Shown here piece by piece: positions 1 through 64,000 of a DNA stretch of 64,000 nucleotides. The notes under the pieces are model-generated. The model was given only the letters and a program-made list of their open reading frames with translations. It was not told the DNA's origin and did no database searches. The position numbers and the translations under genes were made by a program. Each line of letters begins with the position of its first letter. Position 1 is the stretch's first letter. The DNA is from Verrucomicrobiia bacterium (lineage in GTDB: Bacteria; Verrucomicrobiota; Verrucomicrobiia; Limisphaerales; JAEYXS01): positions 124,001 to 188,000 of the forward strand of contig DASWYF010000002.1 of assembly GCA_036405135.1 (NCBI GenBank), written 5' to 3'.

Positions 1-602
1 TGTATCGCAATTGTGCTCGCCTGCGTACGGTCACTCGCCTTGAGCTTGATGAGGATGTTGCTGACGTGATCTTTTACCGTCGTCTCCGCGATAGACAGCA
101 CACTTGCTACTTCCTTGTTCGAGCGTCCTTTCACGATCTGCTGCAATACATCCAGCTCGCGATTGCTCAATTCCGGCCCATGCATCCGATCCACCAGTCG
201 TGCAGCGATAGCAGGCGGCAAATAGTTCTGTCCCATATGCACGCTACGGATAGCGAGCAGTAATTCATCCAGCGGAATATCCTTGGAAAGATACGAGCGC
301 GCCCCTGCCTGGATGCAGCGGAAAATGTCTTCATGACCATCGTAGGTGGAGAGCATGATGACCTTGGCATCCGGATGTTGCACACAGAGTTGTGTGGTCA
401 CTTTGTCTCCAGTAAATCCCGGCAAGCGCACATCCATCAGCACGATGTCCGGCAGATGCTTGGCATATTGCTCCAATGCCTGCGCACCCGTGCTGGCCTC
501 CGCCACCACCACCATGTCTGTCTCCACGTTGATGGATGTCACGAGTCCGATGCGCATGAGTGAATGATCATCGACGATGAGGATGCGAATTTTCTTCTTC
601 AT
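1..602 (-). CDS. NarL/FixJ-family response regulator (C-terminus cut by window edge)
   Basis: Two-component DNA-binding response regulator. The frame starts at the ATG at 602 and runs off the left edge after about 200 residues, so only the last few residues of a normal 210-220-residue protein are missing. The N-terminal receiver domain shows the acidic pair D11/D12 (ILIVDDHS), phospho-acceptor D57 (VLMDVRLPG) and the conserved Lys in YLSKD. The C-terminal LuxR-type helix-turn-helix is visible (LSNRELDVLQQIVKGRSNKE, then TVKDHVSNI). It lies 32 bp downstream of the histidine kinase gene on the same strand, so the two almost certainly form a cognate pair. The signal and target genes cannot be read from the sequence. 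Confidence 0.93.
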   Translation of the reverse strand, partial: MKKKIRILIVDDHSLMRIGLVTSINVETDMVVVAEASTGAQALEQYAKHLPDIVLMDVRLPGFTGDKVTTQLCVQHPDAKVIMLSTYDGHEDIFRCIQAGARSYLSKDIPLDELLLAIRSVHMGQNYLPPAIAARLVDRMHGPELSNRELDVLQQIVKGRSNKEVASVLSIAETTVKDHVSNILIKLKASDRTQASTIAI

Positions 603-634
603 CGTGGAACACGGAGTAGATGGAAGTTTTGTAT

Positions 635-2698
635 TCATGCGGTCACAGTGATTTCAATTCTGGCACCTCGTCCCGGTGCGCTGGAGATGTGGAGCTGCCC
701 GCCGATTTTTTCAGCGCGTTCACGCATGCCGAGCAGGCCGAAATGTCCTGACTGGCCAGAAGGTGCGGACTCCGGCTGAAAACCTTGCCCATCATCTGCC
801 ACGATCAGCCGCACATCATCATTCCGATAAGCGAGCTCGATCTTGATGCTATGAGCGCGCGCATGTTTAACGGCGTTCGCCGTCGCCTCCTGGCTGATAC
901 GCAGCAAATGGCTCTCCACCAAGCCGGGCAGGGGACGTGGCTCACCCGTCACGGAGACATCCACATTCACCGAGGAACCATTGCGCACATAGCTGGCCGT
1001 GGCTGAGAGCGCGGTGCCGAGATGTCCATCCTCCAAGGCACGTGCCCGCAAATCCCATACCGAATGACGCGTCTCCGATTGCGTATGCCGCAACATGGAC
1101 TCGATCAAATTGAGCGCGCGCTTCGAAAATTCTGGTGAAGTCTCCAGCCGTGATCGCGCTGCTTGAAGTTGCAGGAGAATGGCGCCGAGCTGTTGTTCAA
1201 TGGTGTCGTGAAACTCTCTGGCGATGCGTGTGCGCTCTTCCAAGACCGCCTCGCGCTCCACCTTTTGCTGGATGACGGCGGTCTGTAGGCGCACCTGCCG
1301 CTTGAGCGTGATGATCCAGATGAGTCCGGCGAAGCACAGCACGCTCGTAGTTCCTAGAGCCACCATGACACGCGTGCGATTCCACCAAGGCGCAGAGCGT
1401 AACAGCAGCACATCCGCCGGATTGCGCAGCAGCAGATGAAAAGCCTGGGGCCAACGTTGTCCGCCTACTTGTATCTGACAGATGCCGGTAAGTTGTATTT
1501 GGCTGAACTGCGGTGGTGGTGTGAAGGTCGCATTGTTCGTTTTCGCCAGATGTGCGCGATAGGTCCAATCCTGGTTCTGCACAATGAGCACATGTTCCGT
1601 CGGCGTTTGGATCCATTCCAGCAATTGCCCCTCTAATTGCACGAGATCTGCGTCATGCGCCCCGTTACGTGCGATGTCTGGAGTCAAGGGAATCGGTGCT
1701 GGTGCCACACCACTCGATGTCTTCTTATAGATGGCATCTTCGAGTGTTGGTGAATATCCGCCAGTGGCCGGAAAGCCTAATACCTCCACTTGATCGCCGA
1801 TATTGAGCGGCATTGCCTGCTTGGTTTTAACCCACAAGCCTTGTGTCTCGTCACGAATGAAAAGCGACTGCCCGGATTCCTGATGTAATACCGTTCCATG
1901 CACTTTCACGCGATGCCCGAAAGCGGCTTCTGGCGCGAACTGGTGCAGGCTGTTGATTGTTCGAGCAGAGACCGCAAAAGCATCCGCTGGCGCAGGTTTG
2001 AGAATGGTGATTTGGTCGAAGTCCGGAACAGCAAGACGGATACCGGTCATCTGCCTGCGGTTGTTGAAGAAGGTCATGCACGCGCCTTTGACCATGATCT
2101 CAGAATCCACCAACCGTTCGGCAAACGTGGCGTCATAGTTGGGCACGCGAACAGAGATCACCCCACCGCTTGTCGCCAGATCAAACTGCAACATGAACGC
2201 ACCATCCGTCCGCAGCTTCGTAGTGGAGCGGACAGTTCCGCGCACTTGCAGCCACTGACAATCTTCCGCGCCAGTGAAGAGCCGTTCGATTGGCATCTCG
2301 CGTGCAGGAGGCAGACCTTCATGGCCCAGCACCGTGAGATTGGAGAGGATGATGACCGGCGCATAACTTCCCGGCCCGCTGATGCCGGTGAGTTCCACGA
2401 GGTCGCCGGCCTTGAGCCGATAACCCTTCGGCGAGGTATTCGTCACATAGATGCCGCCTGTGCCATCTTGGATCGTCAATTCACGGCAAATATCCTGTCG
2501 ATAAAACGTCACGACTGCCTGCACCTTCACTGGGTAATTCTTGGCGGCTTCCTCAGGTGTGAGCTGGCGGATCTGCTGTGCCTGAGTGAGCAGGGGCAGC
2601 TTGTTATCGGCAAAAAGAGCAGGGGAAAGATGGCAGAATGCCAATAGCACGACACAAGCCATCGCAAAGGTACGGCATATGGCCAAGCGGCTCATCAT
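635..2698 (-). CDS. Membrane sensor histidine kinase (HisKA_3 type) with OB-like extracytoplasmic repeats
   Basis: 687-residue sensor kinase from the ATG at 2698. This start has an AAGGG eight bases upstream and begins directly with a signal-peptide-like segment; an in-frame ATG at 2761 would add 21 residues. After the signal come two related beta-rich segments, each with a V.V.A/G.V......L.I.D.T.G..V pattern like OB-fold sensor domains. A transmembrane helix follows (VMVALGTTSVLCFAGLIWII). The cytoplasmic part has the HisKA_3 dimerisation motif REFHDTIEQQLGA, with the phospho-His near residue 497. It ends with a HATPase_c domain showing an N-box (ANAVKHA), DDGQGF and GHFGLLGMRERA. It pairs with the downstream NarL-type regulator. 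The ligand is unknown. Confidence 0.92.
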   Translation of the reverse strand: MMSRLAICRTFAMACVVLLAFCHLSPALFADNKLPLLTQAQQIRQLTPEEAAKNYPVKVQAVVTFYRQDICRELTIQDGTGGIYVTNTSPKGYRLKAGDLVELTGISGPGSYAPVIILSNLTVLGHEGLPPAREMPIERLFTGAEDCQWLQVRGTVRSTTKLRTDGAFMLQFDLATSGGVISVRVPNYDATFAERLVDSEIMVKGACMTFFNNRRQMTGIRLAVPDFDQITILKPAPADAFAVSARTINSLHQFAPEAAFGHRVKVHGTVLHQESGQSLFIRDETQGLWVKTKQAMPLNIGDQVEVLGFPATGGYSPTLEDAIYKKTSSGVAPAPIPLTPDIARNGAHDADLVQLEGQLLEWIQTPTEHVLIVQNQDWTYRAHLAKTNNATFTPPPQFSQIQLTGICQIQVGGQRWPQAFHLLLRNPADVLLLRSAPWWNRTRVMVALGTTSVLCFAGLIWIITLKRQVRLQTAVIQQKVEREAVLEERTRIAREFHDTIEQQLGAILLQLQAARSRLETSPEFSKRALNLIESMLRHTQSETRHSVWDLRARALEDGHLGTALSATASYVRNGSSVNVDVSVTGEPRPLPGLVESHLLRISQEATANAVKHARAHSIKIELAYRNDDVRLIVADDGQGFQPESAPSGQSGHFGLLGMRERAEKIGGQLHISSAPGRGARIEITVTA

Positions 2699-2882
2699 GA
2701 GGATAACCCTTATTTGCTGTCGAAATGCCGATTTGGCAAGCCGGATTCTGAAAATAGGCATAGGACTAGGCCCGGATGAGCCCTCAAAAAACAGTTGAGG
2801 GAATTGGCCTTTTTCCCCAAAGTCCCAACGTTTCGAGCCAACAACCTCGGAACATTAACCCCGTACTGAATACGATTGATCC

Positions 2883-3983
2883 ATGTCTACTTTGAACGTT
2901 AAACCCGCCGGTTCCTGCCGCTGGGACATGCTGGCCCTCGGTGAAATCATGCTGCGTCTGGACCCCGGTGAAGGCCGTGTCCGCACCACCCGTGAATTCA
3001 AGGTCTGGGAAGGCGGCGGCGAATATAACGTGGCGCGCGGTCTCCGCCGTTGCTTCGGCATGAAGACGGCTGTGGCCACTGCCTTCGCCGATAACGATGT
3101 GGGTCGTCTCCTCGAAGACTTCATCCTCCAAGGCGGCGTGGCCACGGATTACATCAAGTGGGAGAAGTTCGACGGCATCGGCCGCGACACCCGCAATGGT
3201 TTGAACTTCACCGAGCGCGGTTACGGTATGCGTGGTGCAGTGGGCATCCCGGATCGTGGCAACACGGCGGCGAGCCATCTCAAGCCCGGTGATTTCGATT
3301 GGGACCAGATCTTCGGCAAAGACGGCGTGCGTTGGTTGCACACCGGCGGCATCTTCGCCGCTCTCTCGGACACGACACCTCAGCTCGTGATCGATTGCGT
3401 GAAGAAGGCCAAGCAATACGGCACCATCGTTTCCTATGATTTGAACTACCGTCCTTCCCTCTGGAAGAGCATCGGTGGTCAGAAGCGCGCGCAGGAAGTG
3501 AACCGAGAGATCGCGAAGTATGTCGATGTGATGATCGGCAACGAAGAAGACTTCACCGCGAGCCTCGGTTTCCACGTGGAAGGTGCGGATGAAAACCTCC
3601 TGCACATCGACGTGACGGCGTTCAAGCGCATGATTGAAGCGGCCATCAAGGAATTCCCGAACTTCAAGGCCACGGCCACGACGTTGCGCGCGGCGAAGAC
3701 GGCGACGATCAATGACTGGAATGCGATCGCCTGGTACAACGGCAACTTCTTCCAGAGCCGTCAGTATCCTGATCTCGAGATTCTCGACCGCGTGGGCGGT
3801 GGCGACAGCTTCGCCTCCGGTTTCATCTATGGTCTGATGACCACGGGTGACGCACAGAAGGCCGTGGAGTACGGTGCCGCGCACGGTGCCTTGGCCATGA
3901 CGACCCCGGGCGATACCTCGATGGCCGACAAGGGCGAAGTCGAGAAGCTCATGAAGGGCGGCGGTGCCCGCGTGCAGCGCTAA
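2883..3983 (+). CDS. PfkB-family carbohydrate kinase (2-keto-3-deoxygluconate kinase-like)
   Basis: 366-residue cytoplasmic sugar kinase of the ribokinase/PfkB family, which phosphorylates a sugar or sugar acid with ATP. The N-terminus has the substrate-loop glycines (ALGEIMLRLDPGEG, then WEGGGEYNVARGLRR). The middle holds VSYDLNYRPSLWKS, typical of KdgK-like members. The C-terminal PfkB signature VGGGDSFASGFIYGL carries catalytic Asp308. The length suits the KdgK/YdjH branch; substrate assignment to 2-keto-3-deoxygluconate is by resemblance only. It is transcribed divergently from the histidine kinase and is followed by a strong intrinsic terminator, so it looks monocistronic. Confidence 0.88.
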   Translation: MSTLNVKPAGSCRWDMLALGEIMLRLDPGEGRVRTTREFKVWEGGGEYNVARGLRRCFGMKTAVATAFADNDVGRLLEDFILQGGVATDYIKWEKFDGIGRDTRNGLNFTERGYGMRGAVGIPDRGNTAASHLKPGDFDWDQIFGKDGVRWLHTGGIFAALSDTTPQLVIDCVKKAKQYGTIVSYDLNYRPSLWKSIGGQKRAQEVNREIAKYVDVMIGNEEDFTASLGFHVEGADENLLHIDVTAFKRMIEAAIKEFPNFKATATTLRAAKTATINDWNAIAWYNGNFFQSRQYPDLEILDRVGGGDSFASGFIYGLMTTGDAQKAVEYGAAHGALAMTTPGDTSMADKGEVEKLMKGGGARVQR

Positions 3984-4003
3984 GCGATAGTTTTATGCGA
4001 AAG

Positions 4004-4033
4004 GCCGGAGCAAGAAATTGCTCCGGCTTTTTT
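4004..4033 (+). terminator. Intrinsic terminator after the PfkB kinase gene
   Basis: Perfect 10-bp stem GCCGGAGCAA/TTGCTCCGGC with a GAAA tetraloop followed by six T residues, 20 bp after the kinase stop codon. Confidence 0.93.
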
Positions 4034-4038
4034 GTTTT

Positions 4039-6219
4039 TCAAGGGGCATCCGGTATGGGGATGAACTCGATGTTGAACAGTGCAAATGCACCGGAAACTG
4101 CGGAATTCTGAAATCCTGCCGGTGCACGGTTGGTGTCGATCCTCAGGGTTTTTCCCCGGGGCAGGGCATCCATTTCAAACTCGACCTGATGGACGATGTC
4201 TTTGGCTACCGTTTTCTTGGAGAGGATTTCATGTCCGATTGAGAAGATGACTGAGCGATCGGAGGGGACACTGAACTGGGCACGGACCTTCATGCGTTTA
4301 GTCTTGATCGCGTCCCGGTTGACTTGGATCTCGCAATACACCTGTGAGACCCAAAGAGTCTCGTCCGGGCCCAGGTCAAACCGCCGCCAGAAATGACCAT
4401 AGCTGTTCACACTATGGAGATCTGTCGCCGGGGTTTCCGGAGTGGGTGAGGGATTCAACAGGATGGCAACGAGATTTTTGGCTCCGTTTTCAATCCTATT
4501 GGTGTAGCCCAAGCTGTTTAACATCGCGATCAAACCTACGGCGTCATCGGCAAATCCCATCCGGTTGATCATGAGGGCACCCGCACCCATGGATTCGAGT
4601 CTCTCTGCCATGGCGCGTGCCGGAAGGCGCTCGATCTCTGCCTGCCATGAGTTATCACTGCGGCCTTTGTTTGACCCGTAAGTGAAGCGGAGTGATTTCG
4701 TGAAGAAGTAGGGTCTTAGGTGCTCGTAAGCGCCCATGTCCATCACTGGATTGCCTTCCGGGAAATCTGCCAGCGGGAGCTGAAAAACCATGGCACCCTC
4801 AGCCAGCTTGGATTCAAGTTTCTCACTGAATGCCCGGTCATCACCAACGATGGCCTGAACTTTGGGCAGGGCCGCAGCTCGGTTTGCATCGGGTAATTGA
4901 TCTGTGATCCCGAACAAGACGAGTGCGCCCGCCAGCAGACGGATGCGAAATGCCGGCCAGCCTGACTTCTTTGCCCAAGCGCTTAACTTTGGCACCAGCC
5001 AAAGCAACAGGGCGGCAGCGATGAACATGCTGTTCCGGTTGCTCGCACGGAAGACGCCGATACCGCCAAAGGACAACCATCCGTTCACTCCGCCGATGAC
5101 CGAATAAGCCAGCACCCAACAGATCTGCCAAAAGGGCAGGGGCACACGACGTGATTCGTGGCGCAACAGCCATCTGATACCAAGAGCTAACAGCACGATG
5201 AGCGTCAAACCGCAGATCATTCCCAAGTAGGGCCCGAACAATTCACCGATGCTGGCGGTCGCATTCGTGTATTTGATGCCTATATCTGACATCCACGGAA
5301 AACGATGCCCCTTGGGCGGTATGAAGAGTTCAATAGGTCTTAAGGCGTATAATTCGGATTCCCGATAATGGCGGGCAATCGCATAGGGATTGCCCCCTGC
5401 GAACAGACGGAACAGCAGAGAGCCAGTGTGAGCCACAACGAACCCTGCGGCCGCAGTGGCCAGACAGATCAGACCGGTCTCCAGATTATCCTTTCGCCGG
5501 TCAGCAAACCAGACGATGACCAGTGAGATCAGCAGAAGCTGGACATACATGTTCAGATAATATGGATTGCTCACGCCCATCAGAAAGGAGACGCCCACGC
5601 AAAATTTCCAGCCACGCGAGAATCGTGGCAACCGATGACGGGTGGCTACCAGCCATGTGACCAGCATTGCCCATGGTATCGTGTAGGTAAGCCCCAAGAG
5701 GAGGTGCCCCAATCCGCGCATCGTATTGTAATAAAGAAATCCGAAGAGCACGGCACCCGTGGCACTCCACAAACGGTTCCAGCGGAACCAGCGGCAGGCC
5801 AGATAGAAGGAGGCTGCCGCCGTGGCATGAGTCAGCATCATGCCCACATTGGAGGCCGCCATCAGCCCGATGCTTCTCGCGATCCAGCCCAACAGGATGG
5901 TGAACGCTTTTTCATACATGGGGTAGTCGTTCCAGTTCGCCCCCATAGGCGCACCCAGCCGGGAGACCGAGATGGGTTCGAGCAGATGATAGTCTCCTTC
6001 TGATGCTGCTTTGATCCAACCAAGGATCTGCATGCTGTCACCGGCATAGGAGGCGGGCACATCCCAGTTCGTCTTCGTCCACAGATCTGAATTGGTGATC
6101 CAGACAAGTGAAACCAGCACGGCCAGTGCTATCGCCACGGCGGCGTCGGTCAAGAGCCGCTTGTTGAACGGGTTTCTTTTCTGCGCGCTGACGGCTGGTG
6201 ATTGTGAGCTGGAAACCAT
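4039..6219 (-). CDS. Polytopic membrane protein, GT-C glycosyltransferase-like
   Basis: 726 residues from the ATG at 6219, chosen because GGAG sits six bases upstream; a TTG at 6324 would extend it by 35 residues without a ribosome site. The N-terminal helix is followed by a long periplasmic loop with acidic residues (YAGDSMQILGWI) and the pattern LGAPMGANWNDYP. About ten further hydrophobic helices follow, then a soluble C-terminal domain of about 250 residues. This topology matches GT-C/YfhO-like enzymes that use polyprenyl-phosphate sugars, but no catalytic motif proves it. It diverges from a GT2 glycosyltransferase gene 130 bp away, suggesting a surface-polysaccharide or glycolipid role. 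Confidence 0.7.
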   Translation of the reverse strand: MVSSSQSPAVSAQKRNPFNKRLLTDAAVAIALAVLVSLVWITNSDLWTKTNWDVPASYAGDSMQILGWIKAASEGDYHLLEPISVSRLGAPMGANWNDYPMYEKAFTILLGWIARSIGLMAASNVGMMLTHATAAASFYLACRWFRWNRLWSATGAVLFGFLYYNTMRGLGHLLLGLTYTIPWAMLVTWLVATRHRLPRFSRGWKFCVGVSFLMGVSNPYYLNMYVQLLLISLVIVWFADRRKDNLETGLICLATAAAGFVVAHTGSLLFRLFAGGNPYAIARHYRESELYALRPIELFIPPKGHRFPWMSDIGIKYTNATASIGELFGPYLGMICGLTLIVLLALGIRWLLRHESRRVPLPFWQICWVLAYSVIGGVNGWLSFGGIGVFRASNRNSMFIAAALLLWLVPKLSAWAKKSGWPAFRIRLLAGALVLFGITDQLPDANRAAALPKVQAIVGDDRAFSEKLESKLAEGAMVFQLPLADFPEGNPVMDMGAYEHLRPYFFTKSLRFTYGSNKGRSDNSWQAEIERLPARAMAERLESMGAGALMINRMGFADDAVGLIAMLNSLGYTNRIENGAKNLVAILLNPSPTPETPATDLHSVNSYGHFWRRFDLGPDETLWVSQVYCEIQVNRDAIKTKRMKVRAQFSVPSDRSVIFSIGHEILSKKTVAKDIVHQVEFEMDALPRGKTLRIDTNRAPAGFQNSAVSGAFALFNIEFIPIPDAP

Positions 6220-6350
6220 GTTTCGCTCCAAGGTTTCCAAGCGAATAGCAGCCAGCGGGCAAACATCAATCTTTTTCGGTGTCGCCCGCTTGTGATTGAG
6301 CTTTTCCGGCGGGATTGATTGCAAGATGATCGGAGGAGCAACGCATCACT

Positions 6351-7274
6351 ATGGTTAATACGGCACCACTGGTTTCTATCATCATCGCGACATATAATCG
6401 CAGCAATGTGCTGGCCATCGCGATTGAGTCGGTGATGGCGCAGACGTATCAAAACTGGGAGCTGCTGGTGATCGGAGATGCATGCACGGATGACACGGCA
6501 GAGGTAGTCACCCGGTTTGCCGACCCTCGCATCCGTTTTCATAATCTTGGCCAGAACGTTGGCGAACAGTCCGGGCCGAACAACGAGGGGATGCGTCGGG
6601 CGAAGGGGAAATATTTCGCCTTTTTGAACCACGATGACTTGTGGTTGCCAGAGCATTTGGAGCAAGCCGTGGCTATCTTGGAGAAGTCAGATGCGGATCT
6701 GGTTTACGGTCTGACCGGAGTGGCTGAAACTGCTGGCCGCCACTTTCTTTACGGTGCCAATCCTGATGGCTGCTATGATCCCGGAATGTTCGTGCCAGCC
6801 ACGGCGTGGGTGTTCCGGCGTGAACTTTTCGAGAGTGTTGGGCCATGGAAGTTTTACCGGGAGATACACAATTTTCCTTCGCAAGACTGGCTCTTTCGCG
6901 CGTGGCAAAGTGGAAAGAAACTCCGCCTGTTTCCCCATTTGACTGCGATGATCGTGCCATCAGTCGCACAGCCGGATGCATACTCCAAACGGCTGGCCAA
7001 ACCGCAAGAAGAATGCTGGAAACGCATCCGGGATGAGCCCGCTTTTCGGGAGCAGGAACTGATCAACCATGCACTTAGTTTCCGGACCGAGGCTTTGAAG
7101 TGGTATCCGGCAAGTACTTTGTTGAAAAGTGCATTCAAGAACTGGATACGCAAGATGACTGTGAAGCTGGGTTGGCATCCGGCCACGATACATTACTGGC
7201 TGACAGACCGGCGTAAAGGCTCGGCGATAGACCGGGCACGCAAACGGCGCGGCTTGCCACCCAAGGAGCGATGA
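6351..7274 (+). CDS. Glycosyltransferase family 2
   Basis: 307-residue GT-A fold glycosyltransferase. The family opening VSIIIATYNRSNVLAIAIES, the nucleotide-binding GDACTDDT and the metal-binding NHDDLWLPEH are all present in the expected order in the first 110 residues. The last 100 residues are basic and presumably contact acceptor or membrane. The start ATG at 6351 is preceded by GGAGGAG. Members transfer a sugar from a nucleotide-sugar donor to a glycan or lipid. Donor and acceptor cannot be told from the sequence. The neighbouring divergent GT-C-like protein supports a cell-envelope glycan role. Confidence 0.92.
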   Translation: MVNTAPLVSIIIATYNRSNVLAIAIESVMAQTYQNWELLVIGDACTDDTAEVVTRFADPRIRFHNLGQNVGEQSGPNNEGMRRAKGKYFAFLNHDDLWLPEHLEQAVAILEKSDADLVYGLTGVAETAGRHFLYGANPDGCYDPGMFVPATAWVFRRELFESVGPWKFYREIHNFPSQDWLFRAWQSGKKLRLFPHLTAMIVPSVAQPDAYSKRLAKPQEECWKRIRDEPAFREQELINHALSFRTEALKWYPASTLLKSAFKNWIRKMTVKLGWHPATIHYWLTDRRKGSAIDRARKRRGLPPKER

Positions 7275-7362
7275 GGCTGGAGGTGGTTTCATAAGCAGGT
7301 GCGACCCTTGCCTACTTTTGAAACCATCTCTAAAATGGCGCCGCGCTGAACGCTGTTTCACT

Positions 7363-7929
7363 ATGGCTGCCAAATCACAGAAAACAAACAAAGCTGAGGA
7401 AGGACTGCTTGCCGGATGTCGCAAAGATGTTCAAAGCATCACCGCTGATTGGACTCCGTTGCAGAGCCTTATCGAAGGTGTGAAGTTGCGTGAAGTGAAG
7501 CATGTGCCAAAAGAAAATGGGCATCTTACGGAGATTTTTCGCAAAGACTGGGCACTTGATACAGGCGAGATCGATCAGGTTTTCCAGGTGAGCCTGTTGC
7601 CGGGTGGGTTGTCTGCATGGCATACGCATCGTGTCACGACTGACCGGTTGTTCATCACCGGTGGATTGGTGAAGATCGTCCTTTATGATGCGCGCCAAGG
7701 TTCATCTACTTTCGGATTGGTGAATGTCTTCCGTCTGGGCACGACGCGGCCGGGCTTGGTTGTGATTCCACCGGGGGTGTGGCATGGTGTGCAAAACCTC
7801 GGTTCAGATATGGGCCAAGTCTTGAATCTAGTGGATAAGGCATATCAGTACGAAGACCCGGACCATTGGCGGTTGCCGTGGGATACGGATAAGATTCCAT
7901 ATCGTTTTAGCAAAGGCATCAATTCCTAA
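7363..7929 (+). CDS. RmlC-like cupin (dTDP-4-dehydrorhamnose 3,5-epimerase-related)
   Basis: 188 residues from the ATG at 7363; an upstream in-frame TTG at 7318 is less likely. The core resembles RmlC-type cupins: LPGGLSAWHTHRVTTDRLF, then VLYDARQGSSTFG, then VIPPGVWHGVQNLG and a C-terminal DP..WRLPWDT. Typical RmlC epimerises dTDP-4-keto-6-deoxyglucose, but the usual catalytic context GLH.Q is replaced by WHTHR, so the substrate may differ. The stop codon lies 2 bp before the ATG of the gamma-glutamyltransferase gene, so the two are probably co-transcribed, although no functional link is obvious. Confidence 0.78.
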   Translation: MAAKSQKTNKAEEGLLAGCRKDVQSITADWTPLQSLIEGVKLREVKHVPKENGHLTEIFRKDWALDTGEIDQVFQVSLLPGGLSAWHTHRVTTDRLFITGGLVKIVLYDARQGSSTFGLVNVFRLGTTRPGLVVIPPGVWHGVQNLGSDMGQVLNLVDKAYQYEDPDHWRLPWDTDKIPYRFSKGINS

Positions 7930-7931
7930 TT

Positions 7932-9629
7932 ATGCAGCGGCGTGAATTTTTAAAGACACTTCCGGTGGTGGTGGGCGGCGTCACCATGGCCGGGATGTTG
8001 CGACCGGTCACGGCCCGTGCAGCCAGTCCGCATGGTGTGGCGGCCACTGTCCATCCTTTGGCTACGAAAGTGGCACTCGATACATTAAAGAAAGGTGGTA
8101 ATGCTGTTGATGCCGCCATCGCAGCCGGTCTCATGCTGGGGGTGGTGGATGGTTTTAATTCCGGCATTGGTGGCGGCTGCTTCTTGGTCATCCGTCGGGC
8201 CAATGGTGAAGTCGCAGTGATTGATGGACGCGAAATGGCTCCCTCAGGTGCCACTCGCGATATGTATGTGAAGAACGGCAAGGCGATGCCTGAGTTGAGC
8301 CTCACGGGCCCCTTGGCCTCCGGTGTTCCGGGCGAGTTGGCCGCTTTTGATTATGCACAGAAAAATTATGGCAAACTCAAGCTGGCGGATGTGATCCTGC
8401 CTGCTGCGGAGATCGCTGAAAAAGGATTCCGGATCTCTCAGGAATATGCCGACCGTTTGAATCGGGTGGTGAAGGACTTGGCCCTGTTTCCAGCGAGCAA
8501 AGAGATTTTTCTTAAGGCAAACGGGTCCGGGTACAAGTTCACTGAACTGTTGAAGCAGGCTGATCTGGCCAAAACCTATCGCACGATCGGTGAACAAGGG
8601 GTGGAGTGGTTTTATAAAGGTGAATTTGCAAAACGAGCGGCGGAGTGGATGAAAGCCAATGGAGGCATCATCACGGCTGAAGACTTCGCTGATTATCAAC
8701 CTAAGCTTCGTGATCCTTTACGGACTAAATACCGTGATTATGAGATCGTAGGGATGCCGCCACCGAGTTCCGGGGGTGTTCATGTGGCGCAAATATTGAA
8801 CATTCTCGAACACTTCAATCTCGTGCAATACGGGCCTGAATCGCTGGAGATGTATCATCTCATCATCGAATCGATGAAGCTGGCATTCGCGGATCGTGCG
8901 TGGTGGTTGGGCGATCCAGATTTCGTATCCGTTCCTCGTGGACTGGTTAGCAAGGCTTACGCTCAAGAACTGGCTTTGCGCGTGAATCAAAGGCAGGCTG
9001 GTAAAGTTGAGAAACACAGCGTTCCTCCAAACGCGACGACGGACATCTTCCGCAAACACACGACTCACTTCACCGTGGCTGATGGAGAAGGCAACTGGGT
9101 GGCTTGCACCGCCACGATCAATACGACGTTTGGTTCTAAGGTGGTGGTGCCGGGGACTGGAGTGGTATTGAACAATGAGATGGATGACTTTTCCATCCAG
9201 CCGGGTGTGCCCAATTCCTTCGGCCTTCTGGGGAATGAAGCCAATGCTGTGGCGCCGGGTAAACGTCCTCTGTCCAGCATGAGCCCAACGATCGTCTTGA
9301 AAAATGGCCAGCCGGTCTTTTCCGTGGGAGCTGCTGGGGGGCCTACGATCATCAGCCAAGTGTTGTTGGCACTTGTGCGTTATATCGATTTCGGTTTTCC
9401 GCCGTCGCGTTTGTTGGAGCAACCCAATCTGCATCATCAATGGAACCCGGACGAGGTGAAGATCGAGGCAAAGGCGGGCCCTTATATCATGGATGCCTTG
9501 AAAGCCCGGGGACACACGCTGAAACAGATGAGTTCGTTTGGAGCCTGCCAGGCGATTGCGCGTACATCAGATGGGCAATTCCAAGGGGCCGGTGATCCGC
9601 GTGTAAATGGCAAGGCAGACGTGTTGTGA
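7932..9629 (+). CDS. ggt: Gamma-glutamyltransferase, Tat-type signal
   Basis: 565-residue Ntn-hydrolase that cleaves or transfers gamma-glutamyl groups, for example from glutathione, outside the cytoplasm. The N-terminus MQRREFLKTLPVVVGG is a twin-arginine-like signal. The large-subunit region has GNAVDAAIAAGLMLGVV and GIGGGCFLVI. The autocatalytic cleavage site is the Thr of TTHFTVADGEGNWVA, which becomes the N-terminal nucleophile of the small subunit. Substrate-binding LNNEMDDFS and PLSSMSPTIV follow. Length and motif order match the family. The preceding cupin gene ends 2 bp upstream. Confidence 0.94.
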   Translation: MQRREFLKTLPVVVGGVTMAGMLRPVTARAASPHGVAATVHPLATKVALDTLKKGGNAVDAAIAAGLMLGVVDGFNSGIGGGCFLVIRRANGEVAVIDGREMAPSGATRDMYVKNGKAMPELSLTGPLASGVPGELAAFDYAQKNYGKLKLADVILPAAEIAEKGFRISQEYADRLNRVVKDLALFPASKEIFLKANGSGYKFTELLKQADLAKTYRTIGEQGVEWFYKGEFAKRAAEWMKANGGIITAEDFADYQPKLRDPLRTKYRDYEIVGMPPPSSGGVHVAQILNILEHFNLVQYGPESLEMYHLIIESMKLAFADRAWWLGDPDFVSVPRGLVSKAYAQELALRVNQRQAGKVEKHSVPPNATTDIFRKHTTHFTVADGEGNWVACTATINTTFGSKVVVPGTGVVLNNEMDDFSIQPGVPNSFGLLGNEANAVAPGKRPLSSMSPTIVLKNGQPVFSVGAAGGPTIISQVLLALVRYIDFGFPPSRLLEQPNLHHQWNPDEVKIEAKAGPYIMDALKARGHTLKQMSSFGACQAIARTSDGQFQGAGDPRVNGKADVL

Positions 9630-9644
9630 TGCGGATGCTTTGTG

Positions 9645-10352
9645 TTATCCGCCCAGATACGCTTTCCGCACCTGATCATTCGCACGCAGTTTGGCTGAAT
9701 CGTCCTGCAAGATGATCGCTCCGCTCTCCAGCACGTAACCGCGCTGGGAGATTTCCAAGGCCCGGTTCGCATTCTGTTCCACCAAGAGAATCGTGATGCC
9801 TTGCTGGTGATTGATCTCCACAATCTTTTCGAAGATCGTTTTGACGAGCAGGGGAGCGATGCCGAGTGAGGGCTCGTCCAGCATGAGGAATTTGGGCTTG
9901 CTCATCAGTGCACGACCGATCGCGAGCATCTGCTGTTCACCGCCACTAAGCGTGCCTGCGAGCTGCTTCACCCGTTCTTTCAAACGCGGGAAGATGTTGA
10001 ACACGTAATCCATCTCCTGCGCGATCGCTGCTTTGTCGTTCCGCAGATACGCACCCATCTTCAGGTTTTCCAACACTGTGAGATTCGCGAACACCATGCG
10101 CCCTTCGGGGACTTGCGAAAGGCCCTGGCCGACGATCTTGTGCGCTGGCTGGTTGAAGATGGATTTGCCTTCGTAAGTGATGAAACCGCTCTGGGCTTTG
10201 ATGAGTCCGGAGATGGCACGCAACGTCGTGCTCTTGCCCGCGCCATTCGCGCCGATGAGTGTGACGATCTCGCCTTGGTTCACCGTCAAAGAGATGCCGC
10301 GCAGGGCGTTGATGGCCCCGTAGCTGACTTTCAGATCTTTGATCTCCAGCAT
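9645..10352 (-). CDS. livF: Branched-chain amino acid ABC transporter ATP-binding protein LivF
   Basis: 235-residue ABC ATPase. Walker A is GANGAGKST, the Q-loop region reads SQVPEGRMVFANLTVLENL, the signature is LSGGEQQMLAIGRAL and Walker B is FLMLDEPSLG, followed by the switch-His region. The SQVPEGR..F motif is characteristic of LivF. It energises uptake of Leu/Ile/Val or related substrates together with livG, livM, livH and the binding protein upstream. It is the last gene of the operon, 5 bp after livG. Confidence 0.95.
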   Translation of the reverse strand: MLEIKDLKVSYGAINALRGISLTVNQGEIVTLIGANGAGKSTTLRAISGLIKAQSGFITYEGKSIFNQPAHKIVGQGLSQVPEGRMVFANLTVLENLKMGAYLRNDKAAIAQEMDYVFNIFPRLKERVKQLAGTLSGGEQQMLAIGRALMSKPKFLMLDEPSLGIAPLLVKTIFEKIVEINHQQGITILLVEQNANRALEISQRGYVLESGAIILQDDSAKLRANDQVRKAYLGG

Positions 10353-10357
10353 GGCGG

Positions 10358-11134
10358 TCAGGCGGCGTGTTCCTCACCGAGATAAGCCTCGATGACTTTC
10401 GGGTGACGTTTGATCTCGGCAGGCGTGCCCTCGGCGATCTTCACGCCGTAGTCCAGCACCGTGATGCGCTCGCAGAGATTCATCACCAGCTGCATGTCAT
10501 GCTCGACCAGCAGGACGGCGATTTGGAAACGGTCTTTGATGGAGCGGATGAGTCCGGCGAGTTCCGCTTTCTCGGTGGGATTCATGCCTGCGGCGGGTTC
10601 ATCCAGCAAAAGGAGCTTCGGCTTCGTAGCGAGCGCGCGGACGATCTCCAGTCGTCGTTGATCGCCATAGGGAAGATTCTTGGCATCCTCATGGCGCAGG
10701 CGGCCTAGCTTGAAGATTTCAAGCAAGTCCATCACGCGGTCTTCCACTTCCTTTTCTGCCGCGCGATAGGCTTTGCCGCGCCAGAGCGCCTGACGGACGC
10801 CGTGCGTGCGATGCACCTGCATGGCCGTACGCACATTGTCGAAAACGCTCAAGCTTTGGAACAGACGGATGTTCTGGAACGTGCGAGCGATGCCGACTTT
10901 GGTCAGTTGATGCGGCTTGCGCTTGGCAGTGGGCTGACCATTGAAGGTGATGGCGCCTTCCGTGGGTTGATAGACGCCGGTGATGAGATTGAACGCGGTG
11001 GTTTTGCCTGCACCATTGGGGCCGATCAAGCCGACGAGGTCATGCTCGTTCACCTGAAAATCTAAACCGGACACGGCAGTGAGACCGCCAAAACGGATGG
11101 TCACTTTTTCCAGTTTCAGCAAGGGCTCGCTCAT
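10358..11134 (-). CDS. livG: Branched-chain amino acid ABC transporter ATP-binding protein LivG
   Basis: 258-residue ABC ATPase. Walker A is GPNGAGKTT and Walker B is LLLLDEPAAGMNPTE, a typical LivG sequence. The region between them carries the LivG mark GIARTFQNIRLF, followed by the signature-region NLPYGDQRRLEIVRAL. It overlaps the end of livM by 4 bp (ATGA), a sign of translational coupling, and precedes livF by 5 bp. It forms the heterodimeric motor with LivF. Confidence 0.95.
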   Translation of the reverse strand: MSEPLLKLEKVTIRFGGLTAVSGLDFQVNEHDLVGLIGPNGAGKTTAFNLITGVYQPTEGAITFNGQPTAKRKPHQLTKVGIARTFQNIRLFQSLSVFDNVRTAMQVHRTHGVRQALWRGKAYRAAEKEVEDRVMDLLEIFKLGRLRHEDAKNLPYGDQRRLEIVRALATKPKLLLLDEPAAGMNPTEKAELAGLIRSIKDRFQIAVLLVEHDMQLVMNLCERITVLDYGVKIAEGTPAEIKRHPKVIEAYLGEEHAA

Positions 11135-12060
11135 GTGTTCGCCCCCTTGTTGGAGCGCAGGGTGAAAAGGCCCTGTGGTCGCGCCATCATGATGATGATG
11201 ATGAGCAGCGAGTAGATGATCATGCGGTAGTCAGCCACCGCGCGAAGCATCTCCGGCAAAATGGTGAGGAGGATGGCGGCGATGATGACACCCACAGTGC
11301 GGCCCATGCCACCGAGGATGACCATCACGACAATCTCGAAGGACTTCATGAAATCGAAGCCAGTGGGATTGATGGTCTGCTTGTGATGAGCGTAGAGGGC
11401 TCCGGCCACACCGGCGAAGAACGCACCAACGACAAAGGCGGTTACCTTGTAACGCGTGGGGTTGATGCCCATGGCACTGGCGGCGATCTCGTCATCATGC
11501 ACGGCGATGAAGCCACGGCCATAGGTGGAATTGACCAAGGCGGCGATGGCGTAAGCGGCGATGGCGGCAGTGGACCACGCCCAAAAGAAATTGGTGTGAT
11601 TGGGGATGCCGCTCAAACCGCTGGCGGCACCCACGGCCTCCATGTTTTGAAAGACGACGCGGATGATCTCGCCGAAGCCCAAGGTCACGATGGCAAGGTA
11701 ATCACCGCGCAGTCGCAAGGTGGGCACACCGACTGCCAGACCGCAGAGTGCAGCAAGCAAACCACCCAAAATCAATCCGCCCAAGAGCAGGAAAGGGGCG
11801 GCGGATTCAGGCACGTGCTTGGTGCAAGCGATAGTGAACGATGCTGCCGTGTAACTGCCCACGGCCATGAAACCGGCATGGCCCAAGCTGAATTGGCCGG
11901 TGTGGCCCATGATGAGGTTCAGGCTGACGGCAAGGATGATGTTGATGCCGACATCGATGGCGATGCTCAGGTAATAGCTGTTAAACTGTTTGGAAAAGGC
12001 GGAGATAATCGCGATCAGGATGACCGCGATCACCAACCATCTTTTAGCACCGGGTATCAT
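11131..12060 (-). CDS. livM: Branched-chain amino acid ABC transporter permease LivM
   Basis: 309-residue inner-membrane permease with about eight to ten hydrophobic helices. The family motif MGHTGQFSLGHAGFMAVGSY occurs near residue 50 and the EAA-like cytoplasmic loop near residue 190 (GRGFIAVHDDEIAASAMGIN). It overlaps livH by one base (TGATG) and livG by four, so the three genes are translated as a coupled unit. Together with LivH it forms the channel of the transporter. Confidence 0.94.
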   Translation of the reverse strand: MIPGAKRWLVIAVILIAIISAFSKQFNSYYLSIAIDVGINIILAVSLNLIMGHTGQFSLGHAGFMAVGSYTAASFTIACTKHVPESAAPFLLLGGLILGGLLAALCGLAVGVPTLRLRGDYLAIVTLGFGEIIRVVFQNMEAVGAASGLSGIPNHTNFFWAWSTAAIAAYAIAALVNSTYGRGFIAVHDDEIAASAMGINPTRYKVTAFVVGAFFAGVAGALYAHHKQTINPTGFDFMKSFEIVVMVILGGMGRTVGVIIAAILLTILPEMLRAVADYRMIIYSLLIIIIMMARPQGLFTLRSNKGANT

Positions 12061-12971
12061 CAGACTTTTTCCGTTTGCTGTTTGCCGAGCAATCCTGACG
12101 GACGGAACATGAGAATCAAAATCAAGATGCCGAAGGCGATGGCATCACGATAGTTTGAGATGCCCTTCATGCCGCCCGCGAAAGTTTCTACCACGCCAAG
12201 CAATAGGCCGCCCAAGGCCGCGCCAGGGAGATTACCGATGCCGCCCAGCACAGCAGCGACGAATGCCTTAAGTCCGGTCTGCACGCCCATCAGGGGATCG
12301 ATGCTGGCGTAATTCATGGCGAACAAAATGCCGGCGGCTGCGGCCAAGGCGGAACCCAGGCCGAAGGTGAACGAGATGACATGGTTCACATTCACGCCCA
12401 TGAGCGCGGCGGCTTGCGGATTGAAGGCCACAGCGCGCATGGCGGTGCCGATCTTGGTGCGTTGCACGATGAAGGTGAGGGCGATCATCAGCAGGATGGT
12501 CGTCACCAATACGATGACTTGGGCACTGCCGATCACCAATCCGCCAAGCTCCCAAGTGGTGTTGGGGATGAGTTCGGGAAATACGCGGGGAGAGGCACCG
12601 AAGACTTTTTTGTGCTGACAGGTGTACTCGATGAAGAGGGAGACACCGATGGCGGTGATCAGCACAGTCAGCTTGGGACGTTTGCGAAGTGGACGGTAAG
12701 CCAGAAACTCGATCACCACGCCGAGCAACGCGCAGATGAGCATGGCCAGCATCAAAACGACGATGCCGCCCAGATAGCTTTGGGGCGGGATGACTTTGGC
12801 TACGGGTTCCGCCAGGAAATATCCCGCGAAAGCGCCGAGCATGAAGACATCACCATGGGCGAAGTTGATGAAACGCAGCACCCCATAGACCATCGTGTAG
12901 CCGAGCGCGATAAGGGCATAGATGCTGCCCAAAGCCAAGCCATTGATCAGTTGTTGGAGTTGGTCGGTCAT
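12060..12971 (-). CDS. livH: Branched-chain amino acid ABC transporter permease LivH
   Basis: 303-residue permease. The opening QLINGLALGSIYALIALGYT and RFINFAHGDVFMLGAF are diagnostic for LivH. The coupling loop around residue 180 reads IGTAMRAVAFNPQAAALMGV. It is the first gene of the tightly packed livHMGF block, with the substrate-binding protein gene 160 bp upstream on the same strand. The gap holds a REP-like palindrome that could act on the mRNA between binding protein and permeases. Confidence 0.94.
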   Translation of the reverse strand: MTDQLQQLINGLALGSIYALIALGYTMVYGVLRFINFAHGDVFMLGAFAGYFLAEPVAKVIPPQSYLGGIVVLMLAMLICALLGVVIEFLAYRPLRKRPKLTVLITAIGVSLFIEYTCQHKKVFGASPRVFPELIPNTTWELGGLVIGSAQVIVLVTTILLMIALTFIVQRTKIGTAMRAVAFNPQAAALMGVNVNHVISFTFGLGSALAAAAGILFAMNYASIDPLMGVQTGLKAFVAAVLGGIGNLPGAALGGLLLGVVETFAGGMKGISNYRDAIAFGILILILMFRPSGLLGKQQTEKV

Positions 12972-13035
12972 CCGTTAGTGCCTGTCTTGAACTTGTTGGG
13001 GAGCAAACCAGCAAAGACGGGCACCCCTCACCCCG

Positions 13036-13062
13036 ACCCTCTCCCCTCCGAGGGGAGAGGGT
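13036..13062. repeat. REP-like palindrome between binding-protein gene and livH
   Basis: Perfect 12-bp arms ACCCTCTCCCCT/AGGGGAGAGGGT around a CCG loop, preceded by CACCCCTCACCCCG. A related palindrome with the same CTCACCCCGGCCCTCTCC context lies at 48638-48662, so this is a dispersed family and not only a local hairpin. In the mRNA it may stabilise the upstream binding-protein transcript. Confidence 0.8.
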
Positions 13063-13134
13063 GATGAAATTTTCGGCGTTCTTTGCAGGAAGTCCATCCA
13101 ATGCGCAGCGGTAAAGGCCACAGTTACGGCGGGT

Positions 13135-14355
13135 TTACGGCTTGATGGATTCGAGGAACTTGTAGCCGCCGTTCTTGATCTGGAGGATGACGGCGGATTT
13201 ATCGGCATCACGCTGCTGGTTGATAGTGATGACGCCGGTGACCAGGGTAAGGTCTTTCGTGGCGGCGAGCGCATCGCGCAGTTTGGCGCTATCGGTGCCG
13301 CCAGCGCGCTTGATGCCATCAGCCAGCATCAGCATGGAATCGTAACCGTTCGCGGCGAGGGCATCCGGGATTTTGCCATTGAAACGTTTCTTGTAGTTCT
13401 CGAGGAATTTCTTGCTGATCTCGGTGCCGACTTCTGGGTGATAATGCGTGGAGAAGTAATGGCCTTCCACGGAGTCCTTGCCAATCTCAGTGAGTTTCTC
13501 TGATTCCCAGCCGTCGCCGCCGAGGAGGGGAACATTGAGGCCGAGTTGCTTGGCTTGGATGCAGATGAGGGCGACATCCGTGTAGTAACCGGGGACGAAC
13601 ACGGCATCCGGTGAGCCGCCGCGAATAGTGGTGAGCTGGGCTTTGAAATCTTTGTCGCCACCGTTGTAGTCCAGTTCCGAGGAGATGGTGCCGCCATTGG
13701 CGAGATACTTTTCCTTGAAGAACTTCGCGAGGCCTTTGCTGTAATCGCTCTTGGCATCCGTGAAGATGGCGACCTTCTTGGCCTTCAGTGTGGAGGTGGC
13801 GAAGTTCGCCATGACGGTGCCTTGGAAGGGGTCGATGAAGCAGACACGGAAGACATAATCACCGCTCTCCGTCACCTTCGGATTGGTGGAGGAGGGGGAG
13901 ATCATGGGGATTTTGTTCTTCTGGCAGATCGGCGCAGCTTCCATGGAGCGGCTGGAGGCGACCTCACCGAGGACTGCGATGACGCTATCACGGGCGATCA
14001 GCTTGTTCACCACCGTGGCGGATTCGCCTGGTTTGGATTGGGTGTCTTCCGTGATGAGTTTCACCTGTTTGCCCAAGATGCCACCGGCGGCATTGATCTC
14101 TTCCACGGCGAGCAAGGTGCCTTCATGAGAAGAGATGCCAAAGGTCGCTTCCTTGCCGGTGAGTGAGGCGAATTCGCCTACTTTGATCTCCCCGCCGCTG
14201 TTGCTTCCGCTGGAGGAAGAGCCTGTACCTCCGCCCGCGCCACTACCTCCTCCGGTTCCTTGACCGCAGCCGACGAGGAGTGCGGCCAGGAGACAGAAGA
14301 GACTGTTCGCGTAAATCAGACGTGCCAGTTTCATAGCGGTTTTAGTTTCAGGCAT
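13135..14355 (-). CDS. ABC transporter substrate-binding lipoprotein (LivK/amino-acid type)
   Basis: 406 residues from the ATG at 14355, which has GAGA nearby upstream. A TTG at 14382 and an ATG at 14334 are alternatives. The signal ends in the lipobox LLVGCGQG, so it is a lipid-anchored binding protein, with a Gly/Ser-rich linker after the Cys. The mature part matches Peripla_BP_6: IKVGEFASLTGKEATFG, LAVEEINAAGGILGKQVKL and VIAVLGEVASSRSMEAAPIC. It delivers branched-chain amino acids or a related ligand to LivHMGF, encoded just downstream. Ligand specificity is unproven. Confidence 0.92.
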   Translation of the reverse strand: MPETKTAMKLARLIYANSLFCLLAALLVGCGQGTGGGSGAGGGTGSSSSGSNSGGEIKVGEFASLTGKEATFGISSHEGTLLAVEEINAAGGILGKQVKLITEDTQSKPGESATVVNKLIARDSVIAVLGEVASSRSMEAAPICQKNKIPMISPSSTNPKVTESGDYVFRVCFIDPFQGTVMANFATSTLKAKKVAIFTDAKSDYSKGLAKFFKEKYLANGGTISSELDYNGGDKDFKAQLTTIRGGSPDAVFVPGYYTDVALICIQAKQLGLNVPLLGGDGWESEKLTEIGKDSVEGHYFSTHYHPEVGTEISKKFLENYKKRFNGKIPDALAANGYDSMLMLADGIKRAGGTDSAKLRDALAATKDLTLVTGVITINQQRDADKSAVILQIKNGGYKFLESIKP

Positions 14356-14534
14356 TTGCGATTCTCGGTTGAAAGTGTCCAATCCTTCCGAAAGTAGGGA
14401 AATGCCTTTCCGCTTTCAACCCTTCAAAACGGAAGATTCATAGAATGACGGGTTGCCGCCGTTTCGTGAATTTCCTGAATGAAGGATATTCATCGAGAGG
14501 GGCAGACGGAGATTTGACCCGGCGGGAAGTCTGA

Positions 14535-14550
14535 CTTACCGTGCGGTAAG
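14535..14550. promoter_or_regulatory. Palindromic operator candidate for the TetR regulator
   Basis: Perfect inverted repeat CTTACCG-TG-CGGTAAG, ending 7 bp before the tetR ATG. The TTACCG..CGGTAA form is common among TetR-family operators. A possible -35 (TTGACC, 14514-14519) lies 15 bp upstream, so the palindrome would cover the -10 region. Autorepression is the simple inference. Confidence 0.72.
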
Positions 14551-14557
14551 ATTTCCC

Positions 14558-15154
14558 ATGGAACATTCGGATTTGGAAACACGTGACCGGATCGTTGCTT
14601 CGGCTTTGTCGCTCTTTGCGCGACGAGGCTATGCGGCCACATCGATTCAAGACATCGTCTCAGCGGCCGATGTCACCAAGCCGGCACTCTACTATTACTT
14701 CGAGAGCAAGGCTGCGTTATTCCAAGCCATCGTGGATCGTGCTTATGAAGAGCGCTTTCAATTGATGCAAGATGCGGTGGCCAAAACGGGAGATATTCGC
14801 AGCCAGCTTATCGAAATTGTGGGAGGAAGATTCGAGTATCTTCAGAAAAATCGCGACCTGATGCGAGTTGCTTATGCTACGGCATTTGCTGCGGAAGAAG
14901 AACTGCCCAAGGACACGCGGCGTATGGAGAAGTCGGGGCGAAACTTTGAGTTCATCCATGGGCTCATTGTCGAGGCGCAGAAACGGGGAGAGTTGGCTAA
15001 AAACTACGACAGTCATGAACTGGCTTTTGCCGTCCATGGCCAGATGAATATCTACATCATGAACGACCTGCTGTATCCAGAGTGCCGTTTATGTCGGCCT
15101 ACGGCAGAACGTATCGTGGACCTTTTTTTGAAGGGGGCTGCCTCTTCGAAGTGA
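14558..15154 (+). CDS. TetR/AcrR-family transcriptional regulator
   Basis: 198-residue one-component repressor. The N-terminal helix-turn-helix is clear: RDRIVASALSLFARRGYAAT, then IQDIVSAADVTKPALYYYF and ESKAALFQAIVD. The remaining 130 residues form the variable helical ligand-binding and dimerisation domain and give no hint of the ligand. A perfect palindrome immediately upstream suggests that it controls itself. The divergent neighbour is the liv binding-protein gene, about 200 bp away, which is a possible but unproven second target. Confidence 0.93.
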   Translation: MEHSDLETRDRIVASALSLFARRGYAATSIQDIVSAADVTKPALYYYFESKAALFQAIVDRAYEERFQLMQDAVAKTGDIRSQLIEIVGGRFEYLQKNRDLMRVAYATAFAAEEELPKDTRRMEKSGRNFEFIHGLIVEAQKRGELAKNYDSHELAFAVHGQMNIYIMNDLLYPECRLCRPTAERIVDLFLKGAASSK

Positions 15155-15174
15155 AATCCGCCAGAGTGGGTTGC

Positions 15175-16575
15175 TCAGCGATCGCGATTCATCGAGCGGG
15201 AAATCACACTCCCATGCGCAGGTTGATTGCGTTTCGTAAGGAAGAAAACGGCTATGATGGCTGCTGCGAGGCAAAGCAACCCTAAGCCGATTTTTACCCA
15301 GTCACGCTCAGGTGGCACGACCACCGCAGTTTGTGCGAATTGAGTTGCGGTATCGACTGTCTTGGAGGCGGCCGTAGTAGCTGGAGTTTTGTTTGCTGGT
15401 TCAGGTGGCGGAGCAGTGACCGGCACAGTGGCAGGGGCCGATTTGCTCGTTACAGGCTCTTTCACTTCGGCGGCAGGTTTTGTTTCAGGCTTCGCCAGTT
15501 CCACTTTAATCGGAACGATGTCCGATGGCTTCACTGCTTCGGTCGAAGCGGAAGGAGTGATCGTAACAACAGGCTCTGCGATTGTTGCTTTTGGGGCAGA
15601 GGACTGGATGGTGGCTGGTTTGGAATCCGTACTTGGAACAGGTAAACCTACGGGTACGAAGGGTTTGGCAGCGCTTTCTGATGAGGCCAGAGTCATCCTG
15701 GTTTCGGAGGTAATCTCAGCTTTTGGAGAAGGCGGAGCGATGGGGGCAGTCTGCGGCTTAACCTCCAAAGGTGGTGCGGGAGTGACTGCGGGCTTGGGTG
15801 TGACAGGTGCATTCGTGCTGGCTGGCTTGAGCGGACCTTTCACGATGATGGGTGCTGGAGCTGGTTTCTTCGGCGCAGGGGCAGGTGGTGGTTCTGGCTT
15901 GGTCTCCAGTTCCACAGGCTTGGTGGCTTTGGCCGCGATATTGGTGGCAGGCGTCTCTTTCTTGTCAGACTTGCGGGTAAAGAGGGGAATGCTCAACGTG
16001 CTGCCGGCTGCATCTACTGCCCAGGCGGTCATCTTCCGGTCTTGCACGATGAACGAGGTGATAAATGGCCGCTCGTTTTTGCTCATGTCTTTATAGAACT
16101 GACGATAGAGCGCTGTGATCTGGAGATCGTATGGTGTGCCGAACATGACGCCGCTGCCATCATGGATGATGAGCACGGTGAGTTCATCCGATTGCAATGC
16201 GACTTGCTTGATGCGTTTGATGGCCTCCTCCAACTTGGCTTTGCTTTGGTATTTGACCCGTCGCAATTGACCATCAATTGACTGTGCTTGGCTGCCAGCT
16301 TTGTCTTTCTGCCAGGTGGTTGGTTCAATGAAATTAACATCCACGTTATCACTGAAGGTCCACACTCCATAGAGATCGCCATCGCGCATACGGCCATAGA
16401 TGCCGTCTTTCACGAGATCATGGACAATGGTGGGTGTGATTTCATCCAAACGTCGCATGTTGCTGGAAGAATCGATCAAGATAAGGAACTGATAGGCAGG
16501 CGGCTTGCTTTGACCCTGCACTGCGAGGGAAAGGCAGAACAGCAAAGCAAACAAGGCTGTGCGAAAATGTTTCAT
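15175..16575 (-). CDS. von Willebrand factor A-like protein with Pro/Ala-rich linker and C-terminal membrane helix
   Basis: 466 residues. A signal peptide (ALFALLFCLSLAVQGQS) leads into a vWA-like domain of about 170 residues. It has a MIDAS-like LILIDSSSNMRRLDE, VWTFSDNVDVNFI and TVLIIHDGSGVMF. About 200 residues of Pro/Ala/Lys/Thr-rich low-complexity sequence follow. A single transmembrane helix (IGLGLLCLAAAIIAVFFLT) and a short basic tail end the protein. This predicts a large extracytoplasmic, probably metal-binding adhesion or scaffold domain held near the membrane by a flexible linker. It is translationally coupled (ATGA) to the NYN-domain gene upstream. The role is unknown. Confidence 0.78.
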   Translation of the reverse strand: MKHFRTALFALLFCLSLAVQGQSKPPAYQFLILIDSSSNMRRLDEITPTIVHDLVKDGIYGRMRDGDLYGVWTFSDNVDVNFIEPTTWQKDKAGSQAQSIDGQLRRVKYQSKAKLEEAIKRIKQVALQSDELTVLIIHDGSGVMFGTPYDLQITALYRQFYKDMSKNERPFITSFIVQDRKMTAWAVDAAGSTLSIPLFTRKSDKKETPATNIAAKATKPVELETKPEPPPAPAPKKPAPAPIIVKGPLKPASTNAPVTPKPAVTPAPPLEVKPQTAPIAPPSPKAEITSETRMTLASSESAAKPFVPVGLPVPSTDSKPATIQSSAPKATIAEPVVTITPSASTEAVKPSDIVPIKVELAKPETKPAAEVKEPVTSKSAPATVPVTAPPPEPANKTPATTAASKTVDTATQFAQTAVVVPPERDWVKIGLGLLCLAAAIIAVFFLTKRNQPAHGSVISRSMNRDR

Positions 16576-17045
16576 CGGCCAGAGTTTTTATAACGGTTCA
16601 ATTCCCGGCGGTTGTAGCTTTCCACATCCGCTTCCAGATCGTTCAGCGCTGAGTGAATCATGTTGATGAAGTTGGCGCAACTCGCCGGAGTGGCTCCGCA
16701 ATTCAGCACGGTATCCCGTTCCGCGTAGTCATCTGTCACCACCATCGCTTCACCATACGGTTTCATGCGATAGGCAGCGCGTTCGATCAGGTCATCCGCA
16801 GTATTGCCCGGACCGGAATAGAGGACTTCCATCTCCGGCGTGGATTGGGCCTTGGGCGTGCCGGAAGGAGCACCGGAACCGTCAAAGATGACGGTGATGG
16901 GGGTGCCGATGGCATCGCGATAGCGCGTGAGCACGTGGATAAGTTCATCCCGTGCGGCCGCTGAATGGCGGGCCTTGCCGGGAGCAAGCTCCGGCCAGTT
17001 ATGCAACAGGCTGTAGCCATCTACGAGTATGCGAACCAAAGCCAT
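16572..17045 (-). CDS. NYN-domain (YacP-like) putative endoribonuclease
   Basis: 157 residues from the ATG at 17045; a GTG three codons upstream is possible. The PIN-like NYN fold of the YacP/Rae1 family is shown by ILVDGYSLLH at the start and TVIFDGSG near residue 55. Acidic EVLYSGPGNTADDLIERAA and VVTDDYAERD follow, supplying the conserved Asp residues of the active site. YacP-type proteins cleave RNA, in Bacillus on the ribosome. The stop overlaps the ATG of the vWA gene by four bases, so the two are co-translated although the functional link is unclear. Confidence 0.85.
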   Translation of the reverse strand: MALVRILVDGYSLLHNWPELAPGKARHSAAARDELIHVLTRYRDAIGTPITVIFDGSGAPSGTPKAQSTPEMEVLYSGPGNTADDLIERAAYRMKPYGEAMVVTDDYAERDTVLNCGATPASCANFINMIHSALNDLEADVESYNRRELNRYKNSGR

Positions 17046-17120
17046 TGGCGGCACGTTAACAGCAAGGGGAGGGGATGAAAAAGCTCCAAATCCGGGCTTG
17101 AATAATCTGGGTTACGCGCA

Positions 17121-18179
17121 ATGACTATCCGTCGCATGAAAACGAAAGCACCGGTGCCGGTGACGATTTTGACGGGCTTCCTCGGAGCGGGGAAGACCAC
17201 GTTGCTGAATTACATCCTGACCCAGCCGCATGGTTACAAGGTGGCGGTGATCGTGAACGAGTTTAGCGAGGTGAATGTGGACAGCCGCCTGCTGGTGAAT
17301 GCGGATGAAGAGGTGGTGGATCTGAACAACGGCTGCCTGTGCTGCCGAGTGCGTGGTGATCTCGTGAAGAGCATGGCCATGCTGGTGAACCACAACAAGA
17401 AGTTCGACTATGTTCTTGTTGAGACGACGGGCTTGGCTGATCCGAGCCCGGTGGCGCATACCTTCTTTGTGCCCGAACTAGCGGACAAGGTGCGATTGGA
17501 TGGCATCGTGACGGTGGTGGATGCACGGCACTTTGAGAAAGAATTGAAACAGGCTCCGGAGACGCGTCAGCAGATCGCCTTTGCGGATGTCATTCTCCTG
17601 AACAAGACGGATCTGGTGAGCGCAGAGGATGCGAACCATGTGGCGCACACGCTGCATCATATGAATCACCTGGCGAAAATCTATCGCACCGAACGTTCAC
17701 AGATTGATCTGAAGAAGATACTCGATCTCAAGGCGCGTGACCTGAGCAGTGCCAAGGATGTGCATTTCGAAGAACACGAGCATCATGATGATTGCGACCA
17801 TTGCGATCATGACCATGACCACGGGCATGGACACGATCACGACCATGATCATGGTAACGGACATGCACATCATGACAATGATGTCCGTTCCTTCTTCGTG
17901 AAGGAGAAGCGGGCTTTGGATCAGGTGAAAACGGAGAAGTGGTTGAGCGAGATGTTGAGCGGGCCGGAAGCGGAGAATTTGTATCGTAGCAAGGGCTTCA
18001 TGTATCTGAAAGGGCAGGCCAAGCGCGTGCTCTACCACAGTGTGCAGATGATGTATGAGGCCAAGCCGGACCGTTTCTGGGAGCCGAATGAGGTCAAGGA
18101 AACGCAACTGGTCTTCATCGGCAAAAACTTGGATGAAGCGAAGATACGTCGGGATATTGAGGCGTGCGTGGCAGTGTAG
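17121..18179 (+). CDS. COG0523 (CobW/ZNG1-like) metallochaperone GTPase with His-rich segment
   Basis: 352-residue G3E-family P-loop GTPase. The Walker A is GFLGAGKT (residues 19-26), the invariant metal site GCLCC gives C72, C74 and C75, and the guanine-specificity motif is LNKTDLV. A His/Asp-rich stretch around residues 215-253 (HDHDHGHGHDHDHDHG and neighbours) is a zinc or nickel store typical of zinc-insertase members. The C-terminal CobW_C domain includes MYLKGQAKRVLYHSVQ and WEPNEVKETQLVFIG. It is probably a zinc-transferring GTPase and not a cobalamin-synthesis enzyme. An ATG five codons downstream could be the real start. An FmdB zinc-ribbon gene follows by 28 bp. Confidence 0.93.
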   Translation: MTIRRMKTKAPVPVTILTGFLGAGKTTLLNYILTQPHGYKVAVIVNEFSEVNVDSRLLVNADEEVVDLNNGCLCCRVRGDLVKSMAMLVNHNKKFDYVLVETTGLADPSPVAHTFFVPELADKVRLDGIVTVVDARHFEKELKQAPETRQQIAFADVILLNKTDLVSAEDANHVAHTLHHMNHLAKIYRTERSQIDLKKILDLKARDLSSAKDVHFEEHEHHDDCDHCDHDHDHGHGHDHDHDHGNGHAHHDNDVRSFFVKEKRALDQVKTEKWLSEMLSGPEAENLYRSKGFMYLKGQAKRVLYHSVQMMYEAKPDRFWEPNEVKETQLVFIGKNLDEAKIRRDIEACVAV

Positions 18180-18207
18180 TATATTGAATCCGGATTGAGG
18201 AACGTTT

Positions 18208-18453
18208 ATGCCGATCTACGAATACGAGTTGTGCGATGGCGACTGCAAGGTGTGCGGCGGTAAGTTCACGCTGAACCGTCCGATGTCTGCGGCTGAGCTG
18301 ACAAAGTGCCCCGCTTGCAAGAAGCCGGTGCGAAAGCTGATCTCTCAAGTCAGCATCCCGCGCATTACGGCACCGCTCTCCATCACGGATGCAAAGAAGG
18401 CGGGTTTCACCGTGCTCAAGAAGACGAGCAAGGGTGAGTATGAGCGGCAGTGA
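18208..18453 (+). CDS. FmdB-family zinc-ribbon protein
   Basis: 81-residue small protein. It begins MPIYEYELC as FmdB-family regulators do and carries two Cys pairs, C13/C16 and C34/C37, for a zinc ribbon. The C-terminal half is basic. GAGG lies seven bases upstream of the ATG. It is only 28 bp downstream of the COG0523 GTPase gene, so it is probably co-expressed and might be a zinc client of that chaperone. The molecular role of the family is not well established. Confidence 0.87.
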   Translation: MPIYEYELCDGDCKVCGGKFTLNRPMSAAELTKCPACKKPVRKLISQVSIPRITAPLSITDAKKAGFTVLKKTSKGEYERQ

Positions 18454-18456
18454 TAG

Positions 18457-19203
18457 CTAAAACATCTCGCTTAGCTTCAACTGATTCTTCGTGTGGCCGA
18501 ATAGCACATAAGTCAGGCCGTTATCGCGCCAGCTCGCCATATCCCATTCGCCACTGTGCTCGAACTCCGGCTTGTCTTCTGCCGGACGATTCCGCACCGC
18601 TTTTTCATCTAAAACTAGCAGATGAACTTCTTCGAACTTGTTGCCGACGGTCGTGTTGAAGCAGATCAAGGTGACCTTGTTGCCTTTCCAATCGAAGACC
18701 CGACAACCCAAGCTGGGCTTGCCGCCTAGTTTTGCAGGCAACGAGAACTGGCGGTGACCACCATGCACGGCGAGCCACTCGCGAACGGCTTCGTGATCCT
18801 TGCTGCTCATATCAAGCTTGTTCAAGGAATCGAGGAACACCATGCCGTCCTGCTTGAAATCAGCAAATGAGGGGGAACTGCGATGCTGGAGCAGGAAGGG
18901 GACTGCAAGGAGCATGAGCATGGCTGCTACAGACGCTATGAGCGTTGCGGGTCGCCGCCACCAAATGGGAGCCTGAATAACTTTCTGCCCGGCGAGAATG
19001 CTGGCACGGAGGTCTGCTGGCACGAGATTGGAGCGTAGTTTCGCACTCACAGCATGATCGATTGCTTGCTGTTCCTCAAACCACGCCTTGAGTTCTGCAT
19101 CTTGCTCCACGAGCTTCAGTGCCTCGGCGAAGTATGGATCGGAGGCGTCGGCGCCACTGGGCCGGTATGCTTGGAGGATGAGTTTGGCTTCGTTCTTATC
19201 CAC
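18457..19203 (-). CDS. Probable anti-sigma factor, single membrane helix
   Basis: 248 residues. The N-terminal 85 residues are cytosolic and acidic, with FEEQQAIDHAVSAKL, as in many anti-sigma proteins paired with ECF factors. One hydrophobic helix follows (LIASVAAMLMLLAVPFLL), then a soluble domain of about 140 residues outside the membrane. The gene overlaps the end of the ECF sigma gene by 8 bp, the usual position of an anti-sigma. No zinc-binding HxxxCxxC motif is present, so assignment rests on layout and topology. Confidence 0.78.
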   Translation of the reverse strand: MDKNEAKLILQAYRPSGADASDPYFAEALKLVEQDAELKAWFEEQQAIDHAVSAKLRSNLVPADLRASILAGQKVIQAPIWWRRPATLIASVAAMLMLLAVPFLLQHRSSPSFADFKQDGMVFLDSLNKLDMSSKDHEAVREWLAVHGGHRQFSLPAKLGGKPSLGCRVFDWKGNKVTLICFNTTVGNKFEEVHLLVLDEKAVRNRPAEDKPEFEHSGEWDMASWRDNGLTYVLFGHTKNQLKLSEMF

Positions 19204-19750
19204 GTGATTTCGCCTCCTTTCGGGCTTCGCTCAGGGGAATGATTTTATGTGATTGGCGTTGATTGCCTTCGCAGAGGGATTGACGTAGCTGCGTCTTACC
19301 ACGACTCAAACGGGACATGACGGTGCCGATGGGGATGTCCAACTGTTCGGCGATTTCCTGATACGAAAAGTCTTCGAGGTAAAAGAGCATGAGTGGCGCG
19401 CGATACACTTCATCCACCTGCAGGAGCGAATCTATCACAGTGTTGCCATCGAGATCGTTGATGACGGTGGGTGAAATGGATGGGAGTTCATGATCCACTT
19501 CTGCCATCTCGTGATGGGGAAAACGCGTTTCACGCCGCCGGCTGCCTAGAAATTCCCGGTGCAGGGTGGTGAAGAGCCAGGACTTGGCTTTAGTGCGATC
19601 GCGGAGTTGGTGACCTTTGGTGGCCCAAAGATAAAATGTCTGCTGGGTCAGATCGCAGGAGGCCGCCTCACTGCGCGTCAGACTCAGGGCAAAGCGGTAG
19701 AGCGCTTCGTAATGCAAATTTACGAGTTGCTCAAATTCCGCGTTTTCCAT
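19196..19750 (-). CDS. ECF-type RNA polymerase sigma factor
   Basis: 184 residues from the ATG at 19750; an upstream in-frame start would add 12 residues. Region 2 shows FEQLVNLHYEALYRFALSLT and DLTQQTFYLWATKGHQLRD, then SWLFTTLHREFLGSRRRE. Region 4 shows YRAPLMLFYLEDFSYQEIAE and IPIGTVMSRLSRGKTQLRQ. These are complete sigma-70 regions 2 and 4 without region 3, defining an ECF factor. It is co-transcribed with the membrane-bound anti-sigma-like gene. Target promoters are unknown. Confidence 0.93.
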   Translation of the reverse strand: MENAEFEQLVNLHYEALYRFALSLTRSEAASCDLTQQTFYLWATKGHQLRDRTKAKSWLFTTLHREFLGSRRRETRFPHHEMAEVDHELPSISPTVINDLDGNTVIDSLLQVDEVYRAPLMLFYLEDFSYQEIAEQLDIPIGTVMSRLSRGKTQLRQSLCEGNQRQSHKIIPLSEARKEAKSRG

Positions 19751-19822
19751 GTGGTTGGGAGCGGTGGGCAGGGGCTTTATTCCCAAAACATTACCAGACT
19801 GAGTAAATTCGTAAAACGGTGT

Positions 19823-21049
19823 TTACGACGATTTGCTCTTTTGCGGGGTCCAGCGATGGTAGGATTCTTTCAACGGCGAAAGGGAGGGATAGGCCGCTTT
19901 TAATTCGGATAACTTCATTATGACCCAAGGCTTGGTCTCGTGTCCTCCATTCTTCGTGTATACAAAATCAGCCGCCAGATAGACTGCGACATGGACAGTC
20001 CGGCCGTTTTCGTTCTTCAAAACCAGTATGTCTCCGTATCTTGGAGTTCCTTGCACGACATCATGATACTGGGTGATTGCCTTTTCAAATTCAGCAGGAT
20101 GAACAAAGCGGTCATCTGAGGTACGGTTGAAAAAGTTTAATGACGTCCAGGTGCAATTGGACGGGGGGGTGGCTGAGTCCACTCGCATCGCCGGATAAGT
20201 GTTCAACAAGCTGCGGGGCAACGGGGGCAGTATGCTGGCGATGGGCATGTAGGCCTCCTGTTTGTCAGCCAAGCTCGATTTGAGTTTGCTTTTGACCCTT
20301 TCCGAGCGATGCCATTCCCCCCAATAGGCGGCCAAGGCCGAGATGTCGGTTTTTTTGTTCAACTTGATCCTGACCTCACAATAAGGAAGACGAGAAAGCA
20401 CGGTGACCAACTCCGCCCGTTCCTCGGGAGAATTGAGAAACTCATCCAAAAGATCGTAATCTGAGAAACAGATGGAGGTACCCCGTGGATAAGTCAGGTG
20501 CTTTATGGCACCGATAAGTTCCGGGCGAAGATCACAGTGCGCGAACCATTCCTCTTGAGCGGATGCCGGATAGCACAAAGGATAGGCAAGGGACTCATTT
20601 TGTGGGAACCTTGAAAGCCATCCATAAAAAAGCGCCCGGCTCTCCGGCTTTAAAGCCCAGCGAAATTCCTGTGACGGATGAATGATCACGCCGTCAGACT
20701 CCATCTCCATCTTGCAAGTGCCCAGCCACAGTTTCTTTTCTTCCGGAGTCAGAGGACCGGTGGCTATCAGGTCGTTAACCTTTTCTGGGGTTATTTTGGG
20801 AACGTGCCATGAGGGAGTCTGTGAGTTGGGTGCCACGTTTCGCCATTGTTCGGGCAAGGGAAGAAAAAAACGGCGGTAAAGCAGGGTTCCCCACGGACCG
20901 GTATCTGCCGTCTGCCAATCTTCCTGGAGGACTTTTCGCTCAAATGCCTCGGAGGCATCCGGACCGTCATCTTCGGATTCGGGGGCACGGCATGCCTGGC
21001 AACATAAAGCCACCAAACATAGCAGAGCATATATGGCCTGAGGACGCAT
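19823..21049 (-). CDS. Lipoprotein with NlpC/P60-like C-terminal domain (paralogue 1)
   Basis: 408 residues. The signal ends in a lipobox-like ALCCQAC, so it is probably lipid-anchored. The first 280 residues match no family I recognise. The last 110 hold an NlpC/P60-like pattern: Cys299 in NCTWTSLNFFNR, then YGDILVLKN and His353 in TVHVAVYLAADFVYTKNGGH. This gives a Cys-His pair as in papain-like cell-wall peptidases or amidases. It is a close paralogue of the next gene upstream (21116-22390), a tandem duplication. Function is inferred only from these residues. Confidence 0.75.
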   Translation of the reverse strand: MRPQAIYALLCLVALCCQACRAPESEDDGPDASEAFERKVLQEDWQTADTGPWGTLLYRRFFLPLPEQWRNVAPNSQTPSWHVPKITPEKVNDLIATGPLTPEEKKLWLGTCKMEMESDGVIIHPSQEFRWALKPESRALFYGWLSRFPQNESLAYPLCYPASAQEEWFAHCDLRPELIGAIKHLTYPRGTSICFSDYDLLDEFLNSPEERAELVTVLSRLPYCEVRIKLNKKTDISALAAYWGEWHRSERVKSKLKSSLADKQEAYMPIASILPPLPRSLLNTYPAMRVDSATPPSNCTWTSLNFFNRTSDDRFVHPAEFEKAITQYHDVVQGTPRYGDILVLKNENGRTVHVAVYLAADFVYTKNGGHETKPWVIMKLSELKAAYPSLSPLKESYHRWTPQKSKSS

Positions 21050-21115
21050 CTACTACCTTGGACGATGACGCGGACTAAAAGTTACGCAAGAAAATACGAG
21101 CATTAAAAATCAGTT

Positions 21116-22390
21116 TTACTTATCGTTTCTGGGTTGTCTTGCGAGTGTAAAGTAATCCTCCCTGGAGAGGGTTTTGTTTGGATTCCACCGGTAGTAAACT
21201 TCGCGTTTGGGGCCAGTGAGGGAATAGGCGGCTTTCATGTCTGCGATCTTCATGATGATCCAAGGTTTGGTGGGGTGGCCGCCGTTCTTAGTATAGACGA
21301 AATCACCCGCCAGATAAACTGCGGCATGCACAGGTTGGCCGCTGGTGTTTACGAGCAGCAAGATGTCACCATATGCGGGTTTGCCTTCGACGCGGTCATG
21401 GTACCTGTTCAATGTCTCTCTGATGTAGGCGGCTTCGCTGAAACGTGGGTCTGGAGTGCGGTTAAAAAAATTGAAAGCCGTCCAGTAGCAATCGGCTTGC
21501 GGGCCGCTTGGATCTCGCGGTAGCGGAGGGAACGTGTCCAAAAGATTTCTGGGAAGCTGGGGAAGAAGTTTGGAGACAGCGATTTCTGGAGCCGGACTGG
21601 CTTCCAGGGCATTCTTGAGTTTGAGATGGACTTTGGCCGTGCGGTGCCATTCTCCCCAGTACACGGCCAAACGTCCCAAATCAGCTTGCCGGTCAAACCG
21701 TATGCGCAGTTCGCAGCAGGGCTGCCGGTGCAAGACAGCGAGCAGTTCTGCGCGTTCCTCCGGGGCGGCAATGTATTCTTCAAGCAAATCAAGGTCGGCG
21801 AAACAGACGGCATCACCTGCCGGATACAGGAAGTGCTCTATGGCTTCCGTAAGTTCCGGTCTCAGGTTGCAGCTTTGAAACCAGTTTTTCCGGGAGCTGG
21901 CCGGGTAGGAAAAAGGGAACACTTGCGCCTCGTTTTCCAGGTGTCTGGATAACCATGTATAAAGTAAGGCACGGCTCTCCGGTCGGAGCACCCAGCGGAA
22001 TTCCTTGGAGGGATGGATGATCACACCGTCTCCTGCGGCTTCGATCTGGCACGTATCGCGCCATAGCTTTTTTTCCACAGCTGTCAAAGGACCCGAAGAA
22101 ATGAGGTCGTTTATCTTGGCTGGGGCTATGTTGGTGAGATGCCATGCCATCTGCTCATGGCGAGCTGGTGCTTCGCACCATGGCTTAGGCAATGGCAGGA
22201 AAAAACGGCGATATTCCAATGTGCCCCACGGACCGGTTTCAGCCGAAATCCAGTTGGTATCGATCATTTGTCGCAACTGGGCGGATGGGACATCCTCGTC
22301 ATCCTCCATCTCCACATTCGGAATGCCACAAGACAAACAGCAGAACGCCGCTATCAGCAATAAGAGATACGACTTGGCTTGGACAAACAT
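21116..22390 (-). CDS. Lipoprotein with NlpC/P60-like C-terminal domain (paralogue 2)
   Basis: 424 residues. The signal with a CCLSCG lipobox-like end resembles that of its tandem paralogue, and the two align along their whole length (for example WGTLEYRRFFLPLP against WGTLLYRRFFLPLP). The putative catalytic pair is conserved: Cys301 in DCYWTAFNFFNR and His355 in PVHAAVYLAGDFVYTKNGGH. The C-terminus is about 13 residues longer than the paralogue. Both copies keep the same key residues, so both are probably active. Substrates are unknown; peptidoglycan peptides are the usual NlpC/P60 targets. Confidence 0.75.
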   Translation of the reverse strand: MFVQAKSYLLLLIAAFCCLSCGIPNVEMEDDEDVPSAQLRQMIDTNWISAETGPWGTLEYRRFFLPLPKPWCEAPARHEQMAWHLTNIAPAKINDLISSGPLTAVEKKLWRDTCQIEAAGDGVIIHPSKEFRWVLRPESRALLYTWLSRHLENEAQVFPFSYPASSRKNWFQSCNLRPELTEAIEHFLYPAGDAVCFADLDLLEEYIAAPEERAELLAVLHRQPCCELRIRFDRQADLGRLAVYWGEWHRTAKVHLKLKNALEASPAPEIAVSKLLPQLPRNLLDTFPPLPRDPSGPQADCYWTAFNFFNRTPDPRFSEAAYIRETLNRYHDRVEGKPAYGDILLLVNTSGQPVHAAVYLAGDFVYTKNGGHPTKPWIIMKIADMKAAYSLTGPKREVYYRWNPNKTLSREDYFTLARQPRNDK

Positions 22391-22510
22391 CTACAAGTAA
22401 TTAGACATTCGCCCGGAGAAAAAGTTTCGCTGATTTTTAAATTAAATAAAGTAATTTTATCTAATCAATTCTACGTAGGTGAGGTGATGGAAAAGTTAAA
22501 AGCATGCCGA

Positions 22511-22954
22511 TCAAGGGCGGCTCATCTGGAATATTCCGTGATCGATTTTGCAGCGGTAAGTGGCGGTCAGATTGGTTCCGGCAATGCTGCCTTCATAATG
22601 ATAAGTTCCCCCCGCCAAAAGTCCTAGGTGTTCAGATCCCTTAAAATTACAACTTTCGGCATGGTCGCATTGCACGGGCATCTCTACGGAATAACTGTAG
22701 CGGAAAACCTTCCAATAAGTGGCTTTAAAGCGGAATTCATAGCGGCCTGTCGCCTTTTCCGTCACCAAGCAGCGCAATTCGCCGGTGTGACCGCTGGGAT
22801 GGCTCAGCCATGTTCCTTTCCATGGGCCTGCTGGAGTGGCTGTCCGGGCGGGAGGCTGAACCAAGGCATGGCGCCAGTCTCTTTCGAAGCTGGCACACCC
22901 GGTCAATGACAAGAGAAGCAGAACTAGTGTCAGGCTTTGCCCTGTTTTTTTCAT
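22511..22954 (-). CDS. Small lipoprotein of unknown function
   Basis: 147 residues with a clear lipoprotein signal (LVLLLLSLTGCAS). The mature part is predicted to be a small beta-rich domain: GPWKGTWLSHPSGHTGELRC, then YEFRFKATYWKVFRYSYSV and GTYHYEGSIAGTNLTATYRC. I do not recognise the family. It is encoded 15 bp downstream of the heme/FG-GAP gene on the same strand and is probably co-transcribed with it. Confidence 0.72.
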   Translation of the reverse strand: MKKTGQSLTLVLLLLSLTGCASFERDWRHALVQPPARTATPAGPWKGTWLSHPSGHTGELRCLVTEKATGRYEFRFKATYWKVFRYSYSVEMPVQCDHAESCNFKGSEHLGLLAGGTYHYEGSIAGTNLTATYRCKIDHGIFQMSRP

Positions 22955-22969
22955 GATATGGTTCGTGTT

Positions 22970-24664
22970 TTATTTGGTGGTATTCTCCAGCACCATGATG
23001 GATGGCCCCCGTTCTTCCCAAGTATCGCCCAAGAGCTGTGGGATATCTCCAAAGGAACGATTGAAGGCACCCAATACGATGTCGGCATCCCCGTCTCCAT
23101 CCAAGTCGCCAGCATCCATGGTGATCCATCGACCAGAGATGCTTTCGGGAAAGGTGTAAGGTGTAAACTTCATACCGCCCCGATTTTCCAAGTAGGTGAA
23201 GGATTCTTTGAACCCTCCCAAGTAATTGGGAAAGAAGGCAATGGCGGCAATGTCCATATCCCCATCGAGATCGAAATCCTTGGCGATGGCGCGGTAAGCG
23301 CCGTAGAGAGGATAGAACCACGCTTCCTGGAATTTTCCACCCCCCTCGTTCAGATACAGCCGGATGCCGTGGTAAGGTTTGATACAGTTGCTGAACATGG
23401 CGGTGTCTCCGTTATCCCCGTTTGTCACCAAGAGGTCGGGTTTGCCGTCTTTGTTGAAATCCACCATTTCCAGGTGTGACATGCCCCAAGCGGGGTGCTT
23501 TTGTGTTATCGCTTTTTCTTCAAAACGGCCTTGGCCTTTGTTCAGAAGCAACAGGATGCTTTCGTGTGACTGGGCCATCAGTACAACGATGTCGGGCTTG
23601 CCATCGTCATCGAAATCGTGGATCGCCAACCCGACTGCTCCCGGCCGGTCCACCAGAATGTGCTCTTCATAGGTGCCGTCAGCCTTTAGTTCATACCAGG
23701 CGAAACTGCCCAAGATGTTCCCATAAGTGGCGACCACGAGGTCTTCACGTCCATCCTGGTTCAAGTCTGCGACGGCGGTTTCCACTGGACGACGCAGTTT
23801 GGACAAAAGGACCTGGGTGACGTCAGCACTGGTTTTAGCGCCGCTGTTCGGGCCTTTTAAACGGGCAACCTGGCCTTCCGCTTTGTCTGAGGGGAAGACG
23901 CTTCCAATCATGCTGGCATAGTAACCGTCGGGCCGTTGCAGCAGGTGAACGATGGGGTTGGGCATCTCCAAGGAGGCGGCCAAGCTGCCATTGGGGCGCA
24001 GAACGGCCAGGGCCTTGGTGTCGTTATCGCCGACGAACAGCAACTGCGACCGTTCGTCAATCTTTACCAAAGTAGTTACCGGACGACCGTTGCGATAGGT
24101 CGTGTCCCGTATGCGAAAATGCTTCAACTTGAGCGAGATCTGAGGTTTTTCCGGCTGGGGCAGAGGAACGAGCGGAGCCGACCCCAAGTAATAGTTATGT
24201 ATGGCTTTGTAATCTGCAAAATCGATGATCGGTTCCTTGGGAACCTTGCCGGAGGCGATCACTTGGTCTCCGCCCGGCTCATTGGTCCAGACCACATTGC
24301 CGTAACCGAGCCAGTCGTTCATACGGGGCAGGATTTCGTTTGCCCATGTAAAGCGATCCGCCACGTCTGGTTCAGGAAAGAGGTGACAGGAGCCACAGAC
24401 TTGCATGGCGAGCTGCCGACCGTGCTGTAAATCACCTGCTTTTTCAAAGGGGGAGGCTCCGGGATTGGCTGTCTGAGTGGGGGTGACAAGGTTTTCAGGA
24501 AGCTGTTCAGGAGAGGATTGGGGTGGCTGGCGAAATACCAACAGGTAGATGACGAGCAGGGCACCGACAATGCCCATAAGCATGGGCCCCACGGGTTTGC
24601 CTTCGGGGACGCCGGTTACAGGCGTCTCTTGTGCTGGTTCTTCATTTCCGCCGGGAATACGCAT
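22970..24664 (-). CDS. Membrane-anchored c-type heme protein with FG-GAP (VCBS) repeats
   Basis: 564 residues. A single N-terminal membrane helix (residues about 27-45) is followed by one c-type heme motif CGSCH (C90, C93, H94). The rest carries FG-GAP/VCBS calcium-binding repeats such as DLNQDGREDLVVA, DFDDDGKPDIVVL, DFNKDGKPDLLVT, DFDLDGDMDIAAI and DLDGDGDADIVLG. This predicts a beta-propeller outside the cytoplasm beside one heme. Such fusions are frequent in Verrucomicrobiota and Planctomycetota, but their electron-transfer partner and ligand are not known. A lipoprotein gene follows by 15 bp. Confidence 0.86.
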   Translation of the reverse strand: MRIPGGNEEPAQETPVTGVPEGKPVGPMLMGIVGALLVIYLLVFRQPPQSSPEQLPENLVTPTQTANPGASPFEKAGDLQHGRQLAMQVCGSCHLFPEPDVADRFTWANEILPRMNDWLGYGNVVWTNEPGGDQVIASGKVPKEPIIDFADYKAIHNYYLGSAPLVPLPQPEKPQISLKLKHFRIRDTTYRNGRPVTTLVKIDERSQLLFVGDNDTKALAVLRPNGSLAASLEMPNPIVHLLQRPDGYYASMIGSVFPSDKAEGQVARLKGPNSGAKTSADVTQVLLSKLRRPVETAVADLNQDGREDLVVATYGNILGSFAWYELKADGTYEEHILVDRPGAVGLAIHDFDDDGKPDIVVLMAQSHESILLLLNKGQGRFEEKAITQKHPAWGMSHLEMVDFNKDGKPDLLVTNGDNGDTAMFSNCIKPYHGIRLYLNEGGGKFQEAWFYPLYGAYRAIAKDFDLDGDMDIAAIAFFPNYLGGFKESFTYLENRGGMKFTPYTFPESISGRWITMDAGDLDGDGDADIVLGAFNRSFGDIPQLLGDTWEERGPSIMVLENTTK

Positions 24665-24916
24665 GCTTAAAAGTGAATCCTAAACGCTCGACAGGTCAAA
24701 CAAAAGCGGGCGGATTGCACAGCCTTTTGGAGGTTGTTGGGATTCCTTCGTGCCCTTTGCAGTGACAAGGATAAGGGGTGTTTTCGTGGGGGAGCTTCAC
24801 ACCGAGAAACGGGTTTTTGCATAATCCCTTGGCAATCAGCTGGGTAAGAGTGCTTTGGCGGGTCATTGAAGGATTGTCCCCAGATAACCGGCATTTCGCC
24901 TGCTAAAAGTATAAGT
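24665..24916. other. Intergenic gap with no recognisable feature
   Basis: This 252-bp spacer separates the divergent heme/FG-GAP gene and heptapeptide-repeat gene. I see no hairpin with a T-tract, operator-like palindrome or credible short ORF in it. It presumably contains both promoters. Confidence 0.5.
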
Positions 24917-25366
24917 ATGAACAAAGCGACTTTATCGATATGGGTGACTGGGGTGGTGTCAGCGGCGGCTTTAGCTGGCCTGCAGGCACAAGTGCGACCG
25001 GGCCAACCGGTCATCACGAACAATACACCCGTGATCACCAATCAAGTGCCAGGTTTCACCAACCGGCCTCCGGGCTTTACGAACCAGATCCCGGGGTTGA
25101 CGAATCGGGTGCCGGGCTTGACGAATCAGATCCCGGGCTTGACGAATCAAGTTCCTGGTTTGACGAACCGTGTGCCCGGTTTTACGAATGCCGTCCCCGG
25201 CAGGACCAATCCACCTCCGCAAACGATTCCTCCAGGACCGGCAACTCCGGGCGCACCCAAGCCGGTCCAACCGCCGCCAGCGGCTCCGGGCAATCCGAAT
25301 GCACCCGCCGTGCCCAGTACTCCGGCTCCATCTGCTCCAGGTGTACCTGCCGCTCCTCGCCAATAG
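24917..25366 (+). CDS. Secreted heptapeptide-repeat, Pro-rich protein
   Basis: 149 residues from the ATG at 24917. A signal peptide (about 25 residues, ending AGLQAQ) is followed by ten consecutive seven-residue units of the form P-[GV]-x-T-N-x-x, residues 31-100, for example PGLTNQI and PGLTNRV. A Pro/Ala-rich tail follows. I do not recognise the family. The sequence predicts an extended secreted or surface polypeptide without catalytic residues. Codon use within the repeats varies, so the array is old enough to have diverged at the DNA level while keeping the peptide pattern. Confidence 0.68.
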   Translation: MNKATLSIWVTGVVSAAALAGLQAQVRPGQPVITNNTPVITNQVPGFTNRPPGFTNQIPGLTNRVPGLTNQIPGLTNQVPGLTNRVPGFTNAVPGRTNPPPQTIPPGPATPGAPKPVQPPPAAPGNPNAPAVPSTPAPSAPGVPAAPRQ

Positions 25367-25388
25367 GTTGGGTTTATTGAAATTGAAA

Positions 25389-25415
25389 GCCCCATCCTGT
25401 TATTCAGGATGGGGC
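25389..25415 (-). terminator. Strong hairpin between tRNA-Ser and the repeat-protein gene
   Basis: Perfect 11-bp stem GCCCCATCCTG/CAGGATGGGGC with a 5-nt loop. Read on the minus strand it is followed by TTTCAATTTC, so it probably ends the tRNA-Ser transcript. It may also act on the convergent repeat-protein mRNA, although no T-tract follows on that strand. Confidence 0.6.
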
Positions 25416-25422
25416 CAAACAA

Positions 25423-25516
25423 TGGCGGAGAGAGGGGGATTCGAACCCCCGGTAGCGCTTTACAACGCTACAACGGTTTAGCAAACCGCCGCTTTCGACC
25501 ACTCAGCCATCTCTCC
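25423..25516 (-). tRNA. tRNA-Ser (anticodon GCU)
   Basis: The acceptor stem GGAGAGA/TCTCTCC, the D-arm TGGCTGAGTGG, and the anticodon loop TTGCTAA (anticodon GCT) are all visible. So are the long class II variable arm (TAGCG/CGCTA) and the T-arm GGGGGTTCGAATCCCCC. CCA is encoded at the 3' end. It reads AGC/AGU serine codons. Confidence 0.96.
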
Positions 25517-25710
25517 GCGAAAGCATTCCAGCCAAGTTTCTTTTCGAATCGCGACCGGAGTGGGATTTATAGGGGGCAAGTCGGCAAGGGTCAAGCCGCC
25601 TGCGGAAAATATTTCGTCGGGCAGGCCATCTCGTGTTGGAGGAGTTTCAAGGGATTGAAAATTTTTGAATCTCAAGCCATGGCATGGATTAGCATGTCCT
25701 GGAAAACATA

Positions 25711-27189
25711 CTAGTTAGAAGAGGGAGCATCCGATGTTTTTGCAGCGGTGTTTGCGGGGCCGATTTTCCGATAGAGATGCCAGGTCGCCCCAGCGTCACC
25801 GCCAAAGGTTTCGTACGATTTGTCCCATCGATAAAGGATGCCGTCCCTGATGAAGTGGGGTTTGGCTTCCTGCACGTGGCCGATGACCCAATCCACTCCG
25901 CCTGGAGGCCAGTTTTTCCACTCGTGATATACGAGTGTGATCTCCTTGGGTAAAAAATAGCGGTAGTAGGAAAGGATCATGTTGTTCCTGAAATCATGAT
26001 CGCTGCCAACATGAAGTTCGGCCTTGGACGAAGTTGTGGCCATGTAAAAAACTGCATCTAGATAATTTCCACGCCCGTATTTCAAAAAGTGCTCTGTGCG
26101 CGCGGTCTGGACACAGGTGATGGCGATCAGTGCGACTGTGGCGATGATTCTTTTAGCCGATGAGCTGCGCCAGGCCAAGTCGATCTGTTCTGCCAATACG
26201 ATGTAGAAAAAAGGAAAGCAGATGACGAAGAAGCGGTAGTAGATGGTGCCATTATTTTGAATGACGGATAACAGACTCGGAATGACCAGCAAAACCATCA
26301 GTCGGAACAGCCATTCATCCGAGCCTTGCCGGTAGTGGCGCGTGATATTCCAAAAAATGACGCCCAAGACAACGAGGACGCTGAACAGTGCCGGCCATCC
26401 GATATAAGGACCGCCTAAAACCATGCCGAACACTTCGAGAAACACACCCAGAACGGTCACGGTGCTACCGCCTTCATTGACAGTGTGGCGGATGTAACCC
26501 AAGTAAAGAGCCGCAGCGAATACTAAATGAGGCAGCAGAAATTTGGGCAATTTTTGGAGGCGCTGCTGATGTGTTCCGGGTTCGCGAGCTGTCCGCCATA
26601 GTATCCACACGGTAAGAGCGCCTTGGATGAAGACAAAAGTCAGGTGCCACAGGAGGCCCATGATGATGGACAGATGGAGAAGGAGGAGATAAGGGGCAGA
26701 TTTTTTTTTCCAATATTGCTGCAAAGAGAAGTAGGCCAGCAAGGCGCAGAATATGGCCGGTGCATACCCTCGGGCTTCACTGGAGAAATGGATTAAAGGA
26801 AATGAGGTGGCGATCAGAAATGCGGCCAGCAATCGTGGCCGGGGCGCTCCAAAAACCGGATGTCCTGCGACGAGGGCGACAGCCGCTGAACCGCTCAACA
26901 CAGCAGGCAACCGGTACCAACCCCAGTTTTCTTGAAACCCCAGAAGGTGAAGCCAGAGGGTATTGGCGAGGTGACTGTTGGTACTGGTGACTCTGGTGAA
27001 TATCTCCCACCAGTTTTGTACTCCCAAGGCCAGACCGAGCGACCATATCTCGTCCTGCCAAAATCCATCGCGAATGGAGGCGATGGCCCTTACTGCGAAT
27101 GCTGCGAGCACCAGCAGCAGCAGGAACTTCTTCTGGGATCGCGAAAGATCGTCGGCGGAGGGTGACTCGACTGGCGGTTCGACCTGCAT
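25711..27189 (-). CDS. GT39-like membrane glycosyltransferase (tandem copy 1)
   Basis: 492 residues from the ATG at 27189; the open frame continues upstream to 27360, but that start would overlap the next gene. After a short polar N-terminus comes the first helix and then DGFWQDEIWSLGLAL, where the Asp-Glu pair matches the catalytic first loop of GT-C enzymes (GT39/PMT, ArnT-like). About ten more hydrophobic helices follow, with SSEARGYAPAIFCALLAYF in a cytoplasmic or helix-edge region typical of the family. The soluble C-terminus includes LHVGSDHDFRNNM and GGDAGATWHLYRKIG. Members transfer a sugar from a polyprenyl-phosphate carrier. It is paralogous to the adjacent gene. Confidence 0.83.
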   Translation of the reverse strand: MQVEPPVESPSADDLSRSQKKFLLLLVLAAFAVRAIASIRDGFWQDEIWSLGLALGVQNWWEIFTRVTSTNSHLANTLWLHLLGFQENWGWYRLPAVLSGSAAVALVAGHPVFGAPRPRLLAAFLIATSFPLIHFSSEARGYAPAIFCALLAYFSLQQYWKKKSAPYLLLLHLSIIMGLLWHLTFVFIQGALTVWILWRTAREPGTHQQRLQKLPKFLLPHLVFAAALYLGYIRHTVNEGGSTVTVLGVFLEVFGMVLGGPYIGWPALFSVLVVLGVIFWNITRHYRQGSDEWLFRLMVLLVIPSLLSVIQNNGTIYYRFFVICFPFFYIVLAEQIDLAWRSSSAKRIIATVALIAITCVQTARTEHFLKYGRGNYLDAVFYMATTSSKAELHVGSDHDFRNNMILSYYRYFLPKEITLVYHEWKNWPPGGVDWVIGHVQEAKPHFIRDGILYRWDKSYETFGGDAGATWHLYRKIGPANTAAKTSDAPSSN

Positions 27190-27277
27190 TTCGATGGGAA
27201 ACGTTAGGGGAAAGCAGTTGCTGTGTCCATCTGTCTCGGATCGTAGATGCCCATTTAATACCGGGTTTTTGCCTGGT

Positions 27278-28777
27278 TTAGCGGCTTTGTTCCTGCGCCG
27301 GGCGGTTTGCAGCGGGCTGGTTTGCCGTGCTGGAAGCCGGGCCGATATTCCTGTAGACATCCCATTTCATGCCTGCGTCTCCGCCGAAAAAAGGATAGGT
27401 GGCATCCAGGCGGTACACGATGCCATTACGGGTGAAATGAGAGCGTGTTTCGCTATGGTGGGCGATGACCCATTCCACTCCGTCTTTGGGCCAATGATTC
27501 CAATCATGGTAGACCACCGGCAGTTCTTTGGGCACAAAGTATCCGTAATAAAAAAGCATCATCTTGATGCGGAAATCGTGGTCGCTGCCGATATCCAGTT
27601 GCGTTCTTTTTGTCTGGCTCGCCATGGATAGGACAGCGCCCACGCCGTCGCCTCGTCCGTAACGCATCAGATTGGCGGTTCTGCCCACATGGAAAGTTGT
27701 GATAAGGATCAGAAAAACCGTGGCGGTGATCCGTTGCCACGAAGTGCGGTGCCAGGCAGCCATGATTTCTTCGGCGATGAGCAGGTAGAGAAAAGGGAAG
27801 CATACCAGAAAATAGCGGTAGTAGATGTAATCCGTGTTCTGGCTGGCGACGATGATGGCAGGCATCAAGAGAAGGGCGCAGGTCCGAAACACCCATTCAG
27901 GAGAACGCTGGCGCCAGAGTTTGTAGCCGTTGCAGAAGATCAGACTCAATACGATGAGGACACTAAACAGCGCCAAGGGGCCGTGATCAGGCCCGCCCAA
28001 GGCATTGCCGAAAACATTGCAGATACCATCCCATACGATCGTGGTCTTGCCACCTTCATTGGTCAGGTGGCGGATAAATATGAGATAAAATACCGCAGTG
28101 AACATCCCGAAAGGTAACAGGAGAGCGGCGGATTCCCGCAATCTTGGGCCGGTTCCTTTGATGCTATTGAAATTACGCCAGACTATCCAGAAGCCGAAGG
28201 CAGCAATGATAAAAATGAAACTCAAATGCCAGGTCAGACCGATGATGATCGAGAGATGAAAGCCGGCCAGACGGACTAATGATTTCTTCTCCCAGTATAG
28301 TTTCAGGCAAAGGTAGGCCAGTAATGCGCAAAGGGCGGCCGGCGTGTAACCGCGTGCCTCCGCTGAGTAATGGACGAAAGGGTAGGAAGCTGCCATCAGG
28401 AAAGCTCCCAGCAAACGCTGCCGTTGAGAACCGAAGATGCGATGACATGCCACCAATGCGACGGCAGCAGTTCCGCATAGAACTGCGGGCAGGCGATACC
28501 AGCCCCAATATTCCTGAAGCCCGACCAAATGCATCCACGCCGTATTGGCGGCATGACTGTTGACACTGCGAATCTTGGTGAAAGCCTCCCACCAGTGGTC
28601 CACCGCCAAGGCAAAATTTAGCGACCAGATTTCATCCAGGCAAAGACTGTCGCGGACAGAAATGATGACTCTGACCAGAAAAGACAGCAGCACCAGCCCC
28701 AAGACGATCCATTGATACAGGCCGGGTTTGATCTCTTTCTGTCTGTCGGGGGTATCTGGATCGCTCTTTGACGCCAT
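27278..28777 (-). CDS. GT39-like membrane glycosyltransferase (tandem copy 2)
   Basis: 499-residue paralogue of the downstream protein, with the same motif order: RDSLCLDEIWSLNFALAV (putative catalytic Asp-Glu), WGWYRLPAVLCGTAAVALVA, YSAEARGYTPAALCALLAYL and C-terminal LDIGSDHDFRIKM and GGDAGMKWDVYRNIG. Because both copies keep the acidic loop, both are probably functional, perhaps with different acceptors. The pair looks like a local duplication. It lies between the tRNA and feoB without obvious polysaccharide genes nearby. Confidence 0.83.
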   Translation of the reverse strand: MASKSDPDTPDRQKEIKPGLYQWIVLGLVLLSFLVRVIISVRDSLCLDEIWSLNFALAVDHWWEAFTKIRSVNSHAANTAWMHLVGLQEYWGWYRLPAVLCGTAAVALVACHRIFGSQRQRLLGAFLMAASYPFVHYSAEARGYTPAALCALLAYLCLKLYWEKKSLVRLAGFHLSIIIGLTWHLSFIFIIAAFGFWIVWRNFNSIKGTGPRLRESAALLLPFGMFTAVFYLIFIRHLTNEGGKTTIVWDGICNVFGNALGGPDHGPLALFSVLIVLSLIFCNGYKLWRQRSPEWVFRTCALLLMPAIIVASQNTDYIYYRYFLVCFPFLYLLIAEEIMAAWHRTSWQRITATVFLILITTFHVGRTANLMRYGRGDGVGAVLSMASQTKRTQLDIGSDHDFRIKMMLFYYGYFVPKELPVVYHDWNHWPKDGVEWVIAHHSETRSHFTRNGIVYRLDATYPFFGGDAGMKWDVYRNIGPASSTANQPAANRPAQEQSR

Positions 28778-28828
28778 GCGATTTACTTTAGCGGGAAGAG
28801 ACAGGCAGTGTCCATGGTGGTTTGCCGC

Positions 28829-31084
28829 TTATTGGTAGCCGAGCATCCTTCCGCCCTGATATACGAGGAATGCCGCACTCCAAGCAAGTGCTCCCATATA
28901 TGCCAGTTGGAACACCGCCCATTTCCAGCCGCCCGTCTCACGATAAACTACGGCGACTGTGCTTACGCATTGCAGGGCGTAAACGTAAAAGACCATGAGT
29001 GTAAGGCCAAGCAAGGTCGTGTAGAGCGTGGTGCCATCTTCGCGTTTTTGGTCTTGCAGGATCTCGGCGAGCTTTTGGGTGCCTTCTTCCGAATCATCTG
29101 ACTCCACGTTGTAAACGGTGGACATGGTGCTGACGAACACTTCACGGGCGGCAAAGGAAGCCACAAGACCGATGCCAATCTTCCAGTCCATGCCCAAGGG
29201 TTCGATGGCTGGTTCAATGGCATGGCCCAAACGGCCAGCATAGCTGTAACGCAGCATCTCGCCTTTCTCCGTTTCGTCGATCTCCTTGAGTTTGGCTTCA
29301 CGTGCTTCAGCGATGGTTTCCTCCGTTTGTGCATGGGCGAAGGTCATGGTGGGAACAGCCGCACGTTGGGCCTCGAACTCGGCGGCTTTTTCGGCGCTGC
29401 GCGGATAGGAGGAGAGGAACCACAGCAGAATGGAGATGCCAAGAATGACAGTGCCTGCGCGCGTGAGGAACAGTTTCGAGCGGTCCCACAGATGGCGCAT
29501 GGTGACGCTGAAAACGGGCCGCTTGTAAGGCGGCAATTCCATGATGAGCAGCGGCGGTTCACCTTTGAGCAAGGTCTTCTTGAGCAGCCAGGCCATGATG
29601 AAAGCGGTGATGGTGCCGAGCAGATACATGCTCAACATGGTCAGGCCGCGGAGATTAAAGAAGCCAAGAACTTTGAGGTCCGGTATGCACGCAGCGATGA
29701 GCAGTGTGTAAACTGGCAGACGCGCAGAGCAACTCATCAACGGGGCCACGAGAATAGTGGCGAGTCGGTCCTTGGGGTTTTCAATCGTGCGGGTGGCCAT
29801 GATGCCGGGGATCGCGCACGCATAGGAGCTGAGCATGGGGATGAAGCTCTTGCCGTGCAGGCCCACTTTGCTCATCAGCCGGTCCATCAAGAAGGCAGCA
29901 CGGGACATGTAGCCGCTGTCTTCCAGCAGACCGATGAAAAGGAACAGCATGCAGATCTGTGGCAGGAAGATGACGACGGCACCGACACCGGCGATGACGC
30001 CATCACAGATCAGGCTCTGCAGATCTCCGGGAGCCATCCGGCCCTTCACCCAGTCACTCACCCAGGCAACGCCGCCATCCAAAAGATCCATCGGGATGCT
30101 GGCAAAGGTGAAGATGCTCTGGAATATAAGCCCCATGATGCCGATGAAGATCAGGAGGCCCCAGACCTTGTGGGTAAGGATGCGGTCAGCTTTGTCACTG
30201 AACGTTTCCTTGTAGAGCATCGTTTCCGTGGTCGTATCCGTATGGATATCTGCCACGGTGGCATAACGGGCTTCAATCGGGCCGCCTCGCCAGTCCACTT
30301 GCAAATCATCCAGACGTTTGCGCGCTGCTTTGATGCGTTCCGTGATCTCTGGAGGAAGATGCAGCGCTTCCGTGGAAACCTTTTCGTCCGTCAGTAACAA
30401 CAGAGCTTCTGCAGTTGCAGCAGTGAAGCGGTTCTTGATGCGGTCTTCGATCTCGGCAGCGAGTTCCGCCAGTTCACGTTCCAGCGGCTGAGGCAGCACG
30501 CTGAAGCGGACCGGACGAGGGCGCACGCAACCTTCCCGGACGACTTTTACGATCGCTTCGCGCAATGCATCCAAACCTTCGTTCTTGCTGGCGACCATCG
30601 GGACCACGGGGACTCCTAGGCGCTTGGCCAGTTTCCCGGCATCGACTTCGTGGCCGTTTTCTTTGGCCACATCCACCATGTTCAGGGCTACGATGGTGGG
30701 ATAACCCAGCTCGATGACTTGCGTGGCGTAGTAAAGGTTGCGCTCGAGATTCGAAGCATCGACAACAACGACTACCAGGGAAGGGGCGGGGACATCGGGC
30801 AGGCGATGGAAAAGGACATCGCGGGAAACTTCTTCATCGAGCGATTTCGGACTGAGACTGTAGGTGCCGGGCAGATCAAGCACGGTCACATCGATATCCG
30901 CAGGCGTGTGGCGCAGCTTGCCTTCCTTGCGTTCGACGGTGACACCGGCGTAGTTGCCGACTTTGGCGCGCAGACCGGTGAGCGCGTTGAAGAGGGTGGT
31001 CTTGCCGCAATTCGGATTGCCCGTGAGCGCCAAGTAGGTTGGCGCACCGGTTCGCTTGCTGTCTGGTGACGGAGTGGCTGACAT
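28829..31084 (-). CDS. feoB: Ferrous iron transport protein B
   Basis: 751-residue Fe(II) transporter. The N-terminal G domain has G1 GNPNCGKTTLFNALTG, the switch region VGNYAGVTVERKEG, G3 DLPGTYSL and G4 LNMVD. A helical domain follows. The membrane part carries the two gate regions with AFLMDRLMSKVGLHGKSFIP and APLMSCSARLPVYTLLIA, as in full-length FeoB. Near the C-terminus it has ASFAAREVFVSTMSTVY. It is the third gene of a feoA-feoA-feoB operon, 22 bp after the second feoA. It imports Fe(II) across the inner membrane under anoxic or acidic conditions. Confidence 0.97.
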   Translation of the reverse strand: MSATPSPDSKRTGAPTYLALTGNPNCGKTTLFNALTGLRAKVGNYAGVTVERKEGKLRHTPADIDVTVLDLPGTYSLSPKSLDEEVSRDVLFHRLPDVPAPSLVVVVVDASNLERNLYYATQVIELGYPTIVALNMVDVAKENGHEVDAGKLAKRLGVPVVPMVASKNEGLDALREAIVKVVREGCVRPRPVRFSVLPQPLERELAELAAEIEDRIKNRFTAATAEALLLLTDEKVSTEALHLPPEITERIKAARKRLDDLQVDWRGGPIEARYATVADIHTDTTTETMLYKETFSDKADRILTHKVWGLLIFIGIMGLIFQSIFTFASIPMDLLDGGVAWVSDWVKGRMAPGDLQSLICDGVIAGVGAVVIFLPQICMLFLFIGLLEDSGYMSRAAFLMDRLMSKVGLHGKSFIPMLSSYACAIPGIMATRTIENPKDRLATILVAPLMSCSARLPVYTLLIAACIPDLKVLGFFNLRGLTMLSMYLLGTITAFIMAWLLKKTLLKGEPPLLIMELPPYKRPVFSVTMRHLWDRSKLFLTRAGTVILGISILLWFLSSYPRSAEKAAEFEAQRAAVPTMTFAHAQTEETIAEAREAKLKEIDETEKGEMLRYSYAGRLGHAIEPAIEPLGMDWKIGIGLVASFAAREVFVSTMSTVYNVESDDSEEGTQKLAEILQDQKREDGTTLYTTLLGLTLMVFYVYALQCVSTVAVVYRETGGWKWAVFQLAYMGALAWSAAFLVYQGGRMLGYQ

Positions 31085-31106
31085 GGCGATCTGTTACCTC
31101 CGGACG

Positions 31107-31346
31107 TCAGGCAAGACGGACCAGAATCTGTTCGGCTTCGTGTTTCCTTAAAGTGAGATGATATCCGCGCACCTTGATCTCGATAGGATCACCGAGGGGA
31201 GCGTAACGGACGATCTCCACGGGAGTGCCGGTCAACAGGCCCATCTCCATGAGACGGCCGCGGCTTTCCGGCGGGACTTGGATGGTGGCGATGGTGCCTT
31301 TGGCCCCAACGGTAAGGGACGAGAGCGGCTGGGTTTCAGCAGGCAT
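31107..31346 (-). CDS. feoA: FeoA-domain protein (second of two)
   Basis: 79 residues from the ATG at 31346. The SH3-like FeoA fold is shown by LSSLTVGAKGTIATIQVP, GRLMEMGLLTGTPVEIVRYA, DPIEIKVRGYHLTLRKHEA and a final IL. The upstream FeoA stop codon is 1 bp before this start, so the two are coupled. FeoA binds and supports the FeoB G domain. Upstream frame extension past the ATG would run into the first feoA and is unlikely. Confidence 0.92.
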   Translation of the reverse strand: MPAETQPLSSLTVGAKGTIATIQVPPESRGRLMEMGLLTGTPVEIVRYAPLGDPIEIKVRGYHLTLRKHEAEQILVRLA

Positions 31347-31347
31347 G

Positions 31348-31677
31348 TCAGGCGGCGCGGGAAGTGAGGGGCTCCACGAGGATGCCCTCGGCCAGTTGAG
31401 TGCTGATGCCCAAGCGGGCATTGCAGACCAGACAGATAAGATTCGACTGGGCGCTGAGCAAGGTCACCTTTTGTTCTTCACAAAAGCCCATCTCACGCAG
31501 GCGGTTCATAACGTCGGGTGAGGCGGTCAATTGCTTGATGCGCACGCAGGTGCCCGCCTTCACTTTGTTCAGCGGACAAAGTTTTGGCGCGGCGCACTGG
31601 CCATTGACCGATACGGTCAGGGGAGACGTATTGCTCACAGCAAGGGGATTATTTCCGTAATTGAGACTTAGTTGCAA
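31348..31677 (-). CDS. feoA: FeoA-domain protein with N-terminal extension (first of two)
   Basis: 109 residues. A 35-residue polar N-terminal extension holding two Cys (QCAAPKLCPLNKV) precedes the FeoA domain: VKAGTCVRIKQL, VMNRLREMGFCEEQKVTLLS, LICLVCNARLGISTQLAEGI. The domain contains further Cys residues (TC, FC, ICLVC) that are absent from the second copy, which hints at metal or redox sensing. It is the first gene of the operon and ends 1 bp before the second feoA. Confidence 0.88.
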   Translation of the reverse strand: MQLSLNYGNNPLAVSNTSPLTVSVNGQCAAPKLCPLNKVKAGTCVRIKQLTASPDVMNRLREMGFCEEQKVTLLSAQSNLICLVCNARLGISTQLAEGILVEPLTSRAA

Positions 31678-31896
31678 GAGGGTTTTATGCTACCCGTGAT
31701 GCTGTATCCATCAGCCTGTTTTTAGATCGGCAAATGCAAGGCAGGTGTGAAGAGGGTTTCAATGAGGGAGAAAAACATTGTCGAGGCAGTTAATGTCTGT
31801 AAGTGGATTCTTTTGTCCACAACGGATTTTGAGGCTGGTCACTTCCAAAGCACTCACGATGGATAAAAAAAGACAAATGGCTCCGATTTGTTTCAG
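31678..31896. other. Intergenic stretch upstream of the feo operon
   Basis: This stretch lies between the minus-strand feo operon and the plus-strand DUF4388 locus. It holds no credible gene. I looked for a Fur-type inverted repeat near the feo start and found none that convinces. The feo promoter should lie in its left part. Confidence 0.5.
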
Positions 31897-31914
31897 GTAA
31901 AGTGCCCACTTTAC
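31897..31914. promoter_or_regulatory. 18-bp palindrome, candidate operator
   Basis: Perfect inverted repeat GTAAAGTG-CC-CACTTTAC, ending 8 bp before a possible 45-codon ORF that overlaps the DUF4388 gene. Size and symmetry fit a dimeric regulator site. It sits in the divergent region between the feo operon and the DUF4388/roadblock genes. The binding protein is unknown. Confidence 0.5.
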
Positions 31915-31922
31915 TAACCGAT

Positions 31923-32060
31923 ATGACTAGTTTCGCAAAAGCAAGAAGGCTGGCACGGGCAGTGCTTAGAAACGCGAAGATAGTTTGTAATGCCACTCAG
32001 AGTATCGGTGAAGGTTTCAGTGAGTGGGCCGATCACGGATGTAAAAAAGGTGAAATATGA
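31923..32060 (+). CDS. Possible 45-residue upstream ORF coupled to the DUF4388 gene
   Basis: A short frame from the ATG at 31923 to a TGA that overlaps the next ATG by ATGA. The product would be basic at its N-terminus (MTSFAKARRLARAVLRNAK). No ribosome site is evident and I recognise no family. The overlap with the next start and the palindrome just upstream are the only supports, so it may be a leader peptide or chance. Confidence 0.3.
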   Translation: MTSFAKARRLARAVLRNAKIVCNATQSIGEGFSEWADHGCKKGEI

Positions 32061-32752
32061 TTAGTAACGCTATGACCGCGCCACGGGGGTTTGAGGGTGT
32101 GATGTTGGGGGCAACATTGCAGGACCTCATCCAGATGGAATGTCTGACCTTGGCCACACGTTCGGTGAAGGTGGAAACGCAGGATAAAGTGGGGGTCATT
32201 TACTTCGCTGGCGGTCAAGTGGTGCATGCCCAGGTGGGTAGCATGGTTGGTGAAGAGGCTTTTTACGAGATGCTGCGGTGGAGAAATGGTAATTTCACTA
32301 TTCAAGACGGGGTCCGTCCTACAGATGAAACCATAACGCGGCATTGGCAGGGGCTGCTTTTGGAATCTGCCTCCCGTAATGACGAAACGACTGCCCCTGA
32401 TCTGCAAGTGGGTGGGGAAGTGATTCAACTTAACAAGGCTCAATTTATGCAAAGAGATCCCGTACTTGAAGTGCTGGCGGATCCGGAGGTGGTTGCTGGT
32501 ATCCAGTTCAGCGAAGATGGCAGCCTTCTGGAGGCCAAGTCGGACGACGCGGAAAACCTGCAAGCCGCGTTCGCGTTCAACATCGAGCTGCTGCGCCTCA
32601 TCGGCCAGAGCTTGGGGGCGGAAAACCTGAAAGAGGTGGACCTGCATGGCAGGCAGAACAAGGGCATCTGTGTGATCAATGAAAAATCGGTCGCGTGCTT
32701 TGTCACAACTCCGAAAGCCAATTTCACCCAGATCACCAAGAAACTCGTATAA
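32057..32752 (+). CDS. DUF4388 (PATAN-like) domain protein
   Basis: 231 residues. The N-terminal 100 match DUF4388: LGATLQDLIQMECLTLATRS, VGVIYFAGGQVVHAQVGSMV and GEEAFYEMLRWRNGNFTI. The C-terminal part (VLADPEVVAGIQFSEDGSLL through ITKKLV) looks like a roadblock/LC7-type alpha-beta fold. The gene is preceded by AAGGTG at a good distance. It lies 12 bp before a roadblock-domain gene. Such proteins usually work with small Ras-like GTPases in polarity or signalling modules, but no GTPase gene is visible here. Confidence 0.83.
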   Translation: MISNAMTAPRGFEGVMLGATLQDLIQMECLTLATRSVKVETQDKVGVIYFAGGQVVHAQVGSMVGEEAFYEMLRWRNGNFTIQDGVRPTDETITRHWQGLLLESASRNDETTAPDLQVGGEVIQLNKAQFMQRDPVLEVLADPEVVAGIQFSEDGSLLEAKSDDAENLQAAFAFNIELLRLIGQSLGAENLKEVDLHGRQNKGICVINEKSVACFVTTPKANFTQITKKLV

Positions 32753-32764
32753 CTTTAGATCGCC

Positions 32765-33268
32765 ATGGAAAAGATTCTAAACGCTTTAAAGGATATTCAC
32801 GGTGTGGAGGGCAGCTTTGTGCTGAACACGGGCGGAGAACTGGTCTGCCGCCAGATGCCCGCCATCTTCGCTGACGAAATTTTCCCTGAACTCGGGCGCC
32901 GTTTGCTCAGTATTTACAGCACATTCGATCTGCAGGTGAGCCAGTTTGATGATTTGCTGCTGAAGTTCGATGGTTACTGGCTGTATATCCGGCGCGCCGC
33001 CCATGGTTTTCTCAGTATCCTGACGTCGGAGACGGTGAACTATCCGGCGTTGAAAATGGCCAGCAATCTGGCCCTTTCCCAGCTTGCGACGCAGATCACG
33101 ACGGCCAAGCCGCTGCCGATGACGCCAGTTGCTCCGGCTCCCATGCCTGTGGCCGCGCCATCACCGGCTCCGGTTGCAGCACCTGCGCCTGCGCCCATCA
33201 AGATTGAGGCGCCCAAGCCGGTAACGAGCATTCACCGGCGTTTCTTCCGCGGCCAGCCGGTGGACTGA
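32765..33268 (+). CDS. Roadblock/LC7-like domain protein with Pro/Ala-rich tail
   Basis: 167 residues. The first 110 look like a roadblock (MglB-like) domain: LKDIHGVEGSFVLNTGGELV, LLSIYSTFDLQVSQFDDLLL and GYWLYIRRAAHGFLSILTS. A Pro/Ala-rich linker (about 35 residues) and a short basic end (HRRFFRGQPVD) follow. It is 12 bp downstream of the DUF4388 gene, so both are probably parts of one signalling unit. The ammonium transporter gene follows 138 bp later, so a nitrogen link is possible but unproven. Confidence 0.78.
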   Translation: MEKILNALKDIHGVEGSFVLNTGGELVCRQMPAIFADEIFPELGRRLLSIYSTFDLQVSQFDDLLLKFDGYWLYIRRAAHGFLSILTSETVNYPALKMASNLALSQLATQITTAKPLPMTPVAPAPMPVAAPSPAPVAAPAPAPIKIEAPKPVTSIHRRFFRGQPVD

Positions 33269-33406
33269 TCATCAGTATCCTCGGTCTTTGAGGTTGTTGA
33301 TAACCCTTGAGAAAATGGGCACGCAGGCGGTGTGCCCGCAGAAAATTTGACTGGTAGCGAGTGCTTCCAGTCATGCCGGACCCTAGAGACACATCGAAAC
33401 CAAACT

Positions 33407-34891
33407 ATGAAAATACTCAAACTGCTCTTATGTACAATGGCACTAGGGATGATTCCCTGGCTCGGAATGGCGGCAGATGCACCTCCGGCTGCTGAGACTG
33501 CGGCGGCGGTGACAAATGCTGTGGCTGCGGCCACTCCTGAAGCTCCTGCTGATCCCATCGCCGAACTCAAGACAGCGAGCGGTGCGTTGCGCGTCGCCAT
33601 CGATACCCTTTGGGTGTTGCTGGCCGGTGCCTTGGTTTTCTTCATGAACACCGGCTTTGCATGCGTAGAGTCAGGCATGTGCCAGCAGAAGAACACGGTG
33701 AACATCCTGGCCAAGAACTTCGTTGTCTTCGCCTGCGCCTCGTTGTCCTTCTACGCCATCGGGTGGGGATTGATGTTCGGTGATGGCAATCCGTTCATGG
33801 GAACGAAAGGGCTTTTCTTCCTGAGTGGTGCGGACAACAGTCCGGCGACCTTGACGGATTACAAGGGCGACTACTCTTCGATTGGCTGGTCGGGTGTGCC
33901 TTTGCTGGCGAAGTTCTTCTTCCAGCTTGTGTTCGCCGGCACGGCGGCCACGATCGTTTCCGGTGTGGTGGCCGAGCGTATCAAGTTCAACTCGTTCGTG
34001 GTGTTCAGCTTCGTCCTTGTGGCATTCATGTATCCCATCACCGGTCACTGGATCTGGGGTGGCGGTTTCCTCGGTGCTCCGGGAGAAGGCAAGACTGGTT
34101 TCTATGATTTCGCCGGTTCCACGGTGGTTCACTCAGTCGGTGGCTGGGCGGCACTTGCCGGTGCCATTGTCCTCGGACCGCGACGCGGCAAGTTCACGGA
34201 AGATGGCAAGGTGCATCCTTTCCCGGGGCACAGTCTGGCGCTCTCCACGTTGGGTGTGTTCATCCTCTGGCTGGGCTGGTTCGGCTTCAACCCCGGTTCC
34301 GTGATGGGCATGGGCGACGGTTCAGCGGTGGCTCACGTGTTTGTGACGACCAATTCCGCGGCAGTTGCCGGCATCATCACATCCATGCTCACAGCGTGGA
34401 TACTCCTCGGCAAACCTGACCTGACGATGGTGCTGAACGGCTGTCTGGCCGGCTTGGTGGCCATCACGGCTCCGTGTGCATTCGTCACCGTGCCTGCGGC
34501 CATCCTGATCGGCGCGGTCGCCGGTGTGCTGGTGGTGGTTTCGGTGCTGTTCTTCGACAAGATCAAGATTGATGATCCGGTGGGTGCTCTCTCCGTTCAC
34601 TTGGTGAACGGCATCTGGGGCACGTTGGCGCTTGGTCTGCTGGCAGACAATGCCACCTCCAAGGCTGTTGCTGCCTTCGATGTCACGGGCGGTATGACGC
34701 AGTTGGGCGTGCAGCTCAAGGGTGTGGTCGCCGTCGGCGCCTTCACCTTCATCGTATCCTTCATTGTCTGGTACCTCATCAAGGCGGTCATGGGCGTCCG
34801 TGTGTCACCTGAGGAGGAACAGGAAGGTCTGGATATCGGCGAACATGGCAACGAGGCCTATCCGAACTTCGTGATGAACAACCCGAAGTAA
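33407..34891 (+). CDS. amt: Ammonium transporter (Amt family)
   Basis: 494 residues from the ATG at 33407. A signal peptide ([20 protein letters not shown]...AA) and an Ala/Pro-rich spacer precede eleven predicted helices. The family marks are [29 protein letters not shown], the first pore His in [31 protein letters not shown] and the second pore His in [17 protein letters not shown]. It carries NH4+/NH3 across the inner membrane. The P-II gene 18 bp downstream encodes its cytoplasmic gate. An in-frame start at 33332 has no signal-like sequence. Confidence 0.96.
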
Positions 34892-35248
<357 letters not shown>

Positions 35249-35270
35249 GTTTGGTTAAGTGAATGCACAA

Positions 35271-35299
35271 AGGCCCGGACTGATGTCCGGGCCTTTTTT
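35271..35299 (+). terminator. Intrinsic terminator of the amt-glnK unit
   Basis: Perfect 10-bp stem AGGCCCGGAC/GTCCGGGCCT with a TGAT loop and a T-tract, 22 bp after the P-II stop codon. Confidence 0.94.
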
Positions 35300-35341
35300 A
35301 TTTTTGGAGTTTGGAAAAATCCCCGCCTATCATGGGCGGAA

Positions 35342-36307
35342 ATGAAACACAGCGGACATATCGCTATTCTCGGCGCGGGCAATATGGGAACTGCCTTGGG
35401 CCATCTGCTGGCGAGCAATGGCCATGAAGTCGTGCTGTGGGATTTTTTTACGGAAGTGGTGGAGGAAATCAATTTACGCCATCGCAACAGCCGTTATCTG
35501 GATGGTGTGGAACTCAGTAAAAGGATTCGTGCGACTTCTTCGCGGATTGAGTGTGTCCAAGATGCGGCGATGTTGGTCCTCGCCATGCCTTCGGCTTTTA
35601 TTGTGGATGCATTGCTGGAGGTGAAACCGGTTCTCTCTTCGAAAATACCCGTGATCAGTGCCGCCAAAGGGGTGTTGCGTGATACGCATGAACCTATCTC
35701 GGAGAAAATTGCTGAGGTGGTGGCTTCAGATCAACTGACCATTCTTGGCGGACCCGCGATTGCCAATGAATTTTCTCGAGGTATGGCGACGGCGGTGATG
35801 CTGGCCTCGGTATCATCAGAACAGTGTGCGCTATGGCAGGGTGCGTTGCAGAATGATTTCTTCCGCACTTTGCCGACGCAAGATGTGACAGGGGTGTATC
35901 TGGGCGGCATCTTGAAAAACGTCTATGCCATCCTCTTGGGATATCTGGATGCGTTGGGCGGCGGGAAGAATCTGGAAGCGGCAGTGTTGAATGCGGCGCT
36001 GCGTGAAATGGCGATGCTGGCGATCGCTAAGAGTGCGCAGCGCGAAACTATTTACGGGCTGGCTGGATTGGGCGATTTGGTCGCTACTGGTTTCTCAAAA
36101 GACAGCCACAATCGCGGCTATGGCTGGAAGCTGGGATCGAATTCAGGTTTGTCTGAAACCAAGCTTTTGCCGGAAGGTGCTTGGGCAGTTCACTCCGTTT
36201 GCCTATGGGCGAATGAAGCAAAAGTGGAGGTGCCGCTGGCGTGCTTGGTCAAAGAGATCGTGGAAGGCAAACGACCGGGTTTGGCCGAGGCGCTCCGATT
36301 CATTTAG
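35342..36307 (+). CDS. gpsA: NAD(P)-dependent glycerol-3-phosphate dehydrogenase
   Basis: 321-residue cytosolic enzyme that reduces dihydroxyacetone phosphate to sn-glycerol-3-phosphate for phospholipid synthesis. The N-terminal Rossmann motif is IAILGAGNMGTALGHLLA. The middle has VISAAKGVLRD and ILGGPAIANEFSRG. The catalytic Lys lies in LGGILKNVYAILLGYLDAL. The C-terminal helical domain holds YGLAGLGDLVATGFSKDSHN, with the substrate-binding Arg soon after in NRGYG. The length is normal. It is a stand-alone gene after the glnK terminator. Confidence 0.95.
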   Translation: MKHSGHIAILGAGNMGTALGHLLASNGHEVVLWDFFTEVVEEINLRHRNSRYLDGVELSKRIRATSSRIECVQDAAMLVLAMPSAFIVDALLEVKPVLSSKIPVISAAKGVLRDTHEPISEKIAEVVASDQLTILGGPAIANEFSRGMATAVMLASVSSEQCALWQGALQNDFFRTLPTQDVTGVYLGGILKNVYAILLGYLDALGGGKNLEAAVLNAALREMAMLAIAKSAQRETIYGLAGLGDLVATGFSKDSHNRGYGWKLGSNSGLSETKLLPEGAWAVHSVCLWANEAKVEVPLACLVKEIVEGKRPGLAEALRFI

Positions 36308-36326
36308 CACGTTCTGCTTAACGAAA

Positions 36327-37118
36327 TCAGTGCTTTGATTCCGCCGGACCGCTTTCGATGTGCACGCGCTGATCGCCTTCGCCGAGCTTGCGCTTAAAGA
36401 GGCCGGTGACCATCTGATAGCATTGGAGAGCGAGCGCGGGATCGTAGCGGTGACCTTCATCGCGCAGGAAGGCGTGCTGGCCGTTGAATTCGTGCCAGGT
36501 GAAATGGATGCCCGCCTTCAACATGGATTGATAGATGAGCGCCCGGCCCTCATCCGGCACATGCGGGTCTTGGCGGCCCCAGATCATCATCATCTCGCCG
36601 CGCACTTCCTTCATGCGGTCGATGGTGTCGTCCTTCATGCCTTGACCGAGGCTGCGTTTATGGATGTCCGTAGCGTAGAAGCAGACCGTCGCTTGCACAT
36701 CGGGATTCAACGCCGCGCGAAAGGCGAGGTGACCGCCGATGCAGATGCCCATCACGCCGAGATTGCCGGTGCAATGCGGATTCGCGAGCAACGCATCCAA
36801 GGCGCAGCGTGCATCAGCATCGTAGCCTGACAACGGCTTGGTGATCTTCAATTCATTGCCGCGATTCGCGCCTGCTTGGTCGTAAGGCAGAACTGTTCCA
36901 GCAGGCTCGAACTCATGATAGATCTCCGGCACGGCCACGACGAAGCCGTGTCCCGCGAGAATGGCTGCGGTGCGACGGATCGGCCCCGTTACTTGAAAGA
37001 TTTCTGAGTAGAGCAAAATGCCCGGGTAACGGCCTGGTGCAGCCGGGCGGAAGATGTAGGTGCGCATCGGCCCGGTGGGCGTGATCACGTCCTCTAACTC
37101 GTTCTCGATGATCGTCAT
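36327..37118 (-). CDS. Dienelactone hydrolase family protein
   Basis: 263-residue alpha/beta hydrolase from the ATG at 37118, which has GGAG six bases upstream. The Cys nucleophile lies in LGVMGICIGGHLAFRAAL, the acid in WGRQDPHVPDEGR and the His in EFNGQHAFLRDEGHRYD, the DLH catalytic triad. The substrate is unknown; the family hydrolyses dienelactones and other small esters. It is convergent with gpsA, 19 bp away, and no aromatic degradation genes are adjacent. Confidence 0.9.
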   Translation of the reverse strand: MTIIENELEDVITPTGPMRTYIFRPAAPGRYPGILLYSEIFQVTGPIRRTAAILAGHGFVVAVPEIYHEFEPAGTVLPYDQAGANRGNELKITKPLSGYDADARCALDALLANPHCTGNLGVMGICIGGHLAFRAALNPDVQATVCFYATDIHKRSLGQGMKDDTIDRMKEVRGEMMMIWGRQDPHVPDEGRALIYQSMLKAGIHFTWHEFNGQHAFLRDEGHRYDPALALQCYQMVTGLFKRKLGEGDQRVHIESGPAESKH

Positions 37119-37298
37119 GGTGTCTCCAGCTTGGTGTGTTTTTGGCGGATTGGCTGGCAGCAACTTAAGTAACCGTCTCTCTACAGCGGGTCAACGTTTC
37201 AGTGGTTTTTACTGCGGTTTTGATGAGATTTTCGAGAGATTAAACTTTTCTTGCTCTCGATGGCCGCCATGTGGCCTTAGAGGGGGTGGCCGTTCGTC

Positions 37299-38828
37299 TT
37301 ACGCTGCTACGTGTCGTGCCTGACGCTTCGGGCCGGTGAGCTTTTCACGCGATGGCGTGGGATGCTTTTCTTCGGAGAGATAGGGGCGCAGGAATTCTGG
37401 TTTATCTTTGCGACCGGCGCGTTGGAAGTCATGCCAGAGCGAGAGGGCCACGGCTTCAATCGGCATGGCTCGCACGGTGGTGAGGAACTCGAAGAGGAAC
37501 TCCATCAAACGGGGCAGGGCGATCTGGTTCGTGCGGCCGACGCGTTGATACAGCCACTCGGTCCATTCGAGGAATGCGTGGAAGGCGGAGGGTTGCTCGT
37601 GCCAGATGAGCGGGGTGGTTTCGACGAAGTTACCACTGTTGCCCACGAGATCCCAGAAGCGGGCGAAGCGGCGCATCTTCTGCATCGTGGCGAAATCGAG
37701 GTCGCGATTCTGCAAGATCTCATACGGCGTCTGCGCGCTGTAGAGCATCGTGAACTCTTTATCGTGTCGTACGATGGGTGTGCCGCGTAGACGTTTCAGG
37801 ATGCCCACTTGGATTTCTTGCGGCTTCAACGCGATGAGGCGATCGAAGCCTGCGGCGAAGCTCGCGAGCGTTTCACCGGGCAGACCCACGATGAGATCCG
37901 CGTGAATATGCACGCCGGTATGCTCGCGCAGATAGCGGAAGTTATCCGCCATCTTGTTGAAGTCCTGACGGCGGCTGATGTTCTTGCCGACTTCGGGATT
38001 GAAGGTCTGGATGCCGACTTCGAGTTGCACGCCACCGGGCGGGAACTTCGCGATGAGTTCGCGCAAGGCTTCGGGCAGGCGATCCGGCACCATCTCGAAA
38101 TGGACGAAGAGGTCCGGCTGCCAGCGATCGAGGAAGAATTGGAGGATTGCCTTGCTGATGTTCAGGTTCAGGTTGAACGTGCGGTCCACGAACTTGAACT
38201 GCTTCAGCCCGCGATCTAGCAGCTTCTGGCACTCGGCGAGAATGGCTTCCAACGGCACTTGTCGCACGGGGATATCGAGTGAGGACAGGCAGAATTCACA
38301 GGTGAAGGGGCATCCGCGTGAAGCCTCTATGTAAACGATGCGATGGGCGACGTCATCTTTGTTGTAGAGCTCATAGGGCAGCTTGATCTGGCTGAAATCG
38401 GGCAGGGGAGCGGCGATGATCTTTGACGCGGGGCGTTCGCCGTTCACGAGCTTGCGGCAGAGCTTGGCGAATTCCAGATCAGCCTCGCCGGTGATGACAT
38501 AATCCGCCAGCGCGACGATCTCCTGGCCTTCCGTCTCGTAGCTCACCTCGGGTCCGCCCAGCACGATGATGAGGTCTGGGCGGATGCGTTTCAGCGTGGA
38601 GATGACCTCGCGCGTCTGCACGGTGTTCCAGATATACACGCCGAAGCCGATGATCTGCAGATTCCGCGCCAGCAAGACCTCCGCGATGTCCAAGGCGCGC
38701 TGGTTGATATCGAACTCCACCAGACACGTACGCGCTTGCAGCTCACCCATATTGGCCAGCAGATAGCGCAGGCCAAAGGCAGCATGAATGTACTTCGCAT
38801 TAAGCGTGGTCAGGACAATGTCGGTCAT
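37299..38828 (-). CDS. B12-binding-domain radical SAM protein (DUF4080 type)
   Basis: 509 residues. The N-terminal 130 form a cobalamin-binding-like Rossmann domain ([47 protein letters not shown]), without the DxHxxG motif. The radical SAM core has the 4Fe-4S motif in [15 protein letters not shown] (CxxxCxxC) and [18 protein letters not shown]. The C-terminal 150 residues match the DUF4080 region. The reaction is unknown; relatives are methylases or tailoring enzymes. It may use the cobalamin to which the riboswitch at 54.7 kb responds, but this is not shown. Confidence 0.9.
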
Positions 38829-38938
38829 GACAGGACAGACAACATAGACGATTCAGAGGTGGAGGAGAATAGGGAAAATAACTGAGGTTAAATGATGGCT
38901 ATTGCCTTCAGCTATATATTTTATCACCGTTGAATATC

Positions 38939-39466
38939 ATGAAAGCCGAGGATTTTGGCCAAAATACAGCAGCGATACTGAAATTTAAGGAACACTTGGG
39001 GTCGTTACCTTGGTTTTCACGGATTGAAACTTCATGCACAGATGAAGAGAAGGTCGAACGCGTTAAACTGGAGTTTTTACTGGATCGTCCTGTTGCTCCT
39101 TGGGGAGATGTCATGATTGATGCGGAAACCAAAATTGAGCGGCGCATCATGGATTCTGGCAGATTGGTGCAGCAGCATCGATTGCAGAATTGGTTTGTTA
39201 CGCCTTGGAGTTCTGCTCAAGTAAGTAAGGTTATGGATGTTTTATTGGAAAGGTATCCAGAGTATTACAAGGATACGTTCAGCTATGCGTATGAACGGAT
39301 TGAATTTCCTGAACGATTTGTCCGGTATGCATATTTTGAATTGCTGGTAGATGACATATTTCCTCGCATAACATTCTTTCGCGATCAGCTACCTTGGTTT
39401 GAAAAGGGTTTTTGGCCCTGCGGATGGAAAGGGTGTTATCCTGAGGGGCGTCTGATTTTGCTTTGA
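38939..39466 (+). CDS. Hypothetical protein
   Basis: 175 residues from the ATG at 38939; a TTG three codons upstream is possible. There is no signal peptide and no membrane helix. It is rich in aromatic residues (about nine Trp, for example LPWFSRIET, APWGDVMID, LPWFEKGFWPCGWKG) and in charged residues. I do not recognise the family. The composition is lower in GC than its neighbours, and it sits directly beside the REP-transposase element, so acquisition by transfer is possible. Confidence 0.62.
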   Translation: MKAEDFGQNTAAILKFKEHLGSLPWFSRIETSCTDEEKVERVKLEFLLDRPVAPWGDVMIDAETKIERRIMDSGRLVQQHRLQNWFVTPWSSAQVSKVMDVLLERYPEYYKDTFSYAYERIEFPERFVRYAYFELLVDDIFPRITFFRDQLPWFEKGFWPCGWKGCYPEGRLILL

Positions 39467-39480
39467 TGGGTTAGTCTGAT

Positions 39481-39580
39481 TTTATCCCGGAGGGATAAAA
39501 GCTTGTAGCCGGTGGTTTCGCGAGGGCCGAGCGACACCACCGGACAAAGTTTCGAAAAGAGCTGCACCCCGGAGGGGTGC
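39481..39580. repeat. Left REP array: three hairpins beside the REP transposase
   Basis: Three hairpins run outward to inward. H1 is TTTATCCC-GGA-GGGATAAA (39481-39499). H2 is CCGGTGGT...ACCACCGG with an inner TCGC/GCGA (39509-39543). H3 is GCACCCC-GGA-GGGGTGC (39564-39580). H2 and H3 recur in inverted orientation at 40069-40140, and an H1-like hairpin closes the right array at 40152-40166. Confidence 0.9.
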
Positions 39581-39605
39581 TAGCAAAAAGACGCTACATA
39601 AACCC

Positions 39606-40052
39606 TCAATCTAAATACTGCTCGTCGAATTCCACTCCAGCCTGTTTCAAAACTTCAACCAATTCTTCTCGAAACGATTTGGTCTGATGATGCTTCTCTT
39701 GGTTCGCGATATACGACTGCACTGATTCTCGGGCTGTAGGACTCACAGTGAACGCAGCATAACCTTCTTGCCATTGGAATTGCCGTTCAAGGCTTCTATC
39801 AGTTACCCAAAGGGATGAAGATTTCTTCAAGTCACGCATGAAGTCGGAGAGACAATGCGTTGGTTTGAGTGCAACGAGGAGATGAACGTGATCGGACACG
39901 CCGCCGACACCTTGAGGTGTTCCACCCAAGCCACGAACAGTACCGCCGAGGTATTCATGGAGTTTGTCGCGCCATTCTTTGGTGATGAAAGGTTCGCGGT
40001 TTTTGGTGGCGAAGATGAGGTGGTAATGAAAGCTGGTGTGGGTGGATGGCAT
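39606..40052 (-). CDS. REP-associated tyrosine transposase (Y1_Tnp, IS200-like)
   Basis: 148 residues from the ATG at 40052; the open frame extends upstream only through REP DNA. Family marks are HTSFHYHLIFATKNREPFI, the HUH metal motif in GVSDHVHLLVALKPT, and the nucleophile Tyr in SVQSYIANQEKHHQTKSF. Length and motif order match RAYT proteins, single-strand endonucleases that act on REP hairpins. It is complete with no frameshift, so it may be active. Its flanks carry its probable substrates. Confidence 0.93.
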   Translation of the reverse strand: MPSTHTSFHYHLIFATKNREPFITKEWRDKLHEYLGGTVRGLGGTPQGVGGVSDHVHLLVALKPTHCLSDFMRDLKKSSSLWVTDRSLERQFQWQEGYAAFTVSPTARESVQSYIANQEKHHQTKSFREELVEVLKQAGVEFDEQYLD

Positions 40053-40068
40053 ATCTGTTCTTTTGCTG

Positions 40069-40166
40069 GCACCCCTCCGGGGTGCATTTCTTTTTTGATT
40101 GGTTACCGGTGGTGTCGCTCGTGCCTCGCGAAACCACCGGCTACATGCTGTAAAGCCTCCGGCTTT
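40069..40166. repeat. Right REP array: three hairpins in inverted order
   Basis: H3' GCACCCC-TCC-GGGGTGC (40069-40085) is the exact inverse of left H3. H2' (40106-40140) is the near-exact inverse of left H2, with two differences in the loop. H1' AAAGCC-TCC-GGCTTT (40152-40166) differs in stem sequence from left H1 but has the same GGA/TCC loop. Confidence 0.9.
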
Positions 40167-40210
40167 GGGAAAAGGGCTTTTCGTTGCGTTGTTTAATCTT
40201 AAATCATTGG

Positions 40211-40255
40211 GCATTGCTCATTCCTTCGTCATTCGGATTTGGTCATTCGTCATTA
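40211..40255. repeat. Dispersed short repeat with CATTCCTTCGTCATT core
   Basis: The sequence around TTGCTCATTCCTTCGTCATT followed by GGTCATTCGTCATT resembles, in inverted form, the AATGACGAATGACCAA and AATGACGAAGGAATGACCAA units at 61306-61420. This marks a dispersed non-coding repeat family distinct from the REP hairpins. Confidence 0.6.
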
Positions 40256-40297
40256 ACACCGAGGACGAAGGACGACGACGAGTACGAGGACGATTTA

Positions 40298-41512
40298 CTA
40301 CGTCCTAAACAACACCGATTCCCGTTTGAACGCCTGCACTGCGCCGTAGAGCGCTACGCACGCATACGCGCAGCTGGAGAGGAAGGTGAGGGCGATGAGG
40401 CCCCAGTTGAAGTTCGCGGTGAGGACGTCTTTGCAGACCAGGCTCACGTTCAGGATGGGGACGAGTGCGAGTTTTGTGCTGAGGTCGAAGCCCGGCAACG
40501 TGGCCGCCACCGCCGGGATGATCACAAGGACCATCATGGGGGAGATGTAGGTCTGCGCTTCCTTGAACGTGCGGGCGAAGGTGCCGACGGCGATGAGCAG
40601 CGCGGAGAAGAACACCGCCAGCGGCAGCAGCATGATGAGCACCCACACGACACTCAGCGGGCTGACCTGAAACGCCATGAGCGGTGAGGCCTGTGGTCCC
40701 AAGCCTTTCAAGGCATTCATGGGTAGCGAGAAGGTGATGGCGAACGAGGTCACCGAGAGCAGCGTGGTGATGAGGGACACGGTGACGACGAGGAGGAACT
40801 TGCCGGCCACCAGATCATGGCGGCTGATGGGCGTGACGAGAATCGTCTCCATGGTGCCGCGTTCTTTTTCACCGGCAGTGACATCGATCGCGGGGGTCAC
40901 GGCGCCGACGAAGCAGAGGAAGATGATCATGTAAGGGATCAAGCCGCCGAGGATGGAGCCGGTGACTTTCTCAGGTGGTGCGACGTTTTCCACATCGGTC
41001 TTGAAGGGTTTCAAGGTTTCGTGGGAGAGGCCTTTTTCGGCGAGGCGGGTGCCGACGACTTTATCGGAGTAATCGCGCAGCATGGCTTGCAATTGTCTCA
41101 CGGCCACTTGGGACCGCACTTCGCCTTCGTAGCTGTAGATCTTCACGTGCGGGGCGTTTGTGCCGCCTTGCTTCAGGGCTTCTTCAAAGCCCGGAGGGAA
41201 CTCGATGGCGGCGCGGAGCCGTTTATCGCCGATGCGTTGGCGATAGTCTTCCGTGGATTTCTCGATCTTGATGCCGGGGGCGCGCTCCAGATTCTTCGCG
41301 AGCGTGGGCGCGTGTTCCTGGCCGAAGACCATGATGCTGACGGTTTCTTTGTTCAGGCTCTTCATGGCTTTTGCGGCCACGGTGCCGAAGCCGATGGTCA
41401 TGAGCGGGAAGAGCAGCAGCGGCACGATGACGGAGGAGATCAGCGTGCGCTTGTCGCGCAGGGTATCGAGCAGCTCCTTGAAATAAACGGTGCGGATGTT
41501 GTGCCAGTTCAT
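40298..41512 (-). CDS. ABC-2 type permease (NatB-like)
   Basis: 404 residues from the ATG at 41512; the open frame upstream lies inside the ATPase gene. The first helix follows TVYFKELLDTLRDKRTLIS, then a long extracytoplasmic domain of about 150 residues, then five helices. The cytoplasmic signature VTAGEKERGTMETILVTPIS is typical of NatB/ABC-2 permeases. The start overlaps the ATPase stop by four bases (ATGA). The pair is an exporter; substrate (sodium, drug or lipid) is unknown. Confidence 0.91.
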   Translation of the reverse strand: MNWHNIRTVYFKELLDTLRDKRTLISSVIVPLLLFPLMTIGFGTVAAKAMKSLNKETVSIMVFGQEHAPTLAKNLERAPGIKIEKSTEDYRQRIGDKRLRAAIEFPPGFEEALKQGGTNAPHVKIYSYEGEVRSQVAVRQLQAMLRDYSDKVVGTRLAEKGLSHETLKPFKTDVENVAPPEKVTGSILGGLIPYMIIFLCFVGAVTPAIDVTAGEKERGTMETILVTPISRHDLVAGKFLLVVTVSLITTLLSVTSFAITFSLPMNALKGLGPQASPLMAFQVSPLSVVWVLIMLLPLAVFFSALLIAVGTFARTFKEAQTYISPMMVLVIIPAVAATLPGFDLSTKLALVPILNVSLVCKDVLTANFNWGLIALTFLSSCAYACVALYGAVQAFKRESVLFRT

Positions 41513-42246
41513 ACCTTGCCCTCCACACATTGGACGAAAATCTCTTCGAGGTCCGTCAGCCCCGTGCGTGTCTTCAATTCCGTGATGGTGCCTTCCACCA
41601 GCAGCTTCCCGTGATGGATGATGCCGATGTGGTCGCACAAGCGCTCCACCTCGCTCATGATGTGGCTGGAGAAGATGACGGTCTTGCCGCGCTCACGGCA
41701 TTGCTTGATGAAGCCCACGATGGTGCGCGCGGTCATGAGGTCGAGGCCGTGCGTGGGTTCATCGAAGATCATCACTTGCGGGTCATGGACCAAGGTGCGG
41801 GCGATGGACACGCGTTGCTTCTGGCCGGTGGAGAGTTTATCGCAGCGGCGATCGGCGAATTCTTCAATCTCCAGGAGCTTCACGAGTTCAGCCACGCGAT
41901 TCTTGAGCACGTTCGAGCTAAGGCCGTTGAGCTTGCCGAAGTATTCGATCGTCTCTTTCGCCGAGAGCCGGGCATAGAGCGCCGTGGCCGTGGAGAGGAA
42001 ACCGATGTTCGCCCGGACCTTCTCCGGGTCCTTTGCGATGTCGAAACCGGCGACTTGGGCAGTGCCTTCGGTGGGCTTGAGCAGAGTGGCGAGGGTGCGG
42101 AGGGTTGTGGTCTTGCCAGCGCCATTGGCCCCGAGCAAACCATAGATTTGCCCCGGCTCACACCGGAAGCTAACACCATCCACCGCCCGGAAGGTTCCGC
42201 GCTTGGGGTCCTTGAACGTCTTGGCCAATCCTTGGGCTACAATCAT
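41509..42246 (-). CDS. ABC exporter ATP-binding protein (NatA-like)
   Basis: 245-residue ATPase. Walker A is GANGAGKTTT, the signature is LSTGQKQRVSIARTL and Walker B is VMIFDEPTHGLD, followed by a switch region VIFSSHIMSEVERLCD. FRAVDGVSFRCEPGQIYGLL at the start is typical of the NatA branch. It is translationally coupled to the ABC-2 permease. Nothing nearby identifies the substrate. Confidence 0.93.
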   Translation of the reverse strand: MIVAQGLAKTFKDPKRGTFRAVDGVSFRCEPGQIYGLLGANGAGKTTTLRTLATLLKPTEGTAQVAGFDIAKDPEKVRANIGFLSTATALYARLSAKETIEYFGKLNGLSSNVLKNRVAELVKLLEIEEFADRRCDKLSTGQKQRVSIARTLVHDPQVMIFDEPTHGLDLMTARTIVGFIKQCRERGKTVIFSSHIMSEVERLCDHIGIIHHGKLLVEGTITELKTRTGLTDLEEIFVQCVEGKV

Positions 42247-42412
42247 GTTTCAGGAGGCACGTTATCGCTAAAAGGAGATAAAAACGAGCTTTTTCTGATT
42301 TTCACTATGAACGGGGCACCACAATAGGTTGTGTAATTGTGAATAACTTCCCGCTATCCATGGTGGTTTTTCCCTTGCGGGAATCCGGGAATGGCGTTTC
42401 ATAGCAAGTGCC

Positions 42413-45400
42413 ATGTACCTCAAGAATCTAACGGTCCTCGGGTTCAAGTCGTTCGCCGACAAGACGTCGCTGAACTTTCTGCCGGGCATCACGGCCATCG
42501 TGGGGCCTAACGGCTGCGGCAAGTCCAATGTGGCCGATGCCATCCGCTGGGTGCTGGGCGAGCAATCCGCCAAGGCGCTGCGCGGTGGTGAGATGGCGGA
42601 CGTCATTTTCAACGGCACGGACAGCCGGAAGCCGCTCGGTATGGCGGAGGTGTCCCTGACCATCGGTGACGTGGATAAGGACCAGCTCCGGGCGGCCGGG
42701 GTGGAGATGGATTACAACGAGGTGACGGTGACCCGTCGGGTGTTCCGCGATGGTGGCAGCGAGTATTTCATCAACAAGACGAGTTGCCGTCTCAAAGACA
42801 TCCAGCAGCTTTTCATGGGCACGGGTGTCGGGCGCACGAGCTACTCGATCATGGCGCAGGGCAACATCACCCAGATCTTGTCCAGCAAGCCGGAAGATCG
42901 TCGCATGGTCTTCGAGGAAGCTGCGGGCATCACGAAATTCAAGACGCAGAAGAAGGAAGCGCTGCGCAAGCTGGAGCATACGGACCAAAACCTCCTGCGC
43001 GTGGAAGACCTCATCAAAGAGGTGAAGCGCCAGATCGGCTCGCTGCAACGGCAGGCGGGCAAGGCGCGTCGCTACAAGCAGATCATGGTGGAGCTGCAAC
43101 ATCTGGATACGCAGCTCGCGCGGCATAATTTCGACGTCCTGCAAAACGAGATCACGGAACGCGATGAACGGTTGCGCCTGATCACGGTGGAAATCGAATC
43201 CTCCAGCTCCGGTGTGAATCGTGCGGAAGATGAATTGACGCAGTTGCGTGCGCGTCTCGCGGAACTGGAGCAAGAGATCAGCCTTTCACAACAACGCGGT
43301 TTGGAACTCAAAGGCCAGATTGATCGTCACGAGAGCCGCATCCATTTCAATGAAGAGCGGTTGCGTGAATTGGAGAACCAGAATGCGAAAGCGTTGGGTG
43401 ATATCGCGCAAGCGGAAGAGCGTCGATTGATCTCCGAGCAGGAATTGAACAGCGTTACGCAACGTCTCGCGGAGACGGAAGTGAAGCTGGCGGAGCACAA
43501 GCAGACGCTGGAATCGCGCCGCGAATCGTTGCATGGCGTGGAGCAGGAGTTGATGGGCAAGCAGGAGGATATCCGCCGTAATCAGTCGGAATTGTTCTCG
43601 GCGGCGCAGGAGCTCAGCCGTGTGCGCAACCAGATCAACCAGCTCGATCTGCAGAAGCAGGGCAACATCGTGCGCCTGGAGAAATTGCACTCGGAGAAGG
43701 TGCAATTGGAAGAAGAGCGCACGCGTCTGGAAGCGCGTTTGGCGGAGTTCTCAGCGAATGCGGAAGCGGACAAGCTGAACATCCAAGTGCAGCGCGGTAC
43801 GGTGGAAGAGCGGCAGGCGCGCTTGAAGGAAATCCAGCAGGAGCTGTCGCAGACTTCGCAGCAGCTTGATGGTTTGGTGCGGCAGCAGGCGGAGAAGCGT
43901 TCACGTTTGAACGTGCTGGAGCAGCTTGAGGAATCGCACGAAGGTTTCAGCGGCGGTGCGCAGGCGGCCTTGAAGCAATCGCAAGCGGTACTGGGTTCCT
44001 TGGCGGACAAGATCCGGGTGCCGGACCAATACATCAAGGCGGTGGAAACGGTTCTCGGCCAAAACCTGCAACTGGTTTTGACGGAGCAGCCGGAAGCGGC
44101 AGTACAGATCCTCGCGGACCTGAGCAATAATAAGAAGGGCAAGGCGAGCATCGCGGCGGTGAGCTTGTTGCAAGGACGGGCTTCGGCGGTAGTTGAACCG
44201 ACGACTTTCACGGTGGGCACGACCTCGGTGCTGTCCATCATGGAGGTGGAGGAAGCGTTTAAGCCGTTGCTCGAATGTCTCGTAGGTCGTACGTTGATCG
44301 TCGATGACCTGAATCTGGCGACGACGGCTTATCGTGAGTGCAACGGGCGTCATGATTTTGTGACGATGACGGGTGAGTTGCTGAATGCGTATGGCGTTTA
44401 TAACGGCGGCCAGACGAACGGCAACAATAACGGCAAGGCGCCGTCATCTATCCTCGGTCGTAAGAACCAGATCGCGGAATTGAAGGGGCAGCTCGCGCAG
44501 TTGCAGGAGCAGGTGAACGAGTTCAGCCGTCAACGCGGTGCGTTGCAGAGCGAGCAGACGACTTTGCAGGCGAGCTTGCAGGAAGCGCAGACGCAGTTGC
44601 GCACGCAGGAAGTTGCCATCGCGAGCCGTGAGGGTGAGTTCCGTGCGTTGCAGAATTCCATGCGCGTCTTGCTGCAAAAGACGGACACGGTGGGGTACGA
44701 GATTGATAATCTTTCCAATTCAGATCGCGAAGGAGCGGAGAAGCGTGAGGCGATGGCGGCGCGGATCGGGGAATTGGAACATCGCGAGGCGTCCTTGCAG
44801 GCGCAGCTCGCGGATATGAATTATGGCCTCGAGGGTCTGCGTCAGCAGCGTGATGTGGCGAATGCCGCATTGACCGAGGCGAAGGTCGCGATGGCGACGG
44901 ATGAACAGATGCTCGCTTCCTTCCGCAATCAAGTGCGGCCTTTGCAGCAGCGCATCTCGGAGATGCAGCATCTGGCGGACACGCGCCGGAATGAGATGGG
45001 TTCCTTCCTGCAACGCAAGGAGCAGGCTGAGGTGGAGATCGCCGAGTCGCGTCAGCGTATCGAAGCGTTGCAGCATGAGCGCGCGCAGGTGAACGATCAG
45101 ACCACGGAACTGGTGGGCGATCGCGACAAGCTGAACGTGGATATCGATGACCGCGAAGGCACGTTGCGGGATCAGCGTCAGCGCGTGGGTGTGTTGCAAT
45201 CACAGAAGGGCACTATCGAAGTCGAGCTCGCGCAAAAAGGCATGGCGGTGCAGAACCTGCGTGAGCGCGTGCAGCAGAAGTATCAGTTGAATCTGGACGA
45301 TATCCGCAGCGAATGCATCACAATCACGGACGCGAGCGAAGGCACGCCGAAGATCGAGACGCTCACACCGGAAGAGATGGCTTCACGCGGCATGGCGACG

Positions 45401-46195
45401 GATTGGAACCAAGTATCCGAGCAGGTTTCGATGCTGCAGAAGCGGGTGGATGAGATGGGGCCGGTGAACTTGGTGGCCATCGAGGAATACGAGGAGACGG
45501 AGCAGCGTTATCAATTCCTCACCACGCAGCACGACGATCTCGTGAATGCGAAGACGGAGTTGATGGATGTGATCAATCGCATCAACACGCAGACGCGCGA
45601 GATGTTCATCACCACGTTCAACCAGATCCGCGATAACTTCCGCGTGATGTTCACGGAGATCTTCGGCGGTGGTAAGGCGGACCTGGTGCTGGCGGATGAG
45701 GCGAATGTGCTGGAGAGCGGTATCGACATCGTGGCGCGTCCTCCGGGCAAGCAGCTCCAGAGCATCACGCTGCTGTCCGGTGGTGAGCAGACGATGACGG
45801 CGGTTTCTTTGCTCTTCTCCATCTACCAGGTGAAGCCGAGTCCGTTCTGCGTGCTGGACGAGTTGGACGCGCCGCTGGACGAATCCAACATCAACCGCTT
45901 CCTGCGTGTGCTGAAGCGGTTCCTGGATCAATCCCAGTTCGTGATCATCACGCATAACAAGCGCACGATCGGTATCGCGGATGTGCTCTACGGTGTGACG
46001 ATGCAAGAGCAGGGCGTGAGCCGCATCGTGAGCGTGAAGTTCCACAAGGCGGATGAAGCCGCGAATGCGAATGGTGCTGCGGCGCCGGAGCAGGGCAAGC
46101 CGCTGGTGCCGCCGCCAGTCGGAGGAACCGTGAATGCGCAGGAGGATGCGTTGCATAAGCGGGAGGAGACGCTGGAGCTGGCGGAGTCGAAGTAG
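42413..46195 (+). CDS. smc: Chromosome segregation protein SMC
   Basis: 1260-residue condensin ATPase. It starts MYLKNLTVLGFKSFADKTSL and has Walker A GPNGCGKSNV. Two long coiled coils (residues about 170-510 and 680-1030) flank a hinge of about 150 residues (GGAQAALKQSQAVLGSLADK through LNAYGVYNGGQTNG). The C-terminal head has the ABC signature LLSGGEQTMTAVSLLFSIYQ and Walker B FCVLDELDAPLDESNINRFL. A tail of about 50 residues rich in Ala, Pro and Glu follows the head. SMC, with ScpA/ScpB, extrudes DNA loops to organise the chromosome. A terminator follows. Confidence 0.97.
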   Translation: MYLKNLTVLGFKSFADKTSLNFLPGITAIVGPNGCGKSNVADAIRWVLGEQSAKALRGGEMADVIFNGTDSRKPLGMAEVSLTIGDVDKDQLRAAGVEMDYNEVTVTRRVFRDGGSEYFINKTSCRLKDIQQLFMGTGVGRTSYSIMAQGNITQILSSKPEDRRMVFEEAAGITKFKTQKKEALRKLEHTDQNLLRVEDLIKEVKRQIGSLQRQAGKARRYKQIMVELQHLDTQLARHNFDVLQNEITERDERLRLITVEIESSSSGVNRAEDELTQLRARLAELEQEISLSQQRGLELKGQIDRHESRIHFNEERLRELENQNAKALGDIAQAEERRLISEQELNSVTQRLAETEVKLAEHKQTLESRRESLHGVEQELMGKQEDIRRNQSELFSAAQELSRVRNQINQLDLQKQGNIVRLEKLHSEKVQLEEERTRLEARLAEFSANAEADKLNIQVQRGTVEERQARLKEIQQELSQTSQQLDGLVRQQAEKRSRLNVLEQLEESHEGFSGGAQAALKQSQAVLGSLADKIRVPDQYIKAVETVLGQNLQLVLTEQPEAAVQILADLSNNKKGKASIAAVSLLQGRASAVVEPTTFTVGTTSVLSIMEVEEAFKPLLECLVGRTLIVDDLNLATTAYRECNGRHDFVTMTGELLNAYGVYNGGQTNGNNNGKAPSSILGRKNQIAELKGQLAQLQEQVNEFSRQRGALQSEQTTLQASLQEAQTQLRTQEVAIASREGEFRALQNSMRVLLQKTDTVGYEIDNLSNSDREGAEKREAMAARIGELEHREASLQAQLADMNYGLEGLRQQRDVANAALTEAKVAMATDEQMLASFRNQVRPLQQRISEMQHLADTRRNEMGSFLQRKEQAEVEIAESRQRIEALQHERAQVNDQTTELVGDRDKLNVDIDDREGTLRDQRQRVGVLQSQKGTIEVELAQKGMAVQNLRERVQQKYQLNLDDIRSECITITDASEGTPKIETLTPEEMASRGMATDWNQVSEQVSMLQKRVDEMGPVNLVAIEEYEETEQRYQFLTTQHDDLVNAKTELMDVINRINTQTREMFITTFNQIRDNFRVMFTEIFGGGKADLVLADEANVLESGIDIVARPPGKQLQSITLLSGGEQTMTAVSLLFSIYQVKPSPFCVLDELDAPLDESNINRFLRVLKRFLDQSQFVIITHNKRTIGIADVLYGVTMQEQGVSRIVSVKFHKADEAANANGAAAPEQGKPLVPPPVGGTVNAQEDALHKREETLELAESK

Positions 46196-46215
46196 TTTGA
46201 GTTTAACAAATGCAA

Positions 46216-46248
46216 AAGGCCGCGCTTATGAGCGCGGCCTTTTTTTTA
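46216..46248 (+). terminator. Intrinsic terminator of smc
   Basis: 11-bp stem AAGGCCGCGCT/AGCGCGGCCTT with a TATG loop followed by a run of T, about 20 bp after the smc stop codon. Confidence 0.94.
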
Positions 46249-46652
46249 CTCTGAGTACAAAACGACCAGATGGACGAGGTGGCTGGCGGAGTAAGCGAAA
46301 AACGCGAACAGGGAAAATCGCCACGGAGACACGAAGGACACAAAGAAGGTAATGGCCGCTGAAATCATCGCGCCCATTCTTTCGTCCCTCCGGGACTTGC
46401 TCCTCTCTTCTCTCATAACAATGGTGGGCTATTTTCTTCCGCCCTCCGGGCTGAAATGGCACGCACCGGGGCGGCCGCACTTGACGCACCAGTTTTTAAT
46501 CAAAGCCACCAATTATGGGGCGTATCCCCCGATGCGCCCCAACTAGTTGCTCTGGGCAGGTGGAGCTTGCAGTCTGGTCATGACGCTCCTATAGTTTTGC
46601 CATCGTCTGGCTGACCTTCATAGCCGAGGCGCACTAATTTTAAGGAGAGAAA
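46249..46652. other. Non-coding gap with dispersed repeats downstream of smc
   Basis: After the terminator this stretch holds GGAGACACGAAGGACACAAAG (46325-46345), a type of dispersed short repeat that resembles sequence at 51208-51360. It also holds two GGA-loop hairpins (46384-46396 and 46441-46451). I see no convincing gene. The 64-codon frame at 46352-46546 runs across the hairpins and has no family resemblance. Confidence 0.6.
46384..46451. repeat. Two GGA-loop REP hairpins
   Basis: GTCCC-TCC-GGGAC (46384-46396) and GCCC-TCC-GGGC (46441-46451) have the same TCC/GGA loop and CCCGGAGGG core as the hairpins around the REP transposase at 39.5-40.2 kb. They are oriented alike and 45 bp apart. 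Confidence 0.72.
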
Positions 46653-47663
46653 ATGAAAAATATCGCTAAGATCACTGTATTGTTGGCCCTGATTGTGGGG
46701 GCAGGTTTAAGTTTGGCCGCTGAGCCTATCAACGGGGCTTTCGGTATCAAATTGGGCGATGTTTTGGACACTTCTGGGGTGGTGAATAAAACTGTCGCGA
46801 CCGGTGGAGCGGTGAAGTATGAGGTCAAAGCAGTTTCACCGCATAAATCTTTCCAGACTTATGAGGTGGAGGTCACGGCGGGCACAAAGAAAATCCATAC
46901 GATCACGGCCACGGGAAGATATCCGGGCAAGGACGCCGCGATGGGGGTCTTTAACACAGTGAAGGCGGAGCTTGAGAAAATGTATGGTCCGGCCAAGACG
47001 AACCGGCGGGAGGGGGCGGCGTTCTTTGCATCGGAACAGAAGACGGTCTCGCTCCTGGTCAATGAGACACGGGCGGCGGTGGCCTTTCTGGTGCTGACTT
47101 GCAAGGATGATAGTTTAACGCCGTTGGCCGAGAAGGAGGCGCCGGCACCAACGCCTGCACCGGTGGCCACACCTGCTCCCGCAGTGGCTGCGACCGGGGA
47201 GATCGAAGGGGCATTTGGGCTTAAGTTTGGTGAGGTCTTTAATCCCACCAAAGCGCTTGCGACCGCGAAAACGACCTCGGGAGAAGTAATGTATAAGGTG
47301 AAGCCGCCGACACCGAATGCTTACTTCGACACTTATCTGATCATGATCACGCCCGATACGAAGAGGATATTTGAGATCTGGGCGATGGGTCCGGTGCCCA
47401 GTGAATCGGAAGGCAAGATCCGGCGGGATTCGCTGGTGAAAGCGATCGAGGCGAAATACCAGACGAAGAAGAACCTGTTCGATTCGGAGTTCGCGCGCAT
47501 GATGATACAGGGAGACAAGACGGTGACGGTAAAAACTTCACGCCAGCTATCTGGGGCGGGCTATCAACTGGAGCTGAGGTATAAGGATGGCGCGCTGGCC
47601 AAGGAGGGCAGGGGTGAAGCGGTGGATCGTAATATCAAGAACGTGGATAACAAAGGGTTGTGA
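46653..47663 (+). CDS. Secreted protein with a duplicated domain, unknown function
   Basis: 336 residues with a signal peptide (MKNIAKITVLLALIVGAGLS...AA). Two copies of a domain of about 120 residues follow, joined by an Ala/Pro-rich linker (residues about 155-180). Copy 1 starts INGAFGIKLGDVLD and copy 2 IEGAFGLKFGEVFN. Both continue with a beta-rich TYEVEV/TYLIMI stretch and a helix ending EKMYG or EAKYQ. I do not recognise the family. AAGGAGAG lies upstream of the ATG as a good ribosome site. It stands alone between non-coding regions. Confidence 0.78.
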   Translation: MKNIAKITVLLALIVGAGLSLAAEPINGAFGIKLGDVLDTSGVVNKTVATGGAVKYEVKAVSPHKSFQTYEVEVTAGTKKIHTITATGRYPGKDAAMGVFNTVKAELEKMYGPAKTNRREGAAFFASEQKTVSLLVNETRAAVAFLVLTCKDDSLTPLAEKEAPAPTPAPVATPAPAVAATGEIEGAFGLKFGEVFNPTKALATAKTTSGEVMYKVKPPTPNAYFDTYLIMITPDTKRIFEIWAMGPVPSESEGKIRRDSLVKAIEAKYQTKKNLFDSEFARMMIQGDKTVTVKTSRQLSGAGYQLELRYKDGALAKEGRGEAVDRNIKNVDNKGL

Positions 47664-48261
47664 TCCACAACGGTGGTGGGTGGAATTGGCCCGCTTGAGA
47701 GCGGTTCAAAAATTACTGTAGCCGATTGTCTGGGGAGCGAAGCGGGCAGTCTTTTTGGGGGCTGGCGTCTTTTCGGCTCTGGCAGAGGGTCTTGGGAAGC
47801 TGCTCCTTCGCGAAAGCCTCGCCAGAACTCAAAAATCCGCGCCCCCTATCCGTCACATTTTTTTTGAAACGCTCTAAAAAGCGAAACTGGGAAGGAAATG
47901 GAAAAGGTTTTTCAACCGAATGGGAGCAGGCGAATGGAGGGGAAAAGTGGAGAGGGGAAACGCGAGTTACATCGATTGGGTTTTCTGGATGTTCTTGCGT
48001 GGGAAAAGGTTGGGTTTTTGATGTAAATTTTAGCGAAAAGTGGTGGTTTTCTTGAGAGATTTGTGAGATAAATGTAGATGCTGGCAGCTCGCTGCTGGTA
48101 AAGGAGAGGCTGAAAGGGAGTCTCAGGTTTCTGGTCTAATGTTTCAGGTCAGAGACGGGAAAACCCAGATAATCCTCACGCCATTGGTTCGTTGGAATCG
48201 TTTTGGCAATCCTTATGGAGCCATCATCAGATGATGGGTGTGAGTGAGAACCTTCGGGTGA

Positions 48262-48308
48262 GCCTTGACGAAAAAGGTCAGGGCTCGTCGGGAGCCTCGC
48301 CCTACCAA
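48262..48308. repeat. GCCTTGACGAAAA-type palindromic repeat, copy 1
   Basis: GCCTTGACGAAAA is followed by a hairpin with AGGGC/GCCCT outer arms and then ACCAA. The same leader and outer arms occur at 48711-48756 with a different inner stem, so the two are members of one family. Confidence 0.7.
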
Positions 48309-48637
48309 TCTCTGGTAGGATATGTGGGTGTATCGGGTGTTGGATCGGGGCTCGTAAGCTGGAGGGGGAACGGGACGTCGGTGGGCGTAGGATTTTATGA
48401 CCCACGGGGGAATCTCTAGTACTCACTGCGGAACCAGCCGGGTTCAGGACAGCGCCAGAGTCTGGCCTCCCTATGAGGAGGAGCCGTAGGCCAGATACAG
48501 CCACAGGGGTCGGGTGGTTTCATTGCTCTTTGACATAATTTCCTTTTAAGGAAATGCAGGGCCGAAGTTCGGCTTCCGGGTGGGAGGTGAACGCTGGGTG
48601 ATTTTATATCGCTGGGCGCGCTCACTCCTCACCCCGG

Positions 48638-48662
48638 CCCTCTCCTCATTAAGAGGAGAGGG
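48638..48662. repeat. CTCACCCC-type palindrome
   Basis: Perfect 10-bp arms CCCTCTCCTC/GAGGAGAGGG with an ATTAA loop, preceded by CTCACTCCTCACCCCGG. It is related to the palindrome between the liv genes at 13036-13062. Confidence 0.75.
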
Positions 48663-48710
48663 AGAAGAAGCGTCGTGCTTCGGCGGAAGGTGGGTGGTGT
48701 TTTCGCGAGT

Positions 48711-48756
48711 GCCTTGACGAAAAGAGTTAGGGCGGCGGAGCACCACCGCCCTACCA
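48711..48756. repeat. GCCTTGACGAAAA-type palindromic repeat, copy 2
   Basis: GCCTTGACGAAAA, then a hairpin with 7-bp arms AGGGCGG/CCGCCCT, then ACCA. Leader and outer arms match copy 1 at 48262-48308; the inner stem differs by compensating changes. Confidence 0.7.
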
Positions 48757-48945
48757 GGCTAACTGCGTTTCTTTGTGGAGTGGCTGGCGAGGGTCGGATC
48801 CGGGAGGTGTGGACTGGTGGCTAGAGTGCCGCAGAACAGGATGCTATCGCGGAGTGTCACATTGAACGGACGAGATGGGAAGGCTACTCAGGGGAACGTA
48901 TGAATTATGAAGTATGAGGTATGAGAAGGTAAGCCCGTTGGTAGG

Positions 48946-49040
48946 CCGGTATCTTTTCGGACGTTGCTTGGTCCGGGATGATACCGGTTAACCGGGGCGC
49001 CTCCTGACGTGGTCGTCGATGAAGGCAGTGTCAGGAGGCG
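48946..49040. repeat. Two adjacent hairpins upstream of the amidase 3' end
   Basis: Arms CCGGTATC (48946-48953) and GATACCGG (48980-48987), then arms CGCCTCCTGAC (48998-49008) and GTCAGGAGGCG (49030-49040). They lie just downstream of the minus-strand amidase gene and could serve as its 3' hairpins, but there is no T-tract. Confidence 0.6.
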
Positions 49041-49065
49041 TCCTGAGGAAGTGATGAGTGGCTGA

Positions 49066-50079
49066 TCACGGTTTCATCTTAGCGCGGGCGCCTTCCACGA
49101 TGCGGCTCCAGTCGAAGGCTGGGCCGGGGTCGGTCTTGTTCTTCTGGATGTGGTAGTGGCCGATGAGGCCTTGGTAGGCTTCGAGTTTTTCTTCGGATAA
49201 GACGCCGGGGATGAGCTGGCCTTTTTCGTCACGCGGGTAATCGCATTTCATCTTTGGGAAGATTTTGCAGAGGGTGGCGGTGAGGCGGATGAGGGCGTCG
49301 TATTGTTCATTTGTCAGATCGTATTGATAGAGCTTGGTGCCTTGGACGATGCCGAAGACGGGTTCGTTGCGGGCTGGGCGGCCGATGAAGTTTTTCGTGA
49401 GCACGCCGCCATCGCCCAAGCGTTCGGGAATGCTGATGTAGGTTTTGCCTTCGGCATCTTGCTTATACCACGAGAGGAGGGCGCTGTTCGTTGGGGAGGT
49501 GTAGGCGCCCATGTTCGCGATCTCGATGCCGATGCTGCGGGTGTTCGAAGTGGTGGCGTGCCAGGCGCGTTCCTTGAGGTCGAGCGTCTGGTAGATGGTG
49601 CCATCGATGTCCAGCATGAAATGCACGCTCAAGCAGCGGTTATCGTGCATCACGCGGAAGCATTGACGGCAGGTGCCAGCGACATCGTAGTGATAGACGA
49701 ACTGGTCCACCTTATCTTGCAAGAGTTTCAAATCCCAACCACCGCCACGGACGCGTTCGATCTCGGCATCGGTCAGACCGGCTTTGCGGAGACCGTAGCG
49801 GTTCGGGGAAGTGAGGGCGGCGACGGCGACCTTGGAGGTTTCCCAGGAGGATTGATCGAAGGGGGCGAAGCGGCGTTCCACGCGGTAGGCGTCGTAACCG
49901 TTCGGGTCCATCCAGGTAACCACCTTCGTGCCGGTGTGGAAGAGCTGGCCGGCTACTATGATCTCATCGCCAGTGCGTTTGAGCGGGGTGCCGGAACGTT
50001 TGGGCAGAGCGCAGCCGGAAAGGAAAAGTGGGAGCACGAGTGCCAGTAGGCAAAGGCGGAACGTGGCGGCGTAATTCAT
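49066..50079 (-). CDS. N-acetylmuramoyl-L-alanine amidase lipoprotein (Amidase_2, AmiD-like)
   Basis: 337 residues from the ATG at 50079. The lipobox LFLSGCALP predicts lipid attachment. The Amidase_2 domain has a zinc-ligand region in VDQFVYHYDVAGTC, SVHFMLDIDGTIYQTLDL, ERAWHATTSNTRSIGIEIAN and the second His/Asp site in GLIGHYHIQKNKTDPGPAFDW. The enzyme cleaves the amide bond between MurNAc and L-Ala in peptidoglycan, in the periplasm. The extra N-terminal 100 residues beyond the signal have no known role. Confidence 0.9.
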   Translation of the reverse strand: MNYAATFRLCLLALVLPLFLSGCALPKRSGTPLKRTGDEIIVAGQLFHTGTKVVTWMDPNGYDAYRVERRFAPFDQSSWETSKVAVAALTSPNRYGLRKAGLTDAEIERVRGGGWDLKLLQDKVDQFVYHYDVAGTCRQCFRVMHDNRCLSVHFMLDIDGTIYQTLDLKERAWHATTSNTRSIGIEIANMGAYTSPTNSALLSWYKQDAEGKTYISIPERLGDGGVLTKNFIGRPARNEPVFGIVQGTKLYQYDLTNEQYDALIRLTATLCKIFPKMKCDYPRDEKGQLIPGVLSEEKLEAYQGLIGHYHIQKNKTDPGPAFDWSRIVEGARAKMKP

Positions 50080-50340
50080 CTGGGCGTCATGATGGGGACA
50101 AGAGGCGGGGAGAGGCAAGCCGCTGTGTATCTGTTTTAACGGCACTGTCCAAAGAGGGTGGGGAAACGAGGGAATCCGGTACCCCTCTCCCCCTCCGAGC
50201 TCCGACAGAGTCGCGAGTTCAGGCGAAGGTGATTCAGTGTTATCTTGCTTTCCTCATCCAATGATATTTCGGTGCTGTGATTCGATGAGTTTAAGAAATC
50301 CGCTTTTGTGTTTTTTTGCGAAACGAGGCATGATGTCTTC

Positions 50341-51207
50341 ATGCACTTGATCACTGACGAGCGTTGCACAGGCTACGAATCCTATGGGCATCCGGAACGT
50401 CCGGCACGGATCACGGATACTTTGACCAAGTTGCGCGGGCAGGAGGAACTGAAGCTCACGTGGGATAAGCCGGTAACGGTCGAGGATAAGGTCATCACGC
50501 TGGCGCACACGGAGGCGCATCTGAAACGCATCACAGAAGCGCTCTATGATTTCGATGGGGATACGCTGGCGCATAAGGGCATTGAGCAACATGCGCGGCG
50601 ATCGGTGGGTGGGGCTTTGCGGGGATTGGAACTGGCGCAGAAGGGTGAGAAATCTTTCAGCCTGTTGCGTCCGCCGGGACATCACGCCACGCAGGACAAG
50701 GCGATGGGATTTTGTTACTTCAACCAGATCGCCATCGCGGCGTTGCAGGCGCAGAAGCAAGGGGTGAAGAAGGTGGCGGTGTATGATTTCGATGTGCATC
50801 ACGGCAATGGCACGGAAGCGATCTTGCTGGGGAAACCGAACACGGCCTTCTACTCCATCCATCAGCATCCGTGCTATCCGGGAACGGGCACGAAGAATGT
50901 GGGAGACAATTGCTTCAACTATCCCGTAGCTCCAGATACTCCGCGTGAGCAGTGGAAGAAAGTGCTGAGCAAAGCGCTCGAAGACATGGGCAAGTTCAAG
51001 CCGGACTTGGTCTGTGTGTCTGCCGGATTTGATGCTTATGTGCATGATCCTTTAGCCCAAGGCACTTTGGAGGTGGATGATTTTTATTGGATGGGCGAGA
51101 GCATCCGCAAGCTGGGCATTCCGACGTTCAGTGTGTTGGAGGGAGGTTATAGCCGGGATTTGCCGAATCTGATCTTTGCTTACCTGAAGGGGATTGAGGG
51201 GAAGTGA
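50341..51207 (+). CDS. Histone deacetylase-like (acetoin utilisation/acetylpolyamine amidohydrolase) family protein
   Basis: 288 residues from the ATG at 50341; a GTG eleven codons upstream is possible. The arginase/deacetylase fold motifs are complete: GHPERPARI, LRPPGHHATQDKAMGFCYFN (general-base His pair), VAVYDFDVHHGNGTEAIL (zinc Asp and His), CVSAGFDAYVHDPL (zinc Asp) and VLEGGYSRD. It removes acetyl groups from a small amine or Lys side chain in the cytoplasm. The substrate is not predictable from context. Confidence 0.93.
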   Translation: MHLITDERCTGYESYGHPERPARITDTLTKLRGQEELKLTWDKPVTVEDKVITLAHTEAHLKRITEALYDFDGDTLAHKGIEQHARRSVGGALRGLELAQKGEKSFSLLRPPGHHATQDKAMGFCYFNQIAIAALQAQKQGVKKVAVYDFDVHHGNGTEAILLGKPNTAFYSIHQHPCYPGTGTKNVGDNCFNYPVAPDTPREQWKKVLSKALEDMGKFKPDLVCVSAGFDAYVHDPLAQGTLEVDDFYWMGESIRKLGIPTFSVLEGGYSRDLPNLIFAYLKGIEGK

Positions 51208-51474
51208 TAAACCACAGAATACGCGGAATACACAGAGGGGGAAAGAAGACACGAATTGCACGGATTGGCACGAATTGAGGTGCAGATCACGGATTTACGG
51301 AAGGCACTGAGGAGGAGTTTTGCAGAAGGGAGCGAAGGACGCTAAGAGGGAGGGTTTCGACTGAATCGGGATAGCCTGGTGAAGAGTGAATTTCCGGTCT
51401 GCAAGTGACCTGAAATAACCCCTTTTCAGGCGTCCGCTCCTCGCGTAGCTTACCGCGCTCTAGTTTTACGGCTT
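51208..51474. other. Non-coding gap with dispersed short-repeat debris
   Basis: It contains ACCACAGAATACGCGGAATA, ACACGAATTGCACGGATTGG and GGGAGCGAAGGACGCTAAGA, a style of dispersed short repeat also seen after smc (near 46.33 kb). No gene is seen. The promoter of miaB should lie at its right end. Confidence 0.55.
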
Positions 51475-52836
51475 ATGCCGAGTGTTTACATCAAGACTTA
51501 CGGTTGCCAGATGAACGAGCGGGATAGCGAAGCGGTCGCGGCCCAGCTCGTGGCGAAGGGCTATACTCTCGCGCCGAGTGAATCGGTGGCGGATGTCATC
51601 CTGCTGAATACGTGCAGCGTGCGCGATCAGGCCGAGCAAAAGGCCATCGGCAAGATGTATAACGTGGTGGCCGAGACGCGCCGCCGTAATGCGAATGTGG
51701 TGCTGGGCTTCATGGGCTGCATGGCGCAGAGTCGTGGCAAGGAATTGATCGATCGCCTGCCGGATGTGGATTTGGTGCTGGGCACGCAGAAGTTTCATCG
51801 GGCGGCAGAATACATTGATGATCTGATTGCGGGTCGCCGCGAGAAGGTCGTGGATACGGAAGCGGAGAAGGGCAGTGAGGCGACCATCCGTGAGCATATC
51901 CTGGCGGGAAACACGGATGAAAAGCAGGTGATGTCTTTCGTGAGCATCATGCAGGGCTGCAATCAGTATTGCACCTTCTGCATCGTGCCTTACACCCGCG
52001 GCATAGAACGCAGCCGCACGATTCCGGATATCGTCGCTGAGTGCCGTGAACTCGTGGCACGAGGGGCGAAGGAAATCACATTGCTCGGGCAGATCGTGAC
52101 GAGCTACGGCAAGCGCGATTATCCGGTGAAGGATGGCAAGAGCGCGTTCGTGCAACTCATCGAGGCAGTGCATGAGATCGAAGGGCTAGAGCGCATCCGC
52201 TTCACGTCACCGCATCCGAAGGGTTATGGCGATGACTTGGTGGAGGCTTATGGACGACTGCCGAAGTTGGTGGAGAGCGCGCACATTCCGTTGCAGAGCG
52301 GCAGTGATCGCGTACTGAAGCTCATGCATCGCGGTTATACGCGTGAACGTTTTCTCACGATTTTGAAGAAGCTGCGTGAGGTGAAGCCGGAGATGGGCAT
52401 CACGACGGATATCATCGTGGGTTTTCCGGGTGAGACGGAGGAGGATTTTCAGGAGACGATGTCGGCGGTGCGTGAAGCGCAGTTCGATAACGCTTATTGC
52501 TTCAAGTATTCGCAGCGCAAGGACACGCCAGCAGCGGCGATGCCGGAGCAGTTGTCCGAAGAGGTCATTGAGGATCGTCATGCGCGGTTGTTGAGCTTGG
52601 TGAATGAGATCGGTGCGGCGCGTTATGCGGAGTATGTCGGGCGCACGGAGCAGATTCTTGTGCTGGGACCGAGCCGTCGCAATGCCGCGACGCTGGAAGG
52701 GCGCACGCGGAATAATCGCATCGTGATCTTTGAAGGCGATCAGCGCCACATCGGTCAGCTCATGGATGTGAGGGTGGAACGGAGCGGTCTCTTCACGCTC
52801 TACGGGAATCCGGCCATCATCAATCTGGACGAATAG
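51475..52836 (+). CDS. miaB: tRNA-2-methylthio-N6-dimethylallyladenosine synthase MiaB
   Basis: 453-residue radical SAM methylthiotransferase that modifies A37 of tRNAs reading UNN codons. The N-terminal UPF0004 domain supplies three Cys ligands (IKTYGCQMNERDSE, LLNTCSVRDQAEQKA, LGFMGCMAQSRGKEL). The radical SAM motif is QGCNQYCTFCIVPYTRGIE. Conserved VGFPGETEEDF follows, and a C-terminal TRAM domain (EQILVLGPSRRNAATLEGRT) binds tRNA. The length is normal. It is 7 bp upstream of a small membrane-protein gene. Confidence 0.95.
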   Translation: MPSVYIKTYGCQMNERDSEAVAAQLVAKGYTLAPSESVADVILLNTCSVRDQAEQKAIGKMYNVVAETRRRNANVVLGFMGCMAQSRGKELIDRLPDVDLVLGTQKFHRAAEYIDDLIAGRREKVVDTEAEKGSEATIREHILAGNTDEKQVMSFVSIMQGCNQYCTFCIVPYTRGIERSRTIPDIVAECRELVARGAKEITLLGQIVTSYGKRDYPVKDGKSAFVQLIEAVHEIEGLERIRFTSPHPKGYGDDLVEAYGRLPKLVESAHIPLQSGSDRVLKLMHRGYTRERFLTILKKLREVKPEMGITTDIIVGFPGETEEDFQETMSAVREAQFDNAYCFKYSQRKDTPAAAMPEQLSEEVIEDRHARLLSLVNEIGAARYAEYVGRTEQILVLGPSRRNAATLEGRTRNNRIVIFEGDQRHIGQLMDVRVERSGLFTLYGNPAIINLDE

Positions 52837-52843
52837 ATAAGGG

Positions 52844-53386
52844 ATGAAACTTTCCACACTTTCAATTCTGCTGGGTCTTGGGATGGCGTTGCCGCAAGTG
52901 TATGCGCTCTCGAATCCCAAAGGTTTCACCACGCAGATGCGAGCGTTTCCGCGGTCCATCATGTGGGGATATCTGCTGATGGCTTTGGCGACGGGATGGT
53001 TTCTCTACAATGTGAATGCGGAGGAGATCGCGGACTTCGCGAATATCAAGCGCGGGTTGATGTTTGCGTTCGGTGCGATCGGTATTGGCACTTGCCTTTA
53101 CGTCACGGATTTTCTCGCGATTCGCGGCATGGCGTTGCTCATGATGCTGCTGGCGAAGACGATCGTGGATACGGCGCGCTGGCATGAATCGGACTGGCGC
53201 TTGGTGCTGATCACATGGGCTTACGCGATGGTGGTGGGCGGCATATGGCTGACGATCTCGCCGTGGCGCGCGCGGGATTTCATCGAGTGGGGGACGGCTG
53301 ATCAGAAGCGATTGAAGATTTTGAGCGGAGTCCGACTGGCGTTCGGGGGTTTATTAGTGGTGTTGGGTTTGGTGGTGTTCAAATAA
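52844..53386 (+). CDS. Small integral membrane protein, unknown function
   Basis: 180 residues with about five hydrophobic helices (LSILLGLGMALPQVYAL, MWGYLLMALATGWFLYNV, GLMFAFGAIGIGTCLYVT, LITWAYAMVVGGIWLTI, VRLAFGGLLVVLGLVVF). The N-terminal stretch could instead be a signal peptide. I do not recognise the family. It starts 7 bp after miaB, so the two share a transcript, but no functional link is apparent. Confidence 0.75.
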   Translation: MKLSTLSILLGLGMALPQVYALSNPKGFTTQMRAFPRSIMWGYLLMALATGWFLYNVNAEEIADFANIKRGLMFAFGAIGIGTCLYVTDFLAIRGMALLMMLLAKTIVDTARWHESDWRLVLITWAYAMVVGGIWLTISPWRARDFIEWGTADQKRLKILSGVRLAFGGLLVVLGLVVFK

Positions 53387-53457
53387 TTGGAGCGCCGATC
53401 TCCGAATCGGCGAGAGGTATGAATGTTATCGAGCCGGGTCGGAGACCGGCGTTCCAA
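53387..53457. repeat. BIME-like inverted repeat pair
   Basis: TTGGAGCGCCGATCTCCGAA... at the left end and the inverse TTGGAACGCCGGTCTCCGAC... at the right end form a roughly 25-bp imperfect inverted repeat around a 20-bp centre. Each arm also contains a small hairpin (GCCGAT/ATCGGC and GCCGG/CCGGC). It fills the whole gap between the membrane-protein and GT9 genes. Confidence 0.75.
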
Positions 53458-53459
53458 GT

Positions 53460-54386
53460 ATGCCGCGCAATCAAATCCTAGTCATACGCGGTGGGGCGAT
53501 TGGTGATTTCATCGTGACGCTTCCGGTGTTTGCGGCGTTGAGGGAGATGTTTCCTGGAACGCGGATTGAAACGGTGGCTTATTCAGGCGTGGCGCAATTG
53601 GCTTTGGAAGCGGGATTGATCGATGGTTTTCGTTTGATTGAGAGTCGCCAGTTCGCGGGGTTCTTCGCCGGGAAAGGGGATTTAGATCGGGATTGGTCCA
53701 CCTACTTCAACCAGTTCGGTATCATCATCAGCTATCTCTACGATCCGGACGAAAATCTGCAGACCAATATCAAGCGGGTGAGCGAGGCGCAGTTCATCCA
53801 AGGGCCGCATCGACCGGATGAAGCGCAAGCTATCCACGCAACGGATGCTTTGCTGAAGCCGTTGGAACGTCTTGCGATTTTTGGTGCAGATGCGGTGCCG
53901 AAGTTGGAGATCAAATCTGGCGAAGTGATTCCAAAAGCCTGTGGGGAAAAGTGGTTGGCTATTCATCCCGGTAGCGGTAGTGAGCGAAAGAACTGGCCGT
54001 TGGCATCGTGGGTGGAGCTTGTGCAAAAACTGTTGGCAGAAAGTTCGTGGAAAATTCTGGTGATCGGCGGTGAAGCAGATGGAGTGAAGCTGGACGCCAT
54101 CCAGAAACTTCTGCCGATAGAGCGGGGGATGATAATGCGTGGTGTGCCCTTGGCTTCTGTGGCTCAAGCGTTGCGGCAGTGCGATCGGTATCTGGGGCAC
54201 GATTCAGGCATCAGCCATCTAGCGGGTGCGGTGGGATTACCCAGCGTATTGTTGTGGGGACCATCGAATCAAAAGATTTGGGGGCCACGAAATGACAGGA
54301 CAAAAGTCATTTCGGCAGGTGCGAATTTGGAGGCGTTGCCACTGGAGACGGTGTGGAATGCGTTACACAAAGAAAACCTGATTTAG
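53460..54386 (+). CDS. Glycosyltransferase family 9 (heptosyltransferase-like)
   Basis: 308-residue GT-B enzyme of the heptosyltransferase family. Marks are ILVIRGGAIGDFIVTLPVF at the N-terminus, WLAIHPGSGSERKNWPLASW in the middle, and a C-terminal DRYLGHDSGISHLAGAVGLP, which carries the ADP-sugar binding and catalytic region. Members add heptose or related sugars to lipopolysaccharide core on the cytoplasmic side. The start ATG at 53460 has no obvious ribosome site. The reductase locus lies downstream and is regulated independently. Confidence 0.9.
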   Translation: MPRNQILVIRGGAIGDFIVTLPVFAALREMFPGTRIETVAYSGVAQLALEAGLIDGFRLIESRQFAGFFAGKGDLDRDWSTYFNQFGIIISYLYDPDENLQTNIKRVSEAQFIQGPHRPDEAQAIHATDALLKPLERLAIFGADAVPKLEIKSGEVIPKACGEKWLAIHPGSGSERKNWPLASWVELVQKLLAESSWKILVIGGEADGVKLDAIQKLLPIERGMIMRGVPLASVAQALRQCDRYLGHDSGISHLAGAVGLPSVLLWGPSNQKIWGPRNDRTKVISAGANLEALPLETVWNALHKENLI

Positions 54387-54623
54387 TGCCAGAGACACGC
54401 TTGAAGGTAGATAGTATGGGTGTTTGTCTTTTAGGGGTTCACATCTCGAGCGGGAGCGCTAATTCGCTCATCGGCCAATATCCAAGCCACCCAGATCGGG
54501 CAGTGCCGACGGTACTTTTGAGAAGTTTTCGGGACACGCATTCTGCTTTGCTTTTTGGAAGTAAAATTTGTGAAAAAATTTCATGACAATCCTGAAAAAA
54601 GGATTGCGAGGGGGTGGAAAAGG
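54387..54623. other. Spacer upstream of the ribonucleotide reductase control region
   Basis: No gene is visible. One small hairpin, AATCC/GGATT around an A-rich loop (54588-54605), lies just before the NrdR-box-like palindromes, without a T-tract. The reductase promoter is expected near its right end, but I could not assign a well-spaced -35/-10 pair. Confidence 0.45.
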
Positions 54624-54639
54624 ATACTATTCGTAGTAT
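54624..54639. promoter_or_regulatory. NrdR-box-like palindrome, distal
   Basis: ATACTATTCGTAGTAT matches about 11 of 16 positions of the NrdR-box consensus as I know it (ACACwAtATaTwGTGT) and is a perfect 6-bp inverted repeat. It lies exactly 32 bp upstream of a better box, three helical turns, the usual spacing of paired NrdR boxes. Confidence 0.6.
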
Positions 54640-54655
54640 GTAATTTTTACGCGAC

Positions 54656-54671
54656 ACACAATTAGTAGTGT
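54656..54671. promoter_or_regulatory. NrdR-box-like palindrome, proximal
   Basis: ACACAATTAGTAGTGT matches about 13 of 16 positions of the NrdR-box consensus, with intact ACAC and GTGT ends, inside a 7-bp inverted repeat GACACAC/GTGTGTC. It ends 7 bp before the riboswitch. NrdR is the ATP/dATP-sensing repressor of reductase genes. Confidence 0.7.
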
Positions 54672-54678
54672 GTCCATT

Positions 54679-54861
54679 GTCGGCAAGTGCTTACAGCTTG
54701 GGCTGGAAGATGATAGGGAACCGGGTGAAAATCCCGGGTGGTGGCGCCGCTGTATCGAGTGACGACTGTCCCCGCCAGAAATGGCAGCCAAAAGGTCTTT
54801 TTTGAGGCTTTTAAGGTGGGATGGAAGGACGACCTCGGAGCCAGAAGACCTGCTTGCCGAC
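54679..54861 (+). promoter_or_regulatory. Cobalamin riboswitch controlling the class I ribonucleotide reductase operon
   Basis: The closing P1 stem is a perfect 9-bp pair, GTCGGCAAG (54679-54687) with CTTGCCGAC (54853-54861). The conserved core is present in order: AGGGAA (54715-54720), the P5-type hairpin CCGGGTGAAAATCCCGG (54721-54737), GCCGCTGTA (54746-54754) and the B12 box AGCCAGAAGACCTGC. It binds adenosylcobalamin or another corrinoid and would normally switch off downstream expression. The expression platform lies in the next 200 bases. These include an 8-bp pairing GGCCAGCC/GGCTGGCC, but I cannot tell whether it acts on transcription or on translation. Confidence 0.93.
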
Positions 54862-55058
54862 ACTCATCGGGCCAGCCTACGGGCAGGCGACAGTCGCGCC
54901 AACGACTGGATGGGGGAATCGGGCTGGCCGTAAGCCATCGCGCGGGGCGTGATGCGGGCACCTGTCGTCCTCCGGTAGATAAGAGATAAATGCAGGCTGC
55001 CTTGGCGGGTGGTGTGCTGAGATTTACCGGTGAGCCGAGAGGTTCACGAGCCAGTCCC

Positions 55059-56198
55059 ATGATCAAAGACCTTTCGTTTGAGACCGATGACATTTCGGCT
55101 TCTGAGCAGGACGCCCACGTCGTCTATCAGTTCCGCAACAAGACCTTCCGCCTGAACAAGACGAAGGCGCGTGAGCGTCTGAACGGTAAGAAGGTTATCA
55201 ACGGCCTGAAGACGGCCGAACTGAACGTCCTGCCGCTCAAGTATCCCGAGGCCTACCGCATCTATAAGCAGATGAAGGCCAATCACTGGGAGCCGGACGT
55301 GATCGACATGTCCAAGGACGCTCATCAGTGGAACACGGGCGCGCTTACTCCCAAGGAACGCTGGATCATCGAGATGGGCGTGGGCTATTTCTCAGCGGCA
55401 GAAGGCATCGTGGGTGATTCTGTGCTGCACGTCATCGAGGACAACCTGACGGCGGCGGAGTTGAAGCATGCTTCCCTGCGTCAGATCGCCGAAGAGAGCA
55501 TCCACATGGATTCACTCCTGCACATCATCGGCAGCTTGAACGTGGACCTGGATGAAGTGACGGCGAAGTTCAACGACATCCCGAGCATCCAGCGAAAGAA
55601 TGCCTACATCACGCGGCAGATGCCGGAATTGAAGATGGGCATCGACCTGACCGTGACGGCGAACAAGCAGAAGTTCGCGAAAGCCATCTTCGGCATCTCG
55701 CAAGTGATGGAAGGGACGCAGTTCTACGCGCTCTTCGCGATGATCCTGTCCCTGCATCGTCAGAACAAGATGACGGGCATCGGCCAGATGTTCCAATACA
55801 CCTTGCGCGATGAGTCGAACCACATCGCCTTGGGCCGCTACATTTTGACAGAACTGATCGAAGAGAATCAGGACATCTGGACTCCTGAATTCCGTGCTGA
55901 ACTCGTCGAGTTCATGCGCGAAGGCGTGGAGTTGGAAAAGGAATTCGTGCGTGATTGCCTGCCGGAAGACCAAGTGGGCTTGAAGCAATCTGACTTCATC
56001 AATTACGTGGATTACAACGCGGACCGCCGTCTGGCTTCCTTGGGCTTGCCGACGTTGTCCAACGTGAAGACGAATCCGTTCGGCTGGCTGGATGAGGTGA
56101 TCTTCCTGCGCAAGGAAAAGAACTTCTTCGAGACGCGCGTGACGGAGTATCAGACGAGCGGCAGCGTGAAGAACTCGACGGAAGACGATCTGGTTTAA
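55059..56198 (+). CDS. nrdB: Ribonucleoside-diphosphate reductase small subunit, class Ic-like (no radical tyrosine)
   Basis: 379 residues from the ATG at 55059; an in-frame ATG at 54990 would add 23 atypical residues. Ferritin-like R2 protein that generates the oxidant for NrdA. The six metal ligands are visible: E115 ([11 protein letters not shown]), E146 and H149 ([10 protein letters not shown]), E218 ([12 protein letters not shown]), E252 and H255 ([10 protein letters not shown]). The spacing of 31 and 34 residues matches the family. The radical-Tyr site, four residues after H149, is Leu153. With Glu as the first ligand, this is the class Ic (Chlamydia-like, Mn/Fe) pattern. It is first in nrdB-dcd-nrdA, behind NrdR-like boxes and a cobalamin riboswitch. 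Confidence 0.94.
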
Positions 56199-56206
56199 GG
56201 AAAGCT

Positions 56207-56773
56207 ATGGGAGTTCAACCAGATCATTGGATCCGCAAGATGGCCCGGGAACACGGGATGATCGAGCCGTTTGAGGACGGCTTGGTGCGGAAGAGCGATG
56301 CGGGGCCGATCATCAGTTACGGCCTGTCCAGCTACGGTTACGATTTGCGCGTGGCGAATGAATTCAAGGTGTTCACGAACGTGTATAACGCGATCGTGGA
56401 CCCGAAGCATTTCGATGAGCGTTCGTTCGTGGACATCTCGGGTGATTCCTGCCTGGTGCCGCCGAACTCGTTCGCATTGGCGCGGAGCGTGGAGTATTTC
56501 CGCATCCCGCGAAATGTCATCACGCTGTGCGTGGGCAAGAGCACGTATGCGCGGTGCGGTATCATCGTGAATGTGACGCCGTTCGAGCCGGAGTGGGAAG
56601 GGCATGTGACCTTGGAAATCTCGAACACGACGCCCTTGCCGGCGCGCATCTATGCGAATGAGGGCCTGGCGCAAGTGCTGTTCCTTGCGGGTGAGGAGAT
56701 TTGCGAGACGAGTTACAAAGATCGCAAAGGCAAGTATCAGGCGCAGCGAGGCATCGTAGGTCCGCGCGCTTAA
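56207..56773 (+). CDS. dcd: dCTP deaminase
   Basis: 188-residue trimeric enzyme of the dUTPase fold that converts dCTP to dUTP, feeding dTTP synthesis. Family marks are [58 protein letters not shown] and the catalytic Glu in [12 protein letters not shown]. It begins 8 bp after nrdB and 102 bp before nrdA, so it is very probably translated from the same transcript. This links deoxynucleotide production with pyrimidine balance. The short N-terminal extension ([16 protein letters not shown]) is normal for the family. Confidence 0.95.
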
Positions 56774-56875
56774 AAAGATTTTAGATTTTAAAATACGAAA
56801 GCCGTTTCAGCCCTGAGAGCGGACTGGGAATTGCTTCCGTGAAACGACGTTAACGACAGAACCGAACCAGCAGCC

Positions 56876-59743
56876 ATGAGCAACGAAACACTTGAAGCAC
56901 CGACGCTGAATCTCAGCACGACCGGTGAGACGACGGGGATGCCGCAAGTCATCCGCCGTGACCTGGCCTCGGACGCCTCCGGCAAGCCCCGTGTGGTGGG
57001 CTGGATGGGGCATAAGATCGGGCAAGCCGTGCGGGCCGCCGCCGTGGCTTGCGGCGTGGATGAATCGCTCGGCGCGCATGTGCAGGCAGAGATCGAGTTC
57101 CGCCTGAAGCGTGACCGCCCGCTGTTCCTGCACATCGAGCAGTTGCAGGACATGGTGGAAGACACGCTCATGGAACTGAACCAAGGCAGGGTGGCCTTGG
57201 CCTATGCGAAGTATCGCGCGAAGCGCGCGGTGCTGCGTGAGCTGGAAGAGAACAAGGTGGGCCGTCCGGTGGATGATGGTTCCCAGTTGGAACTCGCCAC
57301 GCCGGATCAATTGGTTGATCTGAAGGCGCGTCTGTCTTTCGCCCGCATCGGTCTGAAGCCGCAGTTGCCGGAAGAGGAATTGATTGCGCGCTTGCTGCGC
57401 AGTGTGTCGTTGAATCTCAGCCCGGAAGAGCGTCGTGATACGATCATCCTGAATGCGAAGTCGTTGCTGGATGCGGATTCCGATGCACGCTTCTACGCTG
57501 CGCGCGTGTTGCTGAGCTACATCTACGAAGAGACGTTGCCGTGGAAGATGGCGGATGGTCCGGCGGCGTTGAAGGAAGCGCACAAGAAGGCGTTCCTGGA
57601 TTACATCCCGCACGGTATCAAGCTCGGTCGTCTCGATCCGAAGCTGGCGGAGTTCAATCTCAAGCAGTTGGCGGATGCGCTGGATCCGTTCGCGGACTTG
57701 CAGTTCGATTACATCGGCATCCAGACGCTCTATGATCGTTACCTGATCCACACCTCGGACCCGGTGACGAATCGCAAGCGCCGCCTGGAAGCGCCGCAGA
57801 TCTTCTGGCTGCGCGTGGCGATGGGCCTCGCGCTCGGCGAGAAGGAACGCGAAACGCGCGCGGTGGAATTCTACAGCATCTACAAGACGCGTCGCGCGTG
57901 CAGTTCTACGCCGACTTTGTTCAATGCGGGCACGCAACGGCCGCAGCTCTCGAGCTGCTACCTGTTGTATTGCGGTGACAGCATTGAAGAGATCACGGAG
58001 ACGTGGCGCCGGTTCTCGCACTTGTCCAAGTGGGCGGGTGGCCTCGGTTGCTCCTGGACGGCGATCCGCGGTGCGGGCGCACACATCCATGGCACGAACG
58101 GCGAAAGCTCGGGTGTAATCCCGTTCTTGAAGGTGTCGAATGATATCGCCATCGCGGTGAACCAAGGTGGCAAGCGTCCGGGTGCGTTGTGCTCTTATTT
58201 GGAATTGTGGCACGCTGATATCGAGGACTTCCTCGACCTGCGCAAGGAGACAGGTGATGACCGTCGCCGCACGCATAACATGAACACGGCGCATTGGATT
58301 CCCGATGTGTTCATGAAACGTCTCAAGATGATTTCTGACGGCAAATTGCCGAAGGATGCGACGTGGACGCTCTTCCGCACGAACGAAGTGCGCGATTTGC
58401 CGGAGCTGTTCGGCCAGGCGTTCGAGCAGCGTTACGAACAGTATGAGCGCATGGTGGATGAGGGCATCATCTGGGGCCGCAAGGTCCGTATCTTGCAGCT
58501 CTGGAAACGCATGTTGGAAATGCTCTTCGAGACCGGTCATCCGTGGCTCACGTGGAAAGACCCGGCGAACGTGCGTAACCCGCAAGATCATTGCGGCGTG
58601 ATCCATAACTCGAACCTGTGCACAGAGATCGAGTTGAACACGAGCAAGGACGAAGTGGCGGTGTGCAATCTCGCGAGCGTGAATCTGGCGTCGCATTTGT
58701 TGCCGGATGGCAAGCTGGATCATAAGAAGCTGCAGGAGACGATCCGCGTGGTGATGCGGATGTTGGATAACGTCATCGACATCAACTTCTACCCCGTGGA
58801 AGCGGCGGCGAACTCGAACTTGCGCCATCGTCCGGTGGGCTTGGGCGTGATGGGCATGCAGGATGCGCTCTATGACAAGCATGTCCCGTTCGATACGCCG
58901 GAAGCCGTGGCGTTCAACGACGAGGCGATGGAAGCGATCGCTTACTACGCTTACACGGCCTCGACGGAGTTGGCAGCGGAGAAGGGCGTTTACAGCACAT
59001 ATAAAGGATCCAAGTGGGATCGTGGTCTGTTGCCGCTCGATACGTTGAATCTGCTGGAGAAGGAACGTGGTGTGCCGATTCCGACGGATCGCACGTCCCG
59101 TCTGCCGTGGGACAAGCTGCGCGAGCAGATCAAGAAGCATGGTATGCGGAACTCGAACTGTCTGGCCATCGCGCCGACGGCGACGATCTCCAACATCATG
59201 GGCTGCACGCCGTGCATCGAGCCGACGTACAAGCACATCCATACGAAGTCGAACCTGAGCGGTGAATTCATCCGCACGAATGATTATCTCATCCGCGATC
59301 TGCAGAAGCTCGGCCTGTGGGATGAGCAAATGCTGGCGGACTTGAAATACTTCGATGGCAGCGTGCAAGGCATCGAGCGTATCCCGGCGGACTTGCGTCG
59401 CCTGCACAAGACGGCGTTCGAGATCGCTCCGACGTGGATTCTGCAATGCGCCGCGGTGCGCCAGAAGTGGATCGACCAGGCGCAGAGCACGAACCTCTGG
59501 CTCGCCGAGCCGGATGCGCGTGCCGCGAGCTTCATGTATCGCGAAGCGTGGGAACGTGGTTTGAAGACGACGTATTATCTCCGCACGCTGAATAAAAGCG
59601 CGATCGACAGCGCGAACCGTGATCGCAAACCGGCGGCAGCGGAAGAGCCGGTGAAGGCGCGCAAGGAAGCGACGGAATCGGAGAAGCTGGCGTGCTCGAT
59701 CGAGGCGATGCGGAATGGCGGGACGTGCGAATCTTGCCAGTAA
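56876..59743 (+). CDS. nrdA: Ribonucleoside-diphosphate reductase large subunit
   Basis: 955-residue catalytic subunit of class I reductase. The N-terminal ATP-cone region, about residues 20-120 (VIRRDLASDASGKPRVVG, KIGQAVRAAAV), is the allosteric activity site. The core has TPTLFNAGT, the first redox Cys in PQLSSCYLLYC, the thiyl and substrate residues in IHNSNLCTEIELNTS and the second redox Cys in EVAVCNLASVNL. The radical-transfer Tyr pair lies in GLKTTYYLRTLN. The C-terminal CESC provides the reducing Cys pair. With NrdB it converts NDPs to dNDPs. It is the last gene of the operon and is followed by a terminator. Confidence 0.96.
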   Translation: MSNETLEAPTLNLSTTGETTGMPQVIRRDLASDASGKPRVVGWMGHKIGQAVRAAAVACGVDESLGAHVQAEIEFRLKRDRPLFLHIEQLQDMVEDTLMELNQGRVALAYAKYRAKRAVLRELEENKVGRPVDDGSQLELATPDQLVDLKARLSFARIGLKPQLPEEELIARLLRSVSLNLSPEERRDTIILNAKSLLDADSDARFYAARVLLSYIYEETLPWKMADGPAALKEAHKKAFLDYIPHGIKLGRLDPKLAEFNLKQLADALDPFADLQFDYIGIQTLYDRYLIHTSDPVTNRKRRLEAPQIFWLRVAMGLALGEKERETRAVEFYSIYKTRRACSSTPTLFNAGTQRPQLSSCYLLYCGDSIEEITETWRRFSHLSKWAGGLGCSWTAIRGAGAHIHGTNGESSGVIPFLKVSNDIAIAVNQGGKRPGALCSYLELWHADIEDFLDLRKETGDDRRRTHNMNTAHWIPDVFMKRLKMISDGKLPKDATWTLFRTNEVRDLPELFGQAFEQRYEQYERMVDEGIIWGRKVRILQLWKRMLEMLFETGHPWLTWKDPANVRNPQDHCGVIHNSNLCTEIELNTSKDEVAVCNLASVNLASHLLPDGKLDHKKLQETIRVVMRMLDNVIDINFYPVEAAANSNLRHRPVGLGVMGMQDALYDKHVPFDTPEAVAFNDEAMEAIAYYAYTASTELAAEKGVYSTYKGSKWDRGLLPLDTLNLLEKERGVPIPTDRTSRLPWDKLREQIKKHGMRNSNCLAIAPTATISNIMGCTPCIEPTYKHIHTKSNLSGEFIRTNDYLIRDLQKLGLWDEQMLADLKYFDGSVQGIERIPADLRRLHKTAFEIAPTWILQCAAVRQKWIDQAQSTNLWLAEPDARAASFMYREAWERGLKTTYYLRTLNKSAIDSANRDRKPAAAEEPVKARKEATESEKLACSIEAMRNGGTCESCQ

Positions 59744-59762
59744 GCAGAGTTTGAAAACAGAG

Positions 59763-59794
59763 AACGGCCGGGATGAAAATCCCGGCCGTTTTTT
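59763..59794 (+). terminator. Intrinsic terminator of the ribonucleotide reductase operon
   Basis: Perfect 12-bp stem AACGGCCGGGAT/ATCCCGGCCGTT with a GAAA loop followed by T residues, 20 bp after the nrdA stop codon. Confidence 0.95.
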
Positions 59795-59905
59795 AATGAA
59801 TAGAGGAATTGGAAGCGTGAGCAGTGAACTTTTTGAGCGGTTTTCTTTGCCGTTGTGCCCGCTGCGGCTGGTTCCCTCAGAGGGAACACAGCCGCGGTCC
59901 AAGGA

Positions 59906-60388
59906 CTAAGCATTCAGTAAGTCATCTAAATCTAACGGGGCGGTGATCATGGCGAGTTCGCCATTGGTTGTGCGGGGCCATTCGGGTTCGGGGCGGTCCC
60001 AGTAGAGTTCCACGCCGTTTTGATCGGGGTCGCGGAGGTAGAGGGCTTCGCTGACGCCGTGATCGGAGGCGCCATCAAGTTCGATGCCGGCATTGAACAC
60101 ACGGCGAAGGGCATCGGCGAGCGTGGCGCGAGTGGGATAGAGGATGGCCAGATGATAGAGGCCGGTGGTGCCTTGAGCGGGTGGCTTGCCACCGAGGCTT
60201 TCCCAAGTGTTCAGGCCGATGTGGTGATGATAACCGCCGGCGGAGATGAAGGCAGCTTGGCGGCCATAGCGTTGGGTGAGTTGGAAGCCGAGCACGCCGC
60301 AGTAGAAATTCAGGGCACGATCGAGGTCGGCGACTTTCAAATGCACGTGGCCGATGCGGACACCGGGGTGGATGACTGGAGCGGTCAT
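59906..60388 (-). CDS. VOC-family protein (extradiol dioxygenase/glyoxalase fold)
   Basis: 160 residues with paired beta-alpha-beta-beta-beta modules. VRIGHVHLKVADLDRALNFY opens module 1 and gives the first metal His. GYHHHIGLNTW and GLYHLAILYP supply further His residues. DPDQNGVELYWDRP gives the metal Glu. The sequence resembles the CatE/BphC-like branch, but the single-module length and lack of pathway neighbours leave the substrate open. It is divergent from the CvfB-like gene. Confidence 0.88.
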   Translation of the reverse strand: MTAPVIHPGVRIGHVHLKVADLDRALNFYCGVLGFQLTQRYGRQAAFISAGGYHHHIGLNTWESLGGKPPAQGTTGLYHLAILYPTRATLADALRRVFNAGIELDGASDHGVSEALYLRDPDQNGVELYWDRPEPEWPRTTNGELAMITAPLDLDDLLNA

Positions 60389-60448
60389 GAGGGAACAGTA
60401 GCAGATTTTCCTCCCTGCGTCTGCCAGTAAGGATTAACGTCACCCTGC

Positions 60449-61315
60449 ATGGCTGAAATCGGCAAACGTAATCTGGTCTCCATCGTTCGGGAATCGGCGC
60501 CGGGGCTTTATCTCGATGGCGGTGAACATGGGGAGATACTTTTGCCACGCCGTTACATCCCGCGTGACATCGCACCGAAGGACAAGCTGAGCGTTTTCAT
60601 TTATCGCGATTCAGAGGACCGACTGGTCGCGACGACGGAGGTGCCGCACGCAGAGGTGGGACAGTTCGCGGCGATGCAGGTGGTGAGCATCAATCGCAAT
60701 GTAGGCGCGTTTTTGGATTGGGGTTTGCCGAAGGATTTGTTGCTGCCGTTTCGTGAGCAAGAGAAGCCGCTACGCATCGGGCAATGGGTGGTGGTGTGCG
60801 TGGTGCTGGATTCGAAGACGGATCGCATCGTGGCGAGTGCGCGATTGGGGCGGCATTTGAGCAAGGAAGCGCCGGGGTATCGCGATGGGCAGCCGGTGGA
60901 AATGCTCATCACGAGTGAGACAGAGCTGGGGTATAATGCGATCGTGGAGAATTCGCATCGCGGGCTGCTCTACAAAGATAACCTGACGAACCCGTTGGAG
61001 ATCGGGCAGCGCATCAATGGATTCATCCGCACGATCAGAGATGGTGGGAAGATTGATCTGAGCTTGGATCAATCGGGGTATCAACGCGTGGTATCAGTGA
61101 CTGGGAAAATCATTGAGGCATTGCAGCGGCATAATGGGCATCTGGCGTTTGATGATGATAGTTCGCCGGAATCCATCAGGCAGATGTTCGGGGTGAGCAA
61201 GAAGGCGTTCAAGCAGGCGCTGGGCACGCTGTATAAGCATCGGCGGATACGGTTCAAGCATCCGGGAATCGAGTTGTTGGATAATTCCGCTTGGCAGCCT
61301 GGGAATGACGAATGA
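60449..61315 (+). CDS. S1-domain RNA-binding protein, CvfB family
   Basis: 288 residues. It shows the CvfB layout: an OB-like N-terminal domain (LVSIVRESAPGLYLDGGEHG, EILLPRRYIP) and S1-type domains (VGAFLDWGLPKDLLLPFREQ, then GYNAIVENSHRGLLYKDNLT and GGKIDLSLDQSG). A C-terminal winged helix follows (SPESIRQMFGVSKKAFKQAL, GTLYKHRRIRFKHPGIELLD). Relatives bind RNA and affect virulence-gene expression in Staphylococcus. Its role here is unknown. The gene appears monocistronic. Confidence 0.91.
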   Translation: MAEIGKRNLVSIVRESAPGLYLDGGEHGEILLPRRYIPRDIAPKDKLSVFIYRDSEDRLVATTEVPHAEVGQFAAMQVVSINRNVGAFLDWGLPKDLLLPFREQEKPLRIGQWVVVCVVLDSKTDRIVASARLGRHLSKEAPGYRDGQPVEMLITSETELGYNAIVENSHRGLLYKDNLTNPLEIGQRINGFIRTIRDGGKIDLSLDQSGYQRVVSVTGKIIEALQRHNGHLAFDDDSSPESIRQMFGVSKKAFKQALGTLYKHRRIRFKHPGIELLDNSAWQPGNDE

Positions 61316-61420
61316 CCAAGCTCCAATGACGAAGGAATGACCAATGTCCAATGACTAGTCAAAACCGCACTCATCGAAAATTTGTCATTGCTCAATCCTT
61401 CGTCATTTGTAATTCCGCTC
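61306..61420. repeat. Dispersed AATGACGAA/CCAATGAC repeat in the gap before transketolase
   Basis: Repeated units such as AATGACGAATGACCAA, AATGACGAAGGAATGACCAA and the inverse CAATCCTTCGTCATTTG flank a 40-bp centre. It is related to the unit at 40211-40255. The rest of the 292-bp gap (to 61607) shows nothing else apart from the transketolase promoter region. Confidence 0.65.
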
Positions 61421-61607
61421 GCATGCGGTTTTTGGCGGGAAATGACGTATCTTGTTCATAGTGGAGGGTTTGCTGGGGTTTTGGAGGGTTGCGCTTGAGG
61501 GGAGGGTGAGGTTAGCCGCCAAATTGAACTCATTTTCAGGCTTCCATTTTGGCGTGCGGCTCCTAAAGTCGTGCGCTTAATTTTTAGATAAACTGAAGAA
61601 ATAGAAT

Positions 61608-63695
61608 ATGGGTGCAGATACCTCTGTAGCACAAGCCGTAGTGGCCCCGCCACTGAAACCGCAGACCATCAAGTCCAAGCTGGCTCCCACGCCCGCGCAG
61701 GCGCCGAAGTATTTCGTGACGCTGAAAAGCGTTACGGGACAGGACGTTATCGCGGGTGACCCCCGTGCCACGCGCGCTTTGGTCGCGCTGATGGATGTGC
61801 ACGCCGTGGTCGGTGGTGCGGCCTGCCATTGGGGCGGTCCCGCTGCTTTCGCGGAGATCAATTCCGCCATCCACGCCCTCATGTTCTCGGTGAAGGGTCG
61901 TCAGTGGCATGAAGCCTACAATTTCGTAAACGATGCCGGTCACGCGGAAAACGGTCTGTATGCTCTCCGCGCGAACTACGGTTTCGATGGCATGACGCTG
62001 GACAGCTTGAAGGGTTTCCGTGGCATCCACAGCAAGCTCACGGGTCACGGTGAATCCCATATCAATCCGGAAGGCGTGCTGATGAGCAATGGTCCGCTCA
62101 GCTCCGCTTTGCCGCAGGCGCAAGGTCTCGCGCTGGCTGACAAGGTGATCGGCAACGACCGCATCACGATCATCACGGTGTCTGACGGTGCCTCGATGGA
62201 AGGTGAAGCGAAGGAAGCGTTCGCCGCGATCCCGGGTCTCGCTGCCAAGGGTAAGGTGAATCCGTTTGTGATGATCATTTCCGATAACGACACGAAGCTC
62301 TCGGGCCGTATCTCGAAGGATTCCTTCTCCATGCAGCCGACCTTTGAGGCGATGGATGATCTCGGCTGGAAAGTCATCAAGATCGAGCAGGGCAATGATC
62401 TGCAAGTGGTGTTCAACGCCTTGGAAAAGGCTGTCGCTGAAGCGACGGCGAATCCGAAGCAGCCGGTGTGCTTGTGGCTCAAGACGGTGAAGGGCTACGG
62501 CATCAAGGCCACGGTGGAAAACTCCGCCGGTGGTCATGGCTTCCCGCTCGCGAATGGCGAGAAGATCGGTGACTGGTTGACGGAGCTCTACACCGGTGCG
62601 CTGGCTCCGGAAGATCTGACGAGCTGGGGCAAGACGCTCCGTGCGGATTGGGAAAAGGCTGAAGCCGCCAAGAAGGCGAAGGCTGAAGCAGCAGCGGCGA
62701 ATCCGCCTGCGGCTCCGGTCGCTCCGGCCGTGAAGAAGGACAAGATCCAAGCGGGTCTGGCCAAGGCTGCCATCAAGGCTGCGGTGGATGGTTACCCGGT
62801 TTATTCTGTTTCCTGCGACGTGCAAGGTTCCACCGGCATCGCGCCGTTCCAGAAGACGTTCCCAGAACGTTTCGTGGAAGTGGGTATCGCCGAGGCGAAC
62901 ATGGTGAGCGTGGGCGCGGGCTTCTCCAAGATGGGCTTCATCCCCATCGTGGATACGTTCGGCCAGTTCGGTGTGACGAAGGGCAACCTGCCTTTGACCA
63001 TGGCGGCGCTTTCGCAATCGCCGGTCATCGCGATGTTCTCGCACGTCGGTTTCCAAGACGCCGCGGACGGTGCTTCGCACCAGGCCACGACGTATTTCGC
63101 GGCGGTCTCCGCCATCCCGCACACGGTCGTGATCGCGCCGTCCTGCTCGGACGAAGCGGAAGCGCTCATGTATGCGGCGATCAAGAATATCGCTGACGAT
63201 CGCGCGGCTGGTAAAGACGGCGAATCCGCCATCTTCTTCGTGGGTCGTGAGAACTATCCGCTCTACTGGGTGGAAGGCTCGAAGTATCAATGGGGCAAGG
63301 CGCAAGTCATCTCCCAAGGCTCGGACGTGGTGCTCATCGGCTGCGGTCCGCTCCTGAACAAGGCGATCGAAGCGGCGAAGAAATTGAAGGCCAAGGGCAT
63401 CAACGCCACGGTCATCAATAACCCGTTCGTGAACCTCGTGGATCTCGAAACCATCGGTGCCGCCGTGAAGGCCGCAAATGGCCGTTTGGTCACCATTGAA
63501 GATCATCAGATCGTCGGCGGCATGGGCGCGCAAGTCTCGCACGCACTCTCGAACGCGGGCATCGCGCATCGCGTGAAGACGCTGGGCATCCACGGTGAGT
63601 TCGGTCAATCCGCCTACCTCGCGGAAGAGCTCTACGTGAAGCACGGCCTGACCGCGGACAAGATGGTGGAAGCGGCGGAAGCGCTGATGAAGTAA
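61608..63695 (+). CDS. tkt: Transketolase, divergent thiamine-diphosphate motif
   Basis: 695 residues with the three transketolase domains. In the N-terminal PP domain the cofactor motif begins SDGASMEGEAKEAF and ends IISDNDTKLSG, where most transketolases have GDG and end in NN or NG. An Ala/Pro/Lys-rich linker (residues about 350-385) separates it from the pyrimidine domain, with catalytic Glu in EVGIAEANMVSVGAGFSKMG and GASHQATTYFAAVSAIPHTV. A C-terminal domain follows (VVLIGCGPLLNKAIEAAKKL). It moves two-carbon units between sugar phosphates. A strong terminator follows. Confidence 0.9.
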   Translation: MGADTSVAQAVVAPPLKPQTIKSKLAPTPAQAPKYFVTLKSVTGQDVIAGDPRATRALVALMDVHAVVGGAACHWGGPAAFAEINSAIHALMFSVKGRQWHEAYNFVNDAGHAENGLYALRANYGFDGMTLDSLKGFRGIHSKLTGHGESHINPEGVLMSNGPLSSALPQAQGLALADKVIGNDRITIITVSDGASMEGEAKEAFAAIPGLAAKGKVNPFVMIISDNDTKLSGRISKDSFSMQPTFEAMDDLGWKVIKIEQGNDLQVVFNALEKAVAEATANPKQPVCLWLKTVKGYGIKATVENSAGGHGFPLANGEKIGDWLTELYTGALAPEDLTSWGKTLRADWEKAEAAKKAKAEAAAANPPAAPVAPAVKKDKIQAGLAKAAIKAAVDGYPVYSVSCDVQGSTGIAPFQKTFPERFVEVGIAEANMVSVGAGFSKMGFIPIVDTFGQFGVTKGNLPLTMAALSQSPVIAMFSHVGFQDAADGASHQATTYFAAVSAIPHTVVIAPSCSDEAEALMYAAIKNIADDRAAGKDGESAIFFVGRENYPLYWVEGSKYQWGKAQVISQGSDVVLIGCGPLLNKAIEAAKKLKAKGINATVINNPFVNLVDLETIGAAVKAANGRLVTIEDHQIVGGMGAQVSHALSNAGIAHRVKTLGIHGEFGQSAYLAEELYVKHGLTADKMVEAAEALMK

Positions 63696-63719
63696 GCTGG
63701 CGCAAAATAATTAAACGAG

Positions 63720-63757
63720 AAACCCCGCGTTCATCACGAACGCGGGGTTTTGTTTTT
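63720..63757 (+). terminator. Intrinsic terminator of the transketolase gene
   Basis: Perfect 13-bp stem AAACCCCGCGTTC/GAACGCGGGGTTT with an ATCAC loop and a T-rich tail, 25 bp after the stop codon. Confidence 0.94.
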
Positions 63758-63770
63758 CGTTGAGGAAAAT

Positions 63771-64000
63771 TTAGACCGTCTCTTTCTGCCCATATTCCGG
63801 CACGATCACCTCCGCACCTGGCTTCAATTTCTTCAATGTTTCACGGAAAGGCATGGCTTGCTCTTCCTCACCGTGGACGACGAAGATCTTTTTGATATTT
63901 CCAGTGACCTTTTGGACGTAACTCTTCAATTCATTACGATCGGCGTGACCGGAGAAGGAATCAACCGCCTCAATACGGGCACGAACCTGATGCGGTTCAC
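63771..64000 (-). CDS. MBL-fold beta-CASP ribonuclease/exonuclease, C-terminal part
   Basis: Only the last 76 residues are inside the window; the gene continues beyond the right edge. The visible part matches the C-terminal RNA-metabolising metallo-beta-lactamase segment: VRARIEAVDSFSGHADRNEL, with the conserved zinc His in FSGHAD, then IKKIFVVHGEEEQAMPFRE and LKPGAEVIVPEYGQKETV at the end. This is the pattern of CPSF73/YSH1-like enzymes. Without the N-terminal HxHxDH motif in view, activity cannot be judged. Confidence 0.85.
   Translation of the reverse strand, partial: EPHQVRARIEAVDSFSGHADRNELKSYVQKVTGNIKKIFVVHGEEEQAMPFRETLKKLKPGAEVIVPEYGQKETV

Follow-up and report, generated by a model that had tools for sequence, protein, structure and literature searches.

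The window, a stretch of 64,000 nucleotides from a Verrucomicrobiia bacterium, holds at positions 54668-59743 of the forward strand what is likely to be the aerobic class I ribonucleotide reductase (RNR) operon of a member of the Verrucomicrobiota, in which a B12 riboswitch is followed by the genes nrdB, dcd and nrdA. The riboswitch is represented by an adenosylcobalamin (AdoCbl) aptamer (RF00174, 54668-54871; 77.8 bits against a gathering score of 31.5, E = 1.8e-17), and a leader (54872-55058) connects it to the start codon of nrdB. The latter gene (55059-56198) encodes a class Ic-like radical-generating subunit R2 of 379 aa (PF00268, 225 bits; best PDB matches 1syy/4d8f). Downstream lies the dCTP deaminase gene dcd (56207-56773; TIGR02274, 162.6 bits), which occupies the same place in the related loci L096, L101, L106 and L108, followed by nrdA (56876-59743), encoding the catalytic subunit R1, the partner of R2, with 955 aa and one N-terminal ATP-cone (NF005544, 1127.9 bits, above the cut-off; domain matches PF02867, PF00317 and PF03477; best PDB match 5im3). 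An open frame of 1031 codons runs antisense to nrdA (56807-59902, reverse strand) and is probably a by-product of composition. In the draft genome of Chthoniobacter flavus Ellin428, nrdA (G390:C59:514263-516097) is split over two frames, possibly by a sequencing frameshift.

The R2 gene was read from the ATG at 55059, which is supported by an ATG at the same position in L096, a relative with 94% identity. An in-frame ATG further upstream, at 54990, was rejected as the start because it is not conserved, L096 having TAG there. The product combines a ferritin-like fold, four carboxylate and two His ligands and an adjacent gene for an R1 partner, and thus belongs with the beta subunits of class I RNRs. 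Its top phmmer match in the PDB was R2c of Chlamydia trachomatis (1syy, E = 2.9e-76, 37% identity), and the closest fold to its AlphaFold (AF2) model (pLDDT 85, pTM 0.84) was that of C. trachomatis NrdB (4m1i; Z 42.9, rmsd 3.5 over 331 aligned residues). The NCBIfam model NF005550 (PRK07209) also matched, at 312.8 bits, just above its cut-off of 309.

Counted from the ATG at 55059, the six metal ligands proposed in the preliminary description are all found exactly where it placed them: E115 (55401-55403), at the position of the first ligand, which is Asp in classes Ia and Ib; E146 and H149, which form an E-x-x-H motif (55494-55505, with codons starting at 55494 and 55503); E218 (55710-55712); and E252 and H255 (codons at 55812 and 55821), which together with D251 occupy 55809-55823. 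The ligand spacings of 31, 69 and 34 were reproduced as well. At the site of the radical Tyr, four residues after H149, the codon CTC (55515-55517) specifies Leu153, again as described; the alignment with 1syy places this residue opposite the chlamydial Phe, not a Tyr, and E115 opposite the chlamydial Glu. The relay residues are also in place, namely W77 (55287-55289), which is the equivalent of E. coli W48 and is invariant in the R2 alignment, D251, and the C-terminal Y364 (56148-56150). We take Y364 to be the equivalent of E. coli Y356 and chlamydial Y338. A first-ligand Glu, the lack of a Tyr at the radical site and a relay of Trp, Asp and C-terminal Tyr place R2 with class Ic in the broad sense, although Leu takes the place of the Phe by which the chlamydial class is strictly defined. 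The class Ic-like label given to the protein earlier stands in these respects and in its nearness to C. trachomatis class Ic in sequence and fold; a Mn(IV)/Fe(III) centre like that of Chlamydia is something that we infer.

To assess the spread of the Leu type, we searched 387 genomes of the phylum, of which 119 yielded an R2-like match. Ninety-seven R2 rows were read, a set that includes the window and some overlapping or duplicate loci, such that a small number of genes enter the count repeatedly. The ligand pattern was E-EH-L-E-EH in 77 rows, E-EH-F-E-EH in 10 and D-EH-Y-E-EH in 9, and in the remaining row ligands were lost. In a separate set of 80 named loci plus the window, all 81 rows combined a first-ligand Glu and Leu at the radical site with retention of W77, D251, Y247 and Y364. 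Chance does not account for so regular a pattern. The R2 gene is under purifying selection, with dN/dS of 0.06 in comparison with L096, 0.09 with L099 and 0.12 with L109. Given this selection and the uniformity of the 81 rows, the Leu at the radical site is not a sequence error. The carriers of the Leu type belong to the Verrucomicrobiota, with a few in the Armatimonadota, and include a cultured isolate, C. flavus Ellin428 (85%). A few Leu-type metagenome-assembled genomes are filed under other groups (Chlamydiae, Blastochloris) and may be mislabelled. In plasmid and phage collections, only relatives with less than 60% identity were found, and the nine that were read are of the Tyr or Phe type.

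The identity of the first ligand goes hand in hand with that of the residue at the radical site: in all 60 R2s compared, the first ligand is Asp where the radical site holds Tyr, and Glu where it holds Leu or Phe. The lone exception among the R2s examined is a duplicate in genome G378 that has lost ligands. There, tandem R2 genes (contig C8, L056; 1985-3007 and 3083-4147) are located upstream of nrdA; the first copy carries Q, E, R, E, V and R at the six ligand sites, whereas the second is intact, and the ligand-lost copy is reminiscent of the Rnr4-type beta-prime partner of yeast. Tandem Leu-type R2 genes that both retain ligands were observed in L057 (G116; 2218-3324 and 3456-4529) and L058 (G207), where the second copy has diverged (42% to the query) and has no C-terminal NFFE box. 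The existence of a ligand-lost duplicate in the phylum raises the question of whether the window R2 might itself be a decayed or non-catalytic beta-prime subunit. We consider this highly improbable, because the protein is the sole R2 in its genome, retains all ligands and relay residues and shows low dN/dS.

Another candidate identity, that of an R2-like ligand-binding oxidase (R2lox) rather than an RNR subunit, has in its favour that R2lox likewise has no Tyr at the site and a Glu as first ligand, and that R2lox models do match the window protein weakly. These matches, however, reach 24-54 bits, far below the respective cut-offs of 194-346. The marks of R2lox are the Tyr of a Tyr-Val crosslink and an Ala at the site of F222 (PMC4118035, PMC7239806). 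At the crosslink-Tyr position the Leu types have Ile, Val or Phe (I213 in the window protein), and F222 is a Phe as in the R2s of RNR. Furthermore, the protein retains the C-terminal relay Tyr and is encoded next to nrdA. An R2lox identity can thus be given almost no credence.

The absence of the radical Tyr might be compensated by another Tyr near the cofactor holding a stable radical, the obvious candidate being Y247 (55797-55799), which corresponds in the 1syy alignment to a chlamydial Tyr that lies five residues ahead of the second-last ligand (E252 in the window protein). In favour of this, Y247 is kept in all 33 Leu types compared. It is, however, also present in 13 of 13 Phe types, including C. 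trachomatis with its metal-based oxidant, and in 9 of 14 Tyr types; being common to Phe and Tyr types, it does not mark a substitute site, and a stable radical at this residue appears very unlikely. With an inert Leu in place of the radical Tyr, it is probably the two metals themselves that act as the oxidant. Class Ic offers a precedent (PMC8463856, PMC11883743) for the oxidation of a Mn/Fe pair by O2 to an oxidant at the Mn(IV) level and for its transfer to R1. By its sequence, the window R2 would thus be of the class Ic type, with an oxidant that is most likely metal-based, and Mn/Fe as the presumed pair.

Phylogenetic analysis defined the position of the Leu types with respect to the chlamydial enzyme. 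In an unrooted 44-row tree, the Leu proteins formed one clade (support 100/100), separated from the Phe and Tyr types by a branch 1.94 changes per column in length; the clade was placed outside the set of Phe and Tyr types and was not nested in the chlamydial Phe clade. The Phe types occurred in several places of this tree, with the Tyr types of the family forming one clade among them. In a 60-row tree that included distant Tyr types, the Leu clade was again single (97/93), and the distant Tyr types were on long branches, which make the deep order of this tree unsure. The second shell of the metal site differs as well (window 55401-55760): D151, S152, L153 and Q221 are invariant in 33 of 33 Leu types, whereas the corresponding residues of the Phe types are H/D, T/A, F and F/W, with H, T and F predominating at the sites of D151, S152 and Q221. 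As a side observation, the 44-row tree, which carries no root, contains a single clade made up of the Tyr/Asp-type R2s of Pseudomonas, Acinetobacter and Acaryochloris, placed among Glu types without the Tyr, an arrangement that would allow a regain of the radical Tyr.

Because the Leu clade lies outside the chlamydial Phe clade, Mn(IV)/Fe(III) can be assigned to it only indirectly, and the long branch and the differing second shell leave room for a cofactor unlike that of Chlamydia. The clade might, for instance, use another metal-based oxidant, such as the Mn2(IV,III) centre of class Id or an Fe(III)Fe(IV) state in stabilised form. A first-ligand Glu is common to classes Ic and Id (PMC8463856), and a deep separate clade with its own D151/S152/Q221 second shell would suit such an oxidant. 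On the other hand, the Lys characteristic of class Id, four residues after the first Glu (this Glu is E67 in PMC8463856; the title of 8dq4 names K71), is replaced by Gly or Ala in all Leu types, and in fold the window R2 matches C. trachomatis R2c (Z 42.9) more closely than it does the structures of class Id (Z about 33-35). Membership in class Id itself was rejected, since that class is defined by a pairing of Tyr with Glu (PMC8463856) and the window R2 has Leu153. On balance, we regard a different metal-based oxidant as unlikely, though worth keeping in view. Still more tentatively, the Leu-type R2s of the Verrucomicrobiota and some Armatimonadota, taken as a separate deep lineage set apart by its second shell, might have a metal cofactor or assembly route not previously described for RNR.

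The reading that we favour, namely a Tyr-less class I R2 with a metal-based oxidant, extends to the control of the operon by B12. RF00174 aptamers also precede the R2 genes of nine relatives (L007, L096, L099, L100, L109, L112, L114, L116 and L117). Within the leader, a hairpin read by eye (CAGTCG-CGCCAA-CGACTG, 54891-54908) exposes a CGCCAA loop that is common to the eight relatives compared and, judging from this sequence, is probably the loop partner of the aptamer. Folding of the single leader gave a z of only -1.2, and for this reason we make no strong structural claim for it and called no expression platform. A riboswitch of a different class, AdoCbl-II, was found before the Leu-type R2 of Armatimonadetes bacterium 55-13 (L156:3770-3848), apparently a case in which such a gene came under the control of B12 independently.

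The genome also encodes a class II RNR, NrdJ, as a second large subunit of 1032 aa (C2:55177-57060; 532 bits, cut-off 399.95). Its only other B12 riboswitch (G000:C16:12951-13122, L185) precedes a gene for a 617-aa BtuB-like TonB receptor, which is followed by two PP-loop ATPase-like genes (the receptor and these genes were named by eye), and a CobQ profile search of the genome gave no match reaching the cut-off. On the strength of the receptor and of the CobQ result, B12 is probably imported or scavenged by the host. Among 35 genomes, NrdJ or a fragment of it was present in 8 of the 11 with the riboswitch and in 10 of the 24 without it (one-sided Fisher p 0.09), or in 7 of the 11 when the fragment was left out (one-sided Fisher p 0.20); the idea that riboswitch and NrdJ are strictly linked was thus rejected, and there is a trend only.

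Given the riboswitch before R2, the NrdJ in the genome and the probable scavenging of B12, the simplest reading is that B12 represses the class I enzyme and that the class II enzyme serves as the alternative. With ample adenosylcobalamin, the riboswitch would turn the operon off and leave the supply of dNTPs to NrdJ; under a shortage of B12 in the presence of O2, the Tyr-less class I enzyme would step in. O2 would then oxidise the dimetal site of R2, and the one-electron oxidant would remain on the metals, most likely as Mn(IV)/Fe(III) as in Chlamydia, with Leu153 acting as an inert filler; from there, the oxidising equivalent would travel via W77, D251 and Y364 to the cysteine of R1. Taken as a whole, this account, which joins the metal-based oxidant of the R2 to repression of the operon by B12 and to NrdJ as the alternative, seems to us probable.

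Among known systems, C. trachomatis R2c resembles the window R2 in its six ligands with Glu first, the absence of the radical Tyr, the Trp/Asp/Tyr relay, the Tyr located five positions ahead of the Glu that serves as fifth ligand, and the overall fold. The two differ in that the window protein has Leu instead of Phe, and H-x-D-S-L with Q221 instead of H-x-H-T-F with F, and in that it belongs to a separate clade on a long branch. The haloarchaeal R2s (Halorussus, Natrinema) likewise have a first-ligand Glu and no Tyr, but carry Phe and form a separate clade. By description, the class O ferritin-like protein, with Phe or Leu at the Tyr site, is also similar, and is described as a minimal separate clade (PMC9531940).

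The preliminary description held that the Leu variant is less studied, which is borne out, and that its pairing with a B12 riboswitch seems new, which is not supported. According to PMC3824934, the occurrence of Leu, Ile and Val in place of the Phe of R2c was already on record in 2010 (Hogbom), and R2c in the broader sense allows them. As for the riboswitch, PMC4991794, citing Borovok 2006, describes the class I nrdABS of Streptomyces as controlled by a B12 riboswitch beside a class II NrdJ. This arrangement matches that of the window in the cobalamin riboswitch upstream of a class I operon and the NrdJ in the genome, although the Streptomyces enzyme is filed as class Ia and gene order and partner genes differ. 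With this precedent, a B12 riboswitch on a class I RNR that coexists with a class II enzyme is not new in kind, and riboswitches precede Leu-type R2s in nine genomes besides that of the window. In the literature searched, we found neither a characterised Leu-type R2 with metal, EPR or activity data nor a description of the combination of Leu and riboswitch or of a Leu clade of this size and coherence.

To our knowledge, only one Tyr-less Mn/Fe R2, that of Chlamydia, has been worked out in depth. The Leu clade is large and conserved, and its residue at this site is not aromatic; it allows one to ask whether the site requires an aromatic side chain at all, and which residues of the second shell set the choice of metal. 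In the organism studied here, the B12 riboswitch would govern whether DNA synthesis relies on a cobalt cofactor or on one that is probably Mn/Fe.
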